From Geomonas azotofigens (lineage in GTDB: Bacteria; Desulfobacterota; Desulfuromonadia; Geobacterales; Geobacteraceae), in contig NZ_JAHLME010000005.1 in NCBI RefSeq assembly GCF_018919395.1, positions 186,001-250,000 of the forward strand: a DNA stretch of 64,000 bases. The letters are read 5' to 3'. Position numbers and translations under genes: made by a program. Below, in pieces: positions 1 to 64,000 of this stretch (position 1 is its first letter; each line of letters opens with the position of its first letter). Under the pieces are notes generated by a model. It saw only the letters and a program-made list of their open reading frames with translations. It ran no database searches and had not been told where the DNA came from.

Positions 1-667
1 GCGGGACGTTGGCGAAGGTATAGAGGTTGTGGAAGCTGACGCCGTGCCTGCGGCCGAGATCACGGCGGAACTTCTCCTGGGCCTGGAGCTGCGGCGGCGG
101 CAGGAAGGCCCCGGAGGGGTTGCTGACCAGGTCGAGCTCGAGCGGGCTGCCGGGGACGCCGTACCCGAGCGCGTTCAGTCTCTTGAGCGCCCGAATGCTC
201 CTCTCCCACACCCCCGCGCCGCGCTGCGCCTCGGTCTGGGCCTGGTTGGCGGCCGGCAGCGAGGCGACCAGCACCACCTTCAGTTCCCGGTACAGTTGCG
301 AGAGTTCCTCGCCCCGCTCCCCCTCCAGCGATACCAGGTTGGTGCGCACGATCAGCCGGGGGGTCTCCGGCGCCACCCCCCGCACCAGGTGGGGGAGCTC
401 CGGGACCAGTTCGGGGGCGCCCCCGGTCAGGTCGATGCTGTCGAACCTAAAGCGGCGGGCGCAGGCGATCACCTCCTCCATGACCGGCCGCGTCATCATC
501 TCGCCGCGTGTCGGCCCCGCCTCGAGGTGGCAGTGGCCGCAGGCGAGGTCGCAGGCAAGCCCCAGGTTCACCTGCAGCGCCGTGGTTCGCTCCCGGGTGA
601 GCGGGAGTCCATGCCGGGCGACACACTCCCCGAACCCCTCTTCCCGTCTCTGTTTCGCCTCGTCCAT
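1..667 (-). CDS. arsS: ArsS-like radical SAM protein, 3' end outside window
   Basis: Only the first 222 codons are visible; the gene continues past base 1. The start ATG at 667 has an AGGAGA ribosome binding site 6-7 bases upstream. The radical SAM iron-sulfur motif C-x3-C-x2-C is clear (Cys39, Cys43, Cys46, in ACDLACGHC), followed by the SAM-binding strand with GG (DLTGGAPE). Family knowledge: this motif context and the adjacent small CMD-domain partner match the arsenosugar-biosynthesis ArsS family, which acts on methylated arsenic species and usually has a C-terminal DUF3641 domain; that domain is off the window, so the name rests on the N-terminal half plus neighbour. It lies 8 bases downstream of the CMD-domain gene, almost certainly the same operon. 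Another radical SAM subgroup cannot be excluded. Confidence 0.75.
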   Translation of the reverse strand, partial: MDEAKQRREEGFGECVARHGLPLTRERTTALQVNLGLACDLACGHCHLEAGPTRGEMMTRPVMEEVIACARRFRFDSIDLTGGAPELVPELPHLVRGVAPETPRLIVRTNLVSLEGERGEELSQLYRELKVVLVASLPAANQAQTEAQRGAGVWERSIRALKRLNALGYGVPGSPLELDLVSNPSGAFLPPPQLQAQEKFRRDLGRRHGVSFHNLYTFANVP

Positions 668-675
668 CACGTCTC

Positions 676-1008
676 CTAAAGCGACAGTTTCTCGGCGATC
701 TTGCGCATCTGCACGCCGTGCACCAGCGACGCTCCTCCGCGGATCGCGGTCACCACGTGCAGCGCCTCGGTCATCTCGCCCAGGTGCGACCCCTTTTCCA
801 GGCAGGCCCTGGTGTAGGCATCGATGCAGTAGGGGCACTGCACCGTGTGGGCGACCGCGAGCGCGATGAGCGCCTTTTCCCGCTCGGTGAGATCACCCTC
901 GGCGAACACCTCGTTATAGTAGTCGAAGAACTTCCCGGCCAGTTCCGGCGCGTCCTTGCCGATCTCGGCGAAGCTCCCGAGGTCCTTCGGGTCGTAGTAG
1001 GTCTCCAT
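676..1008 (-). CDS. Carboxymuconolactone decarboxylase/AhpD-fold protein (arsenosugar-associated peroxidase-like)
   Basis: A 110-residue protein of the CMD/AhpD fold. It carries the C-x2-C pair in VQCPYCIDAYT and the helical ALIALAVAHT segment typical of the family; the two cysteines would be the redox-active pair of an alkylhydroperoxidase-like protein. The start at 1008 is preferred over an upstream ATG at 1053 because the protein alignment begins at METYYDPK and AAGGGAGAAG lies just upstream. It precedes the ArsS-like gene by 8 bases. Small AhpD-like proteins next to arsS are a recurring pair, so it is inferred to support arsenosugar or arsenic-lipid synthesis; the biochemical role of the partner is not established. 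Cytoplasmic, no signal peptide. Confidence 0.8.
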   Translation of the reverse strand: METYYDPKDLGSFAEIGKDAPELAGKFFDYYNEVFAEGDLTEREKALIALAVAHTVQCPYCIDAYTRACLEKGSHLGEMTEALHVVTAIRGGASLVHGVQMRKIAEKLSL

Positions 1009-1048
1009 CGTCTTCTCCCTTGCTCCGGCTATCACATGCGAGTGCGCC

Positions 1049-1078
1049 AGCATACCGGAAAAGGCCGTCGGGGGTAAA
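1049..1078 (-). promoter_or_regulatory. Possible sigma-70 promoter for the arsS operon
   Basis: Read on the minus strand, TTTACC (1078-1073) is followed after 18 bases by TATGCT (1054-1049), about 40 bases upstream of the ATG at 1008. The -10 element is reasonable, the -35 weak. Position fits, strength is uncertain. Confidence 0.35.
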
Positions 1079-1210
1079 GAGGGAAAGCGGCGGCCGCGCT
1101 CATTAGATTAACGCTGGCGCCGGGTAACGAGCGCGCCGGCGCCGCGCCGGGGCGGCTCGTGCGGCGCCAAGGTGAACGCCGTCCCCCCCCCTGTTTCATG
1201 AAAAAGTTGC

Positions 1211-1238
1211 TTGAAATGGTGCAAGCGGTCATTATACT
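1211..1238 (+). promoter_or_regulatory. Sigma-70-type promoter of the bc-complex operon
   Basis: TTGAAA (1211-1216), a 16-base spacer and TATACT (1233-1238), placing a start site near 1245, about 30 bases upstream of the Rieske ATG. The same TTGAMA-N16-TATACT layout recurs upstream of the polysaccharide operon (31485-31512) and the tadE operon (34807-34834), which supports it as the housekeeping promoter form in this genome. Confidence 0.65.
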
Positions 1239-1273
1239 TGTGCCGAATCGACAGACAACAGCGGAGGGGATGC

Positions 1274-1693
1274 ATGGAGAACGAGGGGAGAAGGAAGTTT
1301 CTCGGGGTCTGCGTGGCCGGAGCCACCGCCTGCGCCGCGGTCGCCGCGGGATATCCGGTTTTCCGCTACTTGGCGCCCAAGTCGGGCCAGGGGGGGGGCG
1401 CCAAGCTGGTGATCCCGGCTGGGGAGCTCAAGGAGGGGGACGCCAAGTTTTTCGAGTTCGCCGGTTCCTCTGCCGTACTGATCAAGACCAAGAGCGGCGA
1501 GTTGGTCGCCCTCTCCGCGGTCTGCACCCACCTGGGCTGCATCGTGCAGTGGGTCAAGGAGAAGCAGCAGTTTCTCTGCCCCTGCCACGGCGGCCAGTTC
1601 TCCACCGACGGCACCGTGCTGGGGGGCCCCCCGCCGCGCCCGCTCGCCAAGATCCCGCTCACCGTCACCGAAGGCAACATCACCATCGGCTAA
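1274..1693 (+). CDS. Rieske [2Fe-2S] protein of a cytochrome bc-type complex
   Basis: A 139-residue Rieske iron-sulfur protein. An RRKF sequence at residues 6-9 precedes a hydrophobic segment (about 10-32), as in the Tat-type membrane anchor of Rieske proteins. The cluster-binding motifs are CTHLGC (84-89) and CPCHG (102-106): Cys84/His86 and Cys102/His105 as ligands, Cys89/Cys104 as the disulfide pair. GGPPPRPL is the conserved C-terminal loop. The start at 1274 has GGAGGGG upstream; an upstream in-frame start at 1211 falls inside the promoter and is rejected. It is first in an operon with cytochrome b (19-base gap) and a five-heme cytochrome c. Role: accepts electrons from quinol at the Qo site and passes them to the cytochrome c subunit on the periplasmic side. 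Confidence 0.93.
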   Translation: MENEGRRKFLGVCVAGATACAAVAAGYPVFRYLAPKSGQGGGAKLVIPAGELKEGDAKFFEFAGSSAVLIKTKSGELVALSAVCTHLGCIVQWVKEKQQFLCPCHGGQFSTDGTVLGGPPPRPLAKIPLTVTEGNITIG

Positions 1694-1712
1694 CCCCCAG
1701 GAGGCAACGTCC

Positions 1713-2810
1713 ATGCTAAAGAGGCTGTACCGCTGGCTCGACCTGCGCATCGGGGTCGGCGAGATCGTGGAGAAGGAGCTGACCGGCTACCTGCTGCCGC
1801 GCAACATCAACGAGTGGTATTCGCTGGGGAGCGTGCTCCTGGTGATCTTCGCCCTGCAGGTGATCACCGGCATGCTGCTCATGATCTATTACGTCCCCGA
1901 CGCCGATAAGGCCTTCAAGAGCGTCACCTTCATCATGAACGAGGTCCCCTTCGGCTGGCTGATCCGCCTGTGCCACGCGGTGGGCTCCAACATGATGGTG
2001 GCGGTCCTCATCCTGCACATGCTCTCCACCCTGCTCATGGGGAGCTACAAGGCGCCGCGCGAGTTGAACTGGGTCACCGGCTTCACCCTGCTCGCCCTGG
2101 TGCAGGGGATCTCGCTCACCGGCTACCTGGCCCCCTGGAGCCAGCTCTCCTTCTGGGCCACCACGGTCGCCACCAACAGCGCCAGCGCGGTGCCGCTGGT
2201 GGGCCCCTACCTGGTGGAGTTCCTGCGCGGCGGCAAACTGGTCGGCCCGCCCACCCTGGGACGCTTCTTCGCCCTGCACGCCGCCGTACTTCCCGTGGTG
2301 ATCGCCGCCTTCATCGGGGCGCACCTGTTCCTTTTGAAGCGCACCGGCATCTCCGCCCCCCCCTTCGGCAGGGAGGGGACGGCGACCCCCTTCGAGGCGC
2401 AACAGTACCACTACCAGGGGCACCCCGGCGGGATCCCCTTCTTCCCCAACTACGTGCTGCAGGACCTCGCCTCGATCTCGGTGTATTTCGCCGTCTTCCT
2501 GGCCGTGGTCTTCTTCTGGCCCGGCATGCCCTTCACCCCGGACGCCTTCGTGCCCGCCGACCCGTTCAAGACGCCGGCGCACATCAAGCCGGAGTGGTAC
2601 TTCCTGGCCAACTACCAGACCCTGAAGATCTTCCCGAGCGAGCTTCTGGGGCTGTCGGTGCAGGCGGCGGCGATGACCTTCCTGGCCCTGCTCCCCTTCA
2701 TCGACCGTTCTCCGGAGCGGCATCCGCTGAAGCGTCCGCTGTTCCTGACCCTGGTGATCGCGGGCATCCTGCTCTGGATCGCTCTTAGCGTATGGGGGCA
2801 CCTGTCATGA
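1713..2810 (+). CDS. Cytochrome b subunit of bc-type quinol complex
   Basis: A 365-residue polytopic membrane protein. Heme b ligands are visible as two His pairs: the first in CHAVG...LILH (13 residues between), the second in FFALH...GAHLF (14 between). The 14-residue second spacing is that of cytochrome b6 rather than mitochondrial cytochrome b. The Qo-site PEWY motif is present (PEWYFLAN, about residue 291), showing that the subunit-IV-like C-terminal half is fused in the same chain. AGGAGG lies 8 bases upstream of the ATG. The gene overlaps the next by ATGA. Role: transmembrane quinol oxidation. With the Rieske and multiheme c partners it forms a bc-type complex with a non-standard cytochrome c subunit. 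Confidence 0.93.
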   Translation: MLKRLYRWLDLRIGVGEIVEKELTGYLLPRNINEWYSLGSVLLVIFALQVITGMLLMIYYVPDADKAFKSVTFIMNEVPFGWLIRLCHAVGSNMMVAVLILHMLSTLLMGSYKAPRELNWVTGFTLLALVQGISLTGYLAPWSQLSFWATTVATNSASAVPLVGPYLVEFLRGGKLVGPPTLGRFFALHAAVLPVVIAAFIGAHLFLLKRTGISAPPFGREGTATPFEAQQYHYQGHPGGIPFFPNYVLQDLASISVYFAVFLAVVFFWPGMPFTPDAFVPADPFKTPAHIKPEWYFLANYQTLKIFPSELLGLSVQAAAMTFLALLPFIDRSPERHPLKRPLFLTLVIAGILLWIALSVWGHLS

Positions 2811-3607
2811 TTCGCACATACACCCTGGCCATCCTGCTTTTCGCCCCGCTCGCCTTCCTGAAACCGGCCCTGGCGGCCCCGATGGAACAACCGGAGACGG
2901 TCTGCATCCAGTGCCACGGCTCGCTGCCGGACCGGCTCGGGGCGCCGGTTAACCTCTGGCGCGGCAGCATCCACGCCGAGAACGGCATCTCCTGCAACGG
3001 CTGCCATGGCGGCGACCCCAAGGACGCGGCCAACGCCATGACCCCGCAACGAGGCTTCTTGGGCGCCCCCAAGGAAAAGGACATTCCCGCCTTCTGCGGG
3101 CGCTGCCACCCCGGCGTCTACAAGGATTACCTCTCCAGCGCGCACGGCAGGAGGCTCGGCGCCGGCGGCCCCACCTGCGTGACCTGCCACAGCAACCACC
3201 AGGTGGTGAAGGCGTCGCTCGCGCTCATCAACGAGAAGAGCTGCACCCGCTGCCACAGCTTCGAGCGGGCCAAGGCGATCCGGGACGCGATGCAGCAGAC
3301 CGAGGAGTACATCGACAACATTTCGCGCAGGATCGCCGACTTCCAGGTGAGCGGCGTGGACACGGAGAAGATGGGCAAGTCGCTCTTCGCCGTGAGAAAC
3401 CGCTTCCACACCCTGTTCCACGACGTGGACGTGGCGCGGGTGAAGGGGGAGTCGGCCGCCATCAACAAGGAGCTTGGGAAGCTGGATGCGGCCCTGAAGG
3501 AGATCGAGCGGTCGCACCAGAAAAGGCGGGTGGCGGGAGGGATCGCGGTCGGTTTCATGGTCCTGCTCGCGGTCCTGTTCCACCTGATGAAGAAGAGCTA
3601 CGACTAG
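2807..3607 (+). CDS. Five-heme c-type cytochrome, membrane anchored
   Basis: A 266-residue protein with a Sec signal peptide (about residues 1-23, ending ALA) and five CxxCH heme sites: CIQCH, CNGCH, CGRCH, CVTCH and CTRCH, all in the first half. The second half is helical and charged, ending in a hydrophobic helix (about 239-258) and KKSYD, so the protein is probably anchored in the inner membrane with hemes in the periplasm. ATG at 2807 overlaps the cytochrome b stop (ATGA) and has GGGGG upstream; an ATG at 2792 is possible but less likely. It takes the place of cytochrome c1/f as electron acceptor of the Rieske protein, as in several deltaproteobacterial bc complexes. The gene ends convergently, overlapping the next gene by 4 bases. 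Confidence 0.9.
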   Translation: MIRTYTLAILLFAPLAFLKPALAAPMEQPETVCIQCHGSLPDRLGAPVNLWRGSIHAENGISCNGCHGGDPKDAANAMTPQRGFLGAPKEKDIPAFCGRCHPGVYKDYLSSAHGRRLGAGGPTCVTCHSNHQVVKASLALINEKSCTRCHSFERAKAIRDAMQQTEEYIDNISRRIADFQVSGVDTEKMGKSLFAVRNRFHTLFHDVDVARVKGESAAINKELGKLDAALKEIERSHQKRRVAGGIAVGFMVLLAVLFHLMKKSYD

Positions 3608-4104
3608 AGTTTTTTAAGGCCGTACAGGAACTTCTGGTACTGGACCTGGCCGTTTTCCGTGAGGGGATTGGTGATCCGCGCCAGGGGTTCCGCCGCCGGC
3701 GGCCCGTAAAGGACGCCGGCGGGGACGTTCCTGGTCACCACGCTTCCCGCCACCACCACGGCCCCGGCTCCGATGGTGACGCCGTGCAGGATGGTGCAGT
3801 TGGGGCCTATGAACGCGTCGTTCTCGATGACCACCCCTCCCTTGACATCCTCGGGCGCGCGGTCGCCCAGGTAGAAATGAGCGAAGATGGTGCAGCGCAG
3901 GCCGATGGTGACGTTATCGCCGATCCGGATCTGTTCAGGATGCTGGTCATCCAGGTAGACCATCTGGCTGATCCAGACGTTTTCCCCCATCTGGACGCCG
4001 CGCGCCTTGTGCAGCCAGGGACGCAGCGAGTACCCCCCGGGGGCGATCATCGCGAGCTTCCCCAGTACCCTCTGCACGATCCTGCCGCTCAGCGTCCCTC
4101 GCAT
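3604..4104 (-). CDS. Left-handed beta-helix (hexapeptide) acyltransferase
   Basis: A 166-residue protein with hexapeptide-repeat turns (IRIGDNVTIG, VVIENDAFIGPNCTI, VTIGAGAVVVAG) and the C-terminal GPPAAEPL segment typical of sugar or small-molecule O/N-acetyltransferases. Family knowledge: trimeric, cytoplasmic, acetyl-CoA dependent; a catalytic His is usual, and H78-like residues in IFAHFYLGD are candidates. It is the last gene of the five-gene minus-strand operon (asnB-like, AMP ligase, NadE-like, ACP), 8 bases after the ACP gene, so its acceptor or donor may be the carrier-bound product rather than a simple sugar. AGGGGGGGCG precedes the ATG. Substrate unknown. Confidence 0.85.
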   Translation of the reverse strand: MRGTLSGRIVQRVLGKLAMIAPGGYSLRPWLHKARGVQMGENVWISQMVYLDDQHPEQIRIGDNVTIGLRCTIFAHFYLGDRAPEDVKGGVVIENDAFIGPNCTILHGVTIGAGAVVVAGSVVTRNVPAGVLYGPPAAEPLARITNPLTENGQVQYQKFLYGLKKL

Positions 4105-4112
4105 CGCCCCCC

Positions 4113-4385
4113 CTACCCGGCATTTCCGGCGCCGGCCGCACTACCCTGCCGCTTTCCTTCCACGAATGCCGCCACCCGCTGCACCGAGTCGAGGTTCTCC
4201 GGGATCAGCTCCTCGTCCGCCACGGCGACCTGGTAGCGCTCCTGGAGGTAGGCCACCAGTTGGAGGATCCCCGTCGAATCGACGATCCCCTCCCTGATGA
4301 AGGAGCTGTCGTCGGTGAGCCCACCGGCATCGCCGAAGAGAAAATTCTCAACCACGAAGTTTCTGATCTCATCCTTTACGTTCAT
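4113..4385 (-). CDS. Acyl carrier protein
   Basis: A 90-residue acidic acyl carrier protein. The phosphopantetheine attachment site is the Ser of GIVDSTGIL (DS motif, about residue 37), within the four-helix pattern of the family; the C-terminal tail is Ala/Gly-rich. AAAGGAGGCGACCG precedes the ATG. It sits between the NadE-like gene (19-base gap) and the acyltransferase (8-base gap) and, with the acyl-AMP ligase upstream, implies a carrier-tethered acyl or amino-acyl intermediate. It is unlikely to be the fatty-acid synthesis ACP, because it lacks fab neighbours and the DSLDTVE-type consensus around the serine. Confidence 0.9.
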   Translation of the reverse strand: MNVKDEIRNFVVENFLFGDAGGLTDDSSFIREGIVDSTGILQLVAYLQERYQVAVADEELIPENLDSVQRVAAFVEGKRQGSAAGAGNAG

Positions 4386-4404
4386 CGGTCGCCTCCTTTA
4401 GCTG

Positions 4405-5394
4405 TCACTCCCACTCCACCTCTTCCACCAGGAGCGGCGGGAGGTGCAGGTAGCGCGTCGTCTTGCGCTTCGTGTCGATGTCCCGGTACACCATCCGCAC
4501 CTGTTGCGGCTCGAGCCCCAAGACGGCGGCGGCGCTCTCGGCCGGGACGTCGTGGTTTCGGGCGTAGAGACAGAGGTCCATCATCTGGTAGGGAAGCGAG
4601 AAGTAGAACTCGTCCTGCCCCTGCGCCAGCGAGTAGGTGTCGGTGGTCGGTTTTCTGCTGCGGATCTCCTCGGGGATTCCCAGGAACTCGGCGAGCTGGT
4701 ACACCTGGGACTTGTACAGGTGGGCGATAGGCTTGATGTCGGCGGCGCCGTCCCCCAGCTTCACGAAGAACCCCTGATCGAACTCCAGGCGGTTTGGGGT
4801 CCCGGCGACGGCGTAATTGAGCCGGTCGGCATGGTAGTACTCCAGCATCTTCCTGATGCGCTGCTTGAAGTTGGTGGCCGCCACGATCTCCAGGTAGGGC
4901 TGCAGGGGGAGACGCACCGTCGCCTGCACCTGCTGGGCGTCCTGGGTGACCAGATAAAAGGAGGTGAAGCGGGGTTGGTCGGCCACGCCGGAGATGACGA
5001 TCTTCGAGGCCCAGCCGGCGCCGTACTCCGGCACCACCATGCGCACCGCGCTGTCGTACTTCTCGTAGAACCCCACCGACTGGAGGATCCCCGAGATGTC
5101 CTCGACCTGGGTCTGGATACCGAGCGCCGCGGCGACCTTGCCGCTCAGTTCCAGGGTCTCCCGCGCCGAGTGCCGTTCGGGCATCTCCAGTCCGACCACC
5201 CGTTCCCTCCCCAGGGCCCGCACCGAGAGCGCCGCGGTGACACTGCTGTCGATCCCTCCGGAGAGCGCCACCACCACTCCTCCCCTCTTCACCTGGTTGC
5301 GCATCAACTCCCTGATCCTGGCGCAGATCCGGTCGGCCTCGCGTTGCGGGTCGAGCCGGAGCACCTCGGGGGAAAATCCTGTCGTAGTTGTCAT
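4405..5394 (-). CDS. NadE-like (NAD synthase family) ATP-dependent amide synthetase
   Basis: A 329-residue N-type ATP pyrophosphatase related to NAD+ synthase. The PP-loop is VALSGGIDSS (about residues 41-50); NFKQRIRKM, AGTPNRLE and GDGAADIKPIAHLYKSQV correspond to the NadE substrate and dimer regions. No glutaminase (CN-hydrolase) domain is present, so it would use ammonia or receive it from a partner. ATG at 5394 with AAAGGTG upstream is preferred to a further ATG at 5469. Its place between an acyl-AMP ligase and an ACP, rather than with NAD genes, suggests a paralogue recruited to amidate a carboxylate in a specialised pathway; a true NAD synthase remains possible. Confidence 0.8.
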   Translation of the reverse strand: MTTTTGFSPEVLRLDPQREADRICARIRELMRNQVKRGGVVVALSGGIDSSVTAALSVRALGRERVVGLEMPERHSARETLELSGKVAAALGIQTQVEDISGILQSVGFYEKYDSAVRMVVPEYGAGWASKIVISGVADQPRFTSFYLVTQDAQQVQATVRLPLQPYLEIVAATNFKQRIRKMLEYYHADRLNYAVAGTPNRLEFDQGFFVKLGDGAADIKPIAHLYKSQVYQLAEFLGIPEEIRSRKPTTDTYSLAQGQDEFYFSLPYQMMDLCLYARNHDVPAESAAAVLGLEPQQVRMVYRDIDTKRKTTRYLHLPPLLVEEVEWE

Positions 5395-5476
5395 AAGGCA
5401 CCTTTCTTTCATGGCCCAGCGCTGGGTCATGCGGGATGAATTAACGTTCTCAAAGGCCGCGCGTCGCAACGGCGCC

Positions 5477-6998
<1,522 letters not shown>

Positions 6999-7021
<23 letters not shown>

Positions 7022-9059
7022 GGTCTCCCCCGTCAGGGGCGGTCGGCGCCGACGCCCATTCCCGCCCCTCTAGCTTCCTCTCCGCTCCGTAGCGCACCAG
7101 GTCCGGCCTCAGCCGCCTCACCCCCCTGTAGGAGGAGCAGGCGAGGAACTGCCGGTGCAGGATCTCTGTGGAGATGATCCCCATCAGGGCCATGTTGGCG
7201 AATTCACTCACCGTCTCAGGAGGAGCCCCGATCACCCGCCGGTACAGGCGCGCCACCTTGTCCGGGTCGAAGTACCCGCTCGCCTTCAGGCTCCGCGGGG
7301 ACAGCAGGTCGTCCACGTAATCGGCCGGCGCGGCCGCGGTGAACAGCGCGCTCACCGGCGCCCGATAGGGATGCTTGCCCCGGCTGGCGATCCGCTGCGG
7401 CAGGATGTCGCGGCAGGCCCTGCGCAGGAAATATTTTTCCTGCAGCCCCCTCATCTTCCAGCGTGCCGGCAGGCGGAAGGCGAAGTCGATGACCCGGTAG
7501 TCCAGGAAGGGGTGGCGCATCTCCACCGAGTGCGCCATGGCGACCCGGTCCCCCTGCGAGGAGAGGAGGAAGCCGGCCAGGAAGAGCTCGATCTCCAGCA
7601 CCTGCGCCCGGCAGAAGAGGTCCCGCCCGGCGAAACTCTCCGGCAGCCACTGGGCGAGCTCCTCGCGCGGGTCGTACCCGGCGAGGCAGCCGCGGTACTC
7701 CGGGGACAGAAAGACCAGGTTCCTGGCGCCTCCCCCCCAGCGCACGGCGTGGGAGAAGAAGGGGTCCCTCAGTTGTTCCGGGGAGACTGCGAAGAACTCC
7801 TGCAAGAAGGAACGGCCGCGCGAGGGATTGTTGAAGATGTAGGGGTAGAGACGCTCCAGGAGCCGGGGCCGCCGGGGGGAGTCGGGCCGTCGCCCCCAGT
7901 AGTCCCTGACCTTGGCCTCTTTGAAGATGTGGTACCCCCCCAGCATCTCGTCGGCCCCCTCCCCGGAGAGGACCACCTTGTACCCCTCCGAATGCACCAG
8001 TTGCGAAAGGAGGAACATCGGGACCGGGGAGCTGCGCAGGGTGGCCTGTTCGCAGTGCCACACCGTTTCCGGCAACAGCCGCCTGATCTGCTGGTCTTGC
8101 ACCAGCACGCGCCGGTGGTCCGTCCCCAGGTGCCGCACCATCTCCTCCTGGGCGACGCTCTCGTCATAGGCCGCATCGGCGAAGCCTAAGGAGAAGGTCT
8201 TCAGACGGCTTTGGCGGTGGCGCGCGATCAGGGTGGCGATGATCGATGAATCGAGTCCACCGCTCAGGTAGGCCCCGACCGGAACATCCGCCCGCAGCCG
8301 CAGCCGGACGGCGTCCTCGAGAAGCTCAGCGAACGCCTCCGCCGCCTCGGGCAGGTCGAGCCCGCACTGCTCCTCGGCGGGATAGGCGGGGATGCGCCAG
8401 TAGGACCTGGGGCGGGAACGCTGCCCCTTGACCAACAGGTAGTGACCAGGGGGGAGCGCCTCAACGCCGGCAAAAAAGGTTCTCCCCGGCAGGGTGCTCC
8501 AGAAGACGAAGAGCTGCCCGATCGCCTCAGGGTCGAGCTCCCTGCTGCCGGTCACGGCGAGGATGGCCTTGATCTCGGAGGCGAACAGCAGTTGCCCCCC
8601 GGCGCTCCAGGTGTAGTAGAGCGGCCGCACGCCGACGCGGTCCCGGGCCAGGAAGAGTTCTCCCTTGGCGCTGTCCCAGATGGCGAGGGCGAACTGCCCG
8701 TTGATCCTCTCCAGGCAGGCGGGGCCGTACTCCTCGTACAGGTGCAGCAGGACCTCGGTGTCGGTCTGCGTGCTGAAGCGGTGCCCGCGGGCCAGCAGTT
8801 CCTGCTTCAGTTCCAGGTAGTTGTAGGCCTCGCCGTTGTACACGATCCAGAGTTCGCCGGTTTCGTTGCAGATTGGCTGGATGCCGCCGTCGATACCGAT
8901 GATGCTCAGGCGCAGGTGCCCCAGGGCGGCCCGATGGTCGAGGTAGACGCCGGACTGGTCCGGCCCCCGGTAACGCAACGGCGAGATCATGCTCACCATC
9001 TGCTCAAGGCTGGGAGGCTCCTGGTCAACGACGTTGATTATCCCTGCGATACCGCACAC
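6999..9059 (-). CDS. Asparagine synthetase-like glutamine amidotransferase
   Basis: A 686-residue class II glutamine amidotransferase: nucleophile Cys2 right after the initiator (MCGIAGI), RGPDQSG and YNGEAYNY in the glutaminase domain (about 1-200), then the synthetase domain with PP-loop YLSGGLDSS (about 265-273) and GEGADEMLGGY. The start is GTG at 9059 with GGGAGGTAA upstream, which places Cys at position 2 as the mechanism requires. Length exceeds classical AsnB (about 550) and fits the amidotransferases of polysaccharide and exosortase-A clusters. First gene of the five-gene operon; likely amide former or ammonia source for the following ligase/NadE-like steps (inference). Confidence 0.88.
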
Positions 9060-9074
9060 TTGTTACCTCCCGCA

Positions 9075-9102
9075 GCGCCGGCGTCGGGCCTTTGGCCGGC
9101 GC
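9075..9102 (-). other. GC-rich hairpin in the leader of the amidotransferase operon
   Basis: GCGCCGGC (9075-9082) can pair with GCCGGCGC (9095-9102), a perfect 8-bp stem with a 12-base loop, ending 16 bases before the GTG start on the minus strand. It sits between the promoter and the ribosome binding site and could affect translation initiation. No T-run follows, so it is not a standard terminator. Confidence 0.4.
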
Positions 9103-9113
9103 AAAACCATTAA

Positions 9114-9141
9114 ACTATACCAATGTAGTTTTTGGAAGCAA
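9114..9141 (-). promoter_or_regulatory. Sigma-70-type promoter of the asnB-like operon
   Basis: On the minus strand TTGCTT (9141-9136), 16-base spacer, TATAGT (9119-9114). Position about 55 bases upstream of the GTG start. The spacer length matches the other promoters recognised in this window. Confidence 0.55.
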
Positions 9142-9271
9142 ACGCGCGGTCTCGTTTTTGGCCGCAGGAGGGGAAGGTTAACGTAGGGGAGCTGGAACTT
9201 TCATTAGTGTGACAGCCGTCACCAGCGCCAAGCCGCGAAGCTGGTAGTGTCTCAAGAAACAGAAGCTGCAG

Positions 9272-9360
9272 GTAGATATCGATAATACTAAAACTTCCGC
9301 GAGGAAGTGACGGAAAGCCTAAGGGTCTCACGCAGACAGCCGGGTTGCCGAAATATCCAC
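9272..9360 (+). promoter_or_regulatory. GEMM-I riboswitch aptamer, probable 3',3'-cGAMP (GEMM-Ib) type
   Basis: The segment has the architecture of the GEMM-I cyclic-dinucleotide aptamer: P1 from 9272-9279 with 9353-9360 (7 of 8 pairs), J1/2 with CGATAATACTAAAA, P2 CTTCC-GCGA-GGAAG (9294-9307, GNRA tetraloop), the core ACGGAAAGCC (9310-9319), P3 GGGTCT/AGAC with its loop, and the conserved AGCCGGGTTGCCGAAATAT receptor strand. The J1/2 and core bases match the Geobacter cGAMP riboswitch as I remember it, including A where c-di-GMP-I switches have the ligand-selecting G. The ligand assignment is therefore inference; the fold assignment is strong. It precedes a terminator, a 42-codon ORF and the FN3/malectin gene. 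Confidence 0.88.
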
Positions 9361-9387
9361 GGGATACCATAGGCACCGGCTTTTTTT
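9339..9387 (+). terminator. Riboswitch expression-platform terminator
   Basis: GCCGGGTTGCC (9339-9349) can pair with GGCACCGGC (9372-9380), followed by seven T residues (9381-9387). The 5' arm uses the last strand of the aptamer, so terminator and ligand-bound aptamer are mutually exclusive; ligand binding should favour read-through (ON switch). Confidence 0.8.
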
Positions 9388-9433
9388 GCGTCCGGAGTCC
9401 ACTGCAGCTAAGACCAAAGGGAAAGGAGGCCAG

Positions 9434-9562
9434 ATGAGCACCCCAACCACGGCGGCCAAAAGCAAAGCATGGCGCCAGTCAGGACCCCGGCGGGCGGGCA
9501 GCACCTGCCCCGGGGTTAACCGCCTGCCGAACCGGCACAGAGAACAGGAGGAAGCAGCCTAA
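9434..9562 (+). CDS. Small ORF (42 aa) between riboswitch and FN3 gene
   Basis: An ATG at 9434 follows a near-perfect ribosome binding site (AAAGGAGG, 9423-9430). It opens a 42-codon frame ending in TAA at 9560-9562, whose last A is the first base of the FN3-gene ATG (TAATG). The product is Arg/Lys/Pro-rich with a single Cys, no signal peptide and no membrane segment; I recognise no family. The RBS and stop-start overlap suggest translational coupling to the secreted protein downstream, either as a leader peptide or as a small effector. A chance ORF in a GC-rich leader remains possible. Confidence 0.5.
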   Translation: MSTPTTAAKSKAWRQSGPRRAGSTCPGVNRLPNRHREQEEAA

Positions 9563-11091
9563 TGTCAAAATGCAGTACAGTACCGAGCCACACCGTCCTT
9601 GCCAGGATGGCCCTCATCGCCTTGCTGGTTTTCACAGCGATGGCGACCACGACGCTGAGAGCGACGCCTGCGGCGGCAGCCCAGGCCAGCATCGCCTGGA
9701 GCGCCCCGACCGACAGCACTGGGGTGACCGGCTACAAGGTTCACATCGGGGGAACCTCCGGCAACTACTCGCAGCATGTCGACGTCGGCAGCACCACGAG
9801 CTACTCGGCCAGCAGCCTGACCGACGGCAGCACCTACTATTTCGCCGTCACCGCCTACAACGCGGCCGGGAGCGAGAGCGCCTACTCCAACGAGATCAGC
9901 AGGAGCTTCCCCGCCCTGCCCACCACCTACACCATCACGGCGACGGCGGGTGCCGGCGGCACCATCACCGCCTTGAACAACACCAAGGTCAGCACGGCAA
10001 CCAGCGGCAGTTCCACCATCACCAGCGTCACGGTCACCTCCGGCGCCAGCCAGTCCTTCAGCATCGCTCCGGCCAGCGGCTACAAGGTCGCCGGCGTCAC
10101 CGTGGACGGCGTCTCAGTGGGCGCGTTGACCTCCTACAGCTTCAGCAACGTGACCGTCAACCACACCATCTCGGCCACTTTCGCCGTGAACAGCTACAGC
10201 ATCACCGCGAGCGCCGGCACCGGCGGCAGCATCACCCCGTCCGGGACCACCGCGGTTGCCGCCAACGGGAGCCAGAGCTACACCATTACCCCCGCCACCG
10301 GCTACAAGATCGCCGGGGTAACGGTCGACGGCACCTCGGTGGGCGCGGTGGGGAGCTACACCTTCAACCTGGTCAGCGCGAACCACACCATCGCCGCGAG
10401 TTTCGCGCTCAACAGCTACACCATCACGGCGACCGCCGGTACCGGCGGCACCATAACCCCGTTAGGGAACGCCACCGTCGCGAGCGGCGGCAGCCAAGGC
10501 TACACGGTAGCTGCGACCAGCGGCTACAAGATCGCCGACGTCAAGGTGGACGGCGTGTCCAAGGGAGCCATCTCCTCCTACACCTTCAGCGGCGTGACCG
10601 CCAACCACACCATCGCGGCAAGCTTCACCGTGCAAAGCGGCATCACGGTCTTCGCCACCAACGCGGGGGGTGCGGCCTTCACCGGCGCCGACGGGACCGC
10701 CTACAAGGCAGACAGCTACTATTCCGGCGGGACCGCCAAGACCATCACCGCGACCATAGCCGGCACCACCGACGACGTCCTGTACCAGAGCTACCGCTAC
10801 GGCAGCACCACGGCCGGCAGCGTCATGTCCTACAATATCCCGGTAGCCAACGGCAACTACTCCGTCGTCCTCAAATTCGCGGACAACGTGGGGACCGGCC
10901 AGAGGGTATTCGACGTGAAGATGGAAGGGACCACCGTTTTGTCCAGCTTTGACATCTATGCCAAGGCTGGCAATAATACGGCTTACGATGTGACCATACC
11001 GGTCAGCGTGGCGGACGGCGTGCTGAACATAGGGTTCGTGACCAAGATCAGCAGCCCCAAGATCAACGGTATCGTGGTGAAAACCAGGTAA
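9562..11091 (+). CDS. Secreted FN3 / InlB-type repeat / malectin-like protein
   Basis: A 509-residue exported protein. Residues 1-40 form a signal peptide ending in APAAAA-type small residues. Residues 41-118 are one fibronectin type III domain (WSAPTDSTGVTGYKV, YYFAVTAYN). Three tandem repeats of about 73-88 residues follow (122-209, 211-283, 285-357), each with YTITATAG-GG-I, GYKIAGVTVDG, and NHTIAASF; these look like the divergent InlB-B/bacterial repeat. Residues about 361-509 resemble a malectin-type carbohydrate-binding domain (GGAAFTGADGTAY, YSVVLKFAD, FDVKMEG). GAGGAAGC precedes the ATG. It lies downstream of the cyclic-dinucleotide riboswitch and is likely a ligand-induced surface or matrix adhesin (inference). 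Confidence 0.85.
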   Translation: MSKCSTVPSHTVLARMALIALLVFTAMATTTLRATPAAAAQASIAWSAPTDSTGVTGYKVHIGGTSGNYSQHVDVGSTTSYSASSLTDGSTYYFAVTAYNAAGSESAYSNEISRSFPALPTTYTITATAGAGGTITALNNTKVSTATSGSSTITSVTVTSGASQSFSIAPASGYKVAGVTVDGVSVGALTSYSFSNVTVNHTISATFAVNSYSITASAGTGGSITPSGTTAVAANGSQSYTITPATGYKIAGVTVDGTSVGAVGSYTFNLVSANHTIAASFALNSYTITATAGTGGTITPLGNATVASGGSQGYTVAATSGYKIADVKVDGVSKGAISSYTFSGVTANHTIAASFTVQSGITVFATNAGGAAFTGADGTAYKADSYYSGGTAKTITATIAGTTDDVLYQSYRYGSTTAGSVMSYNIPVANGNYSVVLKFADNVGTGQRVFDVKMEGTTVLSSFDIYAKAGNNTAYDVTIPVSVADGVLNIGFVTKISSPKINGIVVKTR

Positions 11092-11110
11092 ACAAAGACA
11101 AGGAAGGTAT

Positions 11111-12718
11111 ATGACGTCAAAAGTGACCTTATTAGGCAAGAAGATAGCAGTAACGGCAGCAGTCATTCTCTGTTTCAGCGCCACCATGGCCTCCGCGGCG
11201 ACCTACTACGTCGACTCCGCTGCGGGCTCCGACAGTAACGCCGGCAGCAGCTCCGCGCCCTGGAAGACGGTGACCAAGGTGAACGGCATGTCCTTTTACC
11301 CCGGCGACCAGATTCTCTTCAAGCGCGGGGGGAGCTGGGATACCCTGCTCAAGCCGTCGTCCGGCAGCAGCGGTTCCCCGGTAAGCTACGGGGCCTACGG
11401 CACCGGCAACAAACCGGTGATCCGCGGCTTCTACGCTTCCAGCAAGTCGTACGTGACCGCCCAGGACATCGCTTTCCGCAACGGCAGCACCGACAGCCCG
11501 GCGACCATCCTGACCTCGCATCACATCGTGCTCAGGAACTGCGACATCATCGCCGACAGCTCCAACAGCACCTGGGCCGCGCTGTACATGCTGCTGAACT
11601 CGCACCACAACGAGATCAGCGGCTGCAACATCGCGCACCTGACCACCAGCAGGCAGTCCGACGCGGTGAACCTGAGAAGGAACGCCAACTACAACATCAT
11701 CAGGAACAACACCATCGGCGCCGCCACCCACTATTCGCTTTCGCTGGAAGGGTTCGACACCACCTACCCGACCTACAGCTGCAACTACAACCTGATCCAG
11801 GGGAACACCATCTACAACCCGCAGGGCGCCACCATGGGGCTGCAGTCCGGGTCGAGCAACAACGTGGTGGAGAAGAACACCGTCTACGGCGGCAAGAGCA
11901 CGAGCTACGATGCCAACCTCCCCCGTACCTTCAAGGCGGTGTCGCAGAACAACATCATCCGCTACAACATCCTGCGGGACAACACGACCAGCACGTCCAG
12001 CGGCTTGGGCATGGAGGTCTACGCCTACAACACGGACCCACCCAACGTGGCCATCGGCAACCGGGTCTACAACAACACGATCACCAACATCACTAAGTAC
12101 CCGATCGTGATCGCGACCAACGGCGACAGCGGGGCGACCGCCTACAACAACTATTTCAAGAACAACGCGGTCTACAACAACCTCGACAGCTACCAGCTCT
12201 GGATCCAGAAGAACAGCGTCATCTATGACAACTTCTTCTTCAACAACCTGTTCTTCAAGACCGGCACCAGCACCATCATGAACGTACAGGGGAAATACGG
12301 CACGGTCGCCGACATCCAGGCTGCCGACCCCACCCACTTCAAGGGTAACCTGCAGACCGCGCCGATGCTCGACTCCACTTACACGCCGCAGGTCGGCTCC
12401 CCCTGCATCGATGCCGGCGACTTCCTGACCAAGGTCACCAGCGCCAGCGGCACCGGCTCGGTGATCACCGTCGCCGATGACGGCTACTTCTCGGACGGCA
12501 TGGGGCTGACCGCGGGCGATACCATCACGGTGGGGAGCTACACCGCCACCATCACGGCGATCAACCGCTCCACGCACCAGATCACCCTGAACCAGAGCGT
12601 GACCTTCAAGACCGGCGACGCGGTCAGCATGCCCTACAAGGGGACCAAGCCGGACATCGGGGCCGTCGAGTATCAGCAGGTCGTGGCCCAACCGCTCAAC
12701 CTGCAGTTCACCAACTAG
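11111..12718 (+). CDS. Secreted right-handed parallel beta-helix protein
   Basis: A 535-residue protein with a signal peptide (about 1-29, ending ASA) and the start YYVDSAAGSDSNAG-x-S, the N-terminal cap common to secreted pectate-lyase-fold proteins. The middle is made of repeated short strands rich in Asn (NNTIGAATHYSLS, NLIQGNTIY, NNVVEKNTVYGG), the Asn-ladder pattern of right-handed parallel beta-helices. A small beta-rich C-terminal part (about 420-520) ends with KPDIGAVEY. AAGGAAGGTAT precedes the ATG; the gap from the FN3 gene is 19 bases, so both are probably under the same riboswitch. It could bind or cleave a polysaccharide; no catalytic residues can be assigned by eye. Confidence 0.85.
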   Translation: MTSKVTLLGKKIAVTAAVILCFSATMASAATYYVDSAAGSDSNAGSSSAPWKTVTKVNGMSFYPGDQILFKRGGSWDTLLKPSSGSSGSPVSYGAYGTGNKPVIRGFYASSKSYVTAQDIAFRNGSTDSPATILTSHHIVLRNCDIIADSSNSTWAALYMLLNSHHNEISGCNIAHLTTSRQSDAVNLRRNANYNIIRNNTIGAATHYSLSLEGFDTTYPTYSCNYNLIQGNTIYNPQGATMGLQSGSSNNVVEKNTVYGGKSTSYDANLPRTFKAVSQNNIIRYNILRDNTTSTSSGLGMEVYAYNTDPPNVAIGNRVYNNTITNITKYPIVIATNGDSGATAYNNYFKNNAVYNNLDSYQLWIQKNSVIYDNFFFNNLFFKTGTSTIMNVQGKYGTVADIQAADPTHFKGNLQTAPMLDSTYTPQVGSPCIDAGDFLTKVTSASGTGSVITVADDGYFSDGMGLTAGDTITVGSYTATITAINRSTHQITLNQSVTFKTGDAVSMPYKGTKPDIGAVEYQQVVAQPLNLQFTN

Positions 12719-12751
12719 CGCGACCGGTTCCATCCGGAGTCGCCCCAAAAG

Positions 12752-12785
12752 AAAGGGGGCAGCGGTGATACCGCTGCCCCCTTTT
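12752..12785. terminator. Bidirectional intrinsic terminator
   Basis: Perfect stem GGGGGCAGCGG (12755-12765) / CCGCTGCCCCC (12771-12781) with loop TGATA, flanked by AAA on the left and TTTT on the right. It lies between the convergent beta-helix gene and the end of the polysaccharide operon and can serve both strands. Confidence 0.9.
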
Positions 12786-12803
12786 CCTTTCCCGCCTGCC
12801 CCC

Positions 12804-13958
12804 CTAGCGCCCGGAGGTCAGCCGCGACAGCGCGCAGAACATCCAGGCCTGGGACCAGCGGATGTAGGGAATCTTGTTGGTGAAGGCCCGGTACTTCTGG
12901 TAGTAGAAATAACCGGTCTCATCCTGCATGTGCTCCACGGCCCAACGCGCGATACGCTCCGCCAGGGGGAAGCTTTGCTCGCTTAGCGCGGAAAGCTCGA
13001 GGCAGGTTAGGATCCCCTGCGCCGAACAGTGGATGTCGATGGGATAGAGGGAGTCGTGGTAGTACTTGGGGCAGCCATCCTCCAGCCAGAAGTGGTCCAG
13101 GTAGTACTGGTATCCCTTGCGCAGCTCCTTGTCCCAGGTTTGTTCCTCGGCGAACTGCATCCATTTCTTCAAGGAGACCAGGTTGAAGCCGGTATGGAAG
13201 CTGTCGACGAACTGCTGGAAGGAGCTCTCTCCATAGGCCCAAGAGTAGTCCGGGCGCATCGCCTTCACCGAATAGCGCATCGCCTTGCGGGACTTCTCCA
13301 GGTAGCCGCGGTCTCCGGTCAGGCGGGCGACCCGCGCCAGGAGCGCGGCGACGAGCATGTTGACGTTGTGGACGCGGGTGGCGTTGCCGGGCATATAACC
13401 AAAGCAGATAGTCGTACCGTCCTCGAAGAGGATCAGGTTGTCGAGCAGGAAACGGCACCCACCCAAAGCGGCCTCGAGAGCCCCGCCGTCGCCGGTGGTG
13501 GCATGGCAATCGAGCATCGCGTTGGAGACGAAGACGGTGGTGACCGCGTTGGGTGTACCGACCGGCGTGAGGAAGTTCCGCGACTGCCAGTCGAAGTTGT
13601 ACCCCCAGGAGGTCCCGGAATAACCGGAGCAGTTCATCCCCTGCAGCAGCCTAACCAGTTGCAGGGCCTCGTCGTGCTTCTTCTTGGCAACCAGCCCGGT
13701 GATGAACAGGGCCAGTCCCTTGGGGTTGTACCCCTTGGGGACCCGCGTGGCGCAGCGTAAGTTGACGGGACTTCTCTTGAAGAACTGGGTCCAGGCCAGG
13801 CGTAGCAACGGCGACCGGTACAGCGGAGAGTTGCGAAACAGCACCGAGTTGAGCCCGTCGAAGTTATCCCACCCCTGATAGCCGCAGGCACGACAATAGT
13901 CGTAGAGCCTGTCGAAGGCATGGTCGAAGCTCCTGCCGACAGCACCCTCGCGTTTCAT
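12804..13958 (-). CDS. Alpha/alpha-toroid-like protein at the end of the polysaccharide operon
   Basis: A 384-residue soluble protein without signal peptide. Paired-helix segments with aromatic residues (SFQQFVDSFHTGFNL, YLDHFWLEDGCPKYYHDS, YIRWSQAWMFCALS) resemble the alpha/alpha-toroid of glycoside-processing enzymes such as uronyl epimerases or GH88/AGE-type proteins. I cannot assign the exact family. The start at 13958 overlaps the upstream glycosyltransferase stop by ATGA and has AAAGGGGG upstream; a longer reading from 14078 would be inside that gene. Last gene of the exopolysaccharide operon; a role in modifying or hydrolysing polymer or oligosaccharide is inferred from context only. 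Confidence 0.7.
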   Translation of the reverse strand: MKREGAVGRSFDHAFDRLYDYCRACGYQGWDNFDGLNSVLFRNSPLYRSPLLRLAWTQFFKRSPVNLRCATRVPKGYNPKGLALFITGLVAKKKHDEALQLVRLLQGMNCSGYSGTSWGYNFDWQSRNFLTPVGTPNAVTTVFVSNAMLDCHATTGDGGALEAALGGCRFLLDNLILFEDGTTICFGYMPGNATRVHNVNMLVAALLARVARLTGDRGYLEKSRKAMRYSVKAMRPDYSWAYGESSFQQFVDSFHTGFNLVSLKKWMQFAEEQTWDKELRKGYQYYLDHFWLEDGCPKYYHDSLYPIDIHCSAQGILTCLELSALSEQSFPLAERIARWAVEHMQDETGYFYYQKYRAFTNKIPYIRWSQAWMFCALSRLTSGR

Positions 13959-15046
13959 AGGCACCCCCTTTCCTGGCGCAAGAGATCGAGGTAGAGCGAT
14001 TCCAGCCGCGCCACCACGCTCGTTATGGAGAAACGCTCGCGTCCGACCCGCCTGTTGCGCTGCGACATCTCTCGCCAAAGCTCCGGATCTTCAAGCAGAC
14101 GGGCGACCCGATCGGCGAAGTCAGCGGGGTCGAGCGAGGGGATCAGGAAGCCGTTCTCGCCGTCGGCTATGATGTCGGCAATGCCCGCCACCGGCCTGCT
14201 CACGATGGGGATCCCCATCCCCATCCCCTCCACGAGGGCGTTGGGCATCCCCTCGCCGTAGTCGGTGGGAAAGAGCATGATGCCGCAGCGGGCCAGCAGG
14301 CGGTATTTCGGCTCGCCCGACAGCCACCCGGTGAACTCCACCTGCGCCGCCAGCCCCCGACTTTGCACGTAGTCGACCAGTTCCTGCCGCAACTCGCCAT
14401 CCCCCACCATGTAAAGGTGCACGTCGGGGAAGCGGGGAAGCAGCCGTTCCACCGCCTGAATGGCGGTGAGGCATCCCTTGCCGCGCGCGAACCTGGAGAG
14501 GAAGATGATGCGACGCGGGTCGTTGGCGGCCTCGCATTCATGGTGCTCGTACGTGGTCGTCTCCCGCACGATGGCCCGAGGAGGAAATCCCCACCCGGCC
14601 AGGCAGTCCCCGAAACGGCTGCAAAGGACCACCAGGCGGTCTGCGGCAAAGACTCGCCTAAAAAGCCCCCGCGCGTAACGGTCGATGATCCCTTCCCACC
14701 TGGGCGACCACCCGCGGAAGAAGACGATGGTCTTCATCCCCGTCAACCGCGCCGCCAAGTGGTAGACGCCGTCGCGGATCAGGGACTTCGGGTCGAGCGA
14801 GGGGTTCAGCACCACCAGGTCGTGGCGCGGAAGCGTTCGCCTGAGGGCAATGAGGTCTACCAGCGGCTGCAGCGCACGGCCTCCACCGCTGGCGACGGAA
14901 CGGCTTCCGGTGTAAAAGAAGTGGAGGTTCACCGCATCCGAACGGAAGTGCCTGTTCACAAGTGAGTAATAGTTCGCCACGCCGCCGCTTTGCTCCGGCG
15001 GCGGGCACATGACGAGAACCTCAGATTTGCGACTGTTCGTTGTCAT
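13955..15046 (-). CDS. Glycosyltransferase family 4 (GT-B)
   Basis: A 363-residue GT-B glycosyltransferase. The N-terminal domain has PPPEQSGGVANY; the C-terminal nucleotide-sugar domain shows FLSRFARGKGCLTAIQA, YMVGDGELR, and the E-x7-E-type motif PTDYGEGMPNALVEGMGMG, as in GT4 retaining enzymes. The start ATG at 15046 overlaps the ATP-grasp gene by 26 bases. It sits in the assembly part of the exopolysaccharide locus and likely adds one sugar of the repeat unit on the cytoplasmic face; donor and acceptor unknown. Confidence 0.88.
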   Translation of the reverse strand: MTTNSRKSEVLVMCPPPEQSGGVANYYSLVNRHFRSDAVNLHFFYTGSRSVASGGGRALQPLVDLIALRRTLPRHDLVVLNPSLDPKSLIRDGVYHLAARLTGMKTIVFFRGWSPRWEGIIDRYARGLFRRVFAADRLVVLCSRFGDCLAGWGFPPRAIVRETTTYEHHECEAANDPRRIIFLSRFARGKGCLTAIQAVERLLPRFPDVHLYMVGDGELRQELVDYVQSRGLAAQVEFTGWLSGEPKYRLLARCGIMLFPTDYGEGMPNALVEGMGMGIPIVSRPVAGIADIIADGENGFLIPSLDPADFADRVARLLEDPELWREMSQRNRRVGRERFSITSVVARLESLYLDLLRQERGCL

Positions 15047-16184
15047 AACGCGCCACCCGCTCCTTTTCTCGCAGCGAATCCAACACACACAGGACCCGCT
15101 CGTTGTAGAGGTAGTTGCGGCAGAAATCGCCGGCCTCGAACTTCCAGCCTTGAGATGGCTCGTGCAGCATCCGCCCGGGGATGCCGTCAACGATGCACAT
15201 CTCGTGGCTGTTCATGATGCCGAAATAGGTGTGCAGTTCGTTGGCCAGGAACCTCCCATCCTCGGCGATGAAGACGTCCAGGCTCAGGCTGGTGAACCCA
15301 CCCCTGTCGAAGACGGCGCGGGCGAAGTCGAGCAGCCCCACCGGGGGCAAACCATAGCGGCGCAAGTGCGAGCCGCTGTGGAACCTCCCCCCCCTGAGTT
15401 TCTCGAACGCGAAGTACGACGGCCCGATCCGCACCACCCGCCACTCCTTGACATTGGGGAGGTATTCCTGCAGCAGCACGCTGCCAACTTCGCGATCGTT
15501 GGGCCCGCGCCTTTCATTCGTGTACCCTTTGCTGAAACAGTGGGAGATATGCTTGCTGAGCTGGTTGCGGCGCTCAAAGATAATGACTCCGGAAGCTCCC
15601 GATCCCATGTTGCTCTTGAAGACCACCGGCAGGGGTGCGCCGGCCGCGAACTCCAAGGCCTGCCTGCGATCGTAGAAGACCCAGGTCTTCGGATGGCTGA
15701 TACCGTTGGCCTTGAGCCAGTAACAGGTACGCCTTTTGCTCTCCCACATCCACAAGGCTGAGTAGGACGGGAAAATGGGCTTCCCCATGTCCTCGGCGAT
15801 GATCCGCACCCGCTCGTCGTACATCTGCTTCCAGTTGCTAAAGGTGACCGAAGGGAGCACCAGGTAGACGTCGCAGCCCGACTGCTGCATGACCTCCTGC
15901 CAGTCCGGCCCCGTGATGTCAAGCACCTGGTAACGCACCTTCAGCTCCCGGCACGCTTTAACGTAGTACCTGTGACCGTGCCAGAATTCCTTGAGTATCC
16001 CCAAGGTGTAGGGGTAGGCCGCGTCGTAGTCGCACCCGCGGCATTCTTCCTCCGGCAGATGCAGGAGCCTGTTGCTGGTCCTAAGTTCGGCGAGGTCCAG
16101 ATGCCGCTGCAGGTAGCGGCGCAAAGGACCGAGCAGTCGGTTCTGCTTCAAAAAGCGCAGGGCACGGAGGTAGAACCGGTTCAT
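15021..16184 (-). CDS. ATP-grasp domain protein
   Basis: A 387-residue protein. The central part shows ATP-grasp features: PLPVVFKSNMGSGASGVIIFE (the Lys/Gly-rich loop), VGSVLLQEYLP, and the Mg-binding end SLDVFIAEDGRFLANELHTYFG. The family forms amide or ester bonds through acyl-phosphate intermediates. The N-terminal region contains CRGCDYD and a long helical part. In a capsule/EPS operon next to a CapA-like gene, it may attach an amino acid or similar group to a sugar acid, or synthesise a polymer component (inference). Starts 3 bases after the CapA-like gene ends. Confidence 0.78.
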   Translation of the reverse strand: MNRFYLRALRFLKQNRLLGPLRRYLQRHLDLAELRTSNRLLHLPEEECRGCDYDAAYPYTLGILKEFWHGHRYYVKACRELKVRYQVLDITGPDWQEVMQQSGCDVYLVLPSVTFSNWKQMYDERVRIIAEDMGKPIFPSYSALWMWESKRRTCYWLKANGISHPKTWVFYDRRQALEFAAGAPLPVVFKSNMGSGASGVIIFERRNQLSKHISHCFSKGYTNERRGPNDREVGSVLLQEYLPNVKEWRVVRIGPSYFAFEKLRGGRFHSGSHLRRYGLPPVGLLDFARAVFDRGGFTSLSLDVFIAEDGRFLANELHTYFGIMNSHEMCIVDGIPGRMLHEPSQGWKFEAGDFCRNYLYNERVLCVLDSLREKERVARYDNEQSQI

Positions 16185-16187
16185 CTT

Positions 16188-17363
16188 TTACCTCTCGGCC
16201 CGGGAGTCGATAGCCAGAATGGTCTCCAGGGCCTCCCTGTGCGATTCGCAGGAGATGAGATGGTGCAGGTTCAACAGCCTGCGCCTGTCGTAGCACCAGT
16301 CGCTGAAGCGCAGGGTGCGGTTTAGGAACCTCGCCACCCTGCCATGGCCGTTCAGCGTACTGTAAAGGTCGTACCTTTTGGCGTGGCACAACCGCGTCCA
16401 TTGCGCGCGTACGAATTCTGCATCTTGAACCCGCATGCTTTTTCCCGTGAGGTCGGCGAGAAAGCATGCGGCCTGGTGAGCCGCCATCTTCCGTGCCCCG
16501 GGCAGATGGTCTGACTGGAGAAAGGGAACCAGTTCCACCCTTGCGTCAAGGCCCCGTTCGAGCAGCACCCTCACCAGAAATCCCCGGGAGAAGCTGGCGG
16601 CGCGCTGGGGGTAGCGGTCGAAGAGCAGATTGCCCTGACCGTAAACGATGTGGCCATGGCGGTACTTTTCCACCGCCCCCGGGCAGTGAGAGTGCTGGCA
16701 GATCACGATGGCAGCCCCCTCTTCGATCATGAAGCGGCAGGTGTCCTGCAGCATCGGACTCGGGTAGGGGTGATGCTGGAGTCCCGCGTGAAGCAATACG
16801 ATCAGGCAATCGAACCGGTCACAGCAAATACGCAGCGTCCGCACATAGTCCGCCAGGTTGAGCAGGCTGACCACGGCCTTATCTCCCCTGGCAACGCCGG
16901 CCTCCCTTTCGGCGTAAGCCAACAAGCCGACCCTGATGCCCTTGATCTCGCGGATGAAGGGACGCCCGGCCTCCCTGCCATCTTCACCTGCGCCGACCAC
17001 GGCGACCCCCGCACTGGCACAGGCCGACACGGTGCTCAGCACCCCCTGCGCGCCGAAGTCGAGGATATGATTGTTGGCGAGATTGACGAGGCCTATCTGA
17101 GCCCGGCTGAGGGCAGTGATGCCCTGGGGCTCTCCCCTAAGCGCCGGACCGACCTTGGTGACCGGGGCTCCCCCTTCGATCAAGGGACACTCGAGGTTGA
17201 CCACGCAAAGATCGGAGCGCTGAAACTCGGGAAGCAGATCGTTGAACAGCCCGGAAGCGTCGCCGTTGCGGAACATCCTCGCGTTGCGGTTGATCGGGCA
17301 GACATCGCCGCCGATTACGATTTCGACCATTTTAGGCATCTTCAGCACCGGGAAGCGCGGCAT
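16188..17363 (-). CDS. CapA-family metallophosphatase-like protein
   Basis: A 391-residue CapA/PgsA-type protein with the calcineurin-like signature set: IGGDVCPI near the N terminus, CVNLECPL (seen as VVNLECPL), LVNLANNHILDFG, and HAGLQHHPYPSP plus CQHSHCPG towards the C terminus. CapA homologues take part in poly-gamma-glutamate or capsule production; no signal peptide or clear membrane anchor is visible, in contrast to canonical CapA. Gene order ATP-grasp, CapA-like suggests that the two act together, possibly on an amino-acyl or peptidyl decoration. One base separates its start from the upstream polymerase gene, so translation is coupled. Confidence 0.85.
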   Translation of the reverse strand: MPRFPVLKMPKMVEIVIGGDVCPINRNARMFRNGDASGLFNDLLPEFQRSDLCVVNLECPLIEGGAPVTKVGPALRGEPQGITALSRAQIGLVNLANNHILDFGAQGVLSTVSACASAGVAVVGAGEDGREAGRPFIREIKGIRVGLLAYAEREAGVARGDKAVVSLLNLADYVRTLRICCDRFDCLIVLLHAGLQHHPYPSPMLQDTCRFMIEEGAAIVICQHSHCPGAVEKYRHGHIVYGQGNLLFDRYPQRAASFSRGFLVRVLLERGLDARVELVPFLQSDHLPGARKMAAHQAACFLADLTGKSMRVQDAEFVRAQWTRLCHAKRYDLYSTLNGHGRVARFLNRTLRFSDWCYDRRRLLNLHHLISCESHREALETILAIDSRAER

Positions 17364-17364
17364 T

Positions 17365-18651
17365 TTACAAGGTGTTGGAAACGGGATTGCTGCGCCGATC
17401 CGCCAGAAAGCCCAGACAGCGGCCGGCGAGCAGGCACAGCAGATAGGAGTACGGGGTGAGCGAGGGGTTGGAATAGGTGCTGAAGCCGACGCAGGCCAGC
17501 CCCCACAGGAGCAACAGGACGGCCGCCGCGTTGATCTCTACCGCTTCCGAGCCCAGACACCTGAGCCCCGGCAGAATGATCAGTACCAGGTATGACAGCG
17601 CCGTCGGTATCCCTCCGATGAAAGCCATCCACAACACCGCATTATCGAAGTACTGGTAATCCCTCCCGTTCCAGTCCCAGGTACCGTTGGGTCCCCTGCC
17701 GAGCACCAGGTCCGAGAGCGGCACGTCGGCGAAGAAGTCAACGTACTGCCCCGACCGCGTGTCCTGAAGAGCCCGATCCTGGAAATCAATGAAAGCGCCC
17801 AGAAGCAGATCCTGGAGAAAAAATCCTAGGATCGAGAGGGCCACCAGCAGAACGAGCAGAGATTTCAGACGATGGGCCAAGAAGCCTCCGCCGATCCGCC
17901 CCGCGGGCTTGTTCAGCCAAAAAAATGACATGAGAAGGAAAAAGGACATCAGGAACCATGACCTCGTCTTGGTAAAGACCGCGAGGCAGATGAAGACCAT
18001 GTAGGGGATGAATCGCCAGAACTGGCTCAACTTCTGGTGGCGGGTAAAGCTAAAGAGGGTCCATCCGCCGTACCACATCAACAAGACCATGTAATAAACC
18101 GGAGTCGAAAGCCACCGCTGAGTGATATCGCGATGGGTTGTAGCTATCGACACGATGGCCAGGCAGGCGCTGATAATGGAGGTTCCAAAGACGACCTTGT
18201 CTACCAGCGGCCAGACCTTTTTGTCCATCCCGGCAAAGATCAGGACAATCGAGAACCAGACGAAGGGACCCGTCGCGCCGAAGGCCTTGAAGTTCGCGTA
18301 ATCGGCAAAGCCGTACGATACGATGGCCCAGGCCAAGGCGGTGATCTGCAGAGCCCAGAAGGCGAACCGGGTGCCGGATTCAAGCCTGCGGTACTGCCCC
18401 TTGAGGGCGGCGGTAAGTCCGGCAGCGAGAACGCAGACAAGCCCCAGACCGTGCGCCAGGTAGTACAGCGCCGATTTTTCACCGGGGCCGACCACCCCCT
18501 CGCCCGCGGTGGTTCCGATGGATTGGGCGGTCACCACCCAAGCTCCCCACGCACCGAGCAGGCCAGCGGCACTTAATAGCGGCACCAATCCAAGGCTGGT
18601 CCCGGAGCCCGGTTTTCCTGCGCGTACCTGTTCATTGGCTCTGGCGAGCAT
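17365..18651 (-). CDS. O-antigen polymerase/ligase-like membrane protein (Wzy-type)
   Basis: A 428-residue polytopic inner-membrane protein with about 10-12 hydrophobic segments and a large loop in the C-terminal half (GAFIDFQDRALQDTRSGQ...LGRGPNGTWDW), the layout of the Wzy/O-antigen ligase superfamily. The fragment VLGRGPNG is typical of the catalytic periplasmic loop. Located after the Wzx-like flippase (9-base gap) and before CapA. Expected to polymerise repeat units in the periplasm. Sequence conservation in this family is low, so polymerase versus ligase cannot be decided here. Confidence 0.8.
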   Translation of the reverse strand: MLARANEQVRAGKPGSGTSLGLVPLLSAAGLLGAWGAWVVTAQSIGTTAGEGVVGPGEKSALYYLAHGLGLVCVLAAGLTAALKGQYRRLESGTRFAFWALQITALAWAIVSYGFADYANFKAFGATGPFVWFSIVLIFAGMDKKVWPLVDKVVFGTSIISACLAIVSIATTHRDITQRWLSTPVYYMVLLMWYGGWTLFSFTRHQKLSQFWRFIPYMVFICLAVFTKTRSWFLMSFFLLMSFFWLNKPAGRIGGGFLAHRLKSLLVLLVALSILGFFLQDLLLGAFIDFQDRALQDTRSGQYVDFFADVPLSDLVLGRGPNGTWDWNGRDYQYFDNAVLWMAFIGGIPTALSYLVLIILPGLRCLGSEAVEINAAAVLLLLWGLACVGFSTYSNPSLTPYSYLLCLLAGRCLGFLADRRSNPVSNTL

Positions 18652-18660
18652 GGCATCCTC

Positions 18661-20013
18661 TCAAAGGTCGACCCTGACGGCGGGCTCGTTGACAGGCCAG
18701 GGGTGCCGCAGATAACGGTACAGAGCCCAGACCAGCAACGCGCCGCAGGCTGTATAGCTGATCAGGTGAGCCAGGGCGAGCCCCCGGGCCGTTGCGGCGA
18801 GCCCGGTGAGGCAAAGAAGCACGAGTAGGCTCCCTCGCAGAAGGTCCAGAAAAAGCATCTGCCGGGACTGTTCCGCCGCCCAGAGCCCCGCGCTAGCAAC
18901 GGTCCACACCGAGCTCGCCACGCACAACACCGCGACGACTCCAAGCACATCACCACCAGCTCCGAACCCCCTGCCGTACCAGGACATCAAGAGGTCCGGG
19001 AACAACATCAGCACGGACGCGCCAGCGGCGGTCACCAGCAAGCTTATCGCACCCAAGCCGACCAGAGCCTTGGTGAACCCATGCCGGTTCCCTTCCGCCT
19101 GAAGGTTGGCCAAAACCGGGAGCGAGACATGAAAGATACGGGTGGGAAGAAAGGCCAGCACGTTTTGGTACCTACTGGCGGCATTGAAGATGGCGTACTC
19201 CGCCAGACCATCGGGCCGACGGGCGAGCAGGATACCCACGGCCCAGTTGGTGGCGTTCATTGCGATCTCGCTGAACCACACCATAGTTGACATCCTGAGG
19301 ATGGACCGCTCTCTCCAGACGTTACGGTATTGGATTTGGATCCCCAGTCGCCGGCATTCCTTTTGGAGCATGACCTGCCCGAGAAAGCAACCCAAAATGC
19401 TGACAGCCGAATACCCCGCAATGGCTCCCGTGACTCCGTTGTGAAGGGAACAAGCCCACACGATCGGCAACAGTGCACCTTGGGAGGAGGTGATGATCGC
19501 GCAACTTCGAAACGACTCCAGGCCGGCAAGCATGCGGAACTGGATCAGGCTGATGATCTCGAACATCATCCAGATGCTGCTCAGGCTCAAGTCGCGGGAG
19601 AGGTCGCGCCCAGGAAGCAGCTTGTCCGAAAGAAGCTGCGAGCAACTGATCACAACTAGCCCTATAACCAAGGAAGCGACGCTCACAAAGGAAAGGGTGA
19701 AGCCGATAATCCGTCCTGTTCGCGGTGGATCGGTGACTCTGTTGCTGGCGATGTACTTCGCCGTTGAGAGACCTATTCCGGCTTGGCCAAAGCTGGAGAT
19801 CATCAGTACGGTGCTTTGGATGACGGCAAGTTTGCCGAAGTCGGACATTCCCAGAACTCTGGCCACAAAGATGACCGCCAGGAAGTTGGCGATCTGCCTG
19901 AAAAGTGATCCCGCCGTTACCCATGACATGCCGATCGCCAGCCGCTTTTTCAGTGACTGCGCCGGCAAATATTTATCGATGAACAGGGAGAGCCATCCCG
20001 GCAGTTGCCACAT
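18661..20013 (-). CDS. Oligosaccharide flippase (Wzx/PST family)
   Basis: A 450-residue multi-spanning protein (about 12-14 segments) of the polysaccharide transporter family: N-terminal LKKRLAIGMSWVTAGSLFRQIANFLAVIF and ARVLGMSDFGKLAV are characteristic. The ATG at 20013 has AGAGGTCGG upstream and is preferred to a GTG 27 bases earlier. It would translocate undecaprenyl-linked repeat units across the inner membrane for the Wzy-like protein encoded next. A 132-base gap separates it from the DUF354 gene. Confidence 0.88.
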   Translation of the reverse strand: MWQLPGWLSLFIDKYLPAQSLKKRLAIGMSWVTAGSLFRQIANFLAVIFVARVLGMSDFGKLAVIQSTVLMISSFGQAGIGLSTAKYIASNRVTDPPRTGRIIGFTLSFVSVASLVIGLVVISCSQLLSDKLLPGRDLSRDLSLSSIWMMFEIISLIQFRMLAGLESFRSCAIITSSQGALLPIVWACSLHNGVTGAIAGYSAVSILGCFLGQVMLQKECRRLGIQIQYRNVWRERSILRMSTMVWFSEIAMNATNWAVGILLARRPDGLAEYAIFNAASRYQNVLAFLPTRIFHVSLPVLANLQAEGNRHGFTKALVGLGAISLLVTAAGASVLMLFPDLLMSWYGRGFGAGGDVLGVVAVLCVASSVWTVASAGLWAAEQSRQMLFLDLLRGSLLVLLCLTGLAATARGLALAHLISYTACGALLVWALYRYLRHPWPVNEPAVRVDL

Positions 20014-20145
20014 GTCCGACCTCTGTCTGTATTGCTGCACTTAGAGCAGGAGAATGGGTACAGCCGGGGAGAAGCAAAACGACGGTTACAGCAAAAAGCT
20101 CGATGGGTACGGGCGACAGGACTACTGAACTGCGGCAAGCAAATC

Positions 20146-21195
20146 TTAGGACTGTTCCATGATGCTCACAAGTTCATCGACGATTTTTGCCAGGGCGTCC
20201 GGGCTGTCGCTGCCCGGGCGCGCCGGACGTTTCCATTTGCAGATTTGCAGTTTCTGCTCAAGATCCTCAACGCTCTTTAGCAACACCAGTCGGCCACGGG
20301 TGGCGAGGTACTCATCAACCGTCCCCATCTGGCCACGGAAGATGCTGTACACCGGCACGCCCAGTGCTGCGGCCTCCCTGTTCATGGTTCCGCCGCCGCT
20401 GATCACCAGGTCGGAGTGCCAGATGAGGTTCAGGCCGTCGATCACCTTTGGAGGGATGATTATTTTGCCAGTGACAACCAGATCGCTCCAAGTTCCTCGC
20501 ACCAATGCCTCCTGGTCCGCATTTCGCGGCAACACGATAAGGCGCGTCCCCGGTAGTGACGACAGACGCTGCATTACCGCAGAAAAAAGCTCATCGCTTT
20601 GCGGCCGGTGGTAATGTGCCTCAGTGGCTGGTGGCCGAATGGTGACTACAACCTCCTCATCCCTGATGCCAAGTTCTGCCAAGATGCCACCTAACGGCTT
20701 GAACGTTGGCACATAGACATCCTCCTTTATCCCTGGATACCTGCCGATTCTGCGAAACCTCTGCTTGATGGCATTATCCGGAATGACTTCAGGCACAATC
20801 ACAGTATCAGGATAGGCAAAGGGAAGCCATTGCGCGTGTTCATAATCGAAGATTAAGGTAGAGGGAACTCCGAGCAGACGTGCGATGATTAACTGGGAAC
20901 GCGATCCGTGCGATAGGGCCAGAGCAGGTTTCTCGCTGAGCACCGTTGGCGCAAGTTGTAGTGCTCTTATGGCCAAACCTATAACCTTCATGGCCCGGTT
21001 TTTACCGTAGTGCCGGCCAATCCTGTTGTAGGGCAATCGCAGCAGGTCGGCAAGGCCGCACACTTGAAAGCAGTCCCTTGCTGTTATGGTAAAGCAGTAA
21101 CCCCTTTTTTCGAGCTCTTCGATGATCGGTTTGAAAAAGGGGACATGTGGCGAATTATCCAAATCGATCCAAATCTTTTTTTTGTTGGTTTCCAT
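20146..21195 (-). CDS. DUF354 family protein (GT-B/UDP-GlcNAc epimerase-like fold)
   Basis: A 349-residue protein with the DUF354 hallmark WIDLDNSPHVPFFKPI near the N terminus, SHGSRSQLIIARLLG, and GGGTMNREAAALGVPVYSIFRG near the C terminus. The fold is related to UDP-GlcNAc 2-epimerases and GT-B transferases; no member function is firmly known to me. The location within the exopolysaccharide operon suggests glycosyl transfer or nucleotide-sugar processing. GGGACAAGGATGG precedes the ATG. Base composition here drops relative to the downstream genes. Confidence 0.85.
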   Translation of the reverse strand: METNKKKIWIDLDNSPHVPFFKPIIEELEKRGYCFTITARDCFQVCGLADLLRLPYNRIGRHYGKNRAMKVIGLAIRALQLAPTVLSEKPALALSHGSRSQLIIARLLGVPSTLIFDYEHAQWLPFAYPDTVIVPEVIPDNAIKQRFRRIGRYPGIKEDVYVPTFKPLGGILAELGIRDEEVVVTIRPPATEAHYHRPQSDELFSAVMQRLSSLPGTRLIVLPRNADQEALVRGTWSDLVVTGKIIIPPKVIDGLNLIWHSDLVISGGGTMNREAAALGVPVYSIFRGQMGTVDEYLATRGRLVLLKSVEDLEQKLQICKWKRPARPGSDSPDALAKIVDELVSIMEQS

Positions 21196-21239
21196 CCTTG
21201 TCCCTTACCTTTATGATTGCTGTAGCGCTCTCGCATTCA

Positions 21240-21956
21240 TTAATGAAGTTTTGAGTACAAACCACAAGGGATATGAAAGCATCTTTTGTTCAAGACAACC
21301 CCCAACAATGCGTCCGAGTTATGAGTTATTTTTTCTTTCAAAGACTGCAAAGCGAAGGCCTTGGTTTTTTCGCTTTCCAAAACTATTACAACGACATCAG
21401 CATACCGTGTCAGCTCTACGCTGTGCGGTTCGACCTCAATAGACGGTGAGTCAAAAAAAACTATATCGTAGTGGGTCTTAAGCCTATTCGCTAAGTTGGG
21501 ATCTTTTTTGAGCTGCTTAATGCAATCTTCGAAAAGCACGCGGACCTCCGTCAATACACCTTTACTTTGCGGTTGTCTGACTGGCACCTCATTGTTTTCA
21601 GAAATCTCATGCCATCTCGAGTATGAGTTGAGCTGTCTATCTGTTTGTGGACCGTCCCCAAGCTTCACGACTAAGACATTCTGGTTTTGTAATTCTGAGG
21701 ATACCTTGGCGAATCTCTCTGTAACAGACGAGACACCTTCCCCAGCCTGAGAGGATATAAGTTGCATGATCCACCCGCCGGCATTCAGTCCTTCTTGAAT
21801 GCGCGCGAACATGCCTACGATCTCAGCATCTGTGACACTATCCGCCCCGGCCTTATTCGGAGGAGTACTACCAACGCCCCCAACGTCAGGCAGTAGTGGA
21901 TCGTCCTTGTGCCGCTCACGCCGTGCTTGCTCAAGAGCGTCAAAAATGTTGCTCAT
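21240..21956 (-). CDS. BY-kinase/CpsD-like protein with degenerate Walker A
   Basis: A 238-residue protein related to the cytoplasmic tyrosine kinases that pair with Wzz-type proteins. N-terminal SNIFDALEQARRER is the usual beginning in this family, and the C-terminal GVVLNKR-x3-IP is conserved. The phosphate loop reads SSQAGEGVSSV (68-78): Val75 takes the place of the invariant Walker A Lys, and no A'-motif DxDxR is seen. Walker B-like DIVFFDSPS is present. No Tyr cluster at the C terminus. It probably does not phosphorylate, and may act as a structural or nucleotide-sensing partner of the Wzz-like and ExeA-like proteins encoded beside it. Confidence 0.75.
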   Translation of the reverse strand: MSNIFDALEQARRERHKDDPLLPDVGGVGSTPPNKAGADSVTDAEIVGMFARIQEGLNAGGWIMQLISSQAGEGVSSVTERFAKVSSELQNQNVLVVKLGDGPQTDRQLNSYSRWHEISENNEVPVRQPQSKGVLTEVRVLFEDCIKQLKKDPNLANRLKTHYDIVFFDSPSIEVEPHSVELTRYADVVVIVLESEKTKAFALQSLKEKITHNSDALLGVVLNKRCFHIPCGLYSKLH

Positions 21957-21992
21957 CGGAGTCTCCTTGATGCTGCGCCCTCATCCAGGGGG

Positions 21993-23150
21993 TCACTGTT
22001 CCTTGACCACAGGAAACCTCAGCCGAACGCCCTCCACTATCACATTCTCGTCAATGATCCCCGGATTCGCTCTTTTGACCAGAAGCATCGTCCCCTTGTC
22101 CGCTCGGCCATAAACCTGTGTTACCAGCTTAGCCAACGTGTCCCCTTTTCGGACCACCCTGTCGACATACTCCTTCCGCAACGGCGGCGAAATAGCTTGC
22201 TCCGCTGGAACATTTTTAGTTATAGGAAACGATAGAACATGAGAGGGGTGTATCGAGCGCGGAAACTGGTAGAAAGAAAAACCTGAAATAGCAAACAGCA
22301 CGATTACGGACGCCGCCAATCCGGACTTATAAAGAAGATTTCCACTAATGCCGAATTCACGTGCCACGGTTCTGACCATCGCAGTATTGACAAGTTTAAG
22401 CCCGCCCCCATAGGCGTTGATCAAACAGTTATCGCACAAGATATTTATGATGCGTGGGATACCTTGGGCCAACCGAACTATCAATCTTAGTGCTCCGGCC
22501 GTGAATGGTACTAAATCCCCAGCCGCAGCTTTAGCCAGTCGTGACCGAATATAAGCCACTCCCGAAGCTGAGTCCAAAGGGGAGATGACAGCCTTAACTG
22601 AAATCCTTTGTTTTAGTTGCTTTAGCTCGTGTAGATTCAAGGTGTTTTCGAACTCTGGCTGTGCGCTGAAGACTATCTGTAACAGCTTTTCCTTTGACGT
22701 TTCTATGTTTGATAGCATCCTAAGGTTTTCCAGTGTATCAACCGGCATGTTCTGAGCTTCATCTATTATGAGAACTACATTTCTCCCCAGCTTGAACTCG
22801 TCAACCAAGTACCTGTGAAGTTCATCTAGCAATTCAAAGCTACTTCTGGCGTTTGATGGCAGTCCAACTTCCCGGGATATCTGCTTCAATAAGTTTGCGA
22901 AGGAAAGCATGGGATTCAGCACATATATAGAGGTTAGCTTCGAAGGATCTATTTGATTTAAATAGGACCGCACGATAGTGGTCTTTCCTACGCCGATTTC
23001 ACCCAGGATGAGGATGAAGCCCTTTCTCTGTTCCACGCCATAAATTATGGAGGCTAAGGCTTCTTTATGAGCCGTGCTCAGGAACAGAAAATCCGGATCG
23101 GGAGTTATGTTGAAGGGCTCTCTATCTAAACGAAAGTAGTTTAAATACAT
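21993..23150 (-). CDS. ExeA/XrtA-associated-type AAA ATPase with C-terminal LysM-like domain
   Basis: A 385-residue protein. Start MYLNYFRLDREPFNITPDPDFLFLS is typical of ExeA/GspA-like ATPases. Walker A GEIGVGKTT is at about 48-56 and Walker B VVLIIDEAQN at about 124-133. A single membrane helix (about 279-297) is followed by a Pro-rich linker and a LysM-like module (RKGDTLAKLVTQVYG...VEGVRLRFPVV), so the C terminus is probably periplasmic and may bind peptidoglycan. Such ATPases accompany Wzz and CpsD-like genes in exopolysaccharide/exosortase loci. It may open the cell wall for the export channel (inference). Eight bases separate it from the upstream Wzz-like gene. Confidence 0.88.
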   Translation of the reverse strand: MYLNYFRLDREPFNITPDPDFLFLSTAHKEALASIIYGVEQRKGFILILGEIGVGKTTIVRSYLNQIDPSKLTSIYVLNPMLSFANLLKQISREVGLPSNARSSFELLDELHRYLVDEFKLGRNVVLIIDEAQNMPVDTLENLRMLSNIETSKEKLLQIVFSAQPEFENTLNLHELKQLKQRISVKAVISPLDSASGVAYIRSRLAKAAAGDLVPFTAGALRLIVRLAQGIPRIINILCDNCLINAYGGGLKLVNTAMVRTVAREFGISGNLLYKSGLAASVIVLFAISGFSFYQFPRSIHPSHVLSFPITKNVPAEQAISPPLRKEYVDRVVRKGDTLAKLVTQVYGRADKGTMLLVKRANPGIIDENVIVEGVRLRFPVVKEQ

Positions 23151-23158
23151 ACCCCCCC

Positions 23159-24616
23159 CTATTCAAATGGAATTGACACGAGCACTGGCAACCCGGAGAC
23201 CTTCTCAACCTTCTCAGGGGTCGAGAAAGTTTGATCTGTCTTCTCCTTCAAGAAGACAGCAATCAATGCCACAAATACCCCCGATATGATTCCAAGCACC
23301 ACGATCTTCAACCTGCTGGATGTAGACGGCAGAATTGGAACCGCGGCAGTTTGAATAACGCTTATGTTAGCCAACTTCTGCCGGTTCATTTCTTCCAGCA
23401 TCCTGGATTCTTCCACACGATCGAGGTAGGTCTGATAATTTTTCTCGTTCATCATTTTTTCTCTTTTGAGGTTTTCCAGTTGCTGCTCACCCCTGTTGAT
23501 GCCCCCCAAGCTGTCTTTTATCTCTTGCAACTGAATCTTAAGGCTCGTCCCTTTTGCCACTAGAGCTTTAAAGCTTGCATCCGAGGTCAGGAATTCCTTG
23601 TACAAATCAAGATAGATCAGATTACCAGTTTTTGCTTTTTTATTAGCGTCTGCTTCTAGTTCATTAATGTAGTTCTTTACTACCTCAATCTCATTTTTTG
23701 AGTTGATTATTAGCTTGTTTGATGGAGTATACTTCTTGGACAACTTCTGCTCTTCCAGCAATAGCCCCAACAATTTCGCTTTCGCATCCTGGACATCAAG
23801 GCTTCTTTCGGGTGGGACGTAGGAATCACGACTTCTGTAAACCGCCTGCAACTGCCCTTTTAGAACAATCACCTTTTTCTGCAGCTCTTTAATTTGATTT
23901 TCATTTGCCTTAAGTGCGGCGTCCAATTCCTGTTTTTGCTGCAGCAAGAGGGTTCGCTGTTCTCCCAATGAATAAACATCATTTTCCCTCTTGAAGGCTT
24001 CCAGCTCCCTCTCTGATGCGCGCAGTTTCTGTGTGTACATTTCCAATTGTTGCTGCAGGAACGTGGACTGAGGCTCCCGAAAAACCTGCAGGTGCTTATC
24101 CCGGAAGTAATCTACAAACGAATTCACTACCCGGGCCGCGATCAAAGGATCAGCATGTTCGTAAGCTATTTCGATGACGTTGGAATTCTTAACTTTGTTT
24201 AGTTTCAACGTTTTCTCAAGCCTTGTCTCGGCGAGGTCTTCAACATTAACATCCTGAAGCGACAGGAGGTCTGGATAAAGCTTGGTTGCCGTTATATCTT
24301 TGACGACTTTGTCCCGGAGTTCTTTGCTCGAAAGGATTTGCAGTTCGGAGCTGATAAGACCATCCTGGTTAATTGCCATCGTTGGCGCGGCTATTCTCTC
24401 CCCAAGTTCCGGTCGCGCCAGGTATTCTCTCCCCATCTTTATCAACACGGTAGATTTCGCCTCATAGAGGGGTTCAGTCAGTAATGCCACCAACACTGCA
24501 AACATGAGAACTGTTATAAATGTAGAGGAGACAAGGCACTTGTTTCTGAAGACCGTTCCCACATAGTGAACTGCAGCCTTGGTATTGGTCATCATTTGAA
24601 AGTTTTCTGTTTCCAT
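23159..24616 (-). CDS. Wzz/GumC-type polysaccharide chain-length protein
   Basis: A 485-residue inner-membrane protein with one membrane helix near each end (about 29-50 and 440-462) flanking a long periplasmic coiled-coil region (for instance 170-260 and 340-400), as in Wzz/GNVR proteins. The N-terminal YEAKSTVLIKMGREYL and the C-terminal PILPSTSSRLKIVVLG with Pro-rich turn are family landmarks. No cytoplasmic kinase domain is fused; the separate BY-kinase-like protein is two genes away. ATG at 24616 has GAGAGGATGG upstream. Its upstream neighbour in the original operon was the wza-like gene, now separated by an insertion sequence 26 bases upstream of this start. Confidence 0.9.
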   Translation of the reverse strand: METENFQMMTNTKAAVHYVGTVFRNKCLVSSTFITVLMFAVLVALLTEPLYEAKSTVLIKMGREYLARPELGERIAAPTMAINQDGLISSELQILSSKELRDKVVKDITATKLYPDLLSLQDVNVEDLAETRLEKTLKLNKVKNSNVIEIAYEHADPLIAARVVNSFVDYFRDKHLQVFREPQSTFLQQQLEMYTQKLRASERELEAFKRENDVYSLGEQRTLLLQQKQELDAALKANENQIKELQKKVIVLKGQLQAVYRSRDSYVPPERSLDVQDAKAKLLGLLLEEQKLSKKYTPSNKLIINSKNEIEVVKNYINELEADANKKAKTGNLIYLDLYKEFLTSDASFKALVAKGTSLKIQLQEIKDSLGGINRGEQQLENLKREKMMNEKNYQTYLDRVEESRMLEEMNRQKLANISVIQTAAVPILPSTSSRLKIVVLGIISGVFVALIAVFLKEKTDQTFSTPEKVEKVSGLPVLVSIPFE

Positions 24617-24642
24617 GATCCATCCTCTCGATACACACTAAC

Positions 24643-25797
24643 TGTTGAGTGCCAGCACATCGTAGACAAAGTTCTCTGACAATCGAATAGCCATCGCGTA
24701 ATCCTATGGACACCGAAACCATGTTGGAGATGTTCATGAAGGATGAAATTTTGCAGCAACGAGTCTTGGCGGTGCAACGGTACATCAACGGCGAGTGCCC
24801 GGAATCAATCTGTGCATCTCTTGGTAGATCGAGAGCTTGGCTGTATAAATGGGTCGATCGTCATCTTGAAGAAGACCACTCCTGGTGGGAAGCCAAGTCA
24901 ACACGCCCTCTGACTGTTCCCAACCGCACGCCAGAGGAGATTGAGGAAATAGTGAAGCTTGTGCGGCTCAGTCTGTACAGCGGTGATCTCTTCTACGGAG
25001 CACAGGCGATACAGTGGAAGATGGAAGACCTTGAGGTCAAACCGGTGCCATCCCTCCGCACCATTAATCGCATTCTCAGCCGAAATGAACTGACTCATCG
25101 GCGTACGGGCAAATATGAAAGCAAAGGAACGCCATACCCTGTGTTGCCGTCGTCGTTGCCTAATCAGACTCACCAAGCTGATCTGGTTGGTCCTTGTTAC
25201 CGGAAAGGGCCTGTTCGCTTCTACGGGCTTAATGTCGTCGACACGGCAACAGCCCGCTGCGGCCTGCATTCATCGCCTACAAAGGCGGGCCAAGATATTC
25301 TGGACGGTCTCTGGGCCATCTGGAGGCGTTTGGGAATACCGAATAATGTGCAGGTTGACAATGCCTTGTCTTTCTTTGGTAGTCTCGCCCATCCACGGGG
25401 CATGGGGCCACTTATCAGGCTTTACCTGAACCACGGCGTCGAGCGAGCTTGCCGGGAAAACGCCTCTGACTGCGCTGGCTACCTCCAGAAAAAAACTGCG
25501 GTTTCCTGCTGACGAGGAAGCTCCACGGCATCGGCTGAAAAAGCCGGAAACGGGACGTTACCATCTTGTGCGCCTGATCCGCAGCGATCTTAAACTCAAC
25601 GTCTTTGGCGAGACCTTCCCGGTTCCACCAGTTAAACGCGAATACGCAGTGGCTACTATCGATGTCAAAGAGCAGAAACTCAAAGTCTTCATGGACCGAA
25701 TCCAGGTAGAGGAATACGACTACAAATTACGTTAAAGGACCGAGTGTCCACGATATCTTGGCATCAAAATCTATCCACGATGTCGTGGCACTCAACA
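24643..25797 (+). mobile_element. Decayed insertion sequence (about 1.15 kb) with inverted repeats and target duplication
   Basis: Left end TGTTGAGTGCCAGCACATCGT (24643 onward) and right end, read inverted from 25797, TGTTGAGTGCCACGACATCGT match at about 20 of 23 positions. The element is flanked by the 6-base direct repeat ACTAAC (24637-24642 and 25798-25803), a target-site duplication. It carries one DDE-type transposase remnant on the plus strand, opposite to the surrounding polysaccharide genes. A subterminal copy of the right-end motif (TCCACGATATCTTGGCA, near 25747) is also present. Confidence 0.88.
24706..25735 (+). pseudogene. Broken rve/DDE transposase of the insertion sequence
   Basis: The frame from ATG 24706 encodes an N-terminal helix-turn-helix region (CASLGRSRAWLYKWV), a linker, and an integrase-core start with two catalytic Asp (HQADLVG and QVDNALSF). 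After LNHGVE, near 25444, the homology jumps: the read frame ends at 25512 in unrelated residues, while the expected C-terminal region resumes in another frame (PLTALATSRKKLRF to EEYDYKLR, stop at 25735). The segment that should hold the third catalytic residue (Glu, in the usual PWRNG-x2-E part) is missing, so an internal deletion plus frameshift has inactivated it. Related to the integrase-core transposases of IS481/ISNCY-like elements; exact family not determined. Confidence 0.85.
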
Positions 25798-25813
25798 ACT
25801 AACGCTTTGGAAT

Positions 25814-26503
25814 CTACCTGATGCTATAGCCTAACCCGATAGGCAGAGGTATGTTCTTCCTTATGTACAAGTCTATCCATGTGTTGATATCGGAGATGGA
25901 AGACCTTGGCACGTAAACAACGTCATTGGGCTGCAACATCAGATCGCCGTTGCCGCTCCTTCGTATGTCTTCTACATTTAAAAGGATCGTGCTTATTTCG
26001 TTGTCAGATGCCCTTCTTATGACCACAACAGACTTAGGATTAGCGCTCTCTTTCATACCACCAGCTTGGGCGATCGACTGCAGGGCAGTTATGGAACCGC
26101 TTATAGTTACCATACCCGCCCTATTAACCTCTCCGTCTACGTAAACTTTATCCGTTACTGGTGTTCTGACGATAACTGTGGCCTTCGGTTCTAGTATCTC
26201 CCTCGCATACGCCAAGTTCAGGCTCTGAGTCAGTTCTGCTGGAGTGAGACCAGCAGCAGTTACTTCGCTGATGAGTTGCAACGATATTTTCCCGTCTGAC
26301 CGCACGACCACTTGTTCGTTCAGTTCAGGGTTATAGAAAAATTTCACGTCCAGCAAATCGCCAGATTGAATCCTGTAAATACTTTTTGCTTCTATGCCCA
26401 CAGGCTCAGAAGTCAAAGGATTTGTGCTCGTTGCGGTTGTTGATGTGCAACAGCATAAAGAATAGGTCAGAAGTAGCCCCGTTGTCATCTTTAACCATTT
26501 CAT
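25814..26503 (-). CDS. Wza-type polysaccharide export protein
   Basis: A 229-residue exported protein. An N-terminal hydrophobic segment with three consecutive Cys (LCCCTS) suggests a lipoprotein, though the lipobox is atypical. The polysaccharide-export domain (YRIQSGDLLDVKFFYNPELNE...VRSDGKISLQLI) is followed by a SLBB-type domain (KVYVDGEVNRAGMVTI, LQSIAQAGG, LQPNDVVYVP). It is shorter than E. coli Wza (about 380) and has no obvious C-terminal outer-membrane helix, so it may need a partner for the outer-membrane pore. The stop lies about 16 bases from the right end of the insertion sequence. Confidence 0.9.
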   Translation of the reverse strand: MKWLKMTTGLLLTYSLCCCTSTTATSTNPLTSEPVGIEAKSIYRIQSGDLLDVKFFYNPELNEQVVVRSDGKISLQLISEVTAAGLTPAELTQSLNLAYAREILEPKATVIVRTPVTDKVYVDGEVNRAGMVTISGSITALQSIAQAGGMKESANPKSVVVIRRASDNEISTILLNVEDIRRSGNGDLMLQPNDVVYVPRSSISDINTWIDLYIRKNIPLPIGLGYSIR

Positions 26504-26530
26504 AGAGAGCTCCGCCCTATACTATTCAAG

Positions 26531-27580
26531 CTACCCCATATGCCGATACCCCACAGCCCCCAACAACCTCAAGATGGCCACGGGAAGTTTCTTGAATAAT
26601 GCCTCGTATCCTTGCAAGTTGTTAGTTCGAGATATGAATGCATCCTTTGCTAAATCATAACGGTAATAATTCAGTTCCGACCTCTCCCCTCCCCATCCGT
26701 CCTTAAAAACCATCAAACCGGTGTTCTGCAAATCTGTGCGTCCGAAACTAAGAGTACTGAAACCATCATAGGCACACTTTTTTATCATCTCCCAAAAGAG
26801 AAGATTGTTAGCCCTCAAATTCTGGTACTTCTCGTCTGATGCTCCATATTTGTAAATTGCATTACTGCCATAGTGAAGGCAGATCAACCCCGCTATGATG
26901 CTTTGTCCGTGACGAGCAAGAGCCGTGAATCCTAGGCCGTCGTCTATCAAGTACTTGTGCAAATTTATAAAGTACTGCTTCGCCTGAGGTGGCTGGCCTT
27001 GCCGCCTTCGGGTAAGGCAGTGCAACCGGTAAAAGGAAAGAACCCCAGACAAGTCATAGGTGACATCAATCTTGACACCTTCCTTAACTGCCTTTTGGAT
27101 GTTCCTTGCTGCGCTCTTACGTACTTGTGCTTTAAGCACATTTTCATCTTTTATGAGCGGCAGAGTGTGTTGCACGAATCTCTTATAAGGTATCTCCTGA
27201 CAAAGCAGGCGCTCCCCCCTCAGTTCTACATAGCGCCACTCTTGTGATCGACCATACTCTAAGACATTTTGCAGCAGCAGGTTGAAGTCGGCCACGTCGG
27301 CTACCAGGGACTGGCATTGATCGGAAAAGCTCAGCGAAACACCCCGCTTTCCGGTAAGGAAACTGTCAACTTCCATGATCGGAAGACAAGCCCTGATTTG
27401 CCCCCCCTGATTCAGGGTGAAGTATCTTGGCCGATACCGGTATGACTCTGAGAGCAATGTCGCCCATTGTGGAGAGTGGAATATTGTGCCGCCCTGGTCG
27501 CAGGCGATCCACTCCTTGTACCCAACATGTTGGCGTGGGTCTACCACTTCAACCAGCGATCTATGCACTATCCGGCACAT
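26531..27580 (-). CDS. FemAB/GNAT-type N-acyltransferase of polysaccharide loci
   Basis: A 349-residue protein of the FemAB-like (double GNAT) group: IACDQGGTIFHSPQWATLLSES-type start, the central RKSAARNIQKAVKEG region, and the C-terminal GASDEKYQNLRANNLLFWEMI and SFGRTDLQNTGLMVFKDGWGG segments are characteristic. Members near EPS or PEP-CTERM systems are thought to attach amino acids or acyl groups to sugars or lipids. No signal peptide. It overlaps the aminotransferase gene by 20 bases, which suggests that it acts on the amino sugar made by the three preceding enzymes (inference). Confidence 0.82.
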   Translation of the reverse strand: MCRIVHRSLVEVVDPRQHVGYKEWIACDQGGTIFHSPQWATLLSESYRYRPRYFTLNQGGQIRACLPIMEVDSFLTGKRGVSLSFSDQCQSLVADVADFNLLLQNVLEYGRSQEWRYVELRGERLLCQEIPYKRFVQHTLPLIKDENVLKAQVRKSAARNIQKAVKEGVKIDVTYDLSGVLSFYRLHCLTRRRQGQPPQAKQYFINLHKYLIDDGLGFTALARHGQSIIAGLICLHYGSNAIYKYGASDEKYQNLRANNLLFWEMIKKCAYDGFSTLSFGRTDLQNTGLMVFKDGWGGERSELNYYRYDLAKDAFISRTNNLQGYEALFKKLPVAILRLLGAVGYRHMG

Positions 27581-28679
27581 TTGAGTGGCGTTTTACTTCC
27601 TGACAAATGTAATCGACCTCGCTCCCCGTCAACTCCGGGAACATAGGAAGCGAAAGCAACTCCTCGGCGCAAGATTCCGCCACTGGGAATTTGCCAGCCA
27701 ATTCTTTTCGCGCGGCGTATGCCTCCTGCAAATGTATTGGCACCGGATAATGCACGCCACAGTCAATTCCGCTGGCCTGGAGATCACTCCTCATCTTTTC
27801 CCGGTTCCGTGAACGTACCGCGAAAACATGATAAACGTGGTGGGCATAATCCATCTCGTCGGGCACTTTGACCCCGGTAACTCCGGCAAGCTTTTCTTGA
27901 TACTTCAAGGCATTCGCCCGACGCTGCTTATTCCAAGAGTCCAGATACTTTAGCTTGACGCTCAGGACCGCTCCTTGTATGCCATCCATACGACCATTCA
28001 TCCCAATCACGTCGTGATAGTACTTCCGTGACTGTCCATGATCCCGCAGCATCTTGATCTTCTTCGCCAGTTGTTCATCGTTAGTGACAACGCCACCAGC
28101 TTCCCCATACGCCCCAAGGTTCTTTCCCGGGTAAAAACTAAAGCATGCGGCGTGGCCGAGGGATCCAGCACGTCTCCCCTTGTATTCCGAGCCATGGGCT
28201 TGACATGCATCCTCGAGAACCGCAATGCCGTGGCGCTCGGCTATGGAAAGTATAGGATCCATGTCCGCAGTCTGGCCGTAGAGGTGCACAGGGATGATAA
28301 CCTTAGTGCGTTTGGTGATAGCCTGCGGCAACAGAGCCGGGGCCATGGTAAAGCTGTCTTCTTGAACATCCACGAAGACTGGCCGCGCGCCGCACAAGGA
28401 AATGGCCTCAGCCGTCGCGATGAAACTGTTCGGAACAGTGATGACCTCGTCGCCCGGTTGAACCCCCAGTCCCAGGAGGGCGAGCCAGAGCGCCTCAGTG
28501 CCACTTCCGACGCCTGCGGCATGCTTGCTCCCACAAAAGGCTGCGAACTCCTCCTCGAACTTCTCAACGTAGGGACCACCTGAAAACGCGCAGCGGGAAA
28601 GCACCTCTGCTATCGAGCGTTGCACCTCTTCCGAGATGGAATCATATTGCGCTTTGAGATTGAGAAATGGCACTTTCAT
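27561..28679 (-). CDS. DegT/DnrJ/EryC1-family sugar aminotransferase (WbpE-like)
   Basis: A 372-residue PLP-dependent nucleotide-sugar aminotransferase: MKVPFLNLKAQYDSI start, GSGTEALWLAL, EDACQAHGSEYKG, and the Schiff-base Lys in FSFYPGKNLGAYGEAG. The C terminus has HYPVPIHLQ. The ATG pair at 28682/28679 follows AAGGAG; the second gives better spacing. Neighbours are a WbpD-like acetyltransferase and a WbpB-like dehydrogenase, so the most likely reaction is transamination of UDP-3-keto-GlcNAc uronate at C3. Overlaps the acetyltransferase gene by 38 bases. Confidence 0.9.
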   Translation of the reverse strand: MKVPFLNLKAQYDSISEEVQRSIAEVLSRCAFSGGPYVEKFEEEFAAFCGSKHAAGVGSGTEALWLALLGLGVQPGDEVITVPNSFIATAEAISLCGARPVFVDVQEDSFTMAPALLPQAITKRTKVIIPVHLYGQTADMDPILSIAERHGIAVLEDACQAHGSEYKGRRAGSLGHAACFSFYPGKNLGAYGEAGGVVTNDEQLAKKIKMLRDHGQSRKYYHDVIGMNGRMDGIQGAVLSVKLKYLDSWNKQRRANALKYQEKLAGVTGVKVPDEMDYAHHVYHVFAVRSRNREKMRSDLQASGIDCGVHYPVPIHLQEAYAARKELAGKFPVAESCAEELLSLPMFPELTGSEVDYICQEVKRHSNVPDSA

Positions 28680-29169
28680 CATTTTTCTCCTTGGGAATGA
28701 CCCGCAATATCCTCGCCGGATTGCCTGCAACTATGCTGAAGGGGGCAACGTCCTTGGTGACCACACTCCCGGCTCCGACGATGGCATTTTCTCCTACAGT
28801 GACCCCGCACAGTATGGTGGCGCTGGAACCGATCGAAGCGTTCTTCTTAATGGTAGTCCTGACGCAGGTCCAGTCTGCCTCTATCTGCAACTCTCCTGAC
28901 GCATTTGTCGCCTTCGGGTACAGGTCGTTGATGAAGGTCACGTTGTGACCTACGAAGACGTTTTCCTCAATATCGACGCCTTCACAGATAAAGGTGTGAC
29001 TTGATATCTTGCAGTTTTTACCGATGTTCGCGTTCTTTTGAATTTCAACGAAGGCGCCTATTTTCGTGTTGTCCCCGATGGAACACCCGTAGAGGTTGAT
29101 GAATTTCCCGAGCTTGACGTTTTGCCCCAGTGTGACGTCCGGTGAAACTGCTACAAAGTTCTCAGCCAT
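28642..29169 (-). CDS. WbpD-like hexapeptide N-acetyltransferase
   Basis: A 175-residue left-handed beta-helix acetyltransferase with many hexapeptide turns (VTLGQNVKLGKFINLYG, IGKNCKISSHTFICEGV, VTVGENAIVGAGSVV) and the catalytic-region GHNVTFINDLYPKA. This matches UDP-3-amino-GlcNAc uronate N-acetyltransferases such as WbpD/WlbB by pattern. Together with the flanking dehydrogenase and aminotransferase it would give a 2,3-diacetamido uronic acid. GGAGAAAGG precedes the ATG. Other sugar O-acetyltransferases are a less likely alternative. Confidence 0.87.
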   Translation of the reverse strand: MAENFVAVSPDVTLGQNVKLGKFINLYGCSIGDNTKIGAFVEIQKNANIGKNCKISSHTFICEGVDIEENVFVGHNVTFINDLYPKATNASGELQIEADWTCVRTTIKKNASIGSSATILCGVTVGENAIVGAGSVVTKDVAPFSIVAGNPARILRVIPKEKNDESAISQSQSAI

Positions 29170-29216
29170 GCCCTTTCTCCTCTTGTAGTTGCAGATGGTT
29201 GATACAATGACGTCGG

Positions 29217-30242
29217 TCAGTCCAACCGAACGAGTGCCCCGCCCCCACTCAGAGACTTCTTGATGGCTTCCAGCATCCGGACCACCCTCAGCCCGGCATG
29301 GCCGTCATTCTTGGGGGTGATGTTGTTGTTTATGCAGTCGATAAAATAGGATGTCTCTCCCTGCAATGCCTCGACCTGGGTAACCCTGGGAGCCCACATG
29401 TCTCCGCTGCGGTAGCTAAGCCGGAGGCCGTAGGCCTTTTCCTTGGACTCCATCTCCAAACTGTCCAGTCCCTCAACCCCCTTGTCATAAACCCGTATCT
29501 TCTCGTCACTGACCAGATCGTTCCAGACCAGCATCTTTTTCTGCCCCCCAATGAGGGTCGTCCTGATCTTGACCGGCGAAAGCCAGTTGACGTTCAGATG
29601 GGCTATGACGTTGCCGGGGAAATAGATGGTAATGTAGGCAACGTCCTCCAACTCGTTTCTAAAGTGAGCGACGCCCGTCGCTGTTACCGCAATGGGATCC
29701 ATACGAAGAATGTGATCCATGATGGACAGGTCATGGGGCGCAAGGTCCCACACCACGTTCACATCCTTTTGAAACAAACCGAGGTTAACTCTTATGGAAT
29801 CGAAATAGTACAAGTCTCCAAGTATTCCGTCATCTATGAGTTCTTTTATCTTCTTCACGGCTCCAGTGAATAGAAAAGTATGGTCGACCATTATCTTCAA
29901 ATTGTTGACTTCTGCCAATTCTATAAGTTTCTCCGCTTCTGAAACTGAAGTGGTAAACGGTTTTTCTATGAATATGTGTTTTCCATTTTCAAGAGCTTTT
30001 TTTGCAATCTCGAAATGTGATGAGACAGGTGTGACTATCGCTACGACGTCGATATCCTTAGCCGCCAGAACCTTATTGCAGTTTTTTTCCATTCTTGCAC
30101 CCGGATAACTTAAAGCCGCTCGCTGCAGAGACTTGTCGTCGGCATCGCTGATGGCAATCACTCTTGCTCCAGGCGTCAAATTGAAGTTCCTGGCGACGTT
30201 TGGCCCCCAGTAACCGAATCCTACTATTCCGACGTTGATCAT
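29217..30242 (-). CDS. Gfo/Idh/MocA-family dehydrogenase (WbpB-like)
   Basis: A 341-residue oxidoreductase: Rossmann start INVGIVGFGYWGPN, VTPVSSHFEIAKKALENGKHIFIEKP (the conserved EKP), and the catalytic region WDLAPHDLSIMDHIL with His-x3-D. ATG at 30242 is chosen since the Rossmann strand begins immediately after it. In WbpB-type pathways this enzyme oxidises C3 of UDP-GlcNAc uronate. The 6-dehydrogenase that makes that substrate (WbpA type) and the 2-epimerase (WbpI type) are not in the window. Lies 26 bases after the sugar transferase gene. Confidence 0.88.
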   Translation of the reverse strand: MINVGIVGFGYWGPNVARNFNLTPGARVIAISDADDKSLQRAALSYPGARMEKNCNKVLAAKDIDVVAIVTPVSSHFEIAKKALENGKHIFIEKPFTTSVSEAEKLIELAEVNNLKIMVDHTFLFTGAVKKIKELIDDGILGDLYYFDSIRVNLGLFQKDVNVVWDLAPHDLSIMDHILRMDPIAVTATGVAHFRNELEDVAYITIYFPGNVIAHLNVNWLSPVKIRTTLIGGQKKMLVWNDLVSDEKIRVYDKGVEGLDSLEMESKEKAYGLRLSYRSGDMWAPRVTQVEALQGETSYFIDCINNNITPKNDGHAGLRVVRMLEAIKKSLSGGGALVRLD

Positions 30243-30268
30243 AGGCTCCACCTTAGTTTTACTGAACC

Positions 30269-31339
30269 TTAGTAGGCCCCCCTGCACCTCAGTACCACGA
30301 AAGGTGTCAGGAGGATTATTTTCACGTCTAACATGACGCTCCAACTCCGGAGGTAGTGCAGGTCAAGCCTCACCATCTCGTCAAAGGTCGTCGAACTTCT
30401 GCCACTTACCTGCCAAGCCCCCGTGATGCCAGGCTTTTTGCCGATGAGCCGGTTTCTTTGCCAACCACTGTAGTTTTCAACCTCGTAATGGATGGGCGGC
30501 CTCGGCCCGACCAGTGACATCTCTCCTTTGAGCACATTAAACAACTGCGGCAACTCGTCCAGGCTGTAGGCCCTGAGCAGCTTCCCGATTGCGGTAACGC
30601 GGGGATCGCTGGTGATCTTATAGACGGTGTTTTCACCTTCGCCGATGGCCCCCTCGATCAACTGCTTCACGAATTGTCTGTGTATCTGATCATCGTTGTT
30701 GACGTGCATACTTCTGAACTTGAACAGTTTGAATTTGGCACCATTCAGTCCGTATCTTTCCTGGACAAACAAAACAGGTCCCTCGGAAGTCAGCTTTATG
30801 ATCAGGGGGACGACCATGAATATCGGGGACAGCAGCAGCAGTGCTGTCACGGCGCCCACGAGGTCGATGACCCGCTTGACCACCACCCCCGTCGAATCGC
30901 CGACCCCGCTTGAGGTGATGTCTGGATAAAAGATCATGTCAAAGGCGTCAGCATCGCCGCCGCTTTCCGGGTAGAACCTAAAACTGATGCCGATACGCGC
31001 TGCAAGGTCCTTCCCCTGTTTCGCCTCCAGCATCTCTTTTACTTTCATTGCGACAACCCGCTTGGCATCGTGAACCTTGTCTGCGGGGATTTCGGTCAAA
31101 ATCACCCCCACTGTATCTTCGCCGAGAACCCCGCAGATATCGGTATCCCTCAGGCAACCACGCAACGCCTCCCCCAGGGAAAGGAGCACGTCTTGTCGTT
31201 CAACCTCAGCCACACAGCCAGCATCAAGCACCATAACCAGCAGTGGCTTGCCTGCCCTTTCAGCACGCCTTCGTTCCTGTACCAGTTTTTGCTGAAAGTT
31301 CGCCTCCTGATAGAAACCGTGGACGAACCCCTCCGCCAT
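30269..31339 (-). CDS. Initiating sugar-phosphate transferase with degenerate GGDEF-like N-terminal domain
   Basis: A 356-residue protein of unusual make-up. Residues about 14-145 resemble a GGDEF fold: FQQKLVQERRRAER, PLLVMVLDAG, LRDTDICGVLGEDTVGVIL where GGDEF should be, and ARIGISFRFYP; the signature reads LGEDT, so no cyclase activity is expected. Residues about 150-356 are a bacterial sugar transferase (PF02397 type): one hydrophobic helix, FKLFKFRSM, SLDELPQL, MSLVGPRPP, PGITGAWQVSGRS. It would transfer hexose-1-phosphate to undecaprenyl phosphate, starting each repeat unit. ATG at 31339 follows AGAAGGGT; an in-frame start at 31402 is less likely. First gene of the operon driven from 31485-31512. 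Confidence 0.85.
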   Translation of the reverse strand: MAEGFVHGFYQEANFQQKLVQERRRAERAGKPLLVMVLDAGCVAEVERQDVLLSLGEALRGCLRDTDICGVLGEDTVGVILTEIPADKVHDAKRVVAMKVKEMLEAKQGKDLAARIGISFRFYPESGGDADAFDMIFYPDITSSGVGDSTGVVVKRVIDLVGAVTALLLLSPIFMVVPLIIKLTSEGPVLFVQERYGLNGAKFKLFKFRSMHVNNDDQIHRQFVKQLIEGAIGEGENTVYKITSDPRVTAIGKLLRAYSLDELPQLFNVLKGEMSLVGPRPPIHYEVENYSGWQRNRLIGKKPGITGAWQVSGRSSTTFDEMVRLDLHYLRSWSVMLDVKIILLTPFVVLRCRGAY

Positions 31340-31484
31340 ACCCTTCTTCCTCTGGGGGATGCAGCGCCACCACGATCTATTGCTCCAACGTACATCACCC
31401 ATTTACCTACTCCGTTCGATGAATTTCAGCGGGCCGCTGGTGAGCCCACCGCGCAACAAAAGATTAATTTTTTCCAACCAGGAA

Positions 31485-31512
31485 AGTATAGTGAGGGGCG
31501 CGGCCATGTCAA
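31485..31512 (-). promoter_or_regulatory. Strong sigma-70 promoter of the exopolysaccharide operon
   Basis: On the minus strand TTGACA (31512-31507), 16-base spacer, TATACT (31490-31485): the best promoter match in the window. The transcript would start near 31478, leaving a leader of about 140 bases before the sugar transferase ATG at 31339. The Crp/Fnr gene ends 35 bases upstream. Confidence 0.75.
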
Positions 31513-31547
31513 GGCGCTCCCCCCTCCCTTCGCAGCGGCCCTTGGAC

Positions 31548-32261
31548 CTAAAGAAACTGCATCTTCTGTTTGAATTTTGGCTTCAGCAGGATTGTCCTGT
31601 TTTGCAGCATCTCCAGGTCACCCCCTTGAACCAGCCGGTGCAAAAGTCTGGTAACGGTCTCGCGGGAGACCGAGGTGTAGCCGGCCAGTTCCTTATGGGT
31701 CAGCCTGAGTGCGATAACCGTTCCTCGAGAATCTTTTACACCGTGCAGGAGGCTCAAATGGTTGAGAATGGAACGCAGACGTTGCTCGGCGTCAGGCAGG
31801 GTTATGGCTTTTAGGACCAGTTGGGCCTCCCGTAGCCGCTGGCACAAAATGGCGACCAACTGGGTGAGAACCTTGTGGTTTTGCAGAAAGAAGGTGTCGA
31901 AGGTCTCCTTCGAGAGCAGGCCTATCTCTGTGTCTTCCATCGCTATTACGGTCGCCGGTGCGGTCTTGGCATCGAGAAGGGCCATCTCTCCGAAAACGTC
32001 GCCTCGCTTGTGCACCGCCAGGATCCTTTCGGTGCCCTCGCCTCCGAGATGGACCACACGAACCTTGCCGCTGAACACGATGTACATGAAGCTCGCCGTC
32101 TCCTCCTCGAGCAACACGATCTGGTTTTTCTGAAATTTCTTCTCCACGATCCTGCGCAGCACCTCGTTGAACTCGCCGTCGTCGAGGTGCGAGAAAAGCG
32201 GTATGTTTCGCAACACGCGGATGTGACCTGCAGTATCTGCCTCTTTACCGGTCTTGACCAA
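31548..32261 (-). CDS. Crp/Fnr-family transcriptional regulator
   Basis: A 237-residue regulator: cyclic-nucleotide-binding beta-barrel (LFSHLDDGEFNEVLRRI, GDVFGEMALLDAKTAPATVIA) at about 15-130, dimer helix, and a C-terminal winged helix (LTHKELAGYTSVSRETVTRLLHRL). The phosphate-binding-cassette residues for cAMP (GELAL-x6-RSA) are only partly kept (GEMALLDAKTAPA, no Arg), and no FNR-type Cys cluster is seen, so another ligand or none is likely. Start choice: TTG at 32261 with CGGAGGTGTACT upstream; ATG at 32330 would add 23 residues without a good site. Lies between the EPS promoter and the tadG-like gene, and may control either; this is inference. Confidence 0.85.
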   Translation of the reverse strand: MVKTGKEADTAGHIRVLRNIPLFSHLDDGEFNEVLRRIVEKKFQKNQIVLLEEETASFMYIVFSGKVRVVHLGGEGTERILAVHKRGDVFGEMALLDAKTAPATVIAMEDTEIGLLSKETFDTFFLQNHKVLTQLVAILCQRLREAQLVLKAITLPDAEQRLRSILNHLSLLHGVKDSRGTVIALRLTHKELAGYTSVSRETVTRLLHRLVQGGDLEMLQNRTILLKPKFKQKMQFL

Positions 32262-32381
32262 AGTACACCTCCGCACCTTTCTTTCTGATAACTCCGCCCT
32301 TCCCCAGGTCTGGCACCACCTTCTCCCCACGGAAGGATGAAGCGGACCACTGTATGGCTCGACCTCGCTTTAGCAGCCGCG

Positions 32382-33692
32382 CTACTTCGTCAAGCGCAGG
32401 ATGTCGCGGTAGATGGTGTCGAAAGCGGCATCGAGCTCATTAGCATTCGCCGCATAGGCGAAGATGCCGGCAGGCTGATCAGGCTGGTACGTGTCCACTC
32501 CCTTCACGTTTGCCACCCGCTTCATTAAGTTCAAACCTAACTCATCGTTGCCGTAGCCACAGTCCACCTCAAGTTCGGCCAGCCGTGCCCCTAGCCCGAT
32601 GGTGTAAATGACGATGGGTCTCCCCACCGCTCCCGACTCGCTGCGGGCGGCGTTGGCTATGTTTTCCGCGGCGTTGCGTGCGGCCCGATTTAAGTTGCAC
32701 AGGGTGTGGGGGATCTGCGGGGCTCCTGGCGGGTCAAAGCCCCGCCTTCCGCGAGGACTATGAAAGCTCACCGTACCGGAAAAGTCGCCATCCGGGAGGT
32801 AGGCTATGTCGTATGACCCAAGGAAACTGTTCCGGCGATTGATAGCGTACAGTTCGCCCAAGCCCTGCGACGACAGAGAACCGCGTACGGTCCCTACACT
32901 CGATTTGAAGTCACCAGCAACACCATTGGGCGCGCCGTCGGAAAAAAGAACAATGATCCTCAAGCGAGACTGTTGCGCGGGGGGTACCGCGTCCAACTGG
33001 TGCTTGGCCAGACGCAATGCCTCCTCTACGTTTGTGTAGCCCCCGAAAGTAATGGCCTCTATGGCATCTGCGACGTTGGTTTTGTTGAACCCCCTACGAG
33101 CATTGATGCTGGCATCCTCTTCCGCCCCCATTGCGAAATGAATCAAACCGATCCTATCGTTTCTCTCATCGAATTTGCTGACGAAAGTCTTGGCGGCCGA
33201 CTTGAGCAGGCCCGGGGTCTCCGCCGGACTAGTTGGCGGCATCAGTGAGTGCGTGCTGTCCAGGACCAGAACCAGGTCAAGTGACGCGATGGTCGATGTA
33301 CCCGTTGCGCCCACGGTGAAGCTGTTCCGACCCAACACCTTGGCGAAGTAGGCAGGGGCCACGGCGGTGGTACTGACGGTGACCTCCCAAGACTTCTCAC
33401 TATTGTCGTACCTCAACGTCGTCGACGGGGCTGCGACGGATGCCCCCAGCAGGCCGTCGGGATAGTTGACGGCGAAAAACTTGACCGCCTCCGCTGTGGC
33501 GGCGCTCTCCCCTTGGGCGACCGCCCTTCCCGCCGCCAACGCCGCGGCATCGACTGCGGCACTGAGCTTTGTCTTGACCAAATAAGCCATGCCGAGATCT
33601 ATGGCGAGACCGATCATTGCCAGCAAAAACACCGCGGCAGCGGCAAAGCCCACGAGCACCTGTCCGCTGCCTCCGCGTAAACGGCATCTCAT
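32382..33692 (-). CDS. TadG-like protein with von Willebrand factor A domain
   Basis: A 436-residue protein with an N-terminal TadE/TadG-type membrane helix (GQVLVGFAAAAVFLLAMIGLAIDLG) and a pseudopilin-like segment to about 60, then a VWA domain from about 138: LDLVLVLDSTHSL carries the metal-site D-x-T-x-S variant, followed by DRIGLIHFA and LRIIVLFSDGAPNG. TadG proteins are minor components or assembly factors of Tad pili; the VWA part may mediate adhesion. GGAGGGAAGGT precedes the ATG. It is the last gene of the minus-strand tad operon, 28 bases after the second TadE-like gene. Confidence 0.88.
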   Translation of the reverse strand: MRCRLRGGSGQVLVGFAAAAVFLLAMIGLAIDLGMAYLVKTKLSAAVDAAALAAGRAVAQGESAATAEAVKFFAVNYPDGLLGASVAAPSTTLRYDNSEKSWEVTVSTTAVAPAYFAKVLGRNSFTVGATGTSTIASLDLVLVLDSTHSLMPPTSPAETPGLLKSAAKTFVSKFDERNDRIGLIHFAMGAEEDASINARRGFNKTNVADAIEAITFGGYTNVEEALRLAKHQLDAVPPAQQSRLRIIVLFSDGAPNGVAGDFKSSVGTVRGSLSSQGLGELYAINRRNSFLGSYDIAYLPDGDFSGTVSFHSPRGRRGFDPPGAPQIPHTLCNLNRAARNAAENIANAARSESGAVGRPIVIYTIGLGARLAELEVDCGYGNDELGLNLMKRVANVKGVDTYQPDQPAGIFAYAANANELDAAFDTIYRDILRLTK

Positions 33693-33720
33693 ACCTTCCC
33701 TCCCCGACTCCGTCGCGTGG

Positions 33721-34245
33721 CTAGAAGACGGTTCTAGAGTAGAACTGTTTACCGAGTGTTACGGCGCTGTTGGAAAAGAGACTCTGGTAGTTGTAGAAGA
33801 CTTCGACGACGTATGCGGTCTGTTTGGGGTTCAGGTTGAGTGAAGCCAACTCGTTGGCTACAGGATTGGGGTCGGCCGGCGAGGGGGTCCCGATCCTGCT
33901 GCTTATGTCGTTTTGCAGGCCGCTGTTTTTCCAGGGGTTCTGTGACAGGATCCGGTCTCCCTTCACCACGGTGACGAACATCATCCCCTTCCCTCTCATG
34001 TCCAGCGGCTGAGCGGTAGCCGCCAACACGTCCATGACCGCCTGCGGGTTTTCATGCAGCCCCGGGGAGGGGCGGGACGCGAGATTGGCGCCCTCCCGGC
34101 TCATGTTGGCGATGGTGTTGCTGACTCTGATGGCGCACGCGAAATCGTAGATTCCGAGCAGAAGCAGAGCGAACACGAGCAAGAGCAAGGCGAATTCAAC
34201 CAAGGCCTGCCCCCTGCCTCTATTTGAGCGGGGTGGGAACTTCAT
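33721..34245 (-). CDS. TadE-like minor pseudopilin
   Basis: A 174-residue TadE-family protein. The N-terminal RGRGQALVEFALLLLVFALLLLGI is the prepilin-type segment with Glu in the usual VEFAL context, processed after a Gly by the Tad prepilin peptidase in known systems. The remainder is a small periplasmic domain. The ATG overlaps the stop of the upstream TadE-like gene (ATGA). It partners with the other TadE-like protein and the TadG-like VWA protein as minor pilins of the Tad pilus. Confidence 0.9.
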   Translation of the reverse strand: MKFPPRSNRGRGQALVEFALLLLVFALLLLGIYDFACAIRVSNTIANMSREGANLASRPSPGLHENPQAVMDVLAATAQPLDMRGKGMMFVTVVKGDRILSQNPWKNSGLQNDISSRIGTPSPADPNPVANELASLNLNPKQTAYVVEVFYNYQSLFSNSAVTLGKQFYSRTVF

Positions 34246-34733
34246 GGTCTCCCCTTATCCGGGAAGTTTTCATTTGCCATGGCCGACCTCACCGTGAAGG
34301 TGTAGGCGCCGCCGGTAATGATCGGTTTCAGGACCGGCGTCAAAAGAGGACAGGTATAGGTCAGGCTGACGACGATGATCTGGTTCCTCTCACCCGGCTC
34401 ATCCTGGGTGGGGGTTCCGGTGTAGTTGGCAAAGTTGACCTGAGCTGGGTCCACCACGCTAATCCTCGGGTCCTTTGGATTGTGGAGGTTCCTGTCGTAA
34501 AGCCCCACCGACTGCTCCCTGATCCTTTGGATCAACGACTCCTTCCGCCCCATACCCGGCTGGGTCTGACCGGTGATCGCGTAGCGGGTTCCCTCCCGGA
34601 CCGCATGCTGCATGGTGAGGTTCACAAAGAACATCCAGGCGAGGTCGCAGATGGCGAAACCCAAGAATGCCACGACCGCGACGAGCAGGGCGAACTCTAC
34701 CAACGCCTGACCCTTTCTGTTGTGTTTTGCCAT
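34242..34733 (-). CDS. TadE-like minor pseudopilin (first gene of minus-strand tad operon)
   Basis: A 163-residue TadE-family protein starting NRKGQALVEFALLVAVVAFLGFAICDLAWMFF, again the prepilin-like helix with VEFAL. The periplasmic part contains HAVREGTRYAITG, a sequence common in TadE proteins. Preceded by GGTGAGAC and a promoter at 34807-34834. Having two TadE-like proteins plus TadG matches many TadEFG sets; the second may correspond to TadF. Confidence 0.9.
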   Translation of the reverse strand: MAKHNRKGQALVEFALLVAVVAFLGFAICDLAWMFFVNLTMQHAVREGTRYAITGQTQPGMGRKESLIQRIREQSVGLYDRNLHNPKDPRISVVDPAQVNFANYTGTPTQDEPGERNQIIVVSLTYTCPLLTPVLKPIITGGAYTFTVRSAMANENFPDKGRP

Positions 34734-34806
34734 GTCTCACCCCGGTAAAACCGTTGCCGCCCCCGTAACGCATGAGAGCCGCAGGCTAGGCGCCAAAACG
34801 CACCCC

Positions 34807-34834
34807 AGTATAAATTAGAAAAAATCAATTTCAA
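34807..34834 (-). promoter_or_regulatory. Promoter of the tadE-tadE-tadG operon
   Basis: Minus strand: TTGAAA (34834-34829), 16-base spacer, TATACT (34812-34807), about 75 bases upstream of the first TadE ATG. Identical hexamers and spacing to the bc-complex promoter at 1211-1238. Confidence 0.7.
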
Positions 34835-35256
34835 GACACAAACGCCTTCTGTTGGTACAGCCGCGCCACGACGGCAGCCGTTGCGGCTCCAACGCTTATT
34901 GGTGGGTCCTCCTTCCGTTACGACAGATCGCCCCCATCGCTCCCCTCCAAAAAAAACGCTTGCAGTTTTTTTTCGACGTCGTAGTATTTTTAAATGTTTT
35001 TAATCTTAACGCTTTCAATGAACTTTTCTGACAAAATACTGAATAAAACCTAAACTTTCGTGTCATAAAGTGTAATTTTTTACATAATTGACAGTTAAAA
35101 TTCAGTACTAACAACTAAACAAAAGTTGTTGCACCAATTGAAATATTTAAAACATTCAGAATGTGTTTTGAATATAACTTATTTTATCAGGACGTAATTG
35201 GACAGGACCAACATCAGGAAAGTCGTACCACTCAGCCCAACAAAGGAGGTGTCATC
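34835..35256. promoter_or_regulatory. AT-rich divergent control region of the Tad locus
   Basis: This 420-base gap has no convincing gene. From about 34,950 to 35,200 it is strongly AT-rich compared with the flanking genes, with several A/T tracts. The flp promoter must lie here, but I find only partial elements, for example TTGACA at 35088-35093 without a good -10. The short frame on the minus strand at 34896-35114 has no ribosome binding site or recognisable content. A perfect TTGG-N6-CCAA dyad lies near 35198. The region is a likely site for a nucleoid protein or activator. Confidence 0.5.
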
Positions 35257-35445
35257 ATGTTTGAAAAGTTAAAGAGAACCGGGAAGAAAATGAAGGACGC
35301 CCTTAAAAGCAACAGAGGGCAAGGGTTGGTCGAGTACGCGTTGATACTGGTGCTTATAGCTATCGTCGTAATTCTCGCGGTAAGAACTCTCGGAACGACC
35401 ACGCGTTCCATCTTCCAGAACGTCAACACCGAACTGACGAAGTAA
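35257..35445 (+). CDS. flp: Flp-type major pilin of the Tad pilus
   Basis: A 62-residue Flp/Fap-type prepilin. The basic leader (about 21 residues, ending SNRG) is followed by QGLVEYALILVLIAIVVILAV: cleavage after Gly21 leaves Glu at +5 and Tyr at +6, the Flp signature. The mature pilin would have about 41 residues. A very strong AAAGGAGGTG ribosome binding site precedes the ATG. A hairpin follows 11 bases after the stop, probably giving high pilin expression relative to the assembly genes. An in-frame start 96 bases upstream is rejected for lack of a site and of family fit. Confidence 0.95.
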   Translation: MFEKLKRTGKKMKDALKSNRGQGLVEYALILVLIAIVVILAVRTLGTTTRSIFQNVNTELTK

Positions 35446-35455
35446 CGGCTACCTT

Positions 35456-35493
35456 GCCACCTGCGGGGAGGGTGCAGCGCTCCCCCAGGTGGC
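35456..35493 (+). terminator. Hairpin after flp (partial terminator)
   Basis: GCCACCTG (35456-35463) pairs with CAGGTGGC (35486-35493) and GGGGAG with CTCCCC inside it. Only three T residues follow, so it probably acts as a leaky terminator or RNA-stabilising element between flp and cpaB. Confidence 0.65.
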
Positions 35494-35723
35494 TTTGGCG
35501 CATCCAGCAGGGGATCAGGCGCATCCGCTGGGTCCCTCCTTGGCTACCCCAGCGCCAGTTACCGCAGTAGTCGCCACGCCCTCACCGAAAAGCAGTCCTG
35601 GGCGGCCTGGCCGCCGTGGGATTCCGATATTCACGCTCTGGCTGGTCCATTTTTGACCGCGCACCCAAGGCTTGCGGCACAGCCTGCGTCGGTTCCGGTC
35701 AAGAGCAAGAGGAGGAACGGACT

Positions 35724-36590
35724 ATGACCCGCCCCAACGCAGTCGCAGTAGTCTCGGTCTTCTCGCTGCTATTCGCCGTGGCTGCCGGCTGGCTCACCTA
35801 CGGTTACCTGCAGAAGGAGATGGACAGCGTCAAGGCCGTCCAGCCGCAACGGATCGTAGTTGCCGCGGCGGATATCCCCATCGGCTCCGCCATTAACCAA
35901 TCACAAGTGAAAATCGCCTCCTGGCCCAAGGACAGCATCCCCCCCGGCAGCGCGCAGAATCTCGACACCGTGGTGAACCGGGTGGCGATTCGCCCCATCA
36001 CCAGGGGAGACGCCATCACCGAGCCCAAGCTGAAACCTAAAACGGGAGCGTCCGGAAACGGCTTCATGACCTACGTGGTGCCGCAGGGGCACCGGGCCGT
36101 GACGGTGGGAGTGAACGAGGTGGCGGGAGTGGCGGGTTTTCTCACCCCAAGCGACCGGGTGGACGTCATCGTGACCACGCCCTTGCCGAGCAACGAGAAG
36201 GAGAGCATCAGCAAGATCGTCCTCGAGAACGTGCCGGTACTGGCCACGGGCCAGATCACCGACCAGAAGGAAGGGAAGCCGGTCGTGGTACCGACGGTGA
36301 CGCTCGACCTGGTCCCGGAGGACGCGGAAAAACTGGTGCTGTCGGCAAGCAAGGGGTCCCTGCAGCTTTTACTGAGAAACATCTCCGACACCACCCATGT
36401 CGAGTCCCGTGGGGCGACCATCGCCAAGGTGCTGGGCGGCGTGGAGCCGGTGCGGGTAAAAGCCGTGGAGCGCCGGGCGCCTGTGCCCCCGCCGGCGCGC
36501 AGGCCGGTAACCGTGGTGAAAGCGGTTCCGTCGCACACCCTGGAAATCGTGCGCGGGACCGAGAAGTCTTCCAAACAGTACCCGGAGTGA
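35724..36590 (+). CDS. cpaB: CpaB/RcpC, Tad pilus assembly protein
   Basis: A 288-residue protein with one N-terminal membrane helix (about 6-25) and a periplasmic SAF domain (RIVVAAADIPIGSAINQSQV...PITRGDAITEPKL), then the RcpC-type beta-rich part (HRAVTVGVNEVAGVAGFLTPSDRVDVIVT). ATG at 35724 follows GAGGAGGAAC. Family knowledge: CpaB stabilises or gates the outer-membrane secretin of the Tad machine and may bind peptidoglycan through the SAF domain. The C-terminal 40 residues are Pro/Arg/Val-rich and probably disordered. The 278-base gap from flp holds the hairpin and no gene that I can support. Confidence 0.92.
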   Translation: MTRPNAVAVVSVFSLLFAVAAGWLTYGYLQKEMDSVKAVQPQRIVVAAADIPIGSAINQSQVKIASWPKDSIPPGSAQNLDTVVNRVAIRPITRGDAITEPKLKPKTGASGNGFMTYVVPQGHRAVTVGVNEVAGVAGFLTPSDRVDVIVTTPLPSNEKESISKIVLENVPVLATGQITDQKEGKPVVVPTVTLDLVPEDAEKLVLSASKGSLQLLLRNISDTTHVESRGATIAKVLGGVEPVRVKAVERRAPVPPPARRPVTVVKAVPSHTLEIVRGTEKSSKQYPE

Positions 36591-36628
36591 CCATCGCCGA
36601 AAAATAAACCTTAAGGACGAGGTGGCCA

Positions 36629-37981
36629 ATGAATCTCCTCCTCTCAAAGAGATGCTTCATGCTGGTTACGCTACTGGTGATGCTCGGGGGGATCAACCGC
36701 TCCTGGGCAGGCGTGCCGACCACGGTCATCGTGAACAAGGGCGTGGTCTTGAACCTGAAACAACCGGCGCGCTACGTCACGGTCACCGACAAGAACATCG
36801 TCGACCTCCCCGACCCGCCGCGGCGCAACCAGCTTGTGATCAACGGCCGCAAGATCGGAGCCACCAACGTGATCGTCTGGGAGGAGAACAGCGACAAGCC
36901 GATCTTCTTCGATGTCCGCGTGGTGGGCGACCGGGAGAGCGTCGAGTCGCAACTGCGCGATTTCGCGCCCGACGACGACATCAGCGTCGACTACGCCGAT
37001 GAAACCCTGGTCCTCTCGGGAACGGTCGCGAGCGAGAGCACCGGGAAACGGGCGGAGGAAATCGCCAAGGCCTATGCCACCAAGGTGCTGAACCACATCA
37101 CCGTGGACCAGCCGCTCCAGGTGCTGCTGCAGGTCAAGGTGGCGCAGGTGGACCGCACTTCGCTCAAGAAACTCGGGGTGAGTGCTCTGGTCACGGGAAG
37201 CAGCGCCGAAGGCTTCTACAACTTGATCGGGGCTCCCAACGGGAGTTCGACCGTCACGACCTCCGACGGTTCCAGGAGCAGTTCCACCCACGCCACGGGA
37301 ATCGCCGGCAACATACCGGGCCTGGGGAGTTTCAACCCCCTGGACAGCTTCACCGCTGGGGTCTCGTACTTCCCCGCCGGCATCGGCGCGGTGCTCCAGG
37401 CACTGAGCAACAAGGGGCTCGCCAAGATCCTCGCGGAACCTAACCTCCTGGTGAAAAGCGGGTCCGAAGGGAATTTCCTGGCGGGAAGCGAGATCCCCTA
37501 CAGCGTGATCACCAGCCTCGGCGCGGCCGCTACCACCTCCATCGTCTACAAGACCGTGGGTGTGAAGCTCAAGTTCAACCCGGAGGTGCGCCCCAACGGG
37601 ATGATCAGCCTCAAGATCGACCCCGCCGAGGTGAGCAGCATCGCCGGAACGCTTCCCGTGAACGGCTACCCCATCATAGACAGCCGCAACGTCAGCACCA
37701 GCGTCGAGCTGCGCGAAGGGGAGAGCCTGGTGCTCGCCGGCCTGCTGCAGGAGGAGCAGATCAAGAACATGTCCAAGATCCCTCTTCTGGGCGACATCCC
37801 GATCCTCGGGGCGCTGTTCCGCGCCACGGACAAGGAGATCAGGGAAAGGGACCTGGTCTTCTTCATCACCCCGAAGATCATCACCCCGACTCCTCCGGGG
37901 ACCGCCACTTCGCTGCCGACCGACCGGAAGGATCCCCGCGAGGAGCGGCAGTTCGACTGGATTCCCAAGCTTCCCAGATGA
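36629..37981 (+). CDS. cpaC: CpaC/RcpA, Tad secretin
   Basis: A 450-residue secretin with a signal peptide (about 1-27). The N-terminal pilus-family domain (LNLKQPARYVTVTDKNIVDL...VWEENSDKPIFFDVRV) is followed by a BON-like part (about 110-150) and the secretin domain: VLLQVKVAQVDRTSLKKLGV, AKILAEPNLLVKSGSEGNFLAGSEIP, and the C-terminal VELREGESLVLAGLLQ...IPILGALFR. It forms the outer-membrane ring for pilus exit. AAGGACGAGGTGG lies upstream of the ATG, 38 bases after cpaB. Confidence 0.94.
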   Translation: MNLLLSKRCFMLVTLLVMLGGINRSWAGVPTTVIVNKGVVLNLKQPARYVTVTDKNIVDLPDPPRRNQLVINGRKIGATNVIVWEENSDKPIFFDVRVVGDRESVESQLRDFAPDDDISVDYADETLVLSGTVASESTGKRAEEIAKAYATKVLNHITVDQPLQVLLQVKVAQVDRTSLKKLGVSALVTGSSAEGFYNLIGAPNGSSTVTTSDGSRSSSTHATGIAGNIPGLGSFNPLDSFTAGVSYFPAGIGAVLQALSNKGLAKILAEPNLLVKSGSEGNFLAGSEIPYSVITSLGAAATTSIVYKTVGVKLKFNPEVRPNGMISLKIDPAEVSSIAGTLPVNGYPIIDSRNVSTSVELREGESLVLAGLLQEEQIKNMSKIPLLGDIPILGALFRATDKEIRERDLVFFITPKIITPTPPGTATSLPTDRKDPREERQFDWIPKLPR

Positions 37982-38047
37982 GAGCGGACGGGCCGGCTGC
38001 CGTCCAGCGTGACGCCGGGCAAACCTCCGGTAAAAGGGGCTCCTAAG

Positions 38048-39172
38048 ATGACATCGCCGTTTTCCATCGCCATCATAGACGAGGACAAGCTCTCCAGGGA
38101 CGCGCTGCTCTCCTCCCTGAAGACGTACGCCGACTCCATCACCATGGCAGGGCCCATCGAACAGGTCAGCCGCCCCTCTTCCCTTCAGAACGGGGCGCCC
38201 AACGTGGTGTTTCTCGGGGTCGCCAAGGTCGAGCAGGGGATAAAGGACATCCGGGCCATAACCAGCCAGTTTCCCAGGGCATCGGTGATCGCCTGTTCCT
38301 CTGAAAAAAACGTGGAGGGTTTCCTGGCCCTCATGCGCGCCGGCGCCGTCGAGTACCTGCTGCGCCCGATCGGTCAGGAGGAGTTGGACCTATCCCTCAA
38401 AAAGGTGAGCCGCCTTCTCTTCGCCGCGACGGCCGAGGCGCCGGCACCGTCGGGGAAGATCTTCGCGGTGTACAACCCGATCGGCGGCATGGGCACCACC
38501 ACGGTGGCGGTGAACCTGGCCGCGGCGCTGGCGGCCGACGGCGCCAAGGTGGCGCTGGTGGACCTGAACCTCGAGGCGGGGGACGTGAACACCTTCCTCA
38601 ACGTGAACCCCGCCTATACCCTTAGCAGCGTGACCAGCAACATCGATCGGCTTGACGCCAACTTCCTGATGAGCGTGATGACGCGCCACGCCTCCGGCCC
38701 CTTCATCCTTACCGAGCCGCTCGAGGTGGACGAGGCGATCTCCATCACGCCGGATCAGATCCAGCGCATGCTCGAGCTGCTCAAGAAGATGTTCAACTAC
38801 GTGGTGGTCGACTGCTCGGGGCTGCTCTCTGGGTGCAACCTGGTGATACTGGACCGGGCCGACCTGATCCTGTTCAACACCACCCTGAGCCTGCCGGCCC
38901 TCAAGAACAGCAGGCGCTACCTTCTGGCTCTGGCCAACAAGGGGCATGACCGCGACCGGGTCAAGCTCGTCATCAACCGGTACCTTCCCAAGTCCGACAT
39001 CCAGCTGAAGGACGCGGAAAAGGTCCTGGGGGTGCCGGTGTTCCAGGCCATCCCCAACGACTACGGCGACGTGGTCTCGTCGGTCAACAAGGGGATGCCG
39101 GTGGTGCAACTGCTCCCGAGATCCCCGGTAAGCAAGGCCATACTGGGGCTTGCGGAGCGGGTGAAACGGTAG
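38048..39172 (+). CDS. cpaE: CpaE/TadZ, receiver-like plus ParA-like ATPase
   Basis: A 374-residue protein: an N-terminal atypical receiver-like domain (about 1-115, FSIAIIDEDKLSRDALL; the usual phospho-Asp region reads VVFLGVAKV, so it is not a normal receiver) and a ParA/MinD-type domain (from about 137). The phosphate loop reads PIGGMGTTTVAVNLAAAL: the deviant Walker A lysines are both replaced, as in many TadZ proteins, so ATP may be bound but weakly hydrolysed. ATG at 38048 with AAAGGGG upstream is preferred to a GTG 39 bases before. TadZ positions the Tad machine at the cell pole in studied systems. Confidence 0.9.
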   Translation: MTSPFSIAIIDEDKLSRDALLSSLKTYADSITMAGPIEQVSRPSSLQNGAPNVVFLGVAKVEQGIKDIRAITSQFPRASVIACSSEKNVEGFLALMRAGAVEYLLRPIGQEELDLSLKKVSRLLFAATAEAPAPSGKIFAVYNPIGGMGTTTVAVNLAAALAADGAKVALVDLNLEAGDVNTFLNVNPAYTLSSVTSNIDRLDANFLMSVMTRHASGPFILTEPLEVDEAISITPDQIQRMLELLKKMFNYVVVDCSGLLSGCNLVILDRADLILFNTTLSLPALKNSRRYLLALANKGHDRDRVKLVINRYLPKSDIQLKDAEKVLGVPVFQAIPNDYGDVVSSVNKGMPVVQLLPRSPVSKAILGLAERVKR

Positions 39173-39235
39173 CCGCAGCCAACCGCCCCGAAAGGCCGCA
39201 GCAGAGTCGGAGGGGGCGCCCGTCAGGGGGTAGCC

Positions 39236-40540
39236 ATGTTGCTTGACGACGGATTGAAACCGGCCGTGCCGACGGCGGACGACGACCAGCTCAGAGACAT
39301 GAAGACGCGGATCCACCGGCGCCTGATCGACACCATCGACCTGGCCAAGATGGACCTCATGAGAAGCAGCGAGGTGGTCTCGGAAATCAGGAGCGTGATC
39401 GAAAGTCTCATCGTGGGAGAGGGGATTCCGCTGAACCAGAAGGAGCGGGACCGGCTGGTGGTGGAGATCCAGCACGAGACCTTCGGTCTGGGGCCGCTCG
39501 AACCGCTGCTGGCGGACGACCAGATCTCCGACATCCTGGTCAACAACAGTTCCAATGTGTACGTGGAGCGCCAGGGAAGACTGGTGAAGACCGAGGTCCG
39601 CTTCCGTGACAATGCGCACCTGATGCGGATCATCGAGCGGATCGTCTCCAAGGTGGGGCGCCGCATCGACGAGTCCTCCCCCTACGTCGACGCCAGGCTT
39701 CCCGACGGCTCGCGCGTCAACGCGATCATCCCGCCACTGGCCCTGGACGGCCCCGTCCTCTCCATCCGGCGCTTCGGCCGCGACCCCCTGACCATGAAAG
39801 ACCTGGTCCAGCTTCAGACCCTCGACGAGCGCATGGCCGAACTGCTGGAGGGGGCGGTGCAGACCAGGCTGAACATCCTGATCTCCGGCGGCACCGGCAC
39901 CGGCAAGACCACCCTTTTGAACGTCCTGTCCGCCTTCGTCCCGGCCGATGAGCGCCTGGTGACCATCGAGGATTCGGCGGAACTGCACCTAAAGCAGGAG
40001 CACGTGGTGCGCCTGGAAACGAGGCCCCCCAACCTCGAGGGGAGGGGCGAGGTGACCTCGCGCGACCTTCTGCGCAACGCCCTCAGGATGAGGCCAGACC
40101 GCATCATCATCGGCGAGGTGCGCGGCGCCGAGGCGCTGGACCTTTTGCAGGCGATGAACACCGGTCACGACGGCTCGCTCTCCACGGTCCACGCCAACAC
40201 CACCCGCGACGCCCTGTCCCGTCTGGAAACGATGGTGCTGATGGCGGGGGTGGACCTTCCGGAACGTGCCGTGAAGGAGCAACTGGCATCGGCGCTCAAC
40301 ATCGTGCTGCAGCTGGTCAGGTTCTCCGACGGCACGCGCAAGGTGGTGAAGCTCTCCGAGATCACCGGGATGGAGGGAGGCACCATCATGATGCACGACG
40401 TCATGGTGTTCCATCAACGGGGCATCGATCCGGAGGGACGGGTCGTGGGGGAATTCCGCGCCACCGGCGTCAGGCCGCTCTTCGCCGAGCGCTTCAGACT
40501 CTTCGGACACGAACTCCCCGAGATGATGTTCCGGAACTAG
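39236..40540 (+). CDS. cpaF: CpaF/TadA, Tad pilus ATPase
   Basis: A 434-residue type II/IV secretion ATPase. An N-terminal helical domain (about 1-90) is followed by the core: Walker [11 protein letters not shown] (about 216-225), Asp box [14 protein letters not shown], Walker B-like [14 protein letters not shown], and His box [15 protein letters not shown]. All motifs are intact. It powers both pilus extension and, in Caulobacter, retraction. AGGGGGTAG precedes the ATG. Followed within 9 bases by tadB. Confidence 0.95.
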
Positions 40541-40549
40541 GAGCCGAGC

Positions 40550-41512
40550 ATGCTTTTTCCTATCGTGGCACTGGTTTTTCTGACCACCCTCTGCGCCAGC
40601 TGCGCCATCTGCCTCTATATCCTCAGGCGCAGCGCCTCGGCAAGGACGGAGCTTAGAAGACGTCTGCAGCAGATGGCGCGCGGCGGTACGGGGGAGACCC
40701 AGCCCGAGTTGCGCGAGGCACTGGCCAGAAAGGCGCACCAGGCGGGAGCGGTCCTCACCCGCATGCCGCATGCGCGCCATTTGGGAAAGAGGCTGGAGCA
40801 GGCCGGCATCGGCATCCCTCCCGCGCTGTTGGTGGCCGCGGTCCTTTCGGCTGCGCTTTTCCTTTTCGTGGTGACCGCGCTGGAGGTGGGCTCCATAGCT
40901 CTGGCTCTGCCCGCCGCCGTTCTGCCGGTGGTGGCGGCCGAGTTCCTGATCAGGGTAAAGACCACGCGCAGGATCGCCAGGTTCACCGAACTCTTCCCGG
41001 ACGCGCTCAGCATCATCTCGCGGTCACTCAGGGCGGGACAGTCCCTGACCACGGCGATTCACCTCGTGAGTGAAGAGGTGCCTGAACCGACCGGGACGCT
41101 GTTCAAGATCGCCTACGAGCAACAGCAACTCGGCCTGCGGCTGGTGGACGCCCTCGCGGACATGAACCAGAGGATCGAGAGCATGGACCTCAGGTTCTTC
41201 ACCACGGTCATCGCCATCAACGCCGACATCGGCGGAAATCTCTCCGAGCTTCTGGACAAGCTCGCCGTCACCATCAAGGAGAGACTGAAGATTCGCAGGC
41301 AGGTACGGGTCTACACGGCACAGGGGAGGCTTTCGGGCTACGTGCTGGGGGCGCTGCCGCTGGTGGCCTTCGGCTGCTTCACCTTGCTCAGCCCCGAGTA
41401 CGAAAGCGAGCTGCTCAGGGAACCTTTGGGTCTGTACATCCTCGCCTTCGCGGCGCTCCTGCAGATCGCCGGCCTGTTCATCATCAGGAGGATCATCAGA
41501 ATCCAGATCTGA
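40550..41512 (+). CDS. tadB: TadB, inner-membrane platform protein
   Basis: A 320-residue T2SSF-domain protein with one N-terminal membrane helix (about 5-23), a central pair (about 84-125) and two C-terminal helices. The cytoplasmic T2SSF region contains FPDALSIISRSLRAGQSLTTAIHLVSEEVPEP and GGNLSELLDKLAVTIKERLKIRRQV, conserved in TadB. AGGAGCC lies upstream of the ATG. Works as a heteromeric platform with TadC, coupling CpaF to pilin insertion. Confidence 0.93.
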   Translation: MLFPIVALVFLTTLCASCAICLYILRRSASARTELRRRLQQMARGGTGETQPELREALARKAHQAGAVLTRMPHARHLGKRLEQAGIGIPPALLVAAVLSAALFLFVVTALEVGSIALALPAAVLPVVAAEFLIRVKTTRRIARFTELFPDALSIISRSLRAGQSLTTAIHLVSEEVPEPTGTLFKIAYEQQQLGLRLVDALADMNQRIESMDLRFFTTVIAINADIGGNLSELLDKLAVTIKERLKIRRQVRVYTAQGRLSGYVLGALPLVAFGCFTLLSPEYESELLREPLGLYILAFAALLQIAGLFIIRRIIRIQI

Positions 41513-41520
41513 GGTGCGCC

Positions 41521-42432
41521 ATGCTCTACCTGATCGCGTTCACGGTGTTCTGCTCGGTGCTGTTGCTGTCGCTGGCCCTGTCCCGCATCCTGCTGTCGAG
41601 AAGGAGCCCGGTGGCTCAGCGGATGGCGGCGTTCTTTCCGGCCGACAAGCCTTTGCGGCTCATGCCGGAGGTCGAGTCGGGCACCTGGGCCTCCAAGCTG
41701 CAGCGTATCGGCGAGCGGGTGAAGCTCCCGAAGCAGGAACATTCCCGGTACAGGAAAGCCTTGGTGGCCGCGGGCTTCCACCGCGACAGCGTCCACGTCT
41801 TTCTCGGCAGCAAGCTTCTGTTCGCCGTGGCGCTGCCGCTTCCCTACCTGCTCCTCATGGTCGCTCCCAGTCATGCCTACTTCGACCTGGTCAACATCGC
41901 CGTCTTACTGGCCTGCGCCATCGTCGGCTACCTGCTGCCGAGTTATTGGCTGTCGGTCAAGGTCAAGAAACGGCAACTGGTCATCTTCCATACCCTCCCC
42001 GACGTGCTGGACCTGGTGACCCTCTGCGTGGAAGCGGGGCTCAGCATGGATGCCGCCCTGCTGCGCGCCTCGGAGGTTCCCCAGTTGGACCAGAACCCGC
42101 TGGCCCTGGAGATCCGGCAGGTAACCATGGAGACCAGGGCCGGCAAGGCGCGTGTCGATGCCCTCAAGGACATGGCGCAGCGAACCATGGTGGACGACAT
42201 GAGATCTTTCACCACCATGCTCGCCCAGACCGAGCGGTTCGGCACCAGCCTGAGCCAGGCACTGCGTACCTTCTCCGACGACTTGAGGACCAAAAGGAGG
42301 CAGGCCGCCGAGGAAGCCGCCGCCAAGACCACGATCAAGCTCATCTTCCCGCTGGTGTTCGCCATCTTCCCCGCCCTGCTGGTGGTGGTCCTGGGTCCGG
42401 CGGTGGTCCAGATCACCAAGGTATTCAAGTGA
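41521..42432 (+). CDS. tadC: TadC, inner-membrane platform protein
   Basis: A 303-residue T2SSF-domain membrane protein: N-terminal helix (about 3-23), central pair (about 96-145) and C-terminal helix (about 280-300). HTLPDVLDLVTLCVEAGLSMDAALLRASE and FGTSLSQALRTFSDDLRTKRRQAAEEAAAKTTIKLIFPLVF are the TadC conserved blocks. GAGGTGCGCC precedes the ATG. No tetratricopeptide gene (tadD) or prepilin peptidase (cpaA/tadV) follows; they must be elsewhere in the genome. Confidence 0.93.
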   Translation: MLYLIAFTVFCSVLLLSLALSRILLSRRSPVAQRMAAFFPADKPLRLMPEVESGTWASKLQRIGERVKLPKQEHSRYRKALVAAGFHRDSVHVFLGSKLLFAVALPLPYLLLMVAPSHAYFDLVNIAVLLACAIVGYLLPSYWLSVKVKKRQLVIFHTLPDVLDLVTLCVEAGLSMDAALLRASEVPQLDQNPLALEIRQVTMETRAGKARVDALKDMAQRTMVDDMRSFTTMLAQTERFGTSLSQALRTFSDDLRTKRRQAAEEAAAKTTIKLIFPLVFAIFPALLVVVLGPAVVQITKVFK

Positions 42433-42484
42433 GTGCAGTTCGGGCAGCACCGGGAAGCAAATTCTTGTCCGAGGAGGTGATCCC

Positions 42485-42565
42485 ATGAAAGTCGACTTCA
42501 ACACGTTCATCCTGCTGGTAATCTCCGTCCAACTGGCACTAAGCTATGCGCGAGCCAGGAAGTAG
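42485..42565 (+). CDS. 26-residue membrane microprotein at the end of the tad operon
   Basis: An ATG at 42485 is preceded by GAGGAGGTGATCCC, one of the strongest ribosome binding sites in the window, and opens a 26-codon frame ending TAG at 42563-42565. The product has a short acidic N terminus (MKVDF), one predicted membrane helix (NTFILLVISVQLALSY) and a basic end (ARARK), so it would sit in the inner membrane with its C terminus in the cytoplasm. It lies 52 bases after tadC and 10 bases before a strong hairpin, hence in the same transcript. No family recognised. Could be a minor subunit or regulator of the TadBC platform. Confidence 0.65.
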   Translation: MKVDFNTFILLVISVQLALSYARARK

Positions 42566-42574
42566 CGAAGCTTC

Positions 42575-42605
42575 CCCTTGCCGGCGTTCGGTGCGCCGGC
42601 AAGGG
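42575..42605 (+). terminator. Stem-loop terminator of the tad operon
   Basis: CCCTTGCCGGCG (42575-42586) pairs with CGCCGGCAAGGG (42594-42605) around a 7-base loop. There is no T-run after the stem, so it may need Rho or act as an RNA 3'-end protector. Confidence 0.65.
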
Positions 42606-42693
42606 TCTCCATCCCCCATTGCTCCCCAGCGCCGGTAGCCGCGATGGCTCCCGCGCCCCTTCGGCCAGAACCGCCGGCCGTTACCGGACCCGC

Positions 42694-44199
42694 ATGAAGA
42701 GTGAGCGCCGCCTGATACCGTACCTGGTCCCCTCCATCGCCGATCTGCTCCTGGTGGCGTTGCTCTGTTCGCTGTTCTTCACCGCCCCCTCGCCGCTGCT
42801 GCTCGATGGCGACACCGGCTACCACATCCGCGCCGGCGAGGAGATTCTGAGGAGCCGCGCCGTACCCCACTTCGACATGTTCTCCCAGCACGCCCCGCCT
42901 CTGCCCTGGACCGCGCACGAATGGCTCGCGGAGGTGATCATGGCCCTGTTGCACCAGTGGGCCGGGATGAGCGGCGTGGTGGCACTGTACGCGCTGCTGC
43001 TGGCGGTGACCTTCCGGTTGTTGTTCCGGGCCCTGCTGAGCTACGACACGGGCGTACTGACGGCGACGGCGGTGACCCTCTCCGCCCTGATCTGCTCCAA
43101 GCTGCACTGGCTGGCGCGCCCGCACCTCTTCACCTTCCTGTTCCTGGTCCTCTTTCACCACCTGCTGGAGAGGTGGCGCAGGGGGGGCGGCAGCTCGTTG
43201 TGGCCGCTCCCGCCGCTCATGCTGCTGTGGGCCAACCTGCACGGCGGCTTCGCCGTCGGATTCCTGCTGCTGGCGGCCTATCTCGCCGGGGCGGCGGCGG
43301 GGACCTTCGCCGGCACCGCCCCGGCACGCCGCGCCGCGCGGCAAAAGAGCGCGGAGCTTCTGGCCGCGATCGCCGCCTGCCTGGCCGCCACCTTGGTGAA
43401 CCCGTACGGATGGCGCCTGCTGCTGTTCCCGTTCAAGCTGGTCGCGGACCGCTACCTGATGGAACACGTCGCGGAGTTTCTCCCCCCCGCGATCCATGGA
43501 TGGGGCCCCTTCACCTGGCTGCTGCTGCTCCTGCTCGCCCTCTTCGCCCTGTCGCGGAGAAAGGCCGAGCCGACCGAGCTGCTGCTGATCGTGGGCTTTG
43601 GCTACATGGCCCTCACCTCCGTGCGGTACATCCCGCTGTTCAGCCTGGTGACGGCCCCGGCCCTGGCAGCCCGGATCGGGGAACTGGGGCGGGACGTGCG
43701 GGGCAAGTGGGCACGCTTGCTGACCGAGATCTCCGCCCGCCTCGCCCCCCTGGAGCGCAGCGTCCGCCCCCCCGTGTGGGGAACCGCCGCCCTGGCGGTG
43801 GTAACGGCGGCCGCGGCCGGCGGCCTCTTCCGCCATTCCTTCGACCGCCACTTGATGCCGGTGGACGCCTGCGAGTTCGTGTTGCGTACCGGGATCAAGG
43901 GGCGGGTGTTCAACAGCGACGAGTTCGGGGACTATCTCATCTACCGCGGCTATCCCGCGTGCCGGGTCTTCATCGACGGCAGGCTGGACATGTACGGGGC
44001 AAAACGGCTCAAGGAGTACAACGAGGTGATCGATTTCCGGCCGGGATGGGACCGGGTGCTGGAGCGCTACGGCATCACCTGGATCATGTTCGAGGCCGAT
44101 TCCAACTTCGCCAGGTTTCTGCAGCAACGGGGCGAATGGCACCTCGTCTACGCGGACAACGTCGCCAAGATCTTTGAGAAAAAGAGCGCCAACCGCTAG
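42694..44199 (+). CDS. Polytopic membrane protein, GT-C-like
   Basis: A 501-residue inner-membrane protein with about 9-10 hydrophobic helices and a soluble C-terminal domain of roughly 130 residues. The first periplasmic loop contains DGDTGYHIRAGEEIL and TAHEWLAEVIM: acidic and aromatic residues in the first loop, as in GT-C glycosyltransferases or oligosaccharyl transferases. The C-terminal domain contains GRVFNSDEFGDYLIYRGYPACRVFIDGRLDMYG, a block common to this unnamed family. ATG at 42694 has only a weak site. It follows the tad operon and might glycosylate pili or transfer sugar from lipid donors (inference). Confidence 0.7.
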   Translation: MKSERRLIPYLVPSIADLLLVALLCSLFFTAPSPLLLDGDTGYHIRAGEEILRSRAVPHFDMFSQHAPPLPWTAHEWLAEVIMALLHQWAGMSGVVALYALLLAVTFRLLFRALLSYDTGVLTATAVTLSALICSKLHWLARPHLFTFLFLVLFHHLLERWRRGGGSSLWPLPPLMLLWANLHGGFAVGFLLLAAYLAGAAAGTFAGTAPARRAARQKSAELLAAIAACLAATLVNPYGWRLLLFPFKLVADRYLMEHVAEFLPPAIHGWGPFTWLLLLLLALFALSRRKAEPTELLLIVGFGYMALTSVRYIPLFSLVTAPALAARIGELGRDVRGKWARLLTEISARLAPLERSVRPPVWGTAALAVVTAAAAGGLFRHSFDRHLMPVDACEFVLRTGIKGRVFNSDEFGDYLIYRGYPACRVFIDGRLDMYGAKRLKEYNEVIDFRPGWDRVLERYGITWIMFEADSNFARFLQQRGEWHLVYADNVAKIFEKKSANR

Positions 44200-44350
44200 C
44201 CGTCCCCTCCCGTCCTCCTCCCGTCCATCCCAGCCATCCCGCCCGCAAACCAATTAGCCCCAGCCAGCAGCCCCAGCCCCTCCTCGCGCCCTTCTCGCGC
44301 GCTCCGCTCCCTTCATCAGCAGCACACCAGCCGCCACGACGCCCCCCCAT
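44200..44350 (+). other. C-rich, G-poor tract: possible Rho utilisation region
   Basis: Directly after the stop of the GT-C-like gene the sequence becomes a pyrimidine-rich run (CCGTCCCCTCCCGTCCTCC and similar) with C far exceeding G for about 150 bases and no stable hairpin. This is the known profile of Rho-loading sites. It separates the pilus-side transcription from the chemotaxis operon. Confidence 0.45.
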
Positions 44351-44401
44351 TCCAGCAAAGAAGTCCTGCATCAGGAAATATCGCGTTGTTTACAAAACGA
44401 T

Positions 44402-44428
44402 TAAAGTAAGCGCCCCCCTTGCCGATAT
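44402..44428 (+). promoter_or_regulatory. Sigma-28 (FliA)-type promoter of the chemotaxis operon
   Basis: TAAAGTAA (44402-44409), 11-base spacer and GCCGATAT (44421-44428) differ from the flagellar sigma-28 consensus TAAAGTTT-N11-GCCGATAA at only three positions with exact spacing. Transcription would begin near 44438, upstream of the STAS gene. Confidence 0.85.
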
Positions 44429-44468
44429 GGTCTACACGGATATAACACCGGTTGTTAATTTCCATCGA

Positions 44469-44493
44469 GTGGTTTCAGCACAAAAGAAACCAC
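44469..44493 (+). other. Perfect 8-bp hairpin in the chemotaxis leader RNA
   Basis: GTGGTTTC (44469-44476) and GAAACCAC (44486-44493) form a perfect stem with a 9-base loop, in the leader between the sigma-28 promoter and the STAS start. It is AT-rich inside and has no T-run, so more likely a stability or translation element than a terminator. Confidence 0.5.
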
Positions 44494-44511
44494 CTGAAAT
44501 GGCGGCAAAAA

Positions 44512-44826
44512 GTGGGTAAAAAAGTTTTTGTTAATAAAGCAAACATTACGCCCGGAGGGCCATTCACCGTGGAGCGCGCCAGGGAGCTGCACCTGTTCCT
44601 CCTGGAGCGCCTCGACGGGCTGCCGGAGCAGACCGGGCAGGCGAGCATCGACCTCTCCCGGGTGGACGACATCGACGCCTGCGGCTGCCAATTGCTCGCC
44701 CTCTTTCTGGAAAGCGTGAAACGCCGCGGCAGCACCCCGGTCATCGTCGCGACGCCTGCCGCTCTCAGCGAACGGATCGAGGCCCTCGGGTTCCGCGACC
44801 TTCTGGCGTCGCCGCCCGAACCGTGA
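44512..44826 (+). CDS. STAS-domain protein
   Basis: A 104-residue single STAS domain, related to anti-sigma-factor antagonists and to the phospholipid-binding MlaB type: VERARELHLFLLERL, then ASIDLSRVDDIDACGCQLLALFLES. The residue normally phosphorylated (Ser/Thr in D-S-[ST]-G) is replaced: DACGC here. Start is uncertain: GTG 44512 is chosen because the first beta-strand (KVFVNKANITPGGPF) belongs to the fold; TTG 44452 is possible, while GTG 44569 has a good GGAGGG site but would remove the strand. It is first in the chemotaxis operon; STAS proteins sit beside CheA in several deltaproteobacterial chemosensory clusters, with unclear role. Confidence 0.75.
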   Translation: MGKKVFVNKANITPGGPFTVERARELHLFLLERLDGLPEQTGQASIDLSRVDDIDACGCQLLALFLESVKRRGSTPVIVATPAALSERIEALGFRDLLASPPEP

Positions 44827-44858
44827 TGGGACCGGCCTCGGACAGCAAAGGAACTGGC

Positions 44859-46904
44859 ATGACGACTCCCAAAGGGGAAACCAGCAGCGTGGACCTGAAC
44901 CGCTTCAACGAAGTCTTCTTCGAGGAGTGCGCGGAGAACCTTGCCGAGATGGAGCAGATCCTGATCTCGCTGGGCGACCGGGAACCGGACCACGAGCAGA
45001 TGAACGCGATCTTCCGCGCCGCGCACTCCATCAAGGGTGGCGCCGGCATCTTCGGTTTCCAGGACATGACCGTGGTGACCCATGTCATGGAGTCGCTGCT
45101 GGACCGGCTCAGAAACCGCGAGATTCCCTTCGTCCCCGACATGATCGACCTCTTCCTGGAAGCCGGAGACGCCATCGCCATGCAGCTTGCCTGGCACCGC
45201 GAGGGAAAGGCGGTGAACCAGGAGGCGATCGACGCCGTGCGGGCCAAACTGCAGCGCGCTATCGACGCCGGCGCGCCCGCTCCGGAGCTCCCCCCGGAGC
45301 TGGATGAAGGCGCGACCGCTCGCGAGGAGGAGCTGTTGCCGCGCCGCTGCCGGCTCACCTTCACCCCCGATGCCGAGATCTTCGCGAGGGGGATCCGGAT
45401 GGAGAGCATCATCTCGGAGTTGGCGGAACTCGCCGAGCCGGGTGAGTTTCAATGCCGCGCGCAGCTCATCGAGCTCCCCGACCTGGCTGAGCTGGACCCG
45501 GAGCGTTGCATGACCCGCTGGAACTTCGCGCTGCTCACGCGGGCGAGCCGGGAGCAGGTCCTGGACGTCTTCATGTTCGTGGCCGACGAGGAGCAGCTCC
45601 AGATCGAGGATGAATCCGTGGATCGCCGCACCCCGGCGGGAGAACCGGCGGCCGATCCTCCCATCCTCCCACCACCCGGCAGGCGCGCCTACGACAACGG
45701 CGAAACCGCCCCCGGCGCCTTCGGCAGGCGCGGCGGCGAGACCGAGTCATCGATACGGGTGAACGTCACCAAGGTGGACCAGTTGGTCAACCAGATCGGC
45801 GAGCTCCTGATCACCCAGGCGATGCTGAGCCAGTTCGCCGTGGGCCTCGATCCCATCCTGCACGAGGCGCTGCAGCGCGGCCTCGCCCAACTGGAGCGCA
45901 ACACCCGCGACCTGCAGGGGATCGTGATGTCGATCCGGCTGGTGCCGATCAGCATCGTCTTCAGCCGGTTCCCGCGCCTGGTACGCGAGATCGCGGCGAA
46001 GCTCGGCAAGCAGGTCGAGTTCAAGACCGTCGGCGACAGCACGGAACTGGACCGGGGGCTGATCGAGAAGATCGCCGACCCCCTGGGACACCTGGTGCGC
46101 AACGCGCTGGACCACGGGCTGGAAACCCCGGAGAGGCGGGTCGCCAGCGGCAAGAGCCCGACCGGCACGCTGCAGCTTTCCGCCTCCCAGGTCGGCGGCA
46201 GGATTGTCATCGACGTGACCGACGACGGCGCCGGGTTGAACCGGGACAAGATCATCGCCAAGGCGCTCGAGTGCGGCATCCCCTGCTCCGAAGCCATGAG
46301 CGACGAGGAGGTCTGGCAGCTCATCTTCGCCCCCGGCTTCTCCACGGCGAGCGAGGTGACCGACATCTCCGGCCGCGGCGTGGGCATGGACGTCGTGATC
46401 AAGAACGTCCAGTCCATCGGCGGCCGGGTCCAGATCGCCTCCGAGGCGGGGCGCGGGGCGCGCTTCACCATCAGCCTGCCGCTCACCCTGGCCATCCTGG
46501 AGGGGCTTTCCGTCGCCGTCGGGGAGGAGAAATTCATCATTCCCCTCAACGTGGTGATCGAGTCGCTGCAGCCCCAGCCCGAACAGTTGAAGAGCGTCAA
46601 CGGCCGTGAGGTGGTCCAGGTGCGCGGAGAATACCTCCCCATCCTCAAGCTGCACCGGATGTTCAACCTGGAGGCGGAGGTGACCGAACCGCAGCAGGGG
46701 ATCCTGGTGATGGTGGAGGCGGACGGGGAGCGGGGGGCCATCCTGGTGGACGCCCTTTTGGACGAGCAGCAGGTGGTGGTGAAAAGCATCGAAACGAACT
46801 TCCGCCGGGTCGAAGGGAGCGCCGGGGCCACCATCCTGGGAGACGGGCGGGTGGCGCTGATCCTCGACCTGCCCGAGTTGTTCGCGATGCACAAGAAGCT
46901 GTAG
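44859..46904 (+). CDS. cheA: CheA chemotaxis histidine kinase
   Basis: A 681-residue CheA: Hpt domain with phospho-His56 (AAHSIKGGAGIFGF), a linker region (about 160-260) that may hold a short P2-like response-regulator-binding domain, dimerisation helices (RVNVTKVDQLVNQIGELLITQAML), HATPase with N box HLVRNALDHGLETPE, G1 DDGAGLN, GRGVGMDVV, and the C-terminal CheW-like domain. ATG at 44859 follows AAAGGAACTGGC; starts at 44823/44826 are alternatives that overlap the STAS stop. Complete and apparently functional. Phosphorylates CheB and the CheY-like partners. Confidence 0.95.
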   Translation: MTTPKGETSSVDLNRFNEVFFEECAENLAEMEQILISLGDREPDHEQMNAIFRAAHSIKGGAGIFGFQDMTVVTHVMESLLDRLRNREIPFVPDMIDLFLEAGDAIAMQLAWHREGKAVNQEAIDAVRAKLQRAIDAGAPAPELPPELDEGATAREEELLPRRCRLTFTPDAEIFARGIRMESIISELAELAEPGEFQCRAQLIELPDLAELDPERCMTRWNFALLTRASREQVLDVFMFVADEEQLQIEDESVDRRTPAGEPAADPPILPPPGRRAYDNGETAPGAFGRRGGETESSIRVNVTKVDQLVNQIGELLITQAMLSQFAVGLDPILHEALQRGLAQLERNTRDLQGIVMSIRLVPISIVFSRFPRLVREIAAKLGKQVEFKTVGDSTELDRGLIEKIADPLGHLVRNALDHGLETPERRVASGKSPTGTLQLSASQVGGRIVIDVTDDGAGLNRDKIIAKALECGIPCSEAMSDEEVWQLIFAPGFSTASEVTDISGRGVGMDVVIKNVQSIGGRVQIASEAGRGARFTISLPLTLAILEGLSVAVGEEKFIIPLNVVIESLQPQPEQLKSVNGREVVQVRGEYLPILKLHRMFNLEAEVTEPQQGILVMVEADGERGAILVDALLDEQQVVVKSIETNFRRVEGSAGATILGDGRVALILDLPELFAMHKKL

Positions 46905-46928
46905 CGGCACAAAGGAGGCAATAACATC

Positions 46929-47453
46929 ATGCAGACGACACAGGGCACTGTGGTGCAACAACTGGCGACGGAGGCGGCTTCGGAGTACCTCACCTTCACC
47001 CTGGGGAGCGAAAGCTACGGCATCGACATCCTGAAGGTGCAGGAGATCAGGGGGTACGACTGCGTCACGCGCATCGCCAACACACCGGCGTTCATCAAGG
47101 GGGTCATCAACCTGCGCGGGGTGATCGTCCCCATCGTCGACCTGCGCATCAAGTTCAACGTGGGCGAGGTGACCTACCACGAGTTCACCGTGGTGATCAT
47201 CATCAACGTGCTGAACAAGGTGGTGGGGATCGTGGTGGACGGGGTTTCCGACGTGGTGGCGCTCCCGGCGCAGAGCATCAAGCCCGCTCCGGAGCTCGGG
47301 GCGTCCCTGGACACCCGCTACATCACCGGGCTTGGCACCTTGAACGACGAGATGCTGATCCTGGTGGACATCGAGAAACTGATCGGCAGTGACGAGCTGC
47401 AAATCGTTGACAGTACCGTGGAGAATACTCAGAAAGAGGCGGTGAACCTATGA
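46929..47453 (+). CDS. cheW: CheW coupling protein
   Basis: A 174-residue CheW-domain protein: [25 protein letters not shown] start, [28 protein letters not shown] core and [12 protein letters not shown]. It links the chemoreceptor to CheA. AAAGGAGGCAATAACATC precedes the ATG. The stop overlaps the receptor start by ATGA, implying balanced coupled synthesis with the receptor. Confidence 0.95.
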
Positions 47454-49192
47454 AAATTTCGCGATTCAAAGACTGGAAGATCCTGACCAAGATCCTGAGC
47501 ATCTCGGTGGCCACCATCGTCATGATGGTGCTGGGCGTGATGTTCTACGTGCTCCCCTTCATGCAGAACAAGCTGATGGACGAGAAGATCCAGGCCACCA
47601 AGGCGGTGGTCGACGTGGCCTTCGACGTCCTGACCGCGAACCAGAACGCGGTGAAGGAAGGGAAGAAAACCCTGCAACAGGCCCAGGCCGACGCCCTCAA
47701 GCAGATCTCCGAGATGAGGTACCACGGCAACGAGTACTTCTGGGTCAACGACCTGGACACCAAGGTGCTCATGCACCCGATCAAGCCGGAGCTGGTGGGC
47801 AAGACCCAGTACGAAAACAAGGATCCCAACGGCAAAAGGCTCTACGTCGAGTTCGTCAACGTCTGCAAGGAGAAGGGCGAAGGCGTGGTGGACTACATGT
47901 GGGCCAAGCCCGGCTCCACCGTCCCGGTCCCCAAGATCTCCTACGTCATGCTGATGAAGGAGTGGGGCTGGATCGTGGGGAGCGGCATCTACGTCGATAC
48001 CGTAACCGCCGAGATGAACAAGATGAAGTGGCAGATCATCGGCGGCACCGCAGCGCTGGCCGTGGTCATCTTCCTCTTCGCCTGGTTCACGGCGCGCAGG
48101 ATCAAGGAGCCGCTGGACCAGGCCATCGCCGCCTCCAAGCGCATCGCCTCGGGGGACCTCACCGCGCAGATCGCGGTGGAGAGCAAGGACGAGACCGGCG
48201 AACTGCTCGCCTCGCTCAAGGAGATGAACGAGGGGCTCGCGCATATCGTGGGCGACGTGAGAACCGGCGCCGAATCGATCGCCACGGCGACCGAGGAGAT
48301 CGCGGCGGGCAACGCCGACCTGTCCCAGCGCACCGAGGAGCAGGCCAGCGCCCTGGAGGAGACCGCTTCCAGCATGGAGGAGCTCACCTCGACGGTGAAG
48401 CAGAACGCGGACAACGCCCAGGCGGCCAACCAGCTCGCCATCAACGCCAGCGGCGTGGCGGTCAAGGGTGGCGAGGTGATCACTCGGGTGGTGCGCACCA
48501 TGGAGAGCATCACCGACAGCTCCAAGAAGATCTCGGACATCATCGGCGTCATCGACGGCATCGCCTTCCAGACCAACATCCTCGCCCTGAACGCCGCGGT
48601 CGAGGCGGCGCGCGCCGGCGAGCAGGGAAGAGGGTTCGCCGTGGTCGCCGCCGAAGTGAGAAGCCTCGCCCAGAGGAGCGCCGCGGCCGCCAAGGAGATC
48701 AAGGCCCTCATCGAGGACTCGGTCTCCAAGGTGCAGGACGGCAGTCGCCTCGTGGAGGAGGCGGGACGCACCACCCAGGACATCGTCACCAGCATCAAGA
48801 GGGTGACCGACATCATGGCCGAGATCTCGGCGGCCTCGCTGGAGCAGTCCAGCGGCATCGAGCAAGTGAACACCGCCATCACCCAGATGGACGACGTCAC
48901 CCAGCAAAACGCCGCCCTGGTCGAGGAGGCGGCGGCCGCCGCGGAATCGCTCGAGGAACAGGCCCAGCAGCTGGTGGCCGTGGTGGCGCGCTTCACCCTG
49001 GAGCAGGGGCAAAAAAGCGGCGGCCCCGCCGCTCCGGAGAAGCGCAAACTGACCCACGCCGCGGCGAAGCCCAAGGCGTCCGAGAGGAAGATAAAGCCCG
49101 TGGCGGTGGCGGCAGGGGTAAAAGCGCAGGAACAACGTCCATCCCGGTCCGCCGAGGCCGCGGAAGTCGACGATGACTGGAAGGAGTTCTGA
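47450..49192 (+). CDS. Methyl-accepting chemotaxis protein with single-Cache sensor and C-terminal docking pentapeptide
   Basis: A 580-residue receptor: membrane helix (about 13-36), periplasmic sCache_2 domain (about 40-185; [35 protein letters not shown]), second helix (about 192-212), HAMP (213-265), and the signalling domain with hairpin tip [41 protein letters not shown]. The chain ends DDDWKEF: DWKEF fits the x-W-x-x-F pentapeptide that tethers CheR and CheB in enterobacterial receptors, preceded by a flexible basic Ala/Lys-rich linker. sCache_2 sensors commonly bind small carboxylates; the ligand here is unknown. Confidence 0.95.
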
Positions 49193-50088
49193 GACCCCAG
49201 ACGTCCACAGAACCGGGGCGCCCCCTGACGTCCGGGGGAGGCGCCACGGCTCCCGGCGCCGCGGAGCAGGGATGGGGCAACTTCCAATACCGCTTCACCG
49301 CTGAAGACTTCGCCCGGGTACGCGGCTTCATCTACCGAAACGCGGGGATCTCCCTCGCGCCCGGCAAGATGGACATGGTCTACAGCCGGCTGGCGCGCCG
49401 GCTGCGGGCCAGGGGGGTGGACAGCTTCGCGCGCTACCTGGACCTGGTGGAAAGCGGCGACCCGCAGGAGGTGGAGGCGTTCATCAACGCCCTGACCACC
49501 AACATGACCTCCTTCTTCCGGGAACCGCACCACTTCCGGCTCCTTTCCGAACGCCTGCGCCAGCACCGGGACCGGAGGCCGGTCACCATCTGGAGCTGCG
49601 CCTCGTCCAGCGGGGAGGAGCCCTACTCCATCGCCATGACGGCGCTCGATGCGCTGCCGGCCGGCGCCGGGGTCAGCATCCTCGCCACCGACATCGACAC
49701 CAACGTGCTCGGCAAGGGGAGCGAAGGGGTCTACCCGGTGGACCAGTTGCCCAAGATCCCGGAACCGTACCGCAAGCGCTTCTTTCTCAGGGGTGAAGGG
49801 AACAACGACGGCTTCATCAGGGTGAAGGAGGAGCTGCGCCGGGTGGTTACCTTCAAAAGACTGAACCTGCTGGACGAGCAGTGGCCCATGCGGGGGAAAT
49901 TCGATTTCGTCTTCTGCCGCAACGTGATGATCTATTTCGACAGGCCCACGCAGCTCGCGGTGCTGGAGCGGATCTCCCGGGTACTGCACCCGGAGGGACT
50001 TCTCTTCGTGGGTCACTCCGAGAGCCTGCACCATGCCCAGGAGCTGTTCCGGGTCTGCGGCAACACGACCTACGCCTTGAGGAGTTGA
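49189..50088 (+). CDS. cheR: CheR chemotaxis methyltransferase, non-canonical start
   Basis: The frame contains a full CheR: N-terminal helical domain ([23 protein letters not shown]), [12 protein letters not shown], the SAM site [17 protein letters not shown], and [10 protein letters not shown]. No ATG, GTG or TTG exists in frame before 49369, which lies inside the N-terminal domain. The frame is open back to a stop at 49174. The proposed start is CTG at 49189, overlapping the receptor stop (CTGA) with AAGGAG just upstream; CTG at 49225 is an alternative. Methylates receptor glutamates; probably docks on the DWKEF end encoded just before. About 299 residues from the proposed start. Confidence 0.85.
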
Positions 50089-50090
50089 AG

Positions 50091-50675
50091 GTGCCGCACA
50101 AGAGGAAGACAGGCGGGAAAAGATCGAGACACCCGGGCCAGGGGCGGCTCAGCTACTTCGACCCGGAGTTCAGGACGGTTGCGGTGAAGATCGTGGCCGG
50201 TGAGTTCTACGCCACCGGCGAGGCGGTCGCCATCACCACGCTGCTCGGCTCCTGCGTCTCGGTATGCCTCTACGATCTCGAACTCGGGATCGGCGGGATG
50301 AACCACTTCATGCTGCCGGAACTGGTGCGCGGCGACAGCGCCACCCCCTGCTCGGGCGCATGCGACGACAACTCCCGAAGCTGCGCCCGCTACGGGAGCT
50401 GCGCCATGCGGCGCCTGCTGGAGCAGCTCGAACTGCTGGGGGCAAACCGCAAGCGGCTGGCGGCGAAGCTGTTCGGGGCAGGACGGGTGATGGAAAGCAG
50501 CACCGACATCGGCGGCAACAACGCGGCCTTCGCCGTCGATTACTTGAAGAAACAGGGGATACCGATCATCGCCTCGGACCTGGGGGAGTGCTGCCCCAGA
50601 AAGGTGGTGTTCTTCCCCAAGACCGGCCGCGCCCTGGTGAAAAGGATGCGCGCCCTGCACGCAGGAAGATACTGA
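50091..50675 (+). CDS. cheD: CheD chemoreceptor glutamine deamidase
   Basis: A 194-residue CheD. GTG start at 50091 with GAGGAGTTGAAG upstream. The catalytic Cys and His are in TLLGSCVSVCLYD and GGMNHFMLP; the conserved FGAGRVMESSTDIGGNNAAF segment follows. There is an unusual Cys-rich insertion (PCSGACDDNSRSCARYGSC, about 88-106) between the catalytic His and the helix that follows, with four Cys in 16 residues; this could bind metal or form disulfides and is not part of the common CheD core as I know it. CheD deamidates receptor Gln and binds CheC or CheY-type partners. Confidence 0.92.
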   Translation: MPHKRKTGGKRSRHPGQGRLSYFDPEFRTVAVKIVAGEFYATGEAVAITTLLGSCVSVCLYDLELGIGGMNHFMLPELVRGDSATPCSGACDDNSRSCARYGSCAMRRLLEQLELLGANRKRLAAKLFGAGRVMESSTDIGGNNAAFAVDYLKKQGIPIIASDLGECCPRKVVFFPKTGRALVKRMRALHAGRY

Positions 50676-51761
50676 ATGCCCATCAAGGTGCTGGTAATAG
50701 ACGACTCCGCCCTGATACGGTCGCTTTTGACCGAGATCATCAACGCCTCCCCCGACCTCCAGGTGGTGGGGACGGCACCGGACCCGCTGGCGGCCCGGCA
50801 ACGCATCAAGGAACTGAACCCGGACGTGCTCACCCTCGACGTGGAGATGCCCAAGATGGACGGGCTCGCCTTCCTGGAAAAGCTGATGAGGCTGCGCCCC
50901 ATGCCGGTGGTGATGGTCTCCTCGCTCACCGAGAAGAGCTCGGCGGTGACGCTGAAGGCGCTGGAGCTGGGCGCCTTCGACTTCATCACCAAGCCGAAGA
51001 TCGACATCCGCAACGGGCTTTTGGAGTACGCCCAGGAGCTCACCGAAAAGATCCGCTGCGCCCAGCTCTCCTTCAGGAAGAAAGCGGGGCACGGCTCGCC
51101 CAGGGCCGTAGACGCGAAACTCTCCGCGGACGCGGTGCTCCCCAACCGGCACCAGCACTTCTCGACCACGGAAAAGGTGGTGGCGGTCGGCTCCTCCACC
51201 GGCGGCACCGAGGCGCTCAAGGTCTTTTTGAGCGCGCTCCCCGCCGACTGCCCGGCCATACTGGTCACCCAGCACATGCCCGAGACCTTCACCCGGACCT
51301 TCGCGGCCCGGCTGGACGGCCTGTGCGCCATCGCGGTCAAGGAAGCCGAGCACGGGGAGCGGGTGCTGCCGGGGCACGCCTACATCGCGCCCGGCAACCG
51401 GCACATGATGCTCTCCCGAAGCGGCGCCAACTACACCATCGCCCTCGACGACGGCCCGCCGGTTTCCCGCCACCGCCCCTCGGTGGACGTGCTGTTCCGC
51501 TCCACCGCCAACTGCGCCGCGGACAACAGCCTCGGCATCATCATGACCGGGATGGGGGATGACGGCGCCTCCGGGATGCTGGAGATGCACAACGCCGGCG
51601 CGCGGACCTTCGCCCAGGACGAGGAGAGCTGCGTCGTGTTCGGCATGCCGCGCGAGGCGATCGCACGGGGGGGAGTCGACGAGGTGGTCCCGCTCTCGGA
51701 CATGGCAGGACGACTGATGGGGTGGCTGGCCTCCCACGGCAAGCGCAGTTTCAGGGTGTGA
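50676..51761 (+). CDS. cheB: CheB methylesterase with receiver domain
   Basis: A 361-residue CheB. Receiver domain (about 1-125): acidic pair Asp9-Asp10, phospho-acceptor Asp55 ([11 protein letters not shown]), Lys in ITKPK. Methylesterase domain (about 165-355) with the triad Ser in VGSSTGG, His in [10 protein letters not shown] and Asp in [12 protein letters not shown]. The ATG follows the CheD stop directly. Opposes CheR and gives adaptation feedback from CheA. Confidence 0.95.
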
Positions 51762-51789
51762 CGCGGGGGAAAAGGGGCACAGCCGGGAG

Positions 51790-53583
51790 ATGAACGTGAA
51801 GTTCCTCAACGCAGCACGGGACAAGATATCGATCCCCCTCCTCATCAGCGCGCTGATGGTGGCGGTGGTGATGATCGTCGGCAACCACCTCATGCTCGAC
51901 CAGATCCATGAGGAGGCGGTGCGCCAGGCCAACCGGCAGCAGGAAAACAGCATGATGGCCTTCTGGGAGCAGATGAACCGTCGCGGGCGGAACTTCCACA
52001 TCGAAGGCGGCAGGATGATCCTTGGCGACTACTACGTCCTGAACGACGCCAACGAGCTGCCGGACAAGATCTTCTGCATCACCGGCAGCAGGGCCACCAT
52101 CTTCATGGGCGATACCCGGATCGCCACCAACGTACTCAAGGAGGACGGCACCAGGGCCATCGGCACCAGGCTGACCGGTCCTGCCTACGACGCCATCTTC
52201 AAGGATGGCATCCGGTACCGCGGCGAGGCGAACATCCTCGGCGCCCCCTACTTCACCGCCTACGACCCGATCCGGGACTTAAACGGCAAGGTGATCGGCG
52301 CCTTGTTCGTGGGGGTGAAGCAGAGCGAATACCTGGCGCGCTACGACCGGATCAACGTGAAGATCGGGGCCGTCAACGGGGTACTGGCGGCGATATTCGT
52401 GCTCTGCGTCGTCATCCTCGGCCTGAACCGCAAGCGCTCCGAGAACGCGATCAAGAGGCAGCTGAACTTCCAGCAACAGCTCATGGACACCATACCGAGC
52501 CCCATCTTCTCCAAGGACGAACAGGGACGCTACAACTTGTGCAACAAGGCGTTCCAAAGCTACGTGGGGCTCAGCAGCGAACAGCTGCTGGGGCACTCGG
52601 TCTTCGACCTGTGGGAACCGGAACTGGCCCGCAAGTACCACGAAATGGACCAGAAAATCATCGACGCACCGGGGATCCAGGTCTACGAGTCCCAGGTGGG
52701 TTACGCCGACGGCAGCGTGCGCGACGTGATCTTCCATAAGGCCGCGGTCAGGGACGACAACGGTGTCGCCAGGGGGCTGGTCGGGGTGATCCTCGACATC
52801 ACCGAGCGCAAGGCGGTCGAGCAGGAGAGCCGCCGCCTCGAGGCGCAAAAGCACCACTCGCGCATGATCGAGTCCCTGATGGTCCAGTTGAACCACGACT
52901 TGAACACCCCGCTCACCCCGCTCTTCGCCCTGATGCCCCTGATCCGGGCTAAGGTGAGCGATCCGGGCGTGGAGAGGATGCTGGAGATCTGCCAGCAGTG
53001 CGTCAACCAGATCCAGGGGCTCGCCGGCAAGGCGCTCGACCTGGTGCGGATCTCATCGAGCCCCCCCCGGTTGATTCCGGTCAGCCTCTGCGCCGCGGCG
53101 GAGAGCGCCCTGGGCGAGATGGCCCCGGCCCTGGCGCAGCGCGGGGTGATCTGCTGCAACGCGATCCCCCCCGAACTCCAGGTGCGGGGATCGGCGGAGC
53201 AGCTGACGCTCTTGTTCAAGAACCTGCTCAGCAACGCCGCGCGCTACGCCGCCCAAAACGGCAAGGTGATCATCTCCGCCGAGCGCAAGGGGGCCGAGGT
53301 GGAGGTCTCGGTCCAGGACGACGGCATCGGCCTGGACCAGGAGCAGCTCACCCGGGTCTTCGACGAGTTCTACAAGGCCGACGCCGCGCGGCACGACCTG
53401 AACACGCAGGGGCTGGGGCTCGCCATCTGCCGCAGGATCGTTGCCAACCACGAGGGGAGGCTCTGGGCGACGAGCCCCGGGGCCGGCAGCGGCACCACCA
53501 TGTTCTTCACGTTGAAGCAGGCCGGGCAGCAAGAGCCCGCGGGCGGGCCGGTGCAAATCCAGGAGGAAAGCCACCAGATATGA
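51790..53583 (+). CDS. Sensor histidine kinase (Cache-PAS-HisKA-HATPase)
   Basis: A 597-residue membrane kinase: helix (about 16-36), a periplasmic Cache-type domain (about 37-190; VLKEDGTRAIGTRLTGPAYDAIFKDG, APYFTAYDPIRDLNGKVIGALFVG), second helix (about 195-216), PAS domain (about 230-345), dimerisation helix with phospho-His in LNHDLNTPLTPL, and HATPase (NLLSNAARYA, DDGIGL, QGLGLAI). Located 28 bases after cheB without terminator and overlapping the next gene by ATGA. The partner is probably the response regulator encoded two genes on. The Cache may sense a small organic ligand. Confidence 0.9.
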   Translation: MNVKFLNAARDKISIPLLISALMVAVVMIVGNHLMLDQIHEEAVRQANRQQENSMMAFWEQMNRRGRNFHIEGGRMILGDYYVLNDANELPDKIFCITGSRATIFMGDTRIATNVLKEDGTRAIGTRLTGPAYDAIFKDGIRYRGEANILGAPYFTAYDPIRDLNGKVIGALFVGVKQSEYLARYDRINVKIGAVNGVLAAIFVLCVVILGLNRKRSENAIKRQLNFQQQLMDTIPSPIFSKDEQGRYNLCNKAFQSYVGLSSEQLLGHSVFDLWEPELARKYHEMDQKIIDAPGIQVYESQVGYADGSVRDVIFHKAAVRDDNGVARGLVGVILDITERKAVEQESRRLEAQKHHSRMIESLMVQLNHDLNTPLTPLFALMPLIRAKVSDPGVERMLEICQQCVNQIQGLAGKALDLVRISSSPPRLIPVSLCAAAESALGEMAPALAQRGVICCNAIPPELQVRGSAEQLTLLFKNLLSNAARYAAQNGKVIISAERKGAEVEVSVQDDGIGLDQEQLTRVFDEFYKADAARHDLNTQGLGLAICRRIVANHEGRLWATSPGAGSGTTMFFTLKQAGQQEPAGGPVQIQEESHQI

Positions 53584-55613
53584 AACTTCTCTCCATGGCG
53601 CAATTGAAAATCCGCATCGGCATCGCCGTCGGCATCGTCATCGGCGCGGTCATCGGCATCTTCGCTTTGGGAGACAGCGGACCGGCGGCCGGCGAGCAGG
53701 TGCGGCAATCGCTGCTGATCCTCGTGCTCTGCGTGGTGATCGTGATCCTGACCCGCATCCTGTTCTCCCACCTGGGTCGCCTGGAGGAAACCCAGCGCAT
53801 CGTCCAGGGGCAGCGGACGGAACTGGCGCTCGCCGAACAGCGGGAGCGCAGCCGCCTGAAGGCGCTGGAACGGATCGCAAGCGACGCGGAACTGGATGAC
53901 CTGCTGGTGGATGTCGTGCAGTTCGTGGAGGATTGCCTGCCCGGATCGTTATGCTCCATACTCCTCGTCGACGAGTCCGGCGCGAGACTGCGCCACGGCT
54001 GCGCCCCCTCGCTGCCGCTCGAATACAACCAGGCGGTGGACGGGGTGAGGATCGGCAAGGGGAAGGGATCGTGCGGCACCGCGGCCTTCCTGCGGCAGCG
54101 CGTCGTGGTCGAGGACCTCGAACCGCATCCGTACTGGCACAACTTCCAACCGGCGCGGGATGCAGGTCTCAGGTCCTGCTGGTCCGAGCCGGTCTTCGCC
54201 AGTAACGGCACCCTGTTGGGGACCCTGGCGGTGTACCACCGGGAACCGCGCGCGCCCGGCAAGGAGGATCTGCACCTTTTGGAGTCGGCGGCCCATCTGG
54301 CCGGCATCGCCATCAGCCGGGTGCGGGCCGACGAGGGGCGCCACGTCCTGGAAGAGCAGCTGCGCCACAGCCAGAAGATCGAGGCGGTGGGACAGCTGGC
54401 CGCCGGCGTTGCCCACGACTTCAACAACCTGCTCACGCCGATCATCGTCTACGCCGACATGCTGCTCAGGATCTCTCCCGAGGGGAGCCCGCAGACACGC
54501 ATGATCCAGTCCATGAGTTCGGCTGCGCACAAGGCGAGCGACCTGACCCAGAAGCTCCTCTCCTTCGGGCGCAAGCAGGTCCTGCACATGAACCTGCTGG
54601 ATTTGAACGAGGTGATCTCATCCTTTAGGGAGATCATGCGCGCCACGGTAAGGGACAACATCCAGATCGACCTGCTGCTATCCCCGGGCGCCGCCAAGGT
54701 GCAGGCGGACCGCGGCCAGCTGGAACAGGTGCTGCTCAACCTCATCCTGAACGCGCAGGACGCCATCGAGGGAACCGGCTCCATCTGCATCGAAACCGGC
54801 CACCTGATCCTGGACGAGGAGTTCCACCGGCAGCACCCGGTCGCCAAGCCCGGCCACTACATCCTGCTCGCCTTCAGCGACGACGGCTGCGGCATGGCGG
54901 AGGAGACGCTCCGGCACATGTACGAGCCGTTCTTCACCACCAAGGAGAGCGGCCGGGGCACCGGGCTGGGCCTCGCCACGGTCTACGGCGTGATCAAGCA
55001 CCACGGCGGCTGCATCGACGTCAAGAGCCGCCCCGGGCAGGGCACCAGGTTCTCCATCTTCCTCCCCGCCAGCGCGAGTTCGGCCGAGCCGATCATGCGC
55101 CCGCCCGCCGGGGTGGCGCCGCCCGAGCAGAACGCCACGGAGAGGGCGATCCTGCTGGTCGAGGACAACCAGATGATCCGCGAGGTGGCCGCCGACCTGC
55201 TCGCCTCCTTCGGCTATCGGGTCCTGGTCGCCGAGACCCCGTCCCGGGCGCTGGAACTGGCGGAAGCGGAGGAACAGGGGATCGACCTGCTGGCGACCGA
55301 CGTGGTCATGCCGGAGATGACCGGCCCCGAGCTGTACGAGAAGCTGCTGGAACGCTACCCCGCCCTCCCGGTGCTCTACATCTCGGGGTACACCAACGCG
55401 ATGGTGCCGCAGGACGAAACGCCGCGCCAGGAGGCGATCTTTCTGGCCAAGCCGTTCACCCTGGAGCAGTTCATGGCGAGGATCAACGAGATGCTGTACC
55501 AGGTCAAGCCGCCCCAGGACGAGCCGCCACCGCTGGACCACCGGGCCATGGCCCAGCTCATCGAAGCACAGCAAGGCGCCGCGGCGCCGGAACAAAAGGA
55601 ACCACCGTCATGA
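53580..55613 (+). CDS. Hybrid histidine kinase (GAF-HisKA-HATPase-REC)
   Basis: A 677-residue protein: two N-terminal membrane helices with almost no loop (about 9-29 and 42-61), a GAF domain (about 100-250), HisKA with VAHDFNNLLTP, HATPase (NLILNAQDAIE, DDGCGMAEE, GTGLGLATVYG) and a C-terminal receiver (ILLVEDNQMIREVA, phospho-Asp in LLATDVVMPEMTG). ATG at 53580 overlaps the preceding stop. It lacks an extracellular sensor domain, so input probably comes through the GAF domain in the cytoplasm. Confidence 0.9.
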   Translation: MKLLSMAQLKIRIGIAVGIVIGAVIGIFALGDSGPAAGEQVRQSLLILVLCVVIVILTRILFSHLGRLEETQRIVQGQRTELALAEQRERSRLKALERIASDAELDDLLVDVVQFVEDCLPGSLCSILLVDESGARLRHGCAPSLPLEYNQAVDGVRIGKGKGSCGTAAFLRQRVVVEDLEPHPYWHNFQPARDAGLRSCWSEPVFASNGTLLGTLAVYHREPRAPGKEDLHLLESAAHLAGIAISRVRADEGRHVLEEQLRHSQKIEAVGQLAAGVAHDFNNLLTPIIVYADMLLRISPEGSPQTRMIQSMSSAAHKASDLTQKLLSFGRKQVLHMNLLDLNEVISSFREIMRATVRDNIQIDLLLSPGAAKVQADRGQLEQVLLNLILNAQDAIEGTGSICIETGHLILDEEFHRQHPVAKPGHYILLAFSDDGCGMAEETLRHMYEPFFTTKESGRGTGLGLATVYGVIKHHGGCIDVKSRPGQGTRFSIFLPASASSAEPIMRPPAGVAPPEQNATERAILLVEDNQMIREVAADLLASFGYRVLVAETPSRALELAEAEEQGIDLLATDVVMPEMTGPELYEKLLERYPALPVLYISGYTNAMVPQDETPRQEAIFLAKPFTLEQFMARINEMLYQVKPPQDEPPPLDHRAMAQLIEAQQGAAAPEQKEPPS

Positions 55614-56002
55614 ACAGAAGGGTAATGATCGTAGACGACAACGAGTACGTCAGGGCATCGGTGGACATCATCTGCGAGTCGGCGCAGCTAGAGTTGGCCA
55701 GCGCGTCCGGCGGGCCGGAGTGCCTGGAACAACTGGAGGCGGGGTTCCGGGGGGTCATCCTCATGGACATCATGATGCCCGACATGGATGGCTGGGACAC
55801 CATCAGGGAGATCGTGGACCGGGGGCTGTATCCGGGGAACGTCATCGTCATGCTGACCGGCATGGGGGAGCCCGACTCCAAGATGGAGGGGCTGCAGGAG
55901 TACGTCTCCGACTACATGACCAAGCCCTTCAGCCCGGACGAGCTGCTTGATTCCGTCGAGTACTACCTCACCCTGCTGAACGCCCCGGCCGACCATGAGT
56001 AG
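55610..56002 (+). CDS. Single-domain response regulator
   Basis: A 130-residue CheY-like receiver: acidic Asp9-Asp10 (MIVDDNE), phospho-acceptor Asp53 (ILMDIMMPDMDG), Thr in MLTGMG, Lys in MTKPF. No output domain. Overlaps the hybrid kinase stop (ATGA) and the CheB-like gene by 8 bases. It could carry phosphate from the two kinases to a diffusible target, or control the methylesterase-like protein made from the overlapping gene. Confidence 0.9.
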   Translation: MNRRVMIVDDNEYVRASVDIICESAQLELASASGGPECLEQLEAGFRGVILMDIMMPDMDGWDTIREIVDRGLYPGNVIVMLTGMGEPDSKMEGLQEYVSDYMTKPFSPDELLDSVEYYLTLLNAPADHE

Positions 56003-56564
56003 CAGGAACCTGGTGGTCATAGGGGTTTCCACCGGAGGACCGCTGACGCTCAAGGCGTTGTTCAAGGAACTGCCGCCGTTGGATGCAGCTTTCGTCATCG
56101 TCCTGCACATCACGCCGCAGATGGACTACCGCATCGCCCAGGGGCTGGCAGCGGTCGCCTCGATGCCGGTGAAGCTGGCCGAGGACGGCGAGTTCCTGAA
56201 AACAGGCCACGTCTACATGGCGCCGGGTGGGCTCCATCTCCAGCTGACCGGCAACAACCGAGTCGTCCTGTGCGAGGGGCCCCGGGTCAATTACGTGCAG
56301 CCGGCGGCGGACGTCACCATGCTCTCCCTCACCAAGCCGCTCAAAGGGAGGCTGATCGGCATCGTGCTGACCGGCATGGGACGCGACGGCGCCGACGGGA
56401 TCAAGCACATCCACCAGATCGGGGGCATCACCATGGCCCAGGACCAGCAGTCCTCCACCATCTACGGCATGCCCAAGGCCGCCGCCCAGACCGGCGCCGT
56501 CGACTTCGTCCTCCCCCCCAAGAAGATCGCGGGGAAGTTGATGGAACTGCTGCAGCCGATGTGA
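55995..56564 (+). CDS. Receiver-less CheB-type methylesterase
   Basis: A 189-residue protein equal to the CheB catalytic domain alone. Triad: Ser in IGVSTGGPLTL, His in IVLHITPQMD, Asp in VLTGMGRDGADG. No receiver domain. The separate response regulator gene overlaps by 8 bases, as if a two-domain CheB had been split into two coupled genes, although the regulator differs from the CheB receiver. Could demethylate the same receptor without CheA feedback or act on another target. Ends 6 bases before the convergent LysR gene. Confidence 0.88.
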   Translation: MSSRNLVVIGVSTGGPLTLKALFKELPPLDAAFVIVLHITPQMDYRIAQGLAAVASMPVKLAEDGEFLKTGHVYMAPGGLHLQLTGNNRVVLCEGPRVNYVQPAADVTMLSLTKPLKGRLIGIVLTGMGRDGADGIKHIHQIGGITMAQDQQSSTIYGMPKAAAQTGAVDFVLPPKKIAGKLMELLQPM

Positions 56565-56570
56565 GAAGGG

Positions 56571-57476
56571 CTACCGCTGCCGCCCCTGCCGCTCTCCCGG
56601 GGCGTGCTCCAGCAGGAAATCGACGAAGGCGCGGTTGGCGAGGGAAAGGTAGGTGTCTTTTTTCCAGGCGATGAGCAGGTCGAGGTGCAGCGGCGGATCG
56701 AAGGAAACCGCGGCCAGATCCGTGTCGTCGGCCACGACCATCTTCAGGAAGATCGATATCCCGGTGCCGTTGCGCACCAGCGACTTGACCAGCGAGAAGA
56801 GGTTGGTCTCGAAGATGATCCTGGGCGCGCTGCCGATTCCCTTAAGCGCCTCCAGGAAGAACTCCCTGATGTAGTACCCCTCCTTGTAGAAGACCAGCGG
56901 CTCCCCGATGAACTCCGCGAGCGTCACCGCCTGGCGGCCGGCGAAGGGGTGGTCCAGCGGCACGCAGACCACGATCTCCTCGCGCAGGAAACGGCGCACC
57001 TCCAGCGAAGGGGGAAAGGGTGCGCTTCCTCCCCCCGCCACCACCCCCATGTCCAGCTCCCCCTCCCCTATCATCTTCTGGATCCGCCCCGAGCCCTCCC
57101 CGAGCACGGAGATGCTCAACTGCGGGTAGGCCCTCTTGAAGTCGCGGAAGATGTCGGGGAAGAAGTAGGCGCTGATCATCGGGGTGATGCCGATTCTCAC
57201 CTCGCCCCTGGTGAGCCCCTTCAGCTCGGCCATCTCCAGCTCGGCGCCGCGCAGGTCATCCAGGATGCGCCGGGCGTGGGACAGGAAGATTTCCCCCTCC
57301 GCCGTGAGCGATACCTTCTTGTCCTGGCGGTTGAACAGGACCAGGTCCAGCTCCTCCTCCAGCTTCTTCACCGCCATGCTGACGGCCGGCTGCGCGATGC
57401 GCAGCGACTCCGCCGCCTTGGTGAAGTTGCTGAGCCGCGCCACCTCGAGAAAGTACCGCAACTGCCTGATGTCCAT
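56571..57476 (-). CDS. LysR-family transcriptional regulator
   Basis: A 301-residue LysR regulator: N-terminal winged helix (MDIRQLRYFLEVARLSNFTKAAESLRIAQPAVSMAVKKLEEEL shape, about 1-60) and a periplasmic-binding-like effector domain. It is divergent from an MFS exporter; the 113-base gap holds an ATAAG-N14-CTTAT dyad that is the probable operator. Such divergent pairs usually autoregulate the LysR gene and activate the transporter in response to its substrate; the substrate is unknown here. ACGGGG precedes the ATG. Confidence 0.92.
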   Translation of the reverse strand: MDIRQLRYFLEVARLSNFTKAAESLRIAQPAVSMAVKKLEEELDLVLFNRQDKKVSLTAEGEIFLSHARRILDDLRGAELEMAELKGLTRGEVRIGITPMISAYFFPDIFRDFKRAYPQLSISVLGEGSGRIQKMIGEGELDMGVVAGGGSAPFPPSLEVRRFLREEIVVCVPLDHPFAGRQAVTLAEFIGEPLVFYKEGYYIREFFLEALKGIGSAPRIIFETNLFSLVKSLVRNGTGISIFLKMVVADDTDLAAVSFDPPLHLDLLIAWKKDTYLSLANRAFVDFLLEHAPGERQGRQR

Positions 57477-57511
57477 GTCGACCCCGTAAATAAATAATTA
57501 CTATCGAAGCG

Positions 57512-57535
57512 ATAAGCATTATATATTTTTCTTAT
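57512..57535. promoter_or_regulatory. Probable LysR operator between the divergent genes
   Basis: ATAAG (57512-57516) and CTTAT (57531-57535) form a perfect 5-base inverted repeat with a 14-base AT-rich centre, containing the T-N11-A pattern of LysR boxes. It sits 36 bases from the LysR ATG and 55 from the exporter ATG. Confidence 0.6.
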
Positions 57536-57589
57536 GACACAGCAAAGACTATAGTTGCTTGGAAACGGCGGCTGACCACGGGGAGAAAA

Positions 57590-58822
57590 ATGGGATCCAT
57601 CAAGAGCGGCACCAAAAGATACCGGCAGATCAACTGGGCCTTCTTCTGCGCGGGCTTCGTCACGTTCATCACGCTCTACGACGTGCAGCCGCTTTTGCCG
57701 GTCTTCACCCGCGAGTTCGGTGTCAACGCCATGTTCGCGAGCCTGCCGCTTTCGGTCACCTCCTGCGCCCTCGCCGTCTCCATGCTGTTCGCCGGCACCA
57801 TCTCCGAGACCCTGGGGAGAAAAACCGTGATGGTCGCTTCGCTGGTGACCACCTCGGTCCTGGCCTACCTCACCTCCCAGACCCAGAGCCTGGAGCAACT
57901 GGTCGCGGTGAGGTTCCTGCAGGGGATCGCACTGGCGGGCCTTCCCGCCGTCGCCCTCGCCTATCTCAGCGAGGAGATCGCCCCCGCTTCGCTCACCTCG
58001 GCCATCGGCCTCTACATCAGCGGCAACGCCATCGGTGGCATGACCGGCAGGATCTTCACGGCCACCATGGCGGAAGCGACCTCCTGGCGCACCGCCCTTG
58101 CCGTCATCGGCGCGGTCTGCTTCGTGCTGAGCCTCTATTTCGCCAGGAGCCTTCCCCCTTCCGAGAACTTCAAGAAGCGTCCGTTCGCCGCGCGCTACCT
58201 GTTCAGCTCCCTGTACCGGCAGTTGCAGGACCCGGGGCTCATCTGCCTGTACGGGATCTCCTTCCTGATCATGGGGAGCTTCGTGACCCTCTACAACTAC
58301 ATCACCTTCAGGCTTCTGGGGGCGCCGTACCACCTCCCCGCCTCACTGGTGAGCCTGATCTTCCTGGTCTACATGCTGGGATCCTTCAGCTCCTCCATGA
58401 TCGGGGTGCAGGTGGAGCGCTTCGGACGGGGCCGGATGCTCTTTCTCACCATTGCCACCATGGTCGCCGGGGCGGTTTTCACCGTTAGCCGTGACCTCGG
58501 CACCATCGTCACCGGCATCGCCATATTCACCTGCGGTTTCTTCGGCGCCCACACCATCGCCTCCAGCTGGGTCGGGAGCCGCGCCAAGACCGCCCGGGCG
58601 CAAGCCGCCTCCCTCTATCTCTTTTTCTACTATCTCGGTTCCAGCGTTTCCGGCACCGTCGGCGGTGTGTTCTGGACCTCCTTCGGCTGGCAGGGCGTGG
58701 TGCTCCTGATACTGGGGCTTTTGGGAGCCGGGCTGGTACTGTTGAAGTTTCTCACCACTTGTGCCGAGGGGGATTGCCCCGCCCGCAGCGCCGTTGCCAC
58801 CCTGGACGTCCTGCGCAGCTAA
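57590..58822 (+). CDS. MFS transporter (YnfM-like arabinose-efflux permease group)
   Basis: A 410-residue 12-helix major facilitator. The loop 2-3 signature appears as GTISETLGRKTVMVAS (about 65-80), and helix 4 LVAVRFLQGIALAGLPAVALAYLSEE is the typical motif of the drug/arabinose efflux group. The LysR-MFS divergent layout resembles E. coli ynfL-ynfM. GGGGAGAAAA precedes the ATG. Substrate not predictable. Confidence 0.88.
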   Translation: MGSIKSGTKRYRQINWAFFCAGFVTFITLYDVQPLLPVFTREFGVNAMFASLPLSVTSCALAVSMLFAGTISETLGRKTVMVASLVTTSVLAYLTSQTQSLEQLVAVRFLQGIALAGLPAVALAYLSEEIAPASLTSAIGLYISGNAIGGMTGRIFTATMAEATSWRTALAVIGAVCFVLSLYFARSLPPSENFKKRPFAARYLFSSLYRQLQDPGLICLYGISFLIMGSFVTLYNYITFRLLGAPYHLPASLVSLIFLVYMLGSFSSSMIGVQVERFGRGRMLFLTIATMVAGAVFTVSRDLGTIVTGIAIFTCGFFGAHTIASSWVGSRAKTARAQAASLYLFFYYLGSSVSGTVGGVFWTSFGWQGVVLLILGLLGAGLVLLKFLTTCAEGDCPARSAVATLDVLRS

Positions 58823-58881
58823 GCCCTCAAGTTCCGGGCGTGCCTGCCGATAAAAGCCTCAGTAGTCAGGAGGAACACGGC

Positions 58882-59154
58882 ATGCAGGAACTTATTCGAG
58901 TAGCGGACGGGGTAGCCATCCCCCTGGAAATGTTAGGCACCTGGGATCGGGTGTCCGAGTTGGCCTCCAAGTACGGTCGCGTCTTCGAGGCCGACCTGGG
59001 GCGGCTGGGCTTCAACCTGCGTCCCATTTACCATCTCAACAACTACATCGGCGGCGAGCAGGCGATAGCCTTTGGCACGGCCACCTCATCGAGGTTGCAG
59101 TTCGTGCTCCGTCCCGACATCTACAAAGCGATGGTAGGCAGCGTCGTTCACTGA
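58882..59154 (+). CDS. Hypothetical protein, 90 aa
   Basis: A 90-residue soluble protein beginning MQELIRVADGVAIPLEMLG. AGGAGGAACACGGC precedes ATG 58882, which makes it a convincing gene. Composition is balanced, with no signal peptide, helix anchor or Cys. I do not recognise a domain. It follows the MFS gene by 59 bases and is followed by a strong hairpin, so it may be in the MFS transcript or on its own. Confidence 0.65.
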   Translation: MQELIRVADGVAIPLEMLGTWDRVSELASKYGRVFEADLGRLGFNLRPIYHLNNYIGGEQAIAFGTATSSRLQFVLRPDIYKAMVGSVVH

Positions 59155-59157
59155 GCC

Positions 59158-59186
59158 GGCGTCGCACGGTCCCGCCGTGCGATGCC
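59158..59186 (+). terminator. Strong stem-loop after the 90-aa gene
   Basis: GGCGTCGCACGG (59158-59169) pairs with CCGTGCGATGCC (59175-59186) around TCCCG, one G-T pair. No T-run follows; the next 90 bases are C-rich and G-poor, suggesting Rho-assisted termination. Confidence 0.55.
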
Positions 59187-59230
59187 AGCTTCACCCCTTC
59201 CCCCCCTCTCCCGCCCCCCATCGTCGAGCT

Positions 59231-59266
59231 CCCATCATTCCCATCATTCCCATCATTCCCATAACT
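59231..59266. repeat. 9-bp tandem repeat, four copies
   Basis: CCCATCATT occurs three times in perfect tandem (59231-59257), then once as CCCATAACT (59258-59266). Short tandem array in the intergenic region upstream of hcp; copy number could vary between strains. Confidence 0.8.
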
Positions 59267-59321
59267 CCCATCGCCGCCCACAAGACAAAAAAGATCCCCA
59301 AACCCACAAACCCGGTTTTTA

Positions 59322-59333
59322 TGACTTAGGTCA
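59322..59333. promoter_or_regulatory. FNR/HcpR-like palindromic operator upstream of hcp
   Basis: TGACTTAGGTCA: half-sites TGAC and GTCA with a 4-base centre, the layout of Crp/Fnr-family sites. A poor -10-like element (GTTACA, 59355-59360) lies at the distance expected for an activator at about -41.5. From memory, HcpR motifs with GAC/GTC half-sites precede hcp in related bacteria; the assignment is inference. Confidence 0.6.
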
Positions 59334-59512
59334 AGGTCGCGGTCGACATTAGCCGTTACAGTCACATCATCGAAGCGGTGCACAGGAGCCGACGGCTGCC
59401 ACAGGGACCGCTTCAACAGATCAAAGCAAAGCCAGGAGAATGGATGAAGACCTTTTTGAAGAACCTTTTCGGTATGGGAACGTCAACTCAAAACAACGCT
59501 AAGGAGGAAGTG

Positions 59513-61147
59513 ATGGACAACATGTTTTGCTACCAGTGTGAACAAGCCGCCAACGGTGGTTGCTCCAAAGTCGGTGTCTGCGGCAAGAAGCCGGAAGTAG
59601 CGGCTCTGCAGGACCTGCTCATCTACAACCTGAAAGGGATCGCCTTCTGGGCCGACCTCGCCCGCGAGAAAGGCGCCAAGGATGCAGCCATCGACCGCTT
59701 CATGCTGGACGGCCTCTTCACCACCGTGACCAACGTCGACTTCGACGCCGAGGAAATCGCCAAGCTGGTCCGTGAAGCCGCCACCCTGCGCAACCAGGCA
59801 CAGGCGCTCTACGAGAAGGCCAACGGCGCCCCCTACACCGGCACCGTACCCGAGGCGGCACAGCCCTTCCACGCCGGCACCACCTCCGAGCTGGTCGCCC
59901 TGGGCGCCAAGCACGGTGTGAAGAGCGAAGAGATCGACGCCGACGTCCACTCCGTCAAGGAAATCCTCATCTACGGCATGAAGGGCTACGCGGCCTACGC
60001 TCACCACGCCCTGGTGATCGGCCTCGAAAACGACGAGATCTACGCCTTCACCCACAAGGCTCTCGCCGCCACCCTCGACCTCAAACTGGGCCTCATGGAC
60101 TACGTCGGCCTCTCCATGGAGTGCGGCCGGATCAACCTGGTCACCATGGAACTCCTGGACAAGGCCAACACCGACAGCTTCGGCCATCCGGTACCGACCC
60201 CGGTACAGCTCGGCACCAAGGCGGGCAAGGCGATCCTCGTTTCCGGCCACGACCTGCGCATGCTCGAAGAGCTCCTGAAGCAGACCGAAGGCAAAGGGAT
60301 CAACATCTACACCCACGGTGAGATGCTCCCCGCCCACGGCTACCCGGGCCTCAAGAAGTACGCCCACCTGGCCGGCAACTTCGGCGGCGCATGGCAGGAC
60401 CAGGCCAAGGAATTCGTCGACTTCCCCGGCGCCATCATCTTCAACACCAACTGCATCCAGCGCCCGGCCGAGAGCTACAAAGACCGTCTCTTCACCTGGG
60501 GCCTGGTCCAGTGGCCGGACGTCAAGAACATCAACGGCTGGGACTTCTCCCCGGTCATCGAGAAGGCGCTCTCCCTCCCCGGCTTCGAAGAAGCCCCGGG
60601 CAAGGAGATCCTCACCGGCTTCGGGCACAACGCGGTGCTCGGCGTGGCCGACAAGGTCATCGACGCGGTCAAAGCCGGCCAGATCCGTCACTTCTTCCTG
60701 ATCGGCGGCTGCGACGGCGCCAAAACCGGCCGTAACTACTACACCGAGTTCGCCGAGCAGGTTCCGAGCGACTGCGTCATCCTGACCCTGGCCTGCGGCA
60801 AGTACCGCTTCAACAAGCTCGACTTCGGCGACATCGGCGGCATCCCGCGCCTGCTGGACATCGGCCAGTGCAACGACGCCTACTCCGCGATCCAGATCGC
60901 CGTGGCCTTGGCCGGCGCCTTCAACTGCGGCGTCAACGACCTGCCGCTCTCCTTCATCCTCTCCTGGTACGAGCAGAAGGCGGTGGCGATCCTGCTCACC
61001 CTGCTCCACCTGGGCGTGAAGAACATCAAGCTCGGACCGAGCCTGCCGGCCTTCATCACCCCGAACGTGCTGAACTTCCTGGTCGAGAACTTCAACATCG
61101 GCCCGATCGGCACCGCCGAAGGCGACCTGAAGCAGATCCTCGGGTAA
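59513..61147 (+). CDS. hcp: Hydroxylamine reductase / hybrid cluster protein
   Basis: A 544-residue Hcp. The N-terminal cluster motif is C6-x2-C9-x7-C17-x5-C23 (FCYQCEQAANGGCSKVGVC), the spacing of the [4Fe-4S] Desulfovibrio type. Hybrid-cluster ligand regions are visible: GLSMECGRI, SGHDLRMLEELL, THGEMLPAHGYP, FNTNCIQRP, and LACGKYRFN. Start: ATG 59513 follows AAGGAGGAAG and matches the usual family N terminus; an in-frame ATG at 59444, also with AGGAGA upstream, would add 23 residues. Hcp reduces hydroxylamine in vitro and handles nitric oxide in vivo. Monocistronic with its own terminator. Confidence 0.96.
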   Translation: MDNMFCYQCEQAANGGCSKVGVCGKKPEVAALQDLLIYNLKGIAFWADLAREKGAKDAAIDRFMLDGLFTTVTNVDFDAEEIAKLVREAATLRNQAQALYEKANGAPYTGTVPEAAQPFHAGTTSELVALGAKHGVKSEEIDADVHSVKEILIYGMKGYAAYAHHALVIGLENDEIYAFTHKALAATLDLKLGLMDYVGLSMECGRINLVTMELLDKANTDSFGHPVPTPVQLGTKAGKAILVSGHDLRMLEELLKQTEGKGINIYTHGEMLPAHGYPGLKKYAHLAGNFGGAWQDQAKEFVDFPGAIIFNTNCIQRPAESYKDRLFTWGLVQWPDVKNINGWDFSPVIEKALSLPGFEEAPGKEILTGFGHNAVLGVADKVIDAVKAGQIRHFFLIGGCDGAKTGRNYYTEFAEQVPSDCVILTLACGKYRFNKLDFGDIGGIPRLLDIGQCNDAYSAIQIAVALAGAFNCGVNDLPLSFILSWYEQKAVAILLTLLHLGVKNIKLGPSLPAFITPNVLNFLVENFNIGPIGTAEGDLKQILG

Positions 61148-61172
61148 TCGAACAAACAGCAGCATGAACAAC

Positions 61173-61206
61173 AAAGGCGGCCCCGGTAACTACCGGGGCC
61201 GCCTTT
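61173..61206 (+). terminator. Intrinsic terminator of hcp
   Basis: AAAGGCGGCCCCGGTA (61173-61188) pairs with TACCGGGGCCGCCTTT (61191-61206) almost end to end; TAGTTTT follows. A very strong, symmetric terminator. Confidence 0.92.
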
Positions 61207-61251
61207 AGTTTTGCCCTCACGCTCGGACTCCTCCCCCAGGAGGTGGGTACT

Positions 61252-61524
61252 TTACTCTTCCTTCTTATCCTCATCTGAAATCACGGTCACGCTTTCGCAG
61301 ATGATCTTCTTGCTCCCCTGCATGTCCGAATACTTGAAGCCGCCTCCCAGCGTGGTCGGCGAGCAGACGTTGTCGGGAGAATTGGCGTTGACCAGGCAGA
61401 TCGCACAGGTCACCGTCGGGTTGTCGGTGAGCTTCTCAACTTCATCGACCAGACCTTTGCTGTGCAAAAAGCAGATGTGATGTTCGTGGTCCCCTGCACA
61501 GATACACTTATCTTTCGATTCCAT
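61252..61524 (-). CDS. Small Cys-rich hypothetical protein, 90 aa
   Basis: A 90-residue protein with about seven Cys and three His: CICAGDHEHHICF near the N terminus and CAICLVNANSPDNVC in the middle, then SKKIICESV and an acidic tail (DEDKKEE). The C-x-C and C-x2-C spacing suggests a metal site. No signal peptide. ATG at 61524 with AGGGGGAAC upstream. It lies 111 bases from the end of ppk1 on the same strand. No family recognised with confidence. Confidence 0.65.
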   Translation of the reverse strand: MESKDKCICAGDHEHHICFLHSKGLVDEVEKLTDNPTVTCAICLVNANSPDNVCSPTTLGGGFKYSDMQGSKKIICESVTVISDEDKKEE

Positions 61525-61635
61525 CAGGTTCCCCCTGTTGTTTCTCTGGAGTGCGCCGCTCCTGAACCGGCACATCGAATATGCTATCCCTTTTAGATTT
61601 CCCTGTCATCTGACAACGTATCCATTGCTCACCTG

Positions 61636-64000
61636 CTATTTCTGCATCGGCTTCTTCTTCTGTTTCAGAGCTTCCTTCAGCCGCTGCTGCGCCTGAGCTA
61701 TCAGCATCTGGTGGATCCCTTCACCGCTCTCACCCTCCGCGGGCCGGCGCTGCACGTAGCTGCCGTCGCCCTGCATGTCCCAGGCGGAACGGTGGTCGGC
61801 ATCGTGGCAATCGAGCACGGCGCGCAGTTCAGCGGTCAACTCCGGCGCCGTGACCGGGCAGAGGACTTCCACGCGCGCCTCGAGGTTGCGCTTCATGGCA
61901 TCGGCGGAAGAGATGAAGTACTCCTCGGCGCCGCCGTTTCTGAAGTAGTAGATCCGGGCATGTTCCAGGAAGCGTCCCACGATGCTGACCACGCGGATGG
62001 TGTCGGACAGCCCCGGGACGCCGGGGCGCAGCCGGCAGGTGTCGCGCACGTACAGGTCGATCTTCACCCCCGCCATGGAGGCGCGGTACAGCGCCTTGAC
62101 GATGTCGCCGTCCTCCAGCGCGTTCATCTTGAACCTCAGCAACCCGCCGCCGTTTTGCCGGTGCAGTTCGACCTCCCGCTCGATGCGCGTGAGCAGCGCC
62201 TTCTTCAACAGCTTGGGCGCCGGCATGACCGCGCGGTAGTTGCGTTTCGCCGTGAAGCCGGTGGTCAGGTAGTTGAAGAGCTCGGTAACGTCCTGGGCGA
62301 TGGCGTCGTCGCAGGTGATGATGCCGATGTCGCTATAGATGCGGGCGGTGTCAGTGTGATAGTTCCCCGTGCCGATGTGAACGTAGCGCCTGAGCCCCTG
62401 GAAGTCCTGGCGCACCACCAGGATCACCTTGCAGTGCGTCTTCAGCCCCACCACGCCGTAGGTGACGTGGATTCCCGCCTGCTCCATCACCTCGGCCAGG
62501 TGGATGTTGGTCGCCTCGTCGAAGCGCGCCTTCAGCTCCACGACCACCGCCACCTGCTTGCCGTTTTGCGCCGCCTGCACCAGCGCGTCGATGATGCGCC
62601 CCTGGATGGAGGTGCGGTACAGGGTCATCTTGATGGCGCGCACCTTGGGGTCGTTGGCGGCCTCGCGCAGGAAGCGCTCCACCGACGTGGAGAAGGAAAC
62701 GTAGGGGTGCTGCAAAAGCAGCGAACCGAGGTCCCGGATGGTGTGGAAGATATTCCTCTCGGCGGGAAGCTGCGGGTGATCGATGGGGTGGTGCGGCGGG
62801 TCGTGCAGGCGCGGGTAATCCAGCTTCGAGATCTCGAACAGGTCGCGCAGGGCCAGCATCCCGGAAACCTCCAGGACGTCGTTTTCCTCGTCCAGTTCCA
62901 GCTCGGCCGCCAGGCGGCCGCGGTGCAGCGGCTCCATCCCCGCTCCCACCTCGAGCCGGACGATCGGCGCGAATTTGCGCTCCTTCAACTCCGACTCGAT
63001 CATCGACATCAGGTCGTCCGCCTCTTCCTCGTCCTTCTCGGTGTTGGCGTTCCTGGTGACCCGGAAGATCTCGCAGGAGACGATCAGCATGCCCGGGAAC
63101 AGCATGTCCAGGTTGTTCATCATGACCTGCTCGATGGGGATGAAGTGGTCCCCCTTGCCGACCCGGATGAAGCGCGGCGTCCCAAGGCCAATGGGCACCT
63201 TGACCCGCGCCAGCGAGTGCTCGCGCGATTTCGGGTAGCGCAGCGTCACCAGGAGGTTGAGCGAAAGGTTGGAAATGAACGGGAAGGGATGGGCCGGGTC
63301 GATCGACTGTGGGGTCAGCAGCGGATAGATGTTGCGGTAGTAGTGTTCGCGCAGCTGTTTCTTCTCTTTGAGCGAGAGCGTTTCATAGCTCTCGATGACG
63401 ATGCCCTTCCCCTCCAGGAGTTCCCTCACTTCGCGGAAGGCTTCCCTCTTGGTCGCCTCGATCTCCCGGACAAAGGCGTTGCACTCCGCGACCTGCTGGC
63501 GCGGCGTCCGGCCGTCCAGGGTGAGGTCGTGCAGGCCGGCGCCGATCTGCTGTTTCAGACCGCCGATCCTCTTCATGGCGAATTCGTCGAGGTTGGAGCT
63601 GACGATGGCGATGAACTTGAGGCGCTCCAACAGCGGGGTGCGCTCGTCCATCGCCTCGTTCAGCACCCGGCGGTTGAACTCGAGCCAGGTCAGCTCGCGG
63701 TTCAGGTACCAGCGGCTCTCACCCAGGTCGAATTCGGGCTGCTCGACGCCGGCTGGGCCTTTGGGTTTCGGCGGCTGCTTCGCACCCGCCTTGACCGCCT
63801 TGACCGCCTTGGCGACCTTGGGCTTGGCAACTTTGGGCTTGGCAGGCTTGACGGTCTTCGTCGCCTTGGCCGGTTTGGCGGCTTTGGTGTCTTTAGTCTC
63901 TTTACGTGCCTTGCCGGTTTTGACAGCCTTGGGAGCTTTCCCCTCCTTGGCCGCCTTGGTGCTCTTGGCTTTGCCGGCCTTGCCCCCCTTCTCCTGCTTC
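61636..64000 (-). CDS. ppk1: Polyphosphate kinase 1 with Lys/Ala-rich N-terminal extension; 5' end outside window
   Basis: Makes polyphosphate from ATP. The frame is open from the stop at 61636 to the window edge (788 codons visible). The PPK1 core begins RWYLNRELTWLEFNRRVLNEAMDER (about 63705-63650) and includes VVVELKARFDEATN, the autophosphorylated His region GLKTHCKVILV, and GTGNYHTDTARIYSD. Upstream of the core, about 85 codons encode a tail dominated by Lys, Ala, Pro and Val (AKPAKATK, VAKAVKAVKAGAK), like histone H1 tails; ordinary PPK1 proteins start within a few residues of the core. No start codon lies in the visible tail. The tail may bind polyphosphate or nucleic acid, or be a target of lysine polyphosphorylation (inference). 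Confidence 0.93.
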   Translation of the reverse strand, partial: KQEKGGKAGKAKSTKAAKEGKAPKAVKTGKARKETKDTKAAKPAKATKTVKPAKPKVAKPKVAKAVKAVKAGAKQPPKPKGPAGVEQPEFDLGESRWYLNRELTWLEFNRRVLNEAMDERTPLLERLKFIAIVSSNLDEFAMKRIGGLKQQIGAGLHDLTLDGRTPRQQVAECNAFVREIEATKREAFREVRELLEGKGIVIESYETLSLKEKKQLREHYYRNIYPLLTPQSIDPAHPFPFISNLSLNLLVTLRYPKSREHSLARVKVPIGLGTPRFIRVGKGDHFIPIEQVMMNNLDMLFPGMLIVSCEIFRVTRNANTEKDEEEADDLMSMIESELKERKFAPIVRLEVGAGMEPLHRGRLAAELELDEENDVLEVSGMLALRDLFEISKLDYPRLHDPPHHPIDHPQLPAERNIFHTIRDLGSLLLQHPYVSFSTSVERFLREAANDPKVRAIKMTLYRTSIQGRIIDALVQAAQNGKQVAVVVELKARFDEATNIHLAEVMEQAGIHVTYGVVGLKTHCKVILVVRQDFQGLRRYVHIGTGNYHTDTARIYSDIGIITCDDAIAQDVTELFNYLTTGFTAKRNYRAVMPAPKLLKKALLTRIEREVELHRQNGGGLLRFKMNALEDGDIVKALYRASMAGVKIDLYVRDTCRLRPGVPGLSDTIRVVSIVGRFLEHARIYYFRNGGAEEYFISSADAMKRNLEARVEVLCPVTAPELTAELRAVLDCHDADHRSAWDMQGDGSYVQRRPAEGESGEGIHQMLIAQAQQRLKEALKQKKKPMQK

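Follow-up and report, generated by a model that had tools for sequence, protein, structure and literature searches.

The RNA element and its aptamer

Which signal governs the expression of a secreted, malectin domain-containing protein in Geomonas azotofigens, and through what kind of RNA? The question arises from a 64,000-nucleotide stretch of the genome (hereafter the window), in which an initial annotation had proposed a cyclic-dinucleotide riboswitch upstream of this gene. Our main reading, which we hold with a probability of about 90%, is that the element is a GEMM-Ib riboswitch that would sense 3',3'-cGAMP and act as a transcriptional ON switch; we infer both the ligand and the direction of switching in silico.

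A cmscan of the whole window returned a full-length match to RF01051 (GEMM-I) at 9277-9352 of the forward strand (51.0 bits against a gathering cut-off of 35 bits, E 5e-7, model positions 1-87 of 87), which was the sole Rfam match above its gathering score in the 64 kb, and a purpose-built model, R1, scored the same aptamer at 89 bits. The covariance-model check asked for by the initial annotation is thus significant. Helix P1 can be read directly (GAUAU 9275-9279 with AUAUC 9353-9357) and extends the aptamer to 9275-9357 (+); P2 (9293-9298/9303-9308) is capped by a GCGA loop of the GNRA type at 9299-9302, and P1b consists of C9288-G9313 and U9289-G9312. The aptamer is therefore complete, with a GNRA-capped P2, as had been proposed, and the extent given earlier, 9272-9387, fits the aptamer together with the terminator described below.

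Over 37 aptamers from this and related genomes, 92.2% of the cells of the structure are paired, with changes on both sides in 9 of 17 pairs and weaker pairing in the upper P3 helix (81.5%). The covariation score is 0.408 versus 0.139 in shuffles, none of 500 of which reached the observed value, and P1b and P3 are supported by covariation. An identical aptamer occurs in two further genomes of the same genus despite differing flanks. When folded alone, the aptamer stretch is no better than its shuffles (z -0.98), which is usual where the ligand holds the pocket. A chance fold was rejected on the RF01051 score, the identity in three genomes and the covariation. The subfamilies RF03167 and RF03168 were also rejected for the window RNA, which they do not match; the G-type RNAs of relatives (see below) do match them.

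Ligand class

The base expected to select the ligand is A9287 (+), at model position 11, which we take to be nucleotide 20 of Vc2. According to two reports (PMC6456294, PMC9481103), G at this position specifies c-di-GMP and A specifies cGAMP; we call the corresponding aptamers G-type and A-type. Among the 19 GEMM-I matches listed for the 4.97 Mb genome, 17 lie above the cut-off; of these, 15 carry A at position 11 and two (L001 and L002) carry G. Thirteen of the 15 A copies, the window's included, have the window core, so that the A reported earlier recurs in 12 sister copies. Two A copies, L004 (G000:C14:18777-18851) and L014 (G000:C1:1155695-1155772), are hybrids that combine A at position 11 with the G-C P1b of the G-type. 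The c-di-GMP-I class (RF01051; Vc2, Cd1) shares its fold and covariance model with the window RNA, whereas it has G at position 11 and a G-C/C-G P1b in place of A and C-G/U-G.

Single-base rules for the ligand are imperfect, since an OmcST riboswitch responds to both ligands (PMC6456294) and a change of the corresponding base made little difference in Cd1 (PMC9262584). The window aptamer might accordingly be promiscuous, or prefer c-di-GMP despite A9287, in which case the operon would respond to c-di-GMP or to the two signals added together. Promiscuous riboswitches have been published (PMC6456294), and G-type aptamers were found at FN3 genes in those six named genomes outside Geobacteraceae in which any was found (L156, L161, L162, L166, L175 and L176, all with a G-type core; that of L161 is printed one base out of register). 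Against this, the entire core of the window aptamer is A-type, beyond the single base: the first P1b pair, in the 37 aptamers of both types, is C-G in 27, G-C in 10 and never unpaired. We consider a promiscuous or c-di-GMP-preferring aptamer unlikely.

A cGAMP riboswitch also calls for a host able to make the ligand, by a Hypr GGDEF protein with Ser in place of the canonical Asp. A GGDEF search of the genome gave 32 matches, 30 of which were returned as loci. One, L054, carries the Ser (GHLIGS, with GGDEY), and among solved structures it matches 6d9m best (E 7.5e-67), with Ser aligned to Ser; judging by its title, that entry is the GacA domain of Geobacter metallireducens. L253, one of two weak GGDEF matches, has Ser with GGDDF. 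The same combination of Ser and GGDDF has been reported for a second synthase, GSU1937 (PMC8835794). Judged by sequence only, L054 and L253 are thus candidate cGAMP synthases that appear to be like both published Geobacter enzymes. Two other GGDEF proteins were observed: L058:1357-2517 (-) has Thr (GHLAGT) where Asp is canonical and Hypr enzymes have Ser, and the window itself contains a weak match at 30980-31306 (-; 29 bits) within a 377-aa frame, which is probably degenerate.

With A9287, 12 copies of the same core, synthase-like genes and the ON-switch layout described below, the cGAMP-type riboswitch of the initial annotation is well supported in silico. The element shares the A base, the mutual exclusion of aptamer and terminator, tandem copies elsewhere in the genome and synthase-like genes with the GEMM-Ib riboswitches of Geobacter (Gs1761/pgcA, Gm0970, pilM), whose targets are pgcA, omcAHG and pilM; the window differs in that its target is an FN3/malectin surface protein and its ligand is predicted. 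As a GEMM-Ib member it is ordinary for these bacteria, and it would extend the known cGAMP regulon in an expected manner.

Terminator and predicted switching

The intrinsic terminator spans 9338-9387 (+), and, as noted earlier, its 5' arm (9338-9349) coincides with the final strand of the aptamer; the 3' arm lies at 9372-9381, and the run of seven T at 9381-9387. Folded alone, it reaches -20.1 kcal/mol (z -3.15), a value equaled by 2 of 200 shuffles. A simple terminator scan of the window, which accepts short loops and unbroken stems only, therefore misses it and reports three sites, all on the opposite strand, where 3.5 are expected by chance. Because bases 9340, 9341 and 9343 are paired both in the terminator and in P3 of the aptamer, the two structures are mutually exclusive. 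For 9265-9388, the fold that contains the terminator has -36.6 kcal/mol and that with the aptamer pairs enforced -28.2 kcal/mol, so the terminator should win without ligand, and the element reads as an ON switch. ON mechanisms have been published for the pilM riboswitch (PMC9262584) and for pgcA (PMC6456294), both with a similar layout of aptamer and terminator. A helix formed by the last strand, followed by a T run, was found in all 13 genome copies with the window core; two of the four other own copies also pass, L004 only by way of an A-T helix that we do not trust.

In the mechanism that we propose, the strand shared by aptamer and terminator (9338-9349) would pair with 9372-9381 in the absence of ligand, and transcription would stop within the T run at 9381-9387. 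Once cGAMP is bound, P1 and P3 would retain this strand, and the polymerase would read through into the FN3/malectin gene and its downstream neighbor. The cGAMP would be supplied by the GacA-like Hypr GGDEF protein and the GGDDF/Ser homolog of the same genome.

The T run is separated from the FN3 gene by 174 nt, which hold a possible, uncertain leader frame of 42 codons at 9434-9562 (+) with a ribosome site and a stop codon overlapping the FN3 start (TAATG). The frame has the same length in L122 and L123 of the same genus, with drifting sequence, and 41 codons in L140 and L141; it was not seen in several other leaders examined. The presence of this frame would be compatible with a defunct riboswitch whose gene is now set by the short leader frame and the 174 nt behind the T run, and the FN3 gene of one relative (L283) is indeed preceded by a decayed G-type aptamer. 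The window aptamer, by contrast, is identical in three genomes though their flanks differ, and its terminator is kept, which makes loss of function very improbable. We thus retain a working cGAMP-type ON switch as the preferred reading.

The genes behind the riboswitch

The first gene downstream (9562-11091, +) encodes a 509-aa protein with a signal-like start followed by FN3, InlB-type repeat and malectin domains (Pfam Malectin, E 2.3e-28; fn3, E 4.3e-8; Flg_new_2, E 9.9e-7). The second (11111-12718, +) encodes a 535-aa protein, also with a signal-like start, and the two are presumed to form an operon from the 19-base gap between them. The initial annotation had described the controlled genes as a secreted FN3/repeat/malectin protein and a beta-helix protein. 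Pfam bears out the former; the latter label is weak. No Pfam family was found for the second product at E 0.01, its NCBIfam and PDB sequence matches (to pectate lyase PelN, lacto-N-biosidase and chains of FN3 proteins) are weak, and its single-sequence fold was unusable (mean pLDDT 33); a beta-helix is a possible fold. Close relatives of this product were found in G002 and G005 only, where they also lie behind an FN3 gene.

Eight neighboring genes on the other strand include one with a PGA_cap and one with a Polysacc_synt family, as well as an asparagine synthase and an AMP-binding enzyme upstream; for four of the eight, Pfam gave no family at E 1e-4. We infer a role of the controlled genes in the matrix or in adhesion. 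Nelson and colleagues reportedly named adhesion genes in 2015, so there is a precedent for the control of adhesion-type genes.

Genes behind the sister copies

The genes scanned behind other A-type copies of the genome include those for a multihaem MtrC-like cytochrome with nine CXXCH motifs (L009), FN3/Big_7 and He_PIG proteins (L015 and L003), a DUF4382 protein (L012), a Ysc84 protein (L017), a histidine kinase (L013) and an MshEN/receiver protein (L010; L028:7090-8001, -). MshEN is a c-di-GMP-binding domain in other proteins. A further A-type copy, L006 (L024:7991-8066, -), lies 190 nt ahead of the start of a PAS-GGDEF-EAL gene (L024:6017-7801, -) with the canonical Asp, and A-type aptamers were also found at 10 of 12 orthologs of this gene (at least 56% identity) whose upstream regions were read in the same genus. 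The conservation of an A-type RNA at this position suggests that cGAMP may steer c-di-GMP turnover in the genus.

Association of the FN3 gene family with GEMM-I RNAs

Two overlapping sets of FN3 genes were analyzed. The first was drawn from the protein matches listed in 39 genomes (own included), from which 26 reaching the N-terminal FN3 domain were picked by eye outside the own genome. Among the matches listed, a sense RF01051 aptamer lies upstream in 19 of these 26 loci (15 with A-type only, two with G-type only and two with both); one further gene follows another FN3 gene behind a shared leader, and no aptamer was found in the remaining six, also with model R1. The second set came from a domain search of 48 Geobacteraceae genomes (own included), which gave at least 35 matches, 30 of them returned as loci. 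Aptamers were found at 24 of these 30: 15 have A-type only, one G-type only (near a contig start), seven A-type followed by G-type, and one three A-type copies plus a decayed G-type. L299, truncated at its 5' end, was typed by its P1b strand instead of position 11. Six of the 30 returned loci, two of them from Geomonas (L302 and L303), have no aptamer. The chance of a GEMM-I RNA within 1.5 kb on one strand is about 0.3%, as calculated by hand from 17 RNAs per 5 Mb. The FN3 gene family is thus tied to GEMM-I RNAs (24 of 30 loci, own included). Among the matches listed, three of the four FN3 genes of the own genome (the window gene, C12:329179 and C12:330640) stand directly behind A-type copies, and the FN3 copies typed in Geomonas are A-type.

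A pattern search gave 79 named loci, 12 of which hold 16 clear matches and one a 13-bit match. G030, which is labelled as belonging to a different family within the order, has two types of FN3 leader, one with an A-type aptamer (L136) and one with a G-type (L124). By script, 19 of 25 FN3-linked A-type copies have both the last-strand helix and a T run. An earlier short T run caused L136 and two L233 copies to be scored as failing, and their own T run is visible by eye. Three A-type FN3 leaders of the same genus (L129:523-599, L130:524-600 and L131:918-994) have no T run within the next 80 bases, which suggests another expression platform. In Geomonas limicola and Geomonas silvestris, G-type aptamers lie near long InlB-repeat proteins (L177:2224-2317 and L181:2208-2303), and related repeat proteins within Geomonas may thus follow c-di-GMP.

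Leaders with both aptamer types in relatives

Intact leaders in which one or two A-type aptamers are followed by one G-type aptamer were found before the FN3 gene in nine genomes (G019, G020, G039, G042, G046, G047, G057, G061 and an Oryzomonas MAG, L159), at L281:2386-2672, L278:1934-2209, L286:1934-2217, L290:744-1318, L292:831-1168, L293:1920-2494, L294:1101-1349, L138:642-1211 and L159:3595-3833; L185 carries the same stretch as G061. G019, G020, G039 and G042 came from an RF01051 scan of nine genomes of nine genera, in which tandems were picked by eye among the matches listed, and the other five came from the FN3 searches and are biased toward FN3 genes. Since frame picking was crude and the gene downstream of L235, L238, L241, L243 and L244 was left unassigned, we do not claim that mixed tandems are exclusive to FN3 genes. 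Two other multi-aptamer leaders were seen: L240:1029-1689 (-; G023) has four A-type aptamers in one leader, three of them consecutive before a frame resembling a secreted protein, and the FN3 leader L283:606-1320 has three A-type aptamers and then the decayed G-type (29 bits, C at position 11), which we read as a c-di-GMP gate in the course of being lost.

The A-type aptamers of the mixed leaders carry terminators. In leaders with a G-type aptamer, the ribosome site can pair with the strand directly behind that aptamer, and this pairing varies in sequence (AGUACCUC/GAGGUACU, ACUCCUUC/GGAAGGAGU, AGUGCCUC/GAGGCACU and ACAACAUCC/GGGAUGUUGU). Fewer than 10 of 500 shuffles match the observed helix in 7 of the 14 leaders scored, 55 of 500 do so in L245, and at least 128 of 500 in L124, L125, L156, L161, L162 and L185, of which the L185 site was misread by the script and the correct one was read by eye. 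A ribosome site was not found in one further G-type leader.

The mixed arrangement is probably a two-signal leader, of which the window would have the cGAMP half only. Within 8600-9700 of the window, searched with filters off, there is no second aptamer (the next best match scores 4.4 bits), and no G-type aptamer downstream of the A-type one, so the window leader does not belong to the mixed tandems. Tandem riboswitch gates are known (PMC9481103), and the FN3 leaders of relatives likewise stack riboswitches, whereas that of the window has a single aptamer. In our judgment, the chance is about even that the leader in the window represents a two-signal RNA device in reduced form: FN3 genes of Geobacteraceae other than Geomonas would combine one or more cGAMP gates on transcription with a c-di-GMP gate on translation, exerted through the ribosome-site hairpin, and the protein would be made for one combination of the signals only; Geomonas would have kept the cGAMP gate and lost the c-di-GMP gate, a loss to which the distribution of aptamer types points.

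In our literature search, no title or opening of an abstract named a pair of cGAMP and c-di-GMP riboswitches; the class-defining papers of 2015 lie outside its scope and may mention one. The two-input gate table of a riboswitch survey (PMC9481103) has no such pair. Because the 347 c-di-GMP-I doublets of that survey are tallied as a single class, they may include mixed pairs.

Implications for a possible two-signal control

It has been reported that cGAMP and c-di-GMP serve distinct contact-dependent lifestyles in Geobacter, on metal particles and on electrodes, respectively (PMC6456294). The interest of the locus beyond an ordinary GEMM-Ib riboswitch lies in the tie of the FN3 family to riboswitches and in the mixed leaders of relatives. 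A single FN3 family is preceded solely by cGAMP-type RNAs in the typed Geomonas copies, by the two types one after the other in nine other genomes, and by c-di-GMP-type RNAs in the six more distant named genomes that yielded an aptamer. Should the predicted ligands be correct, the splitting and merging of two signals would be testable on a single gene family.
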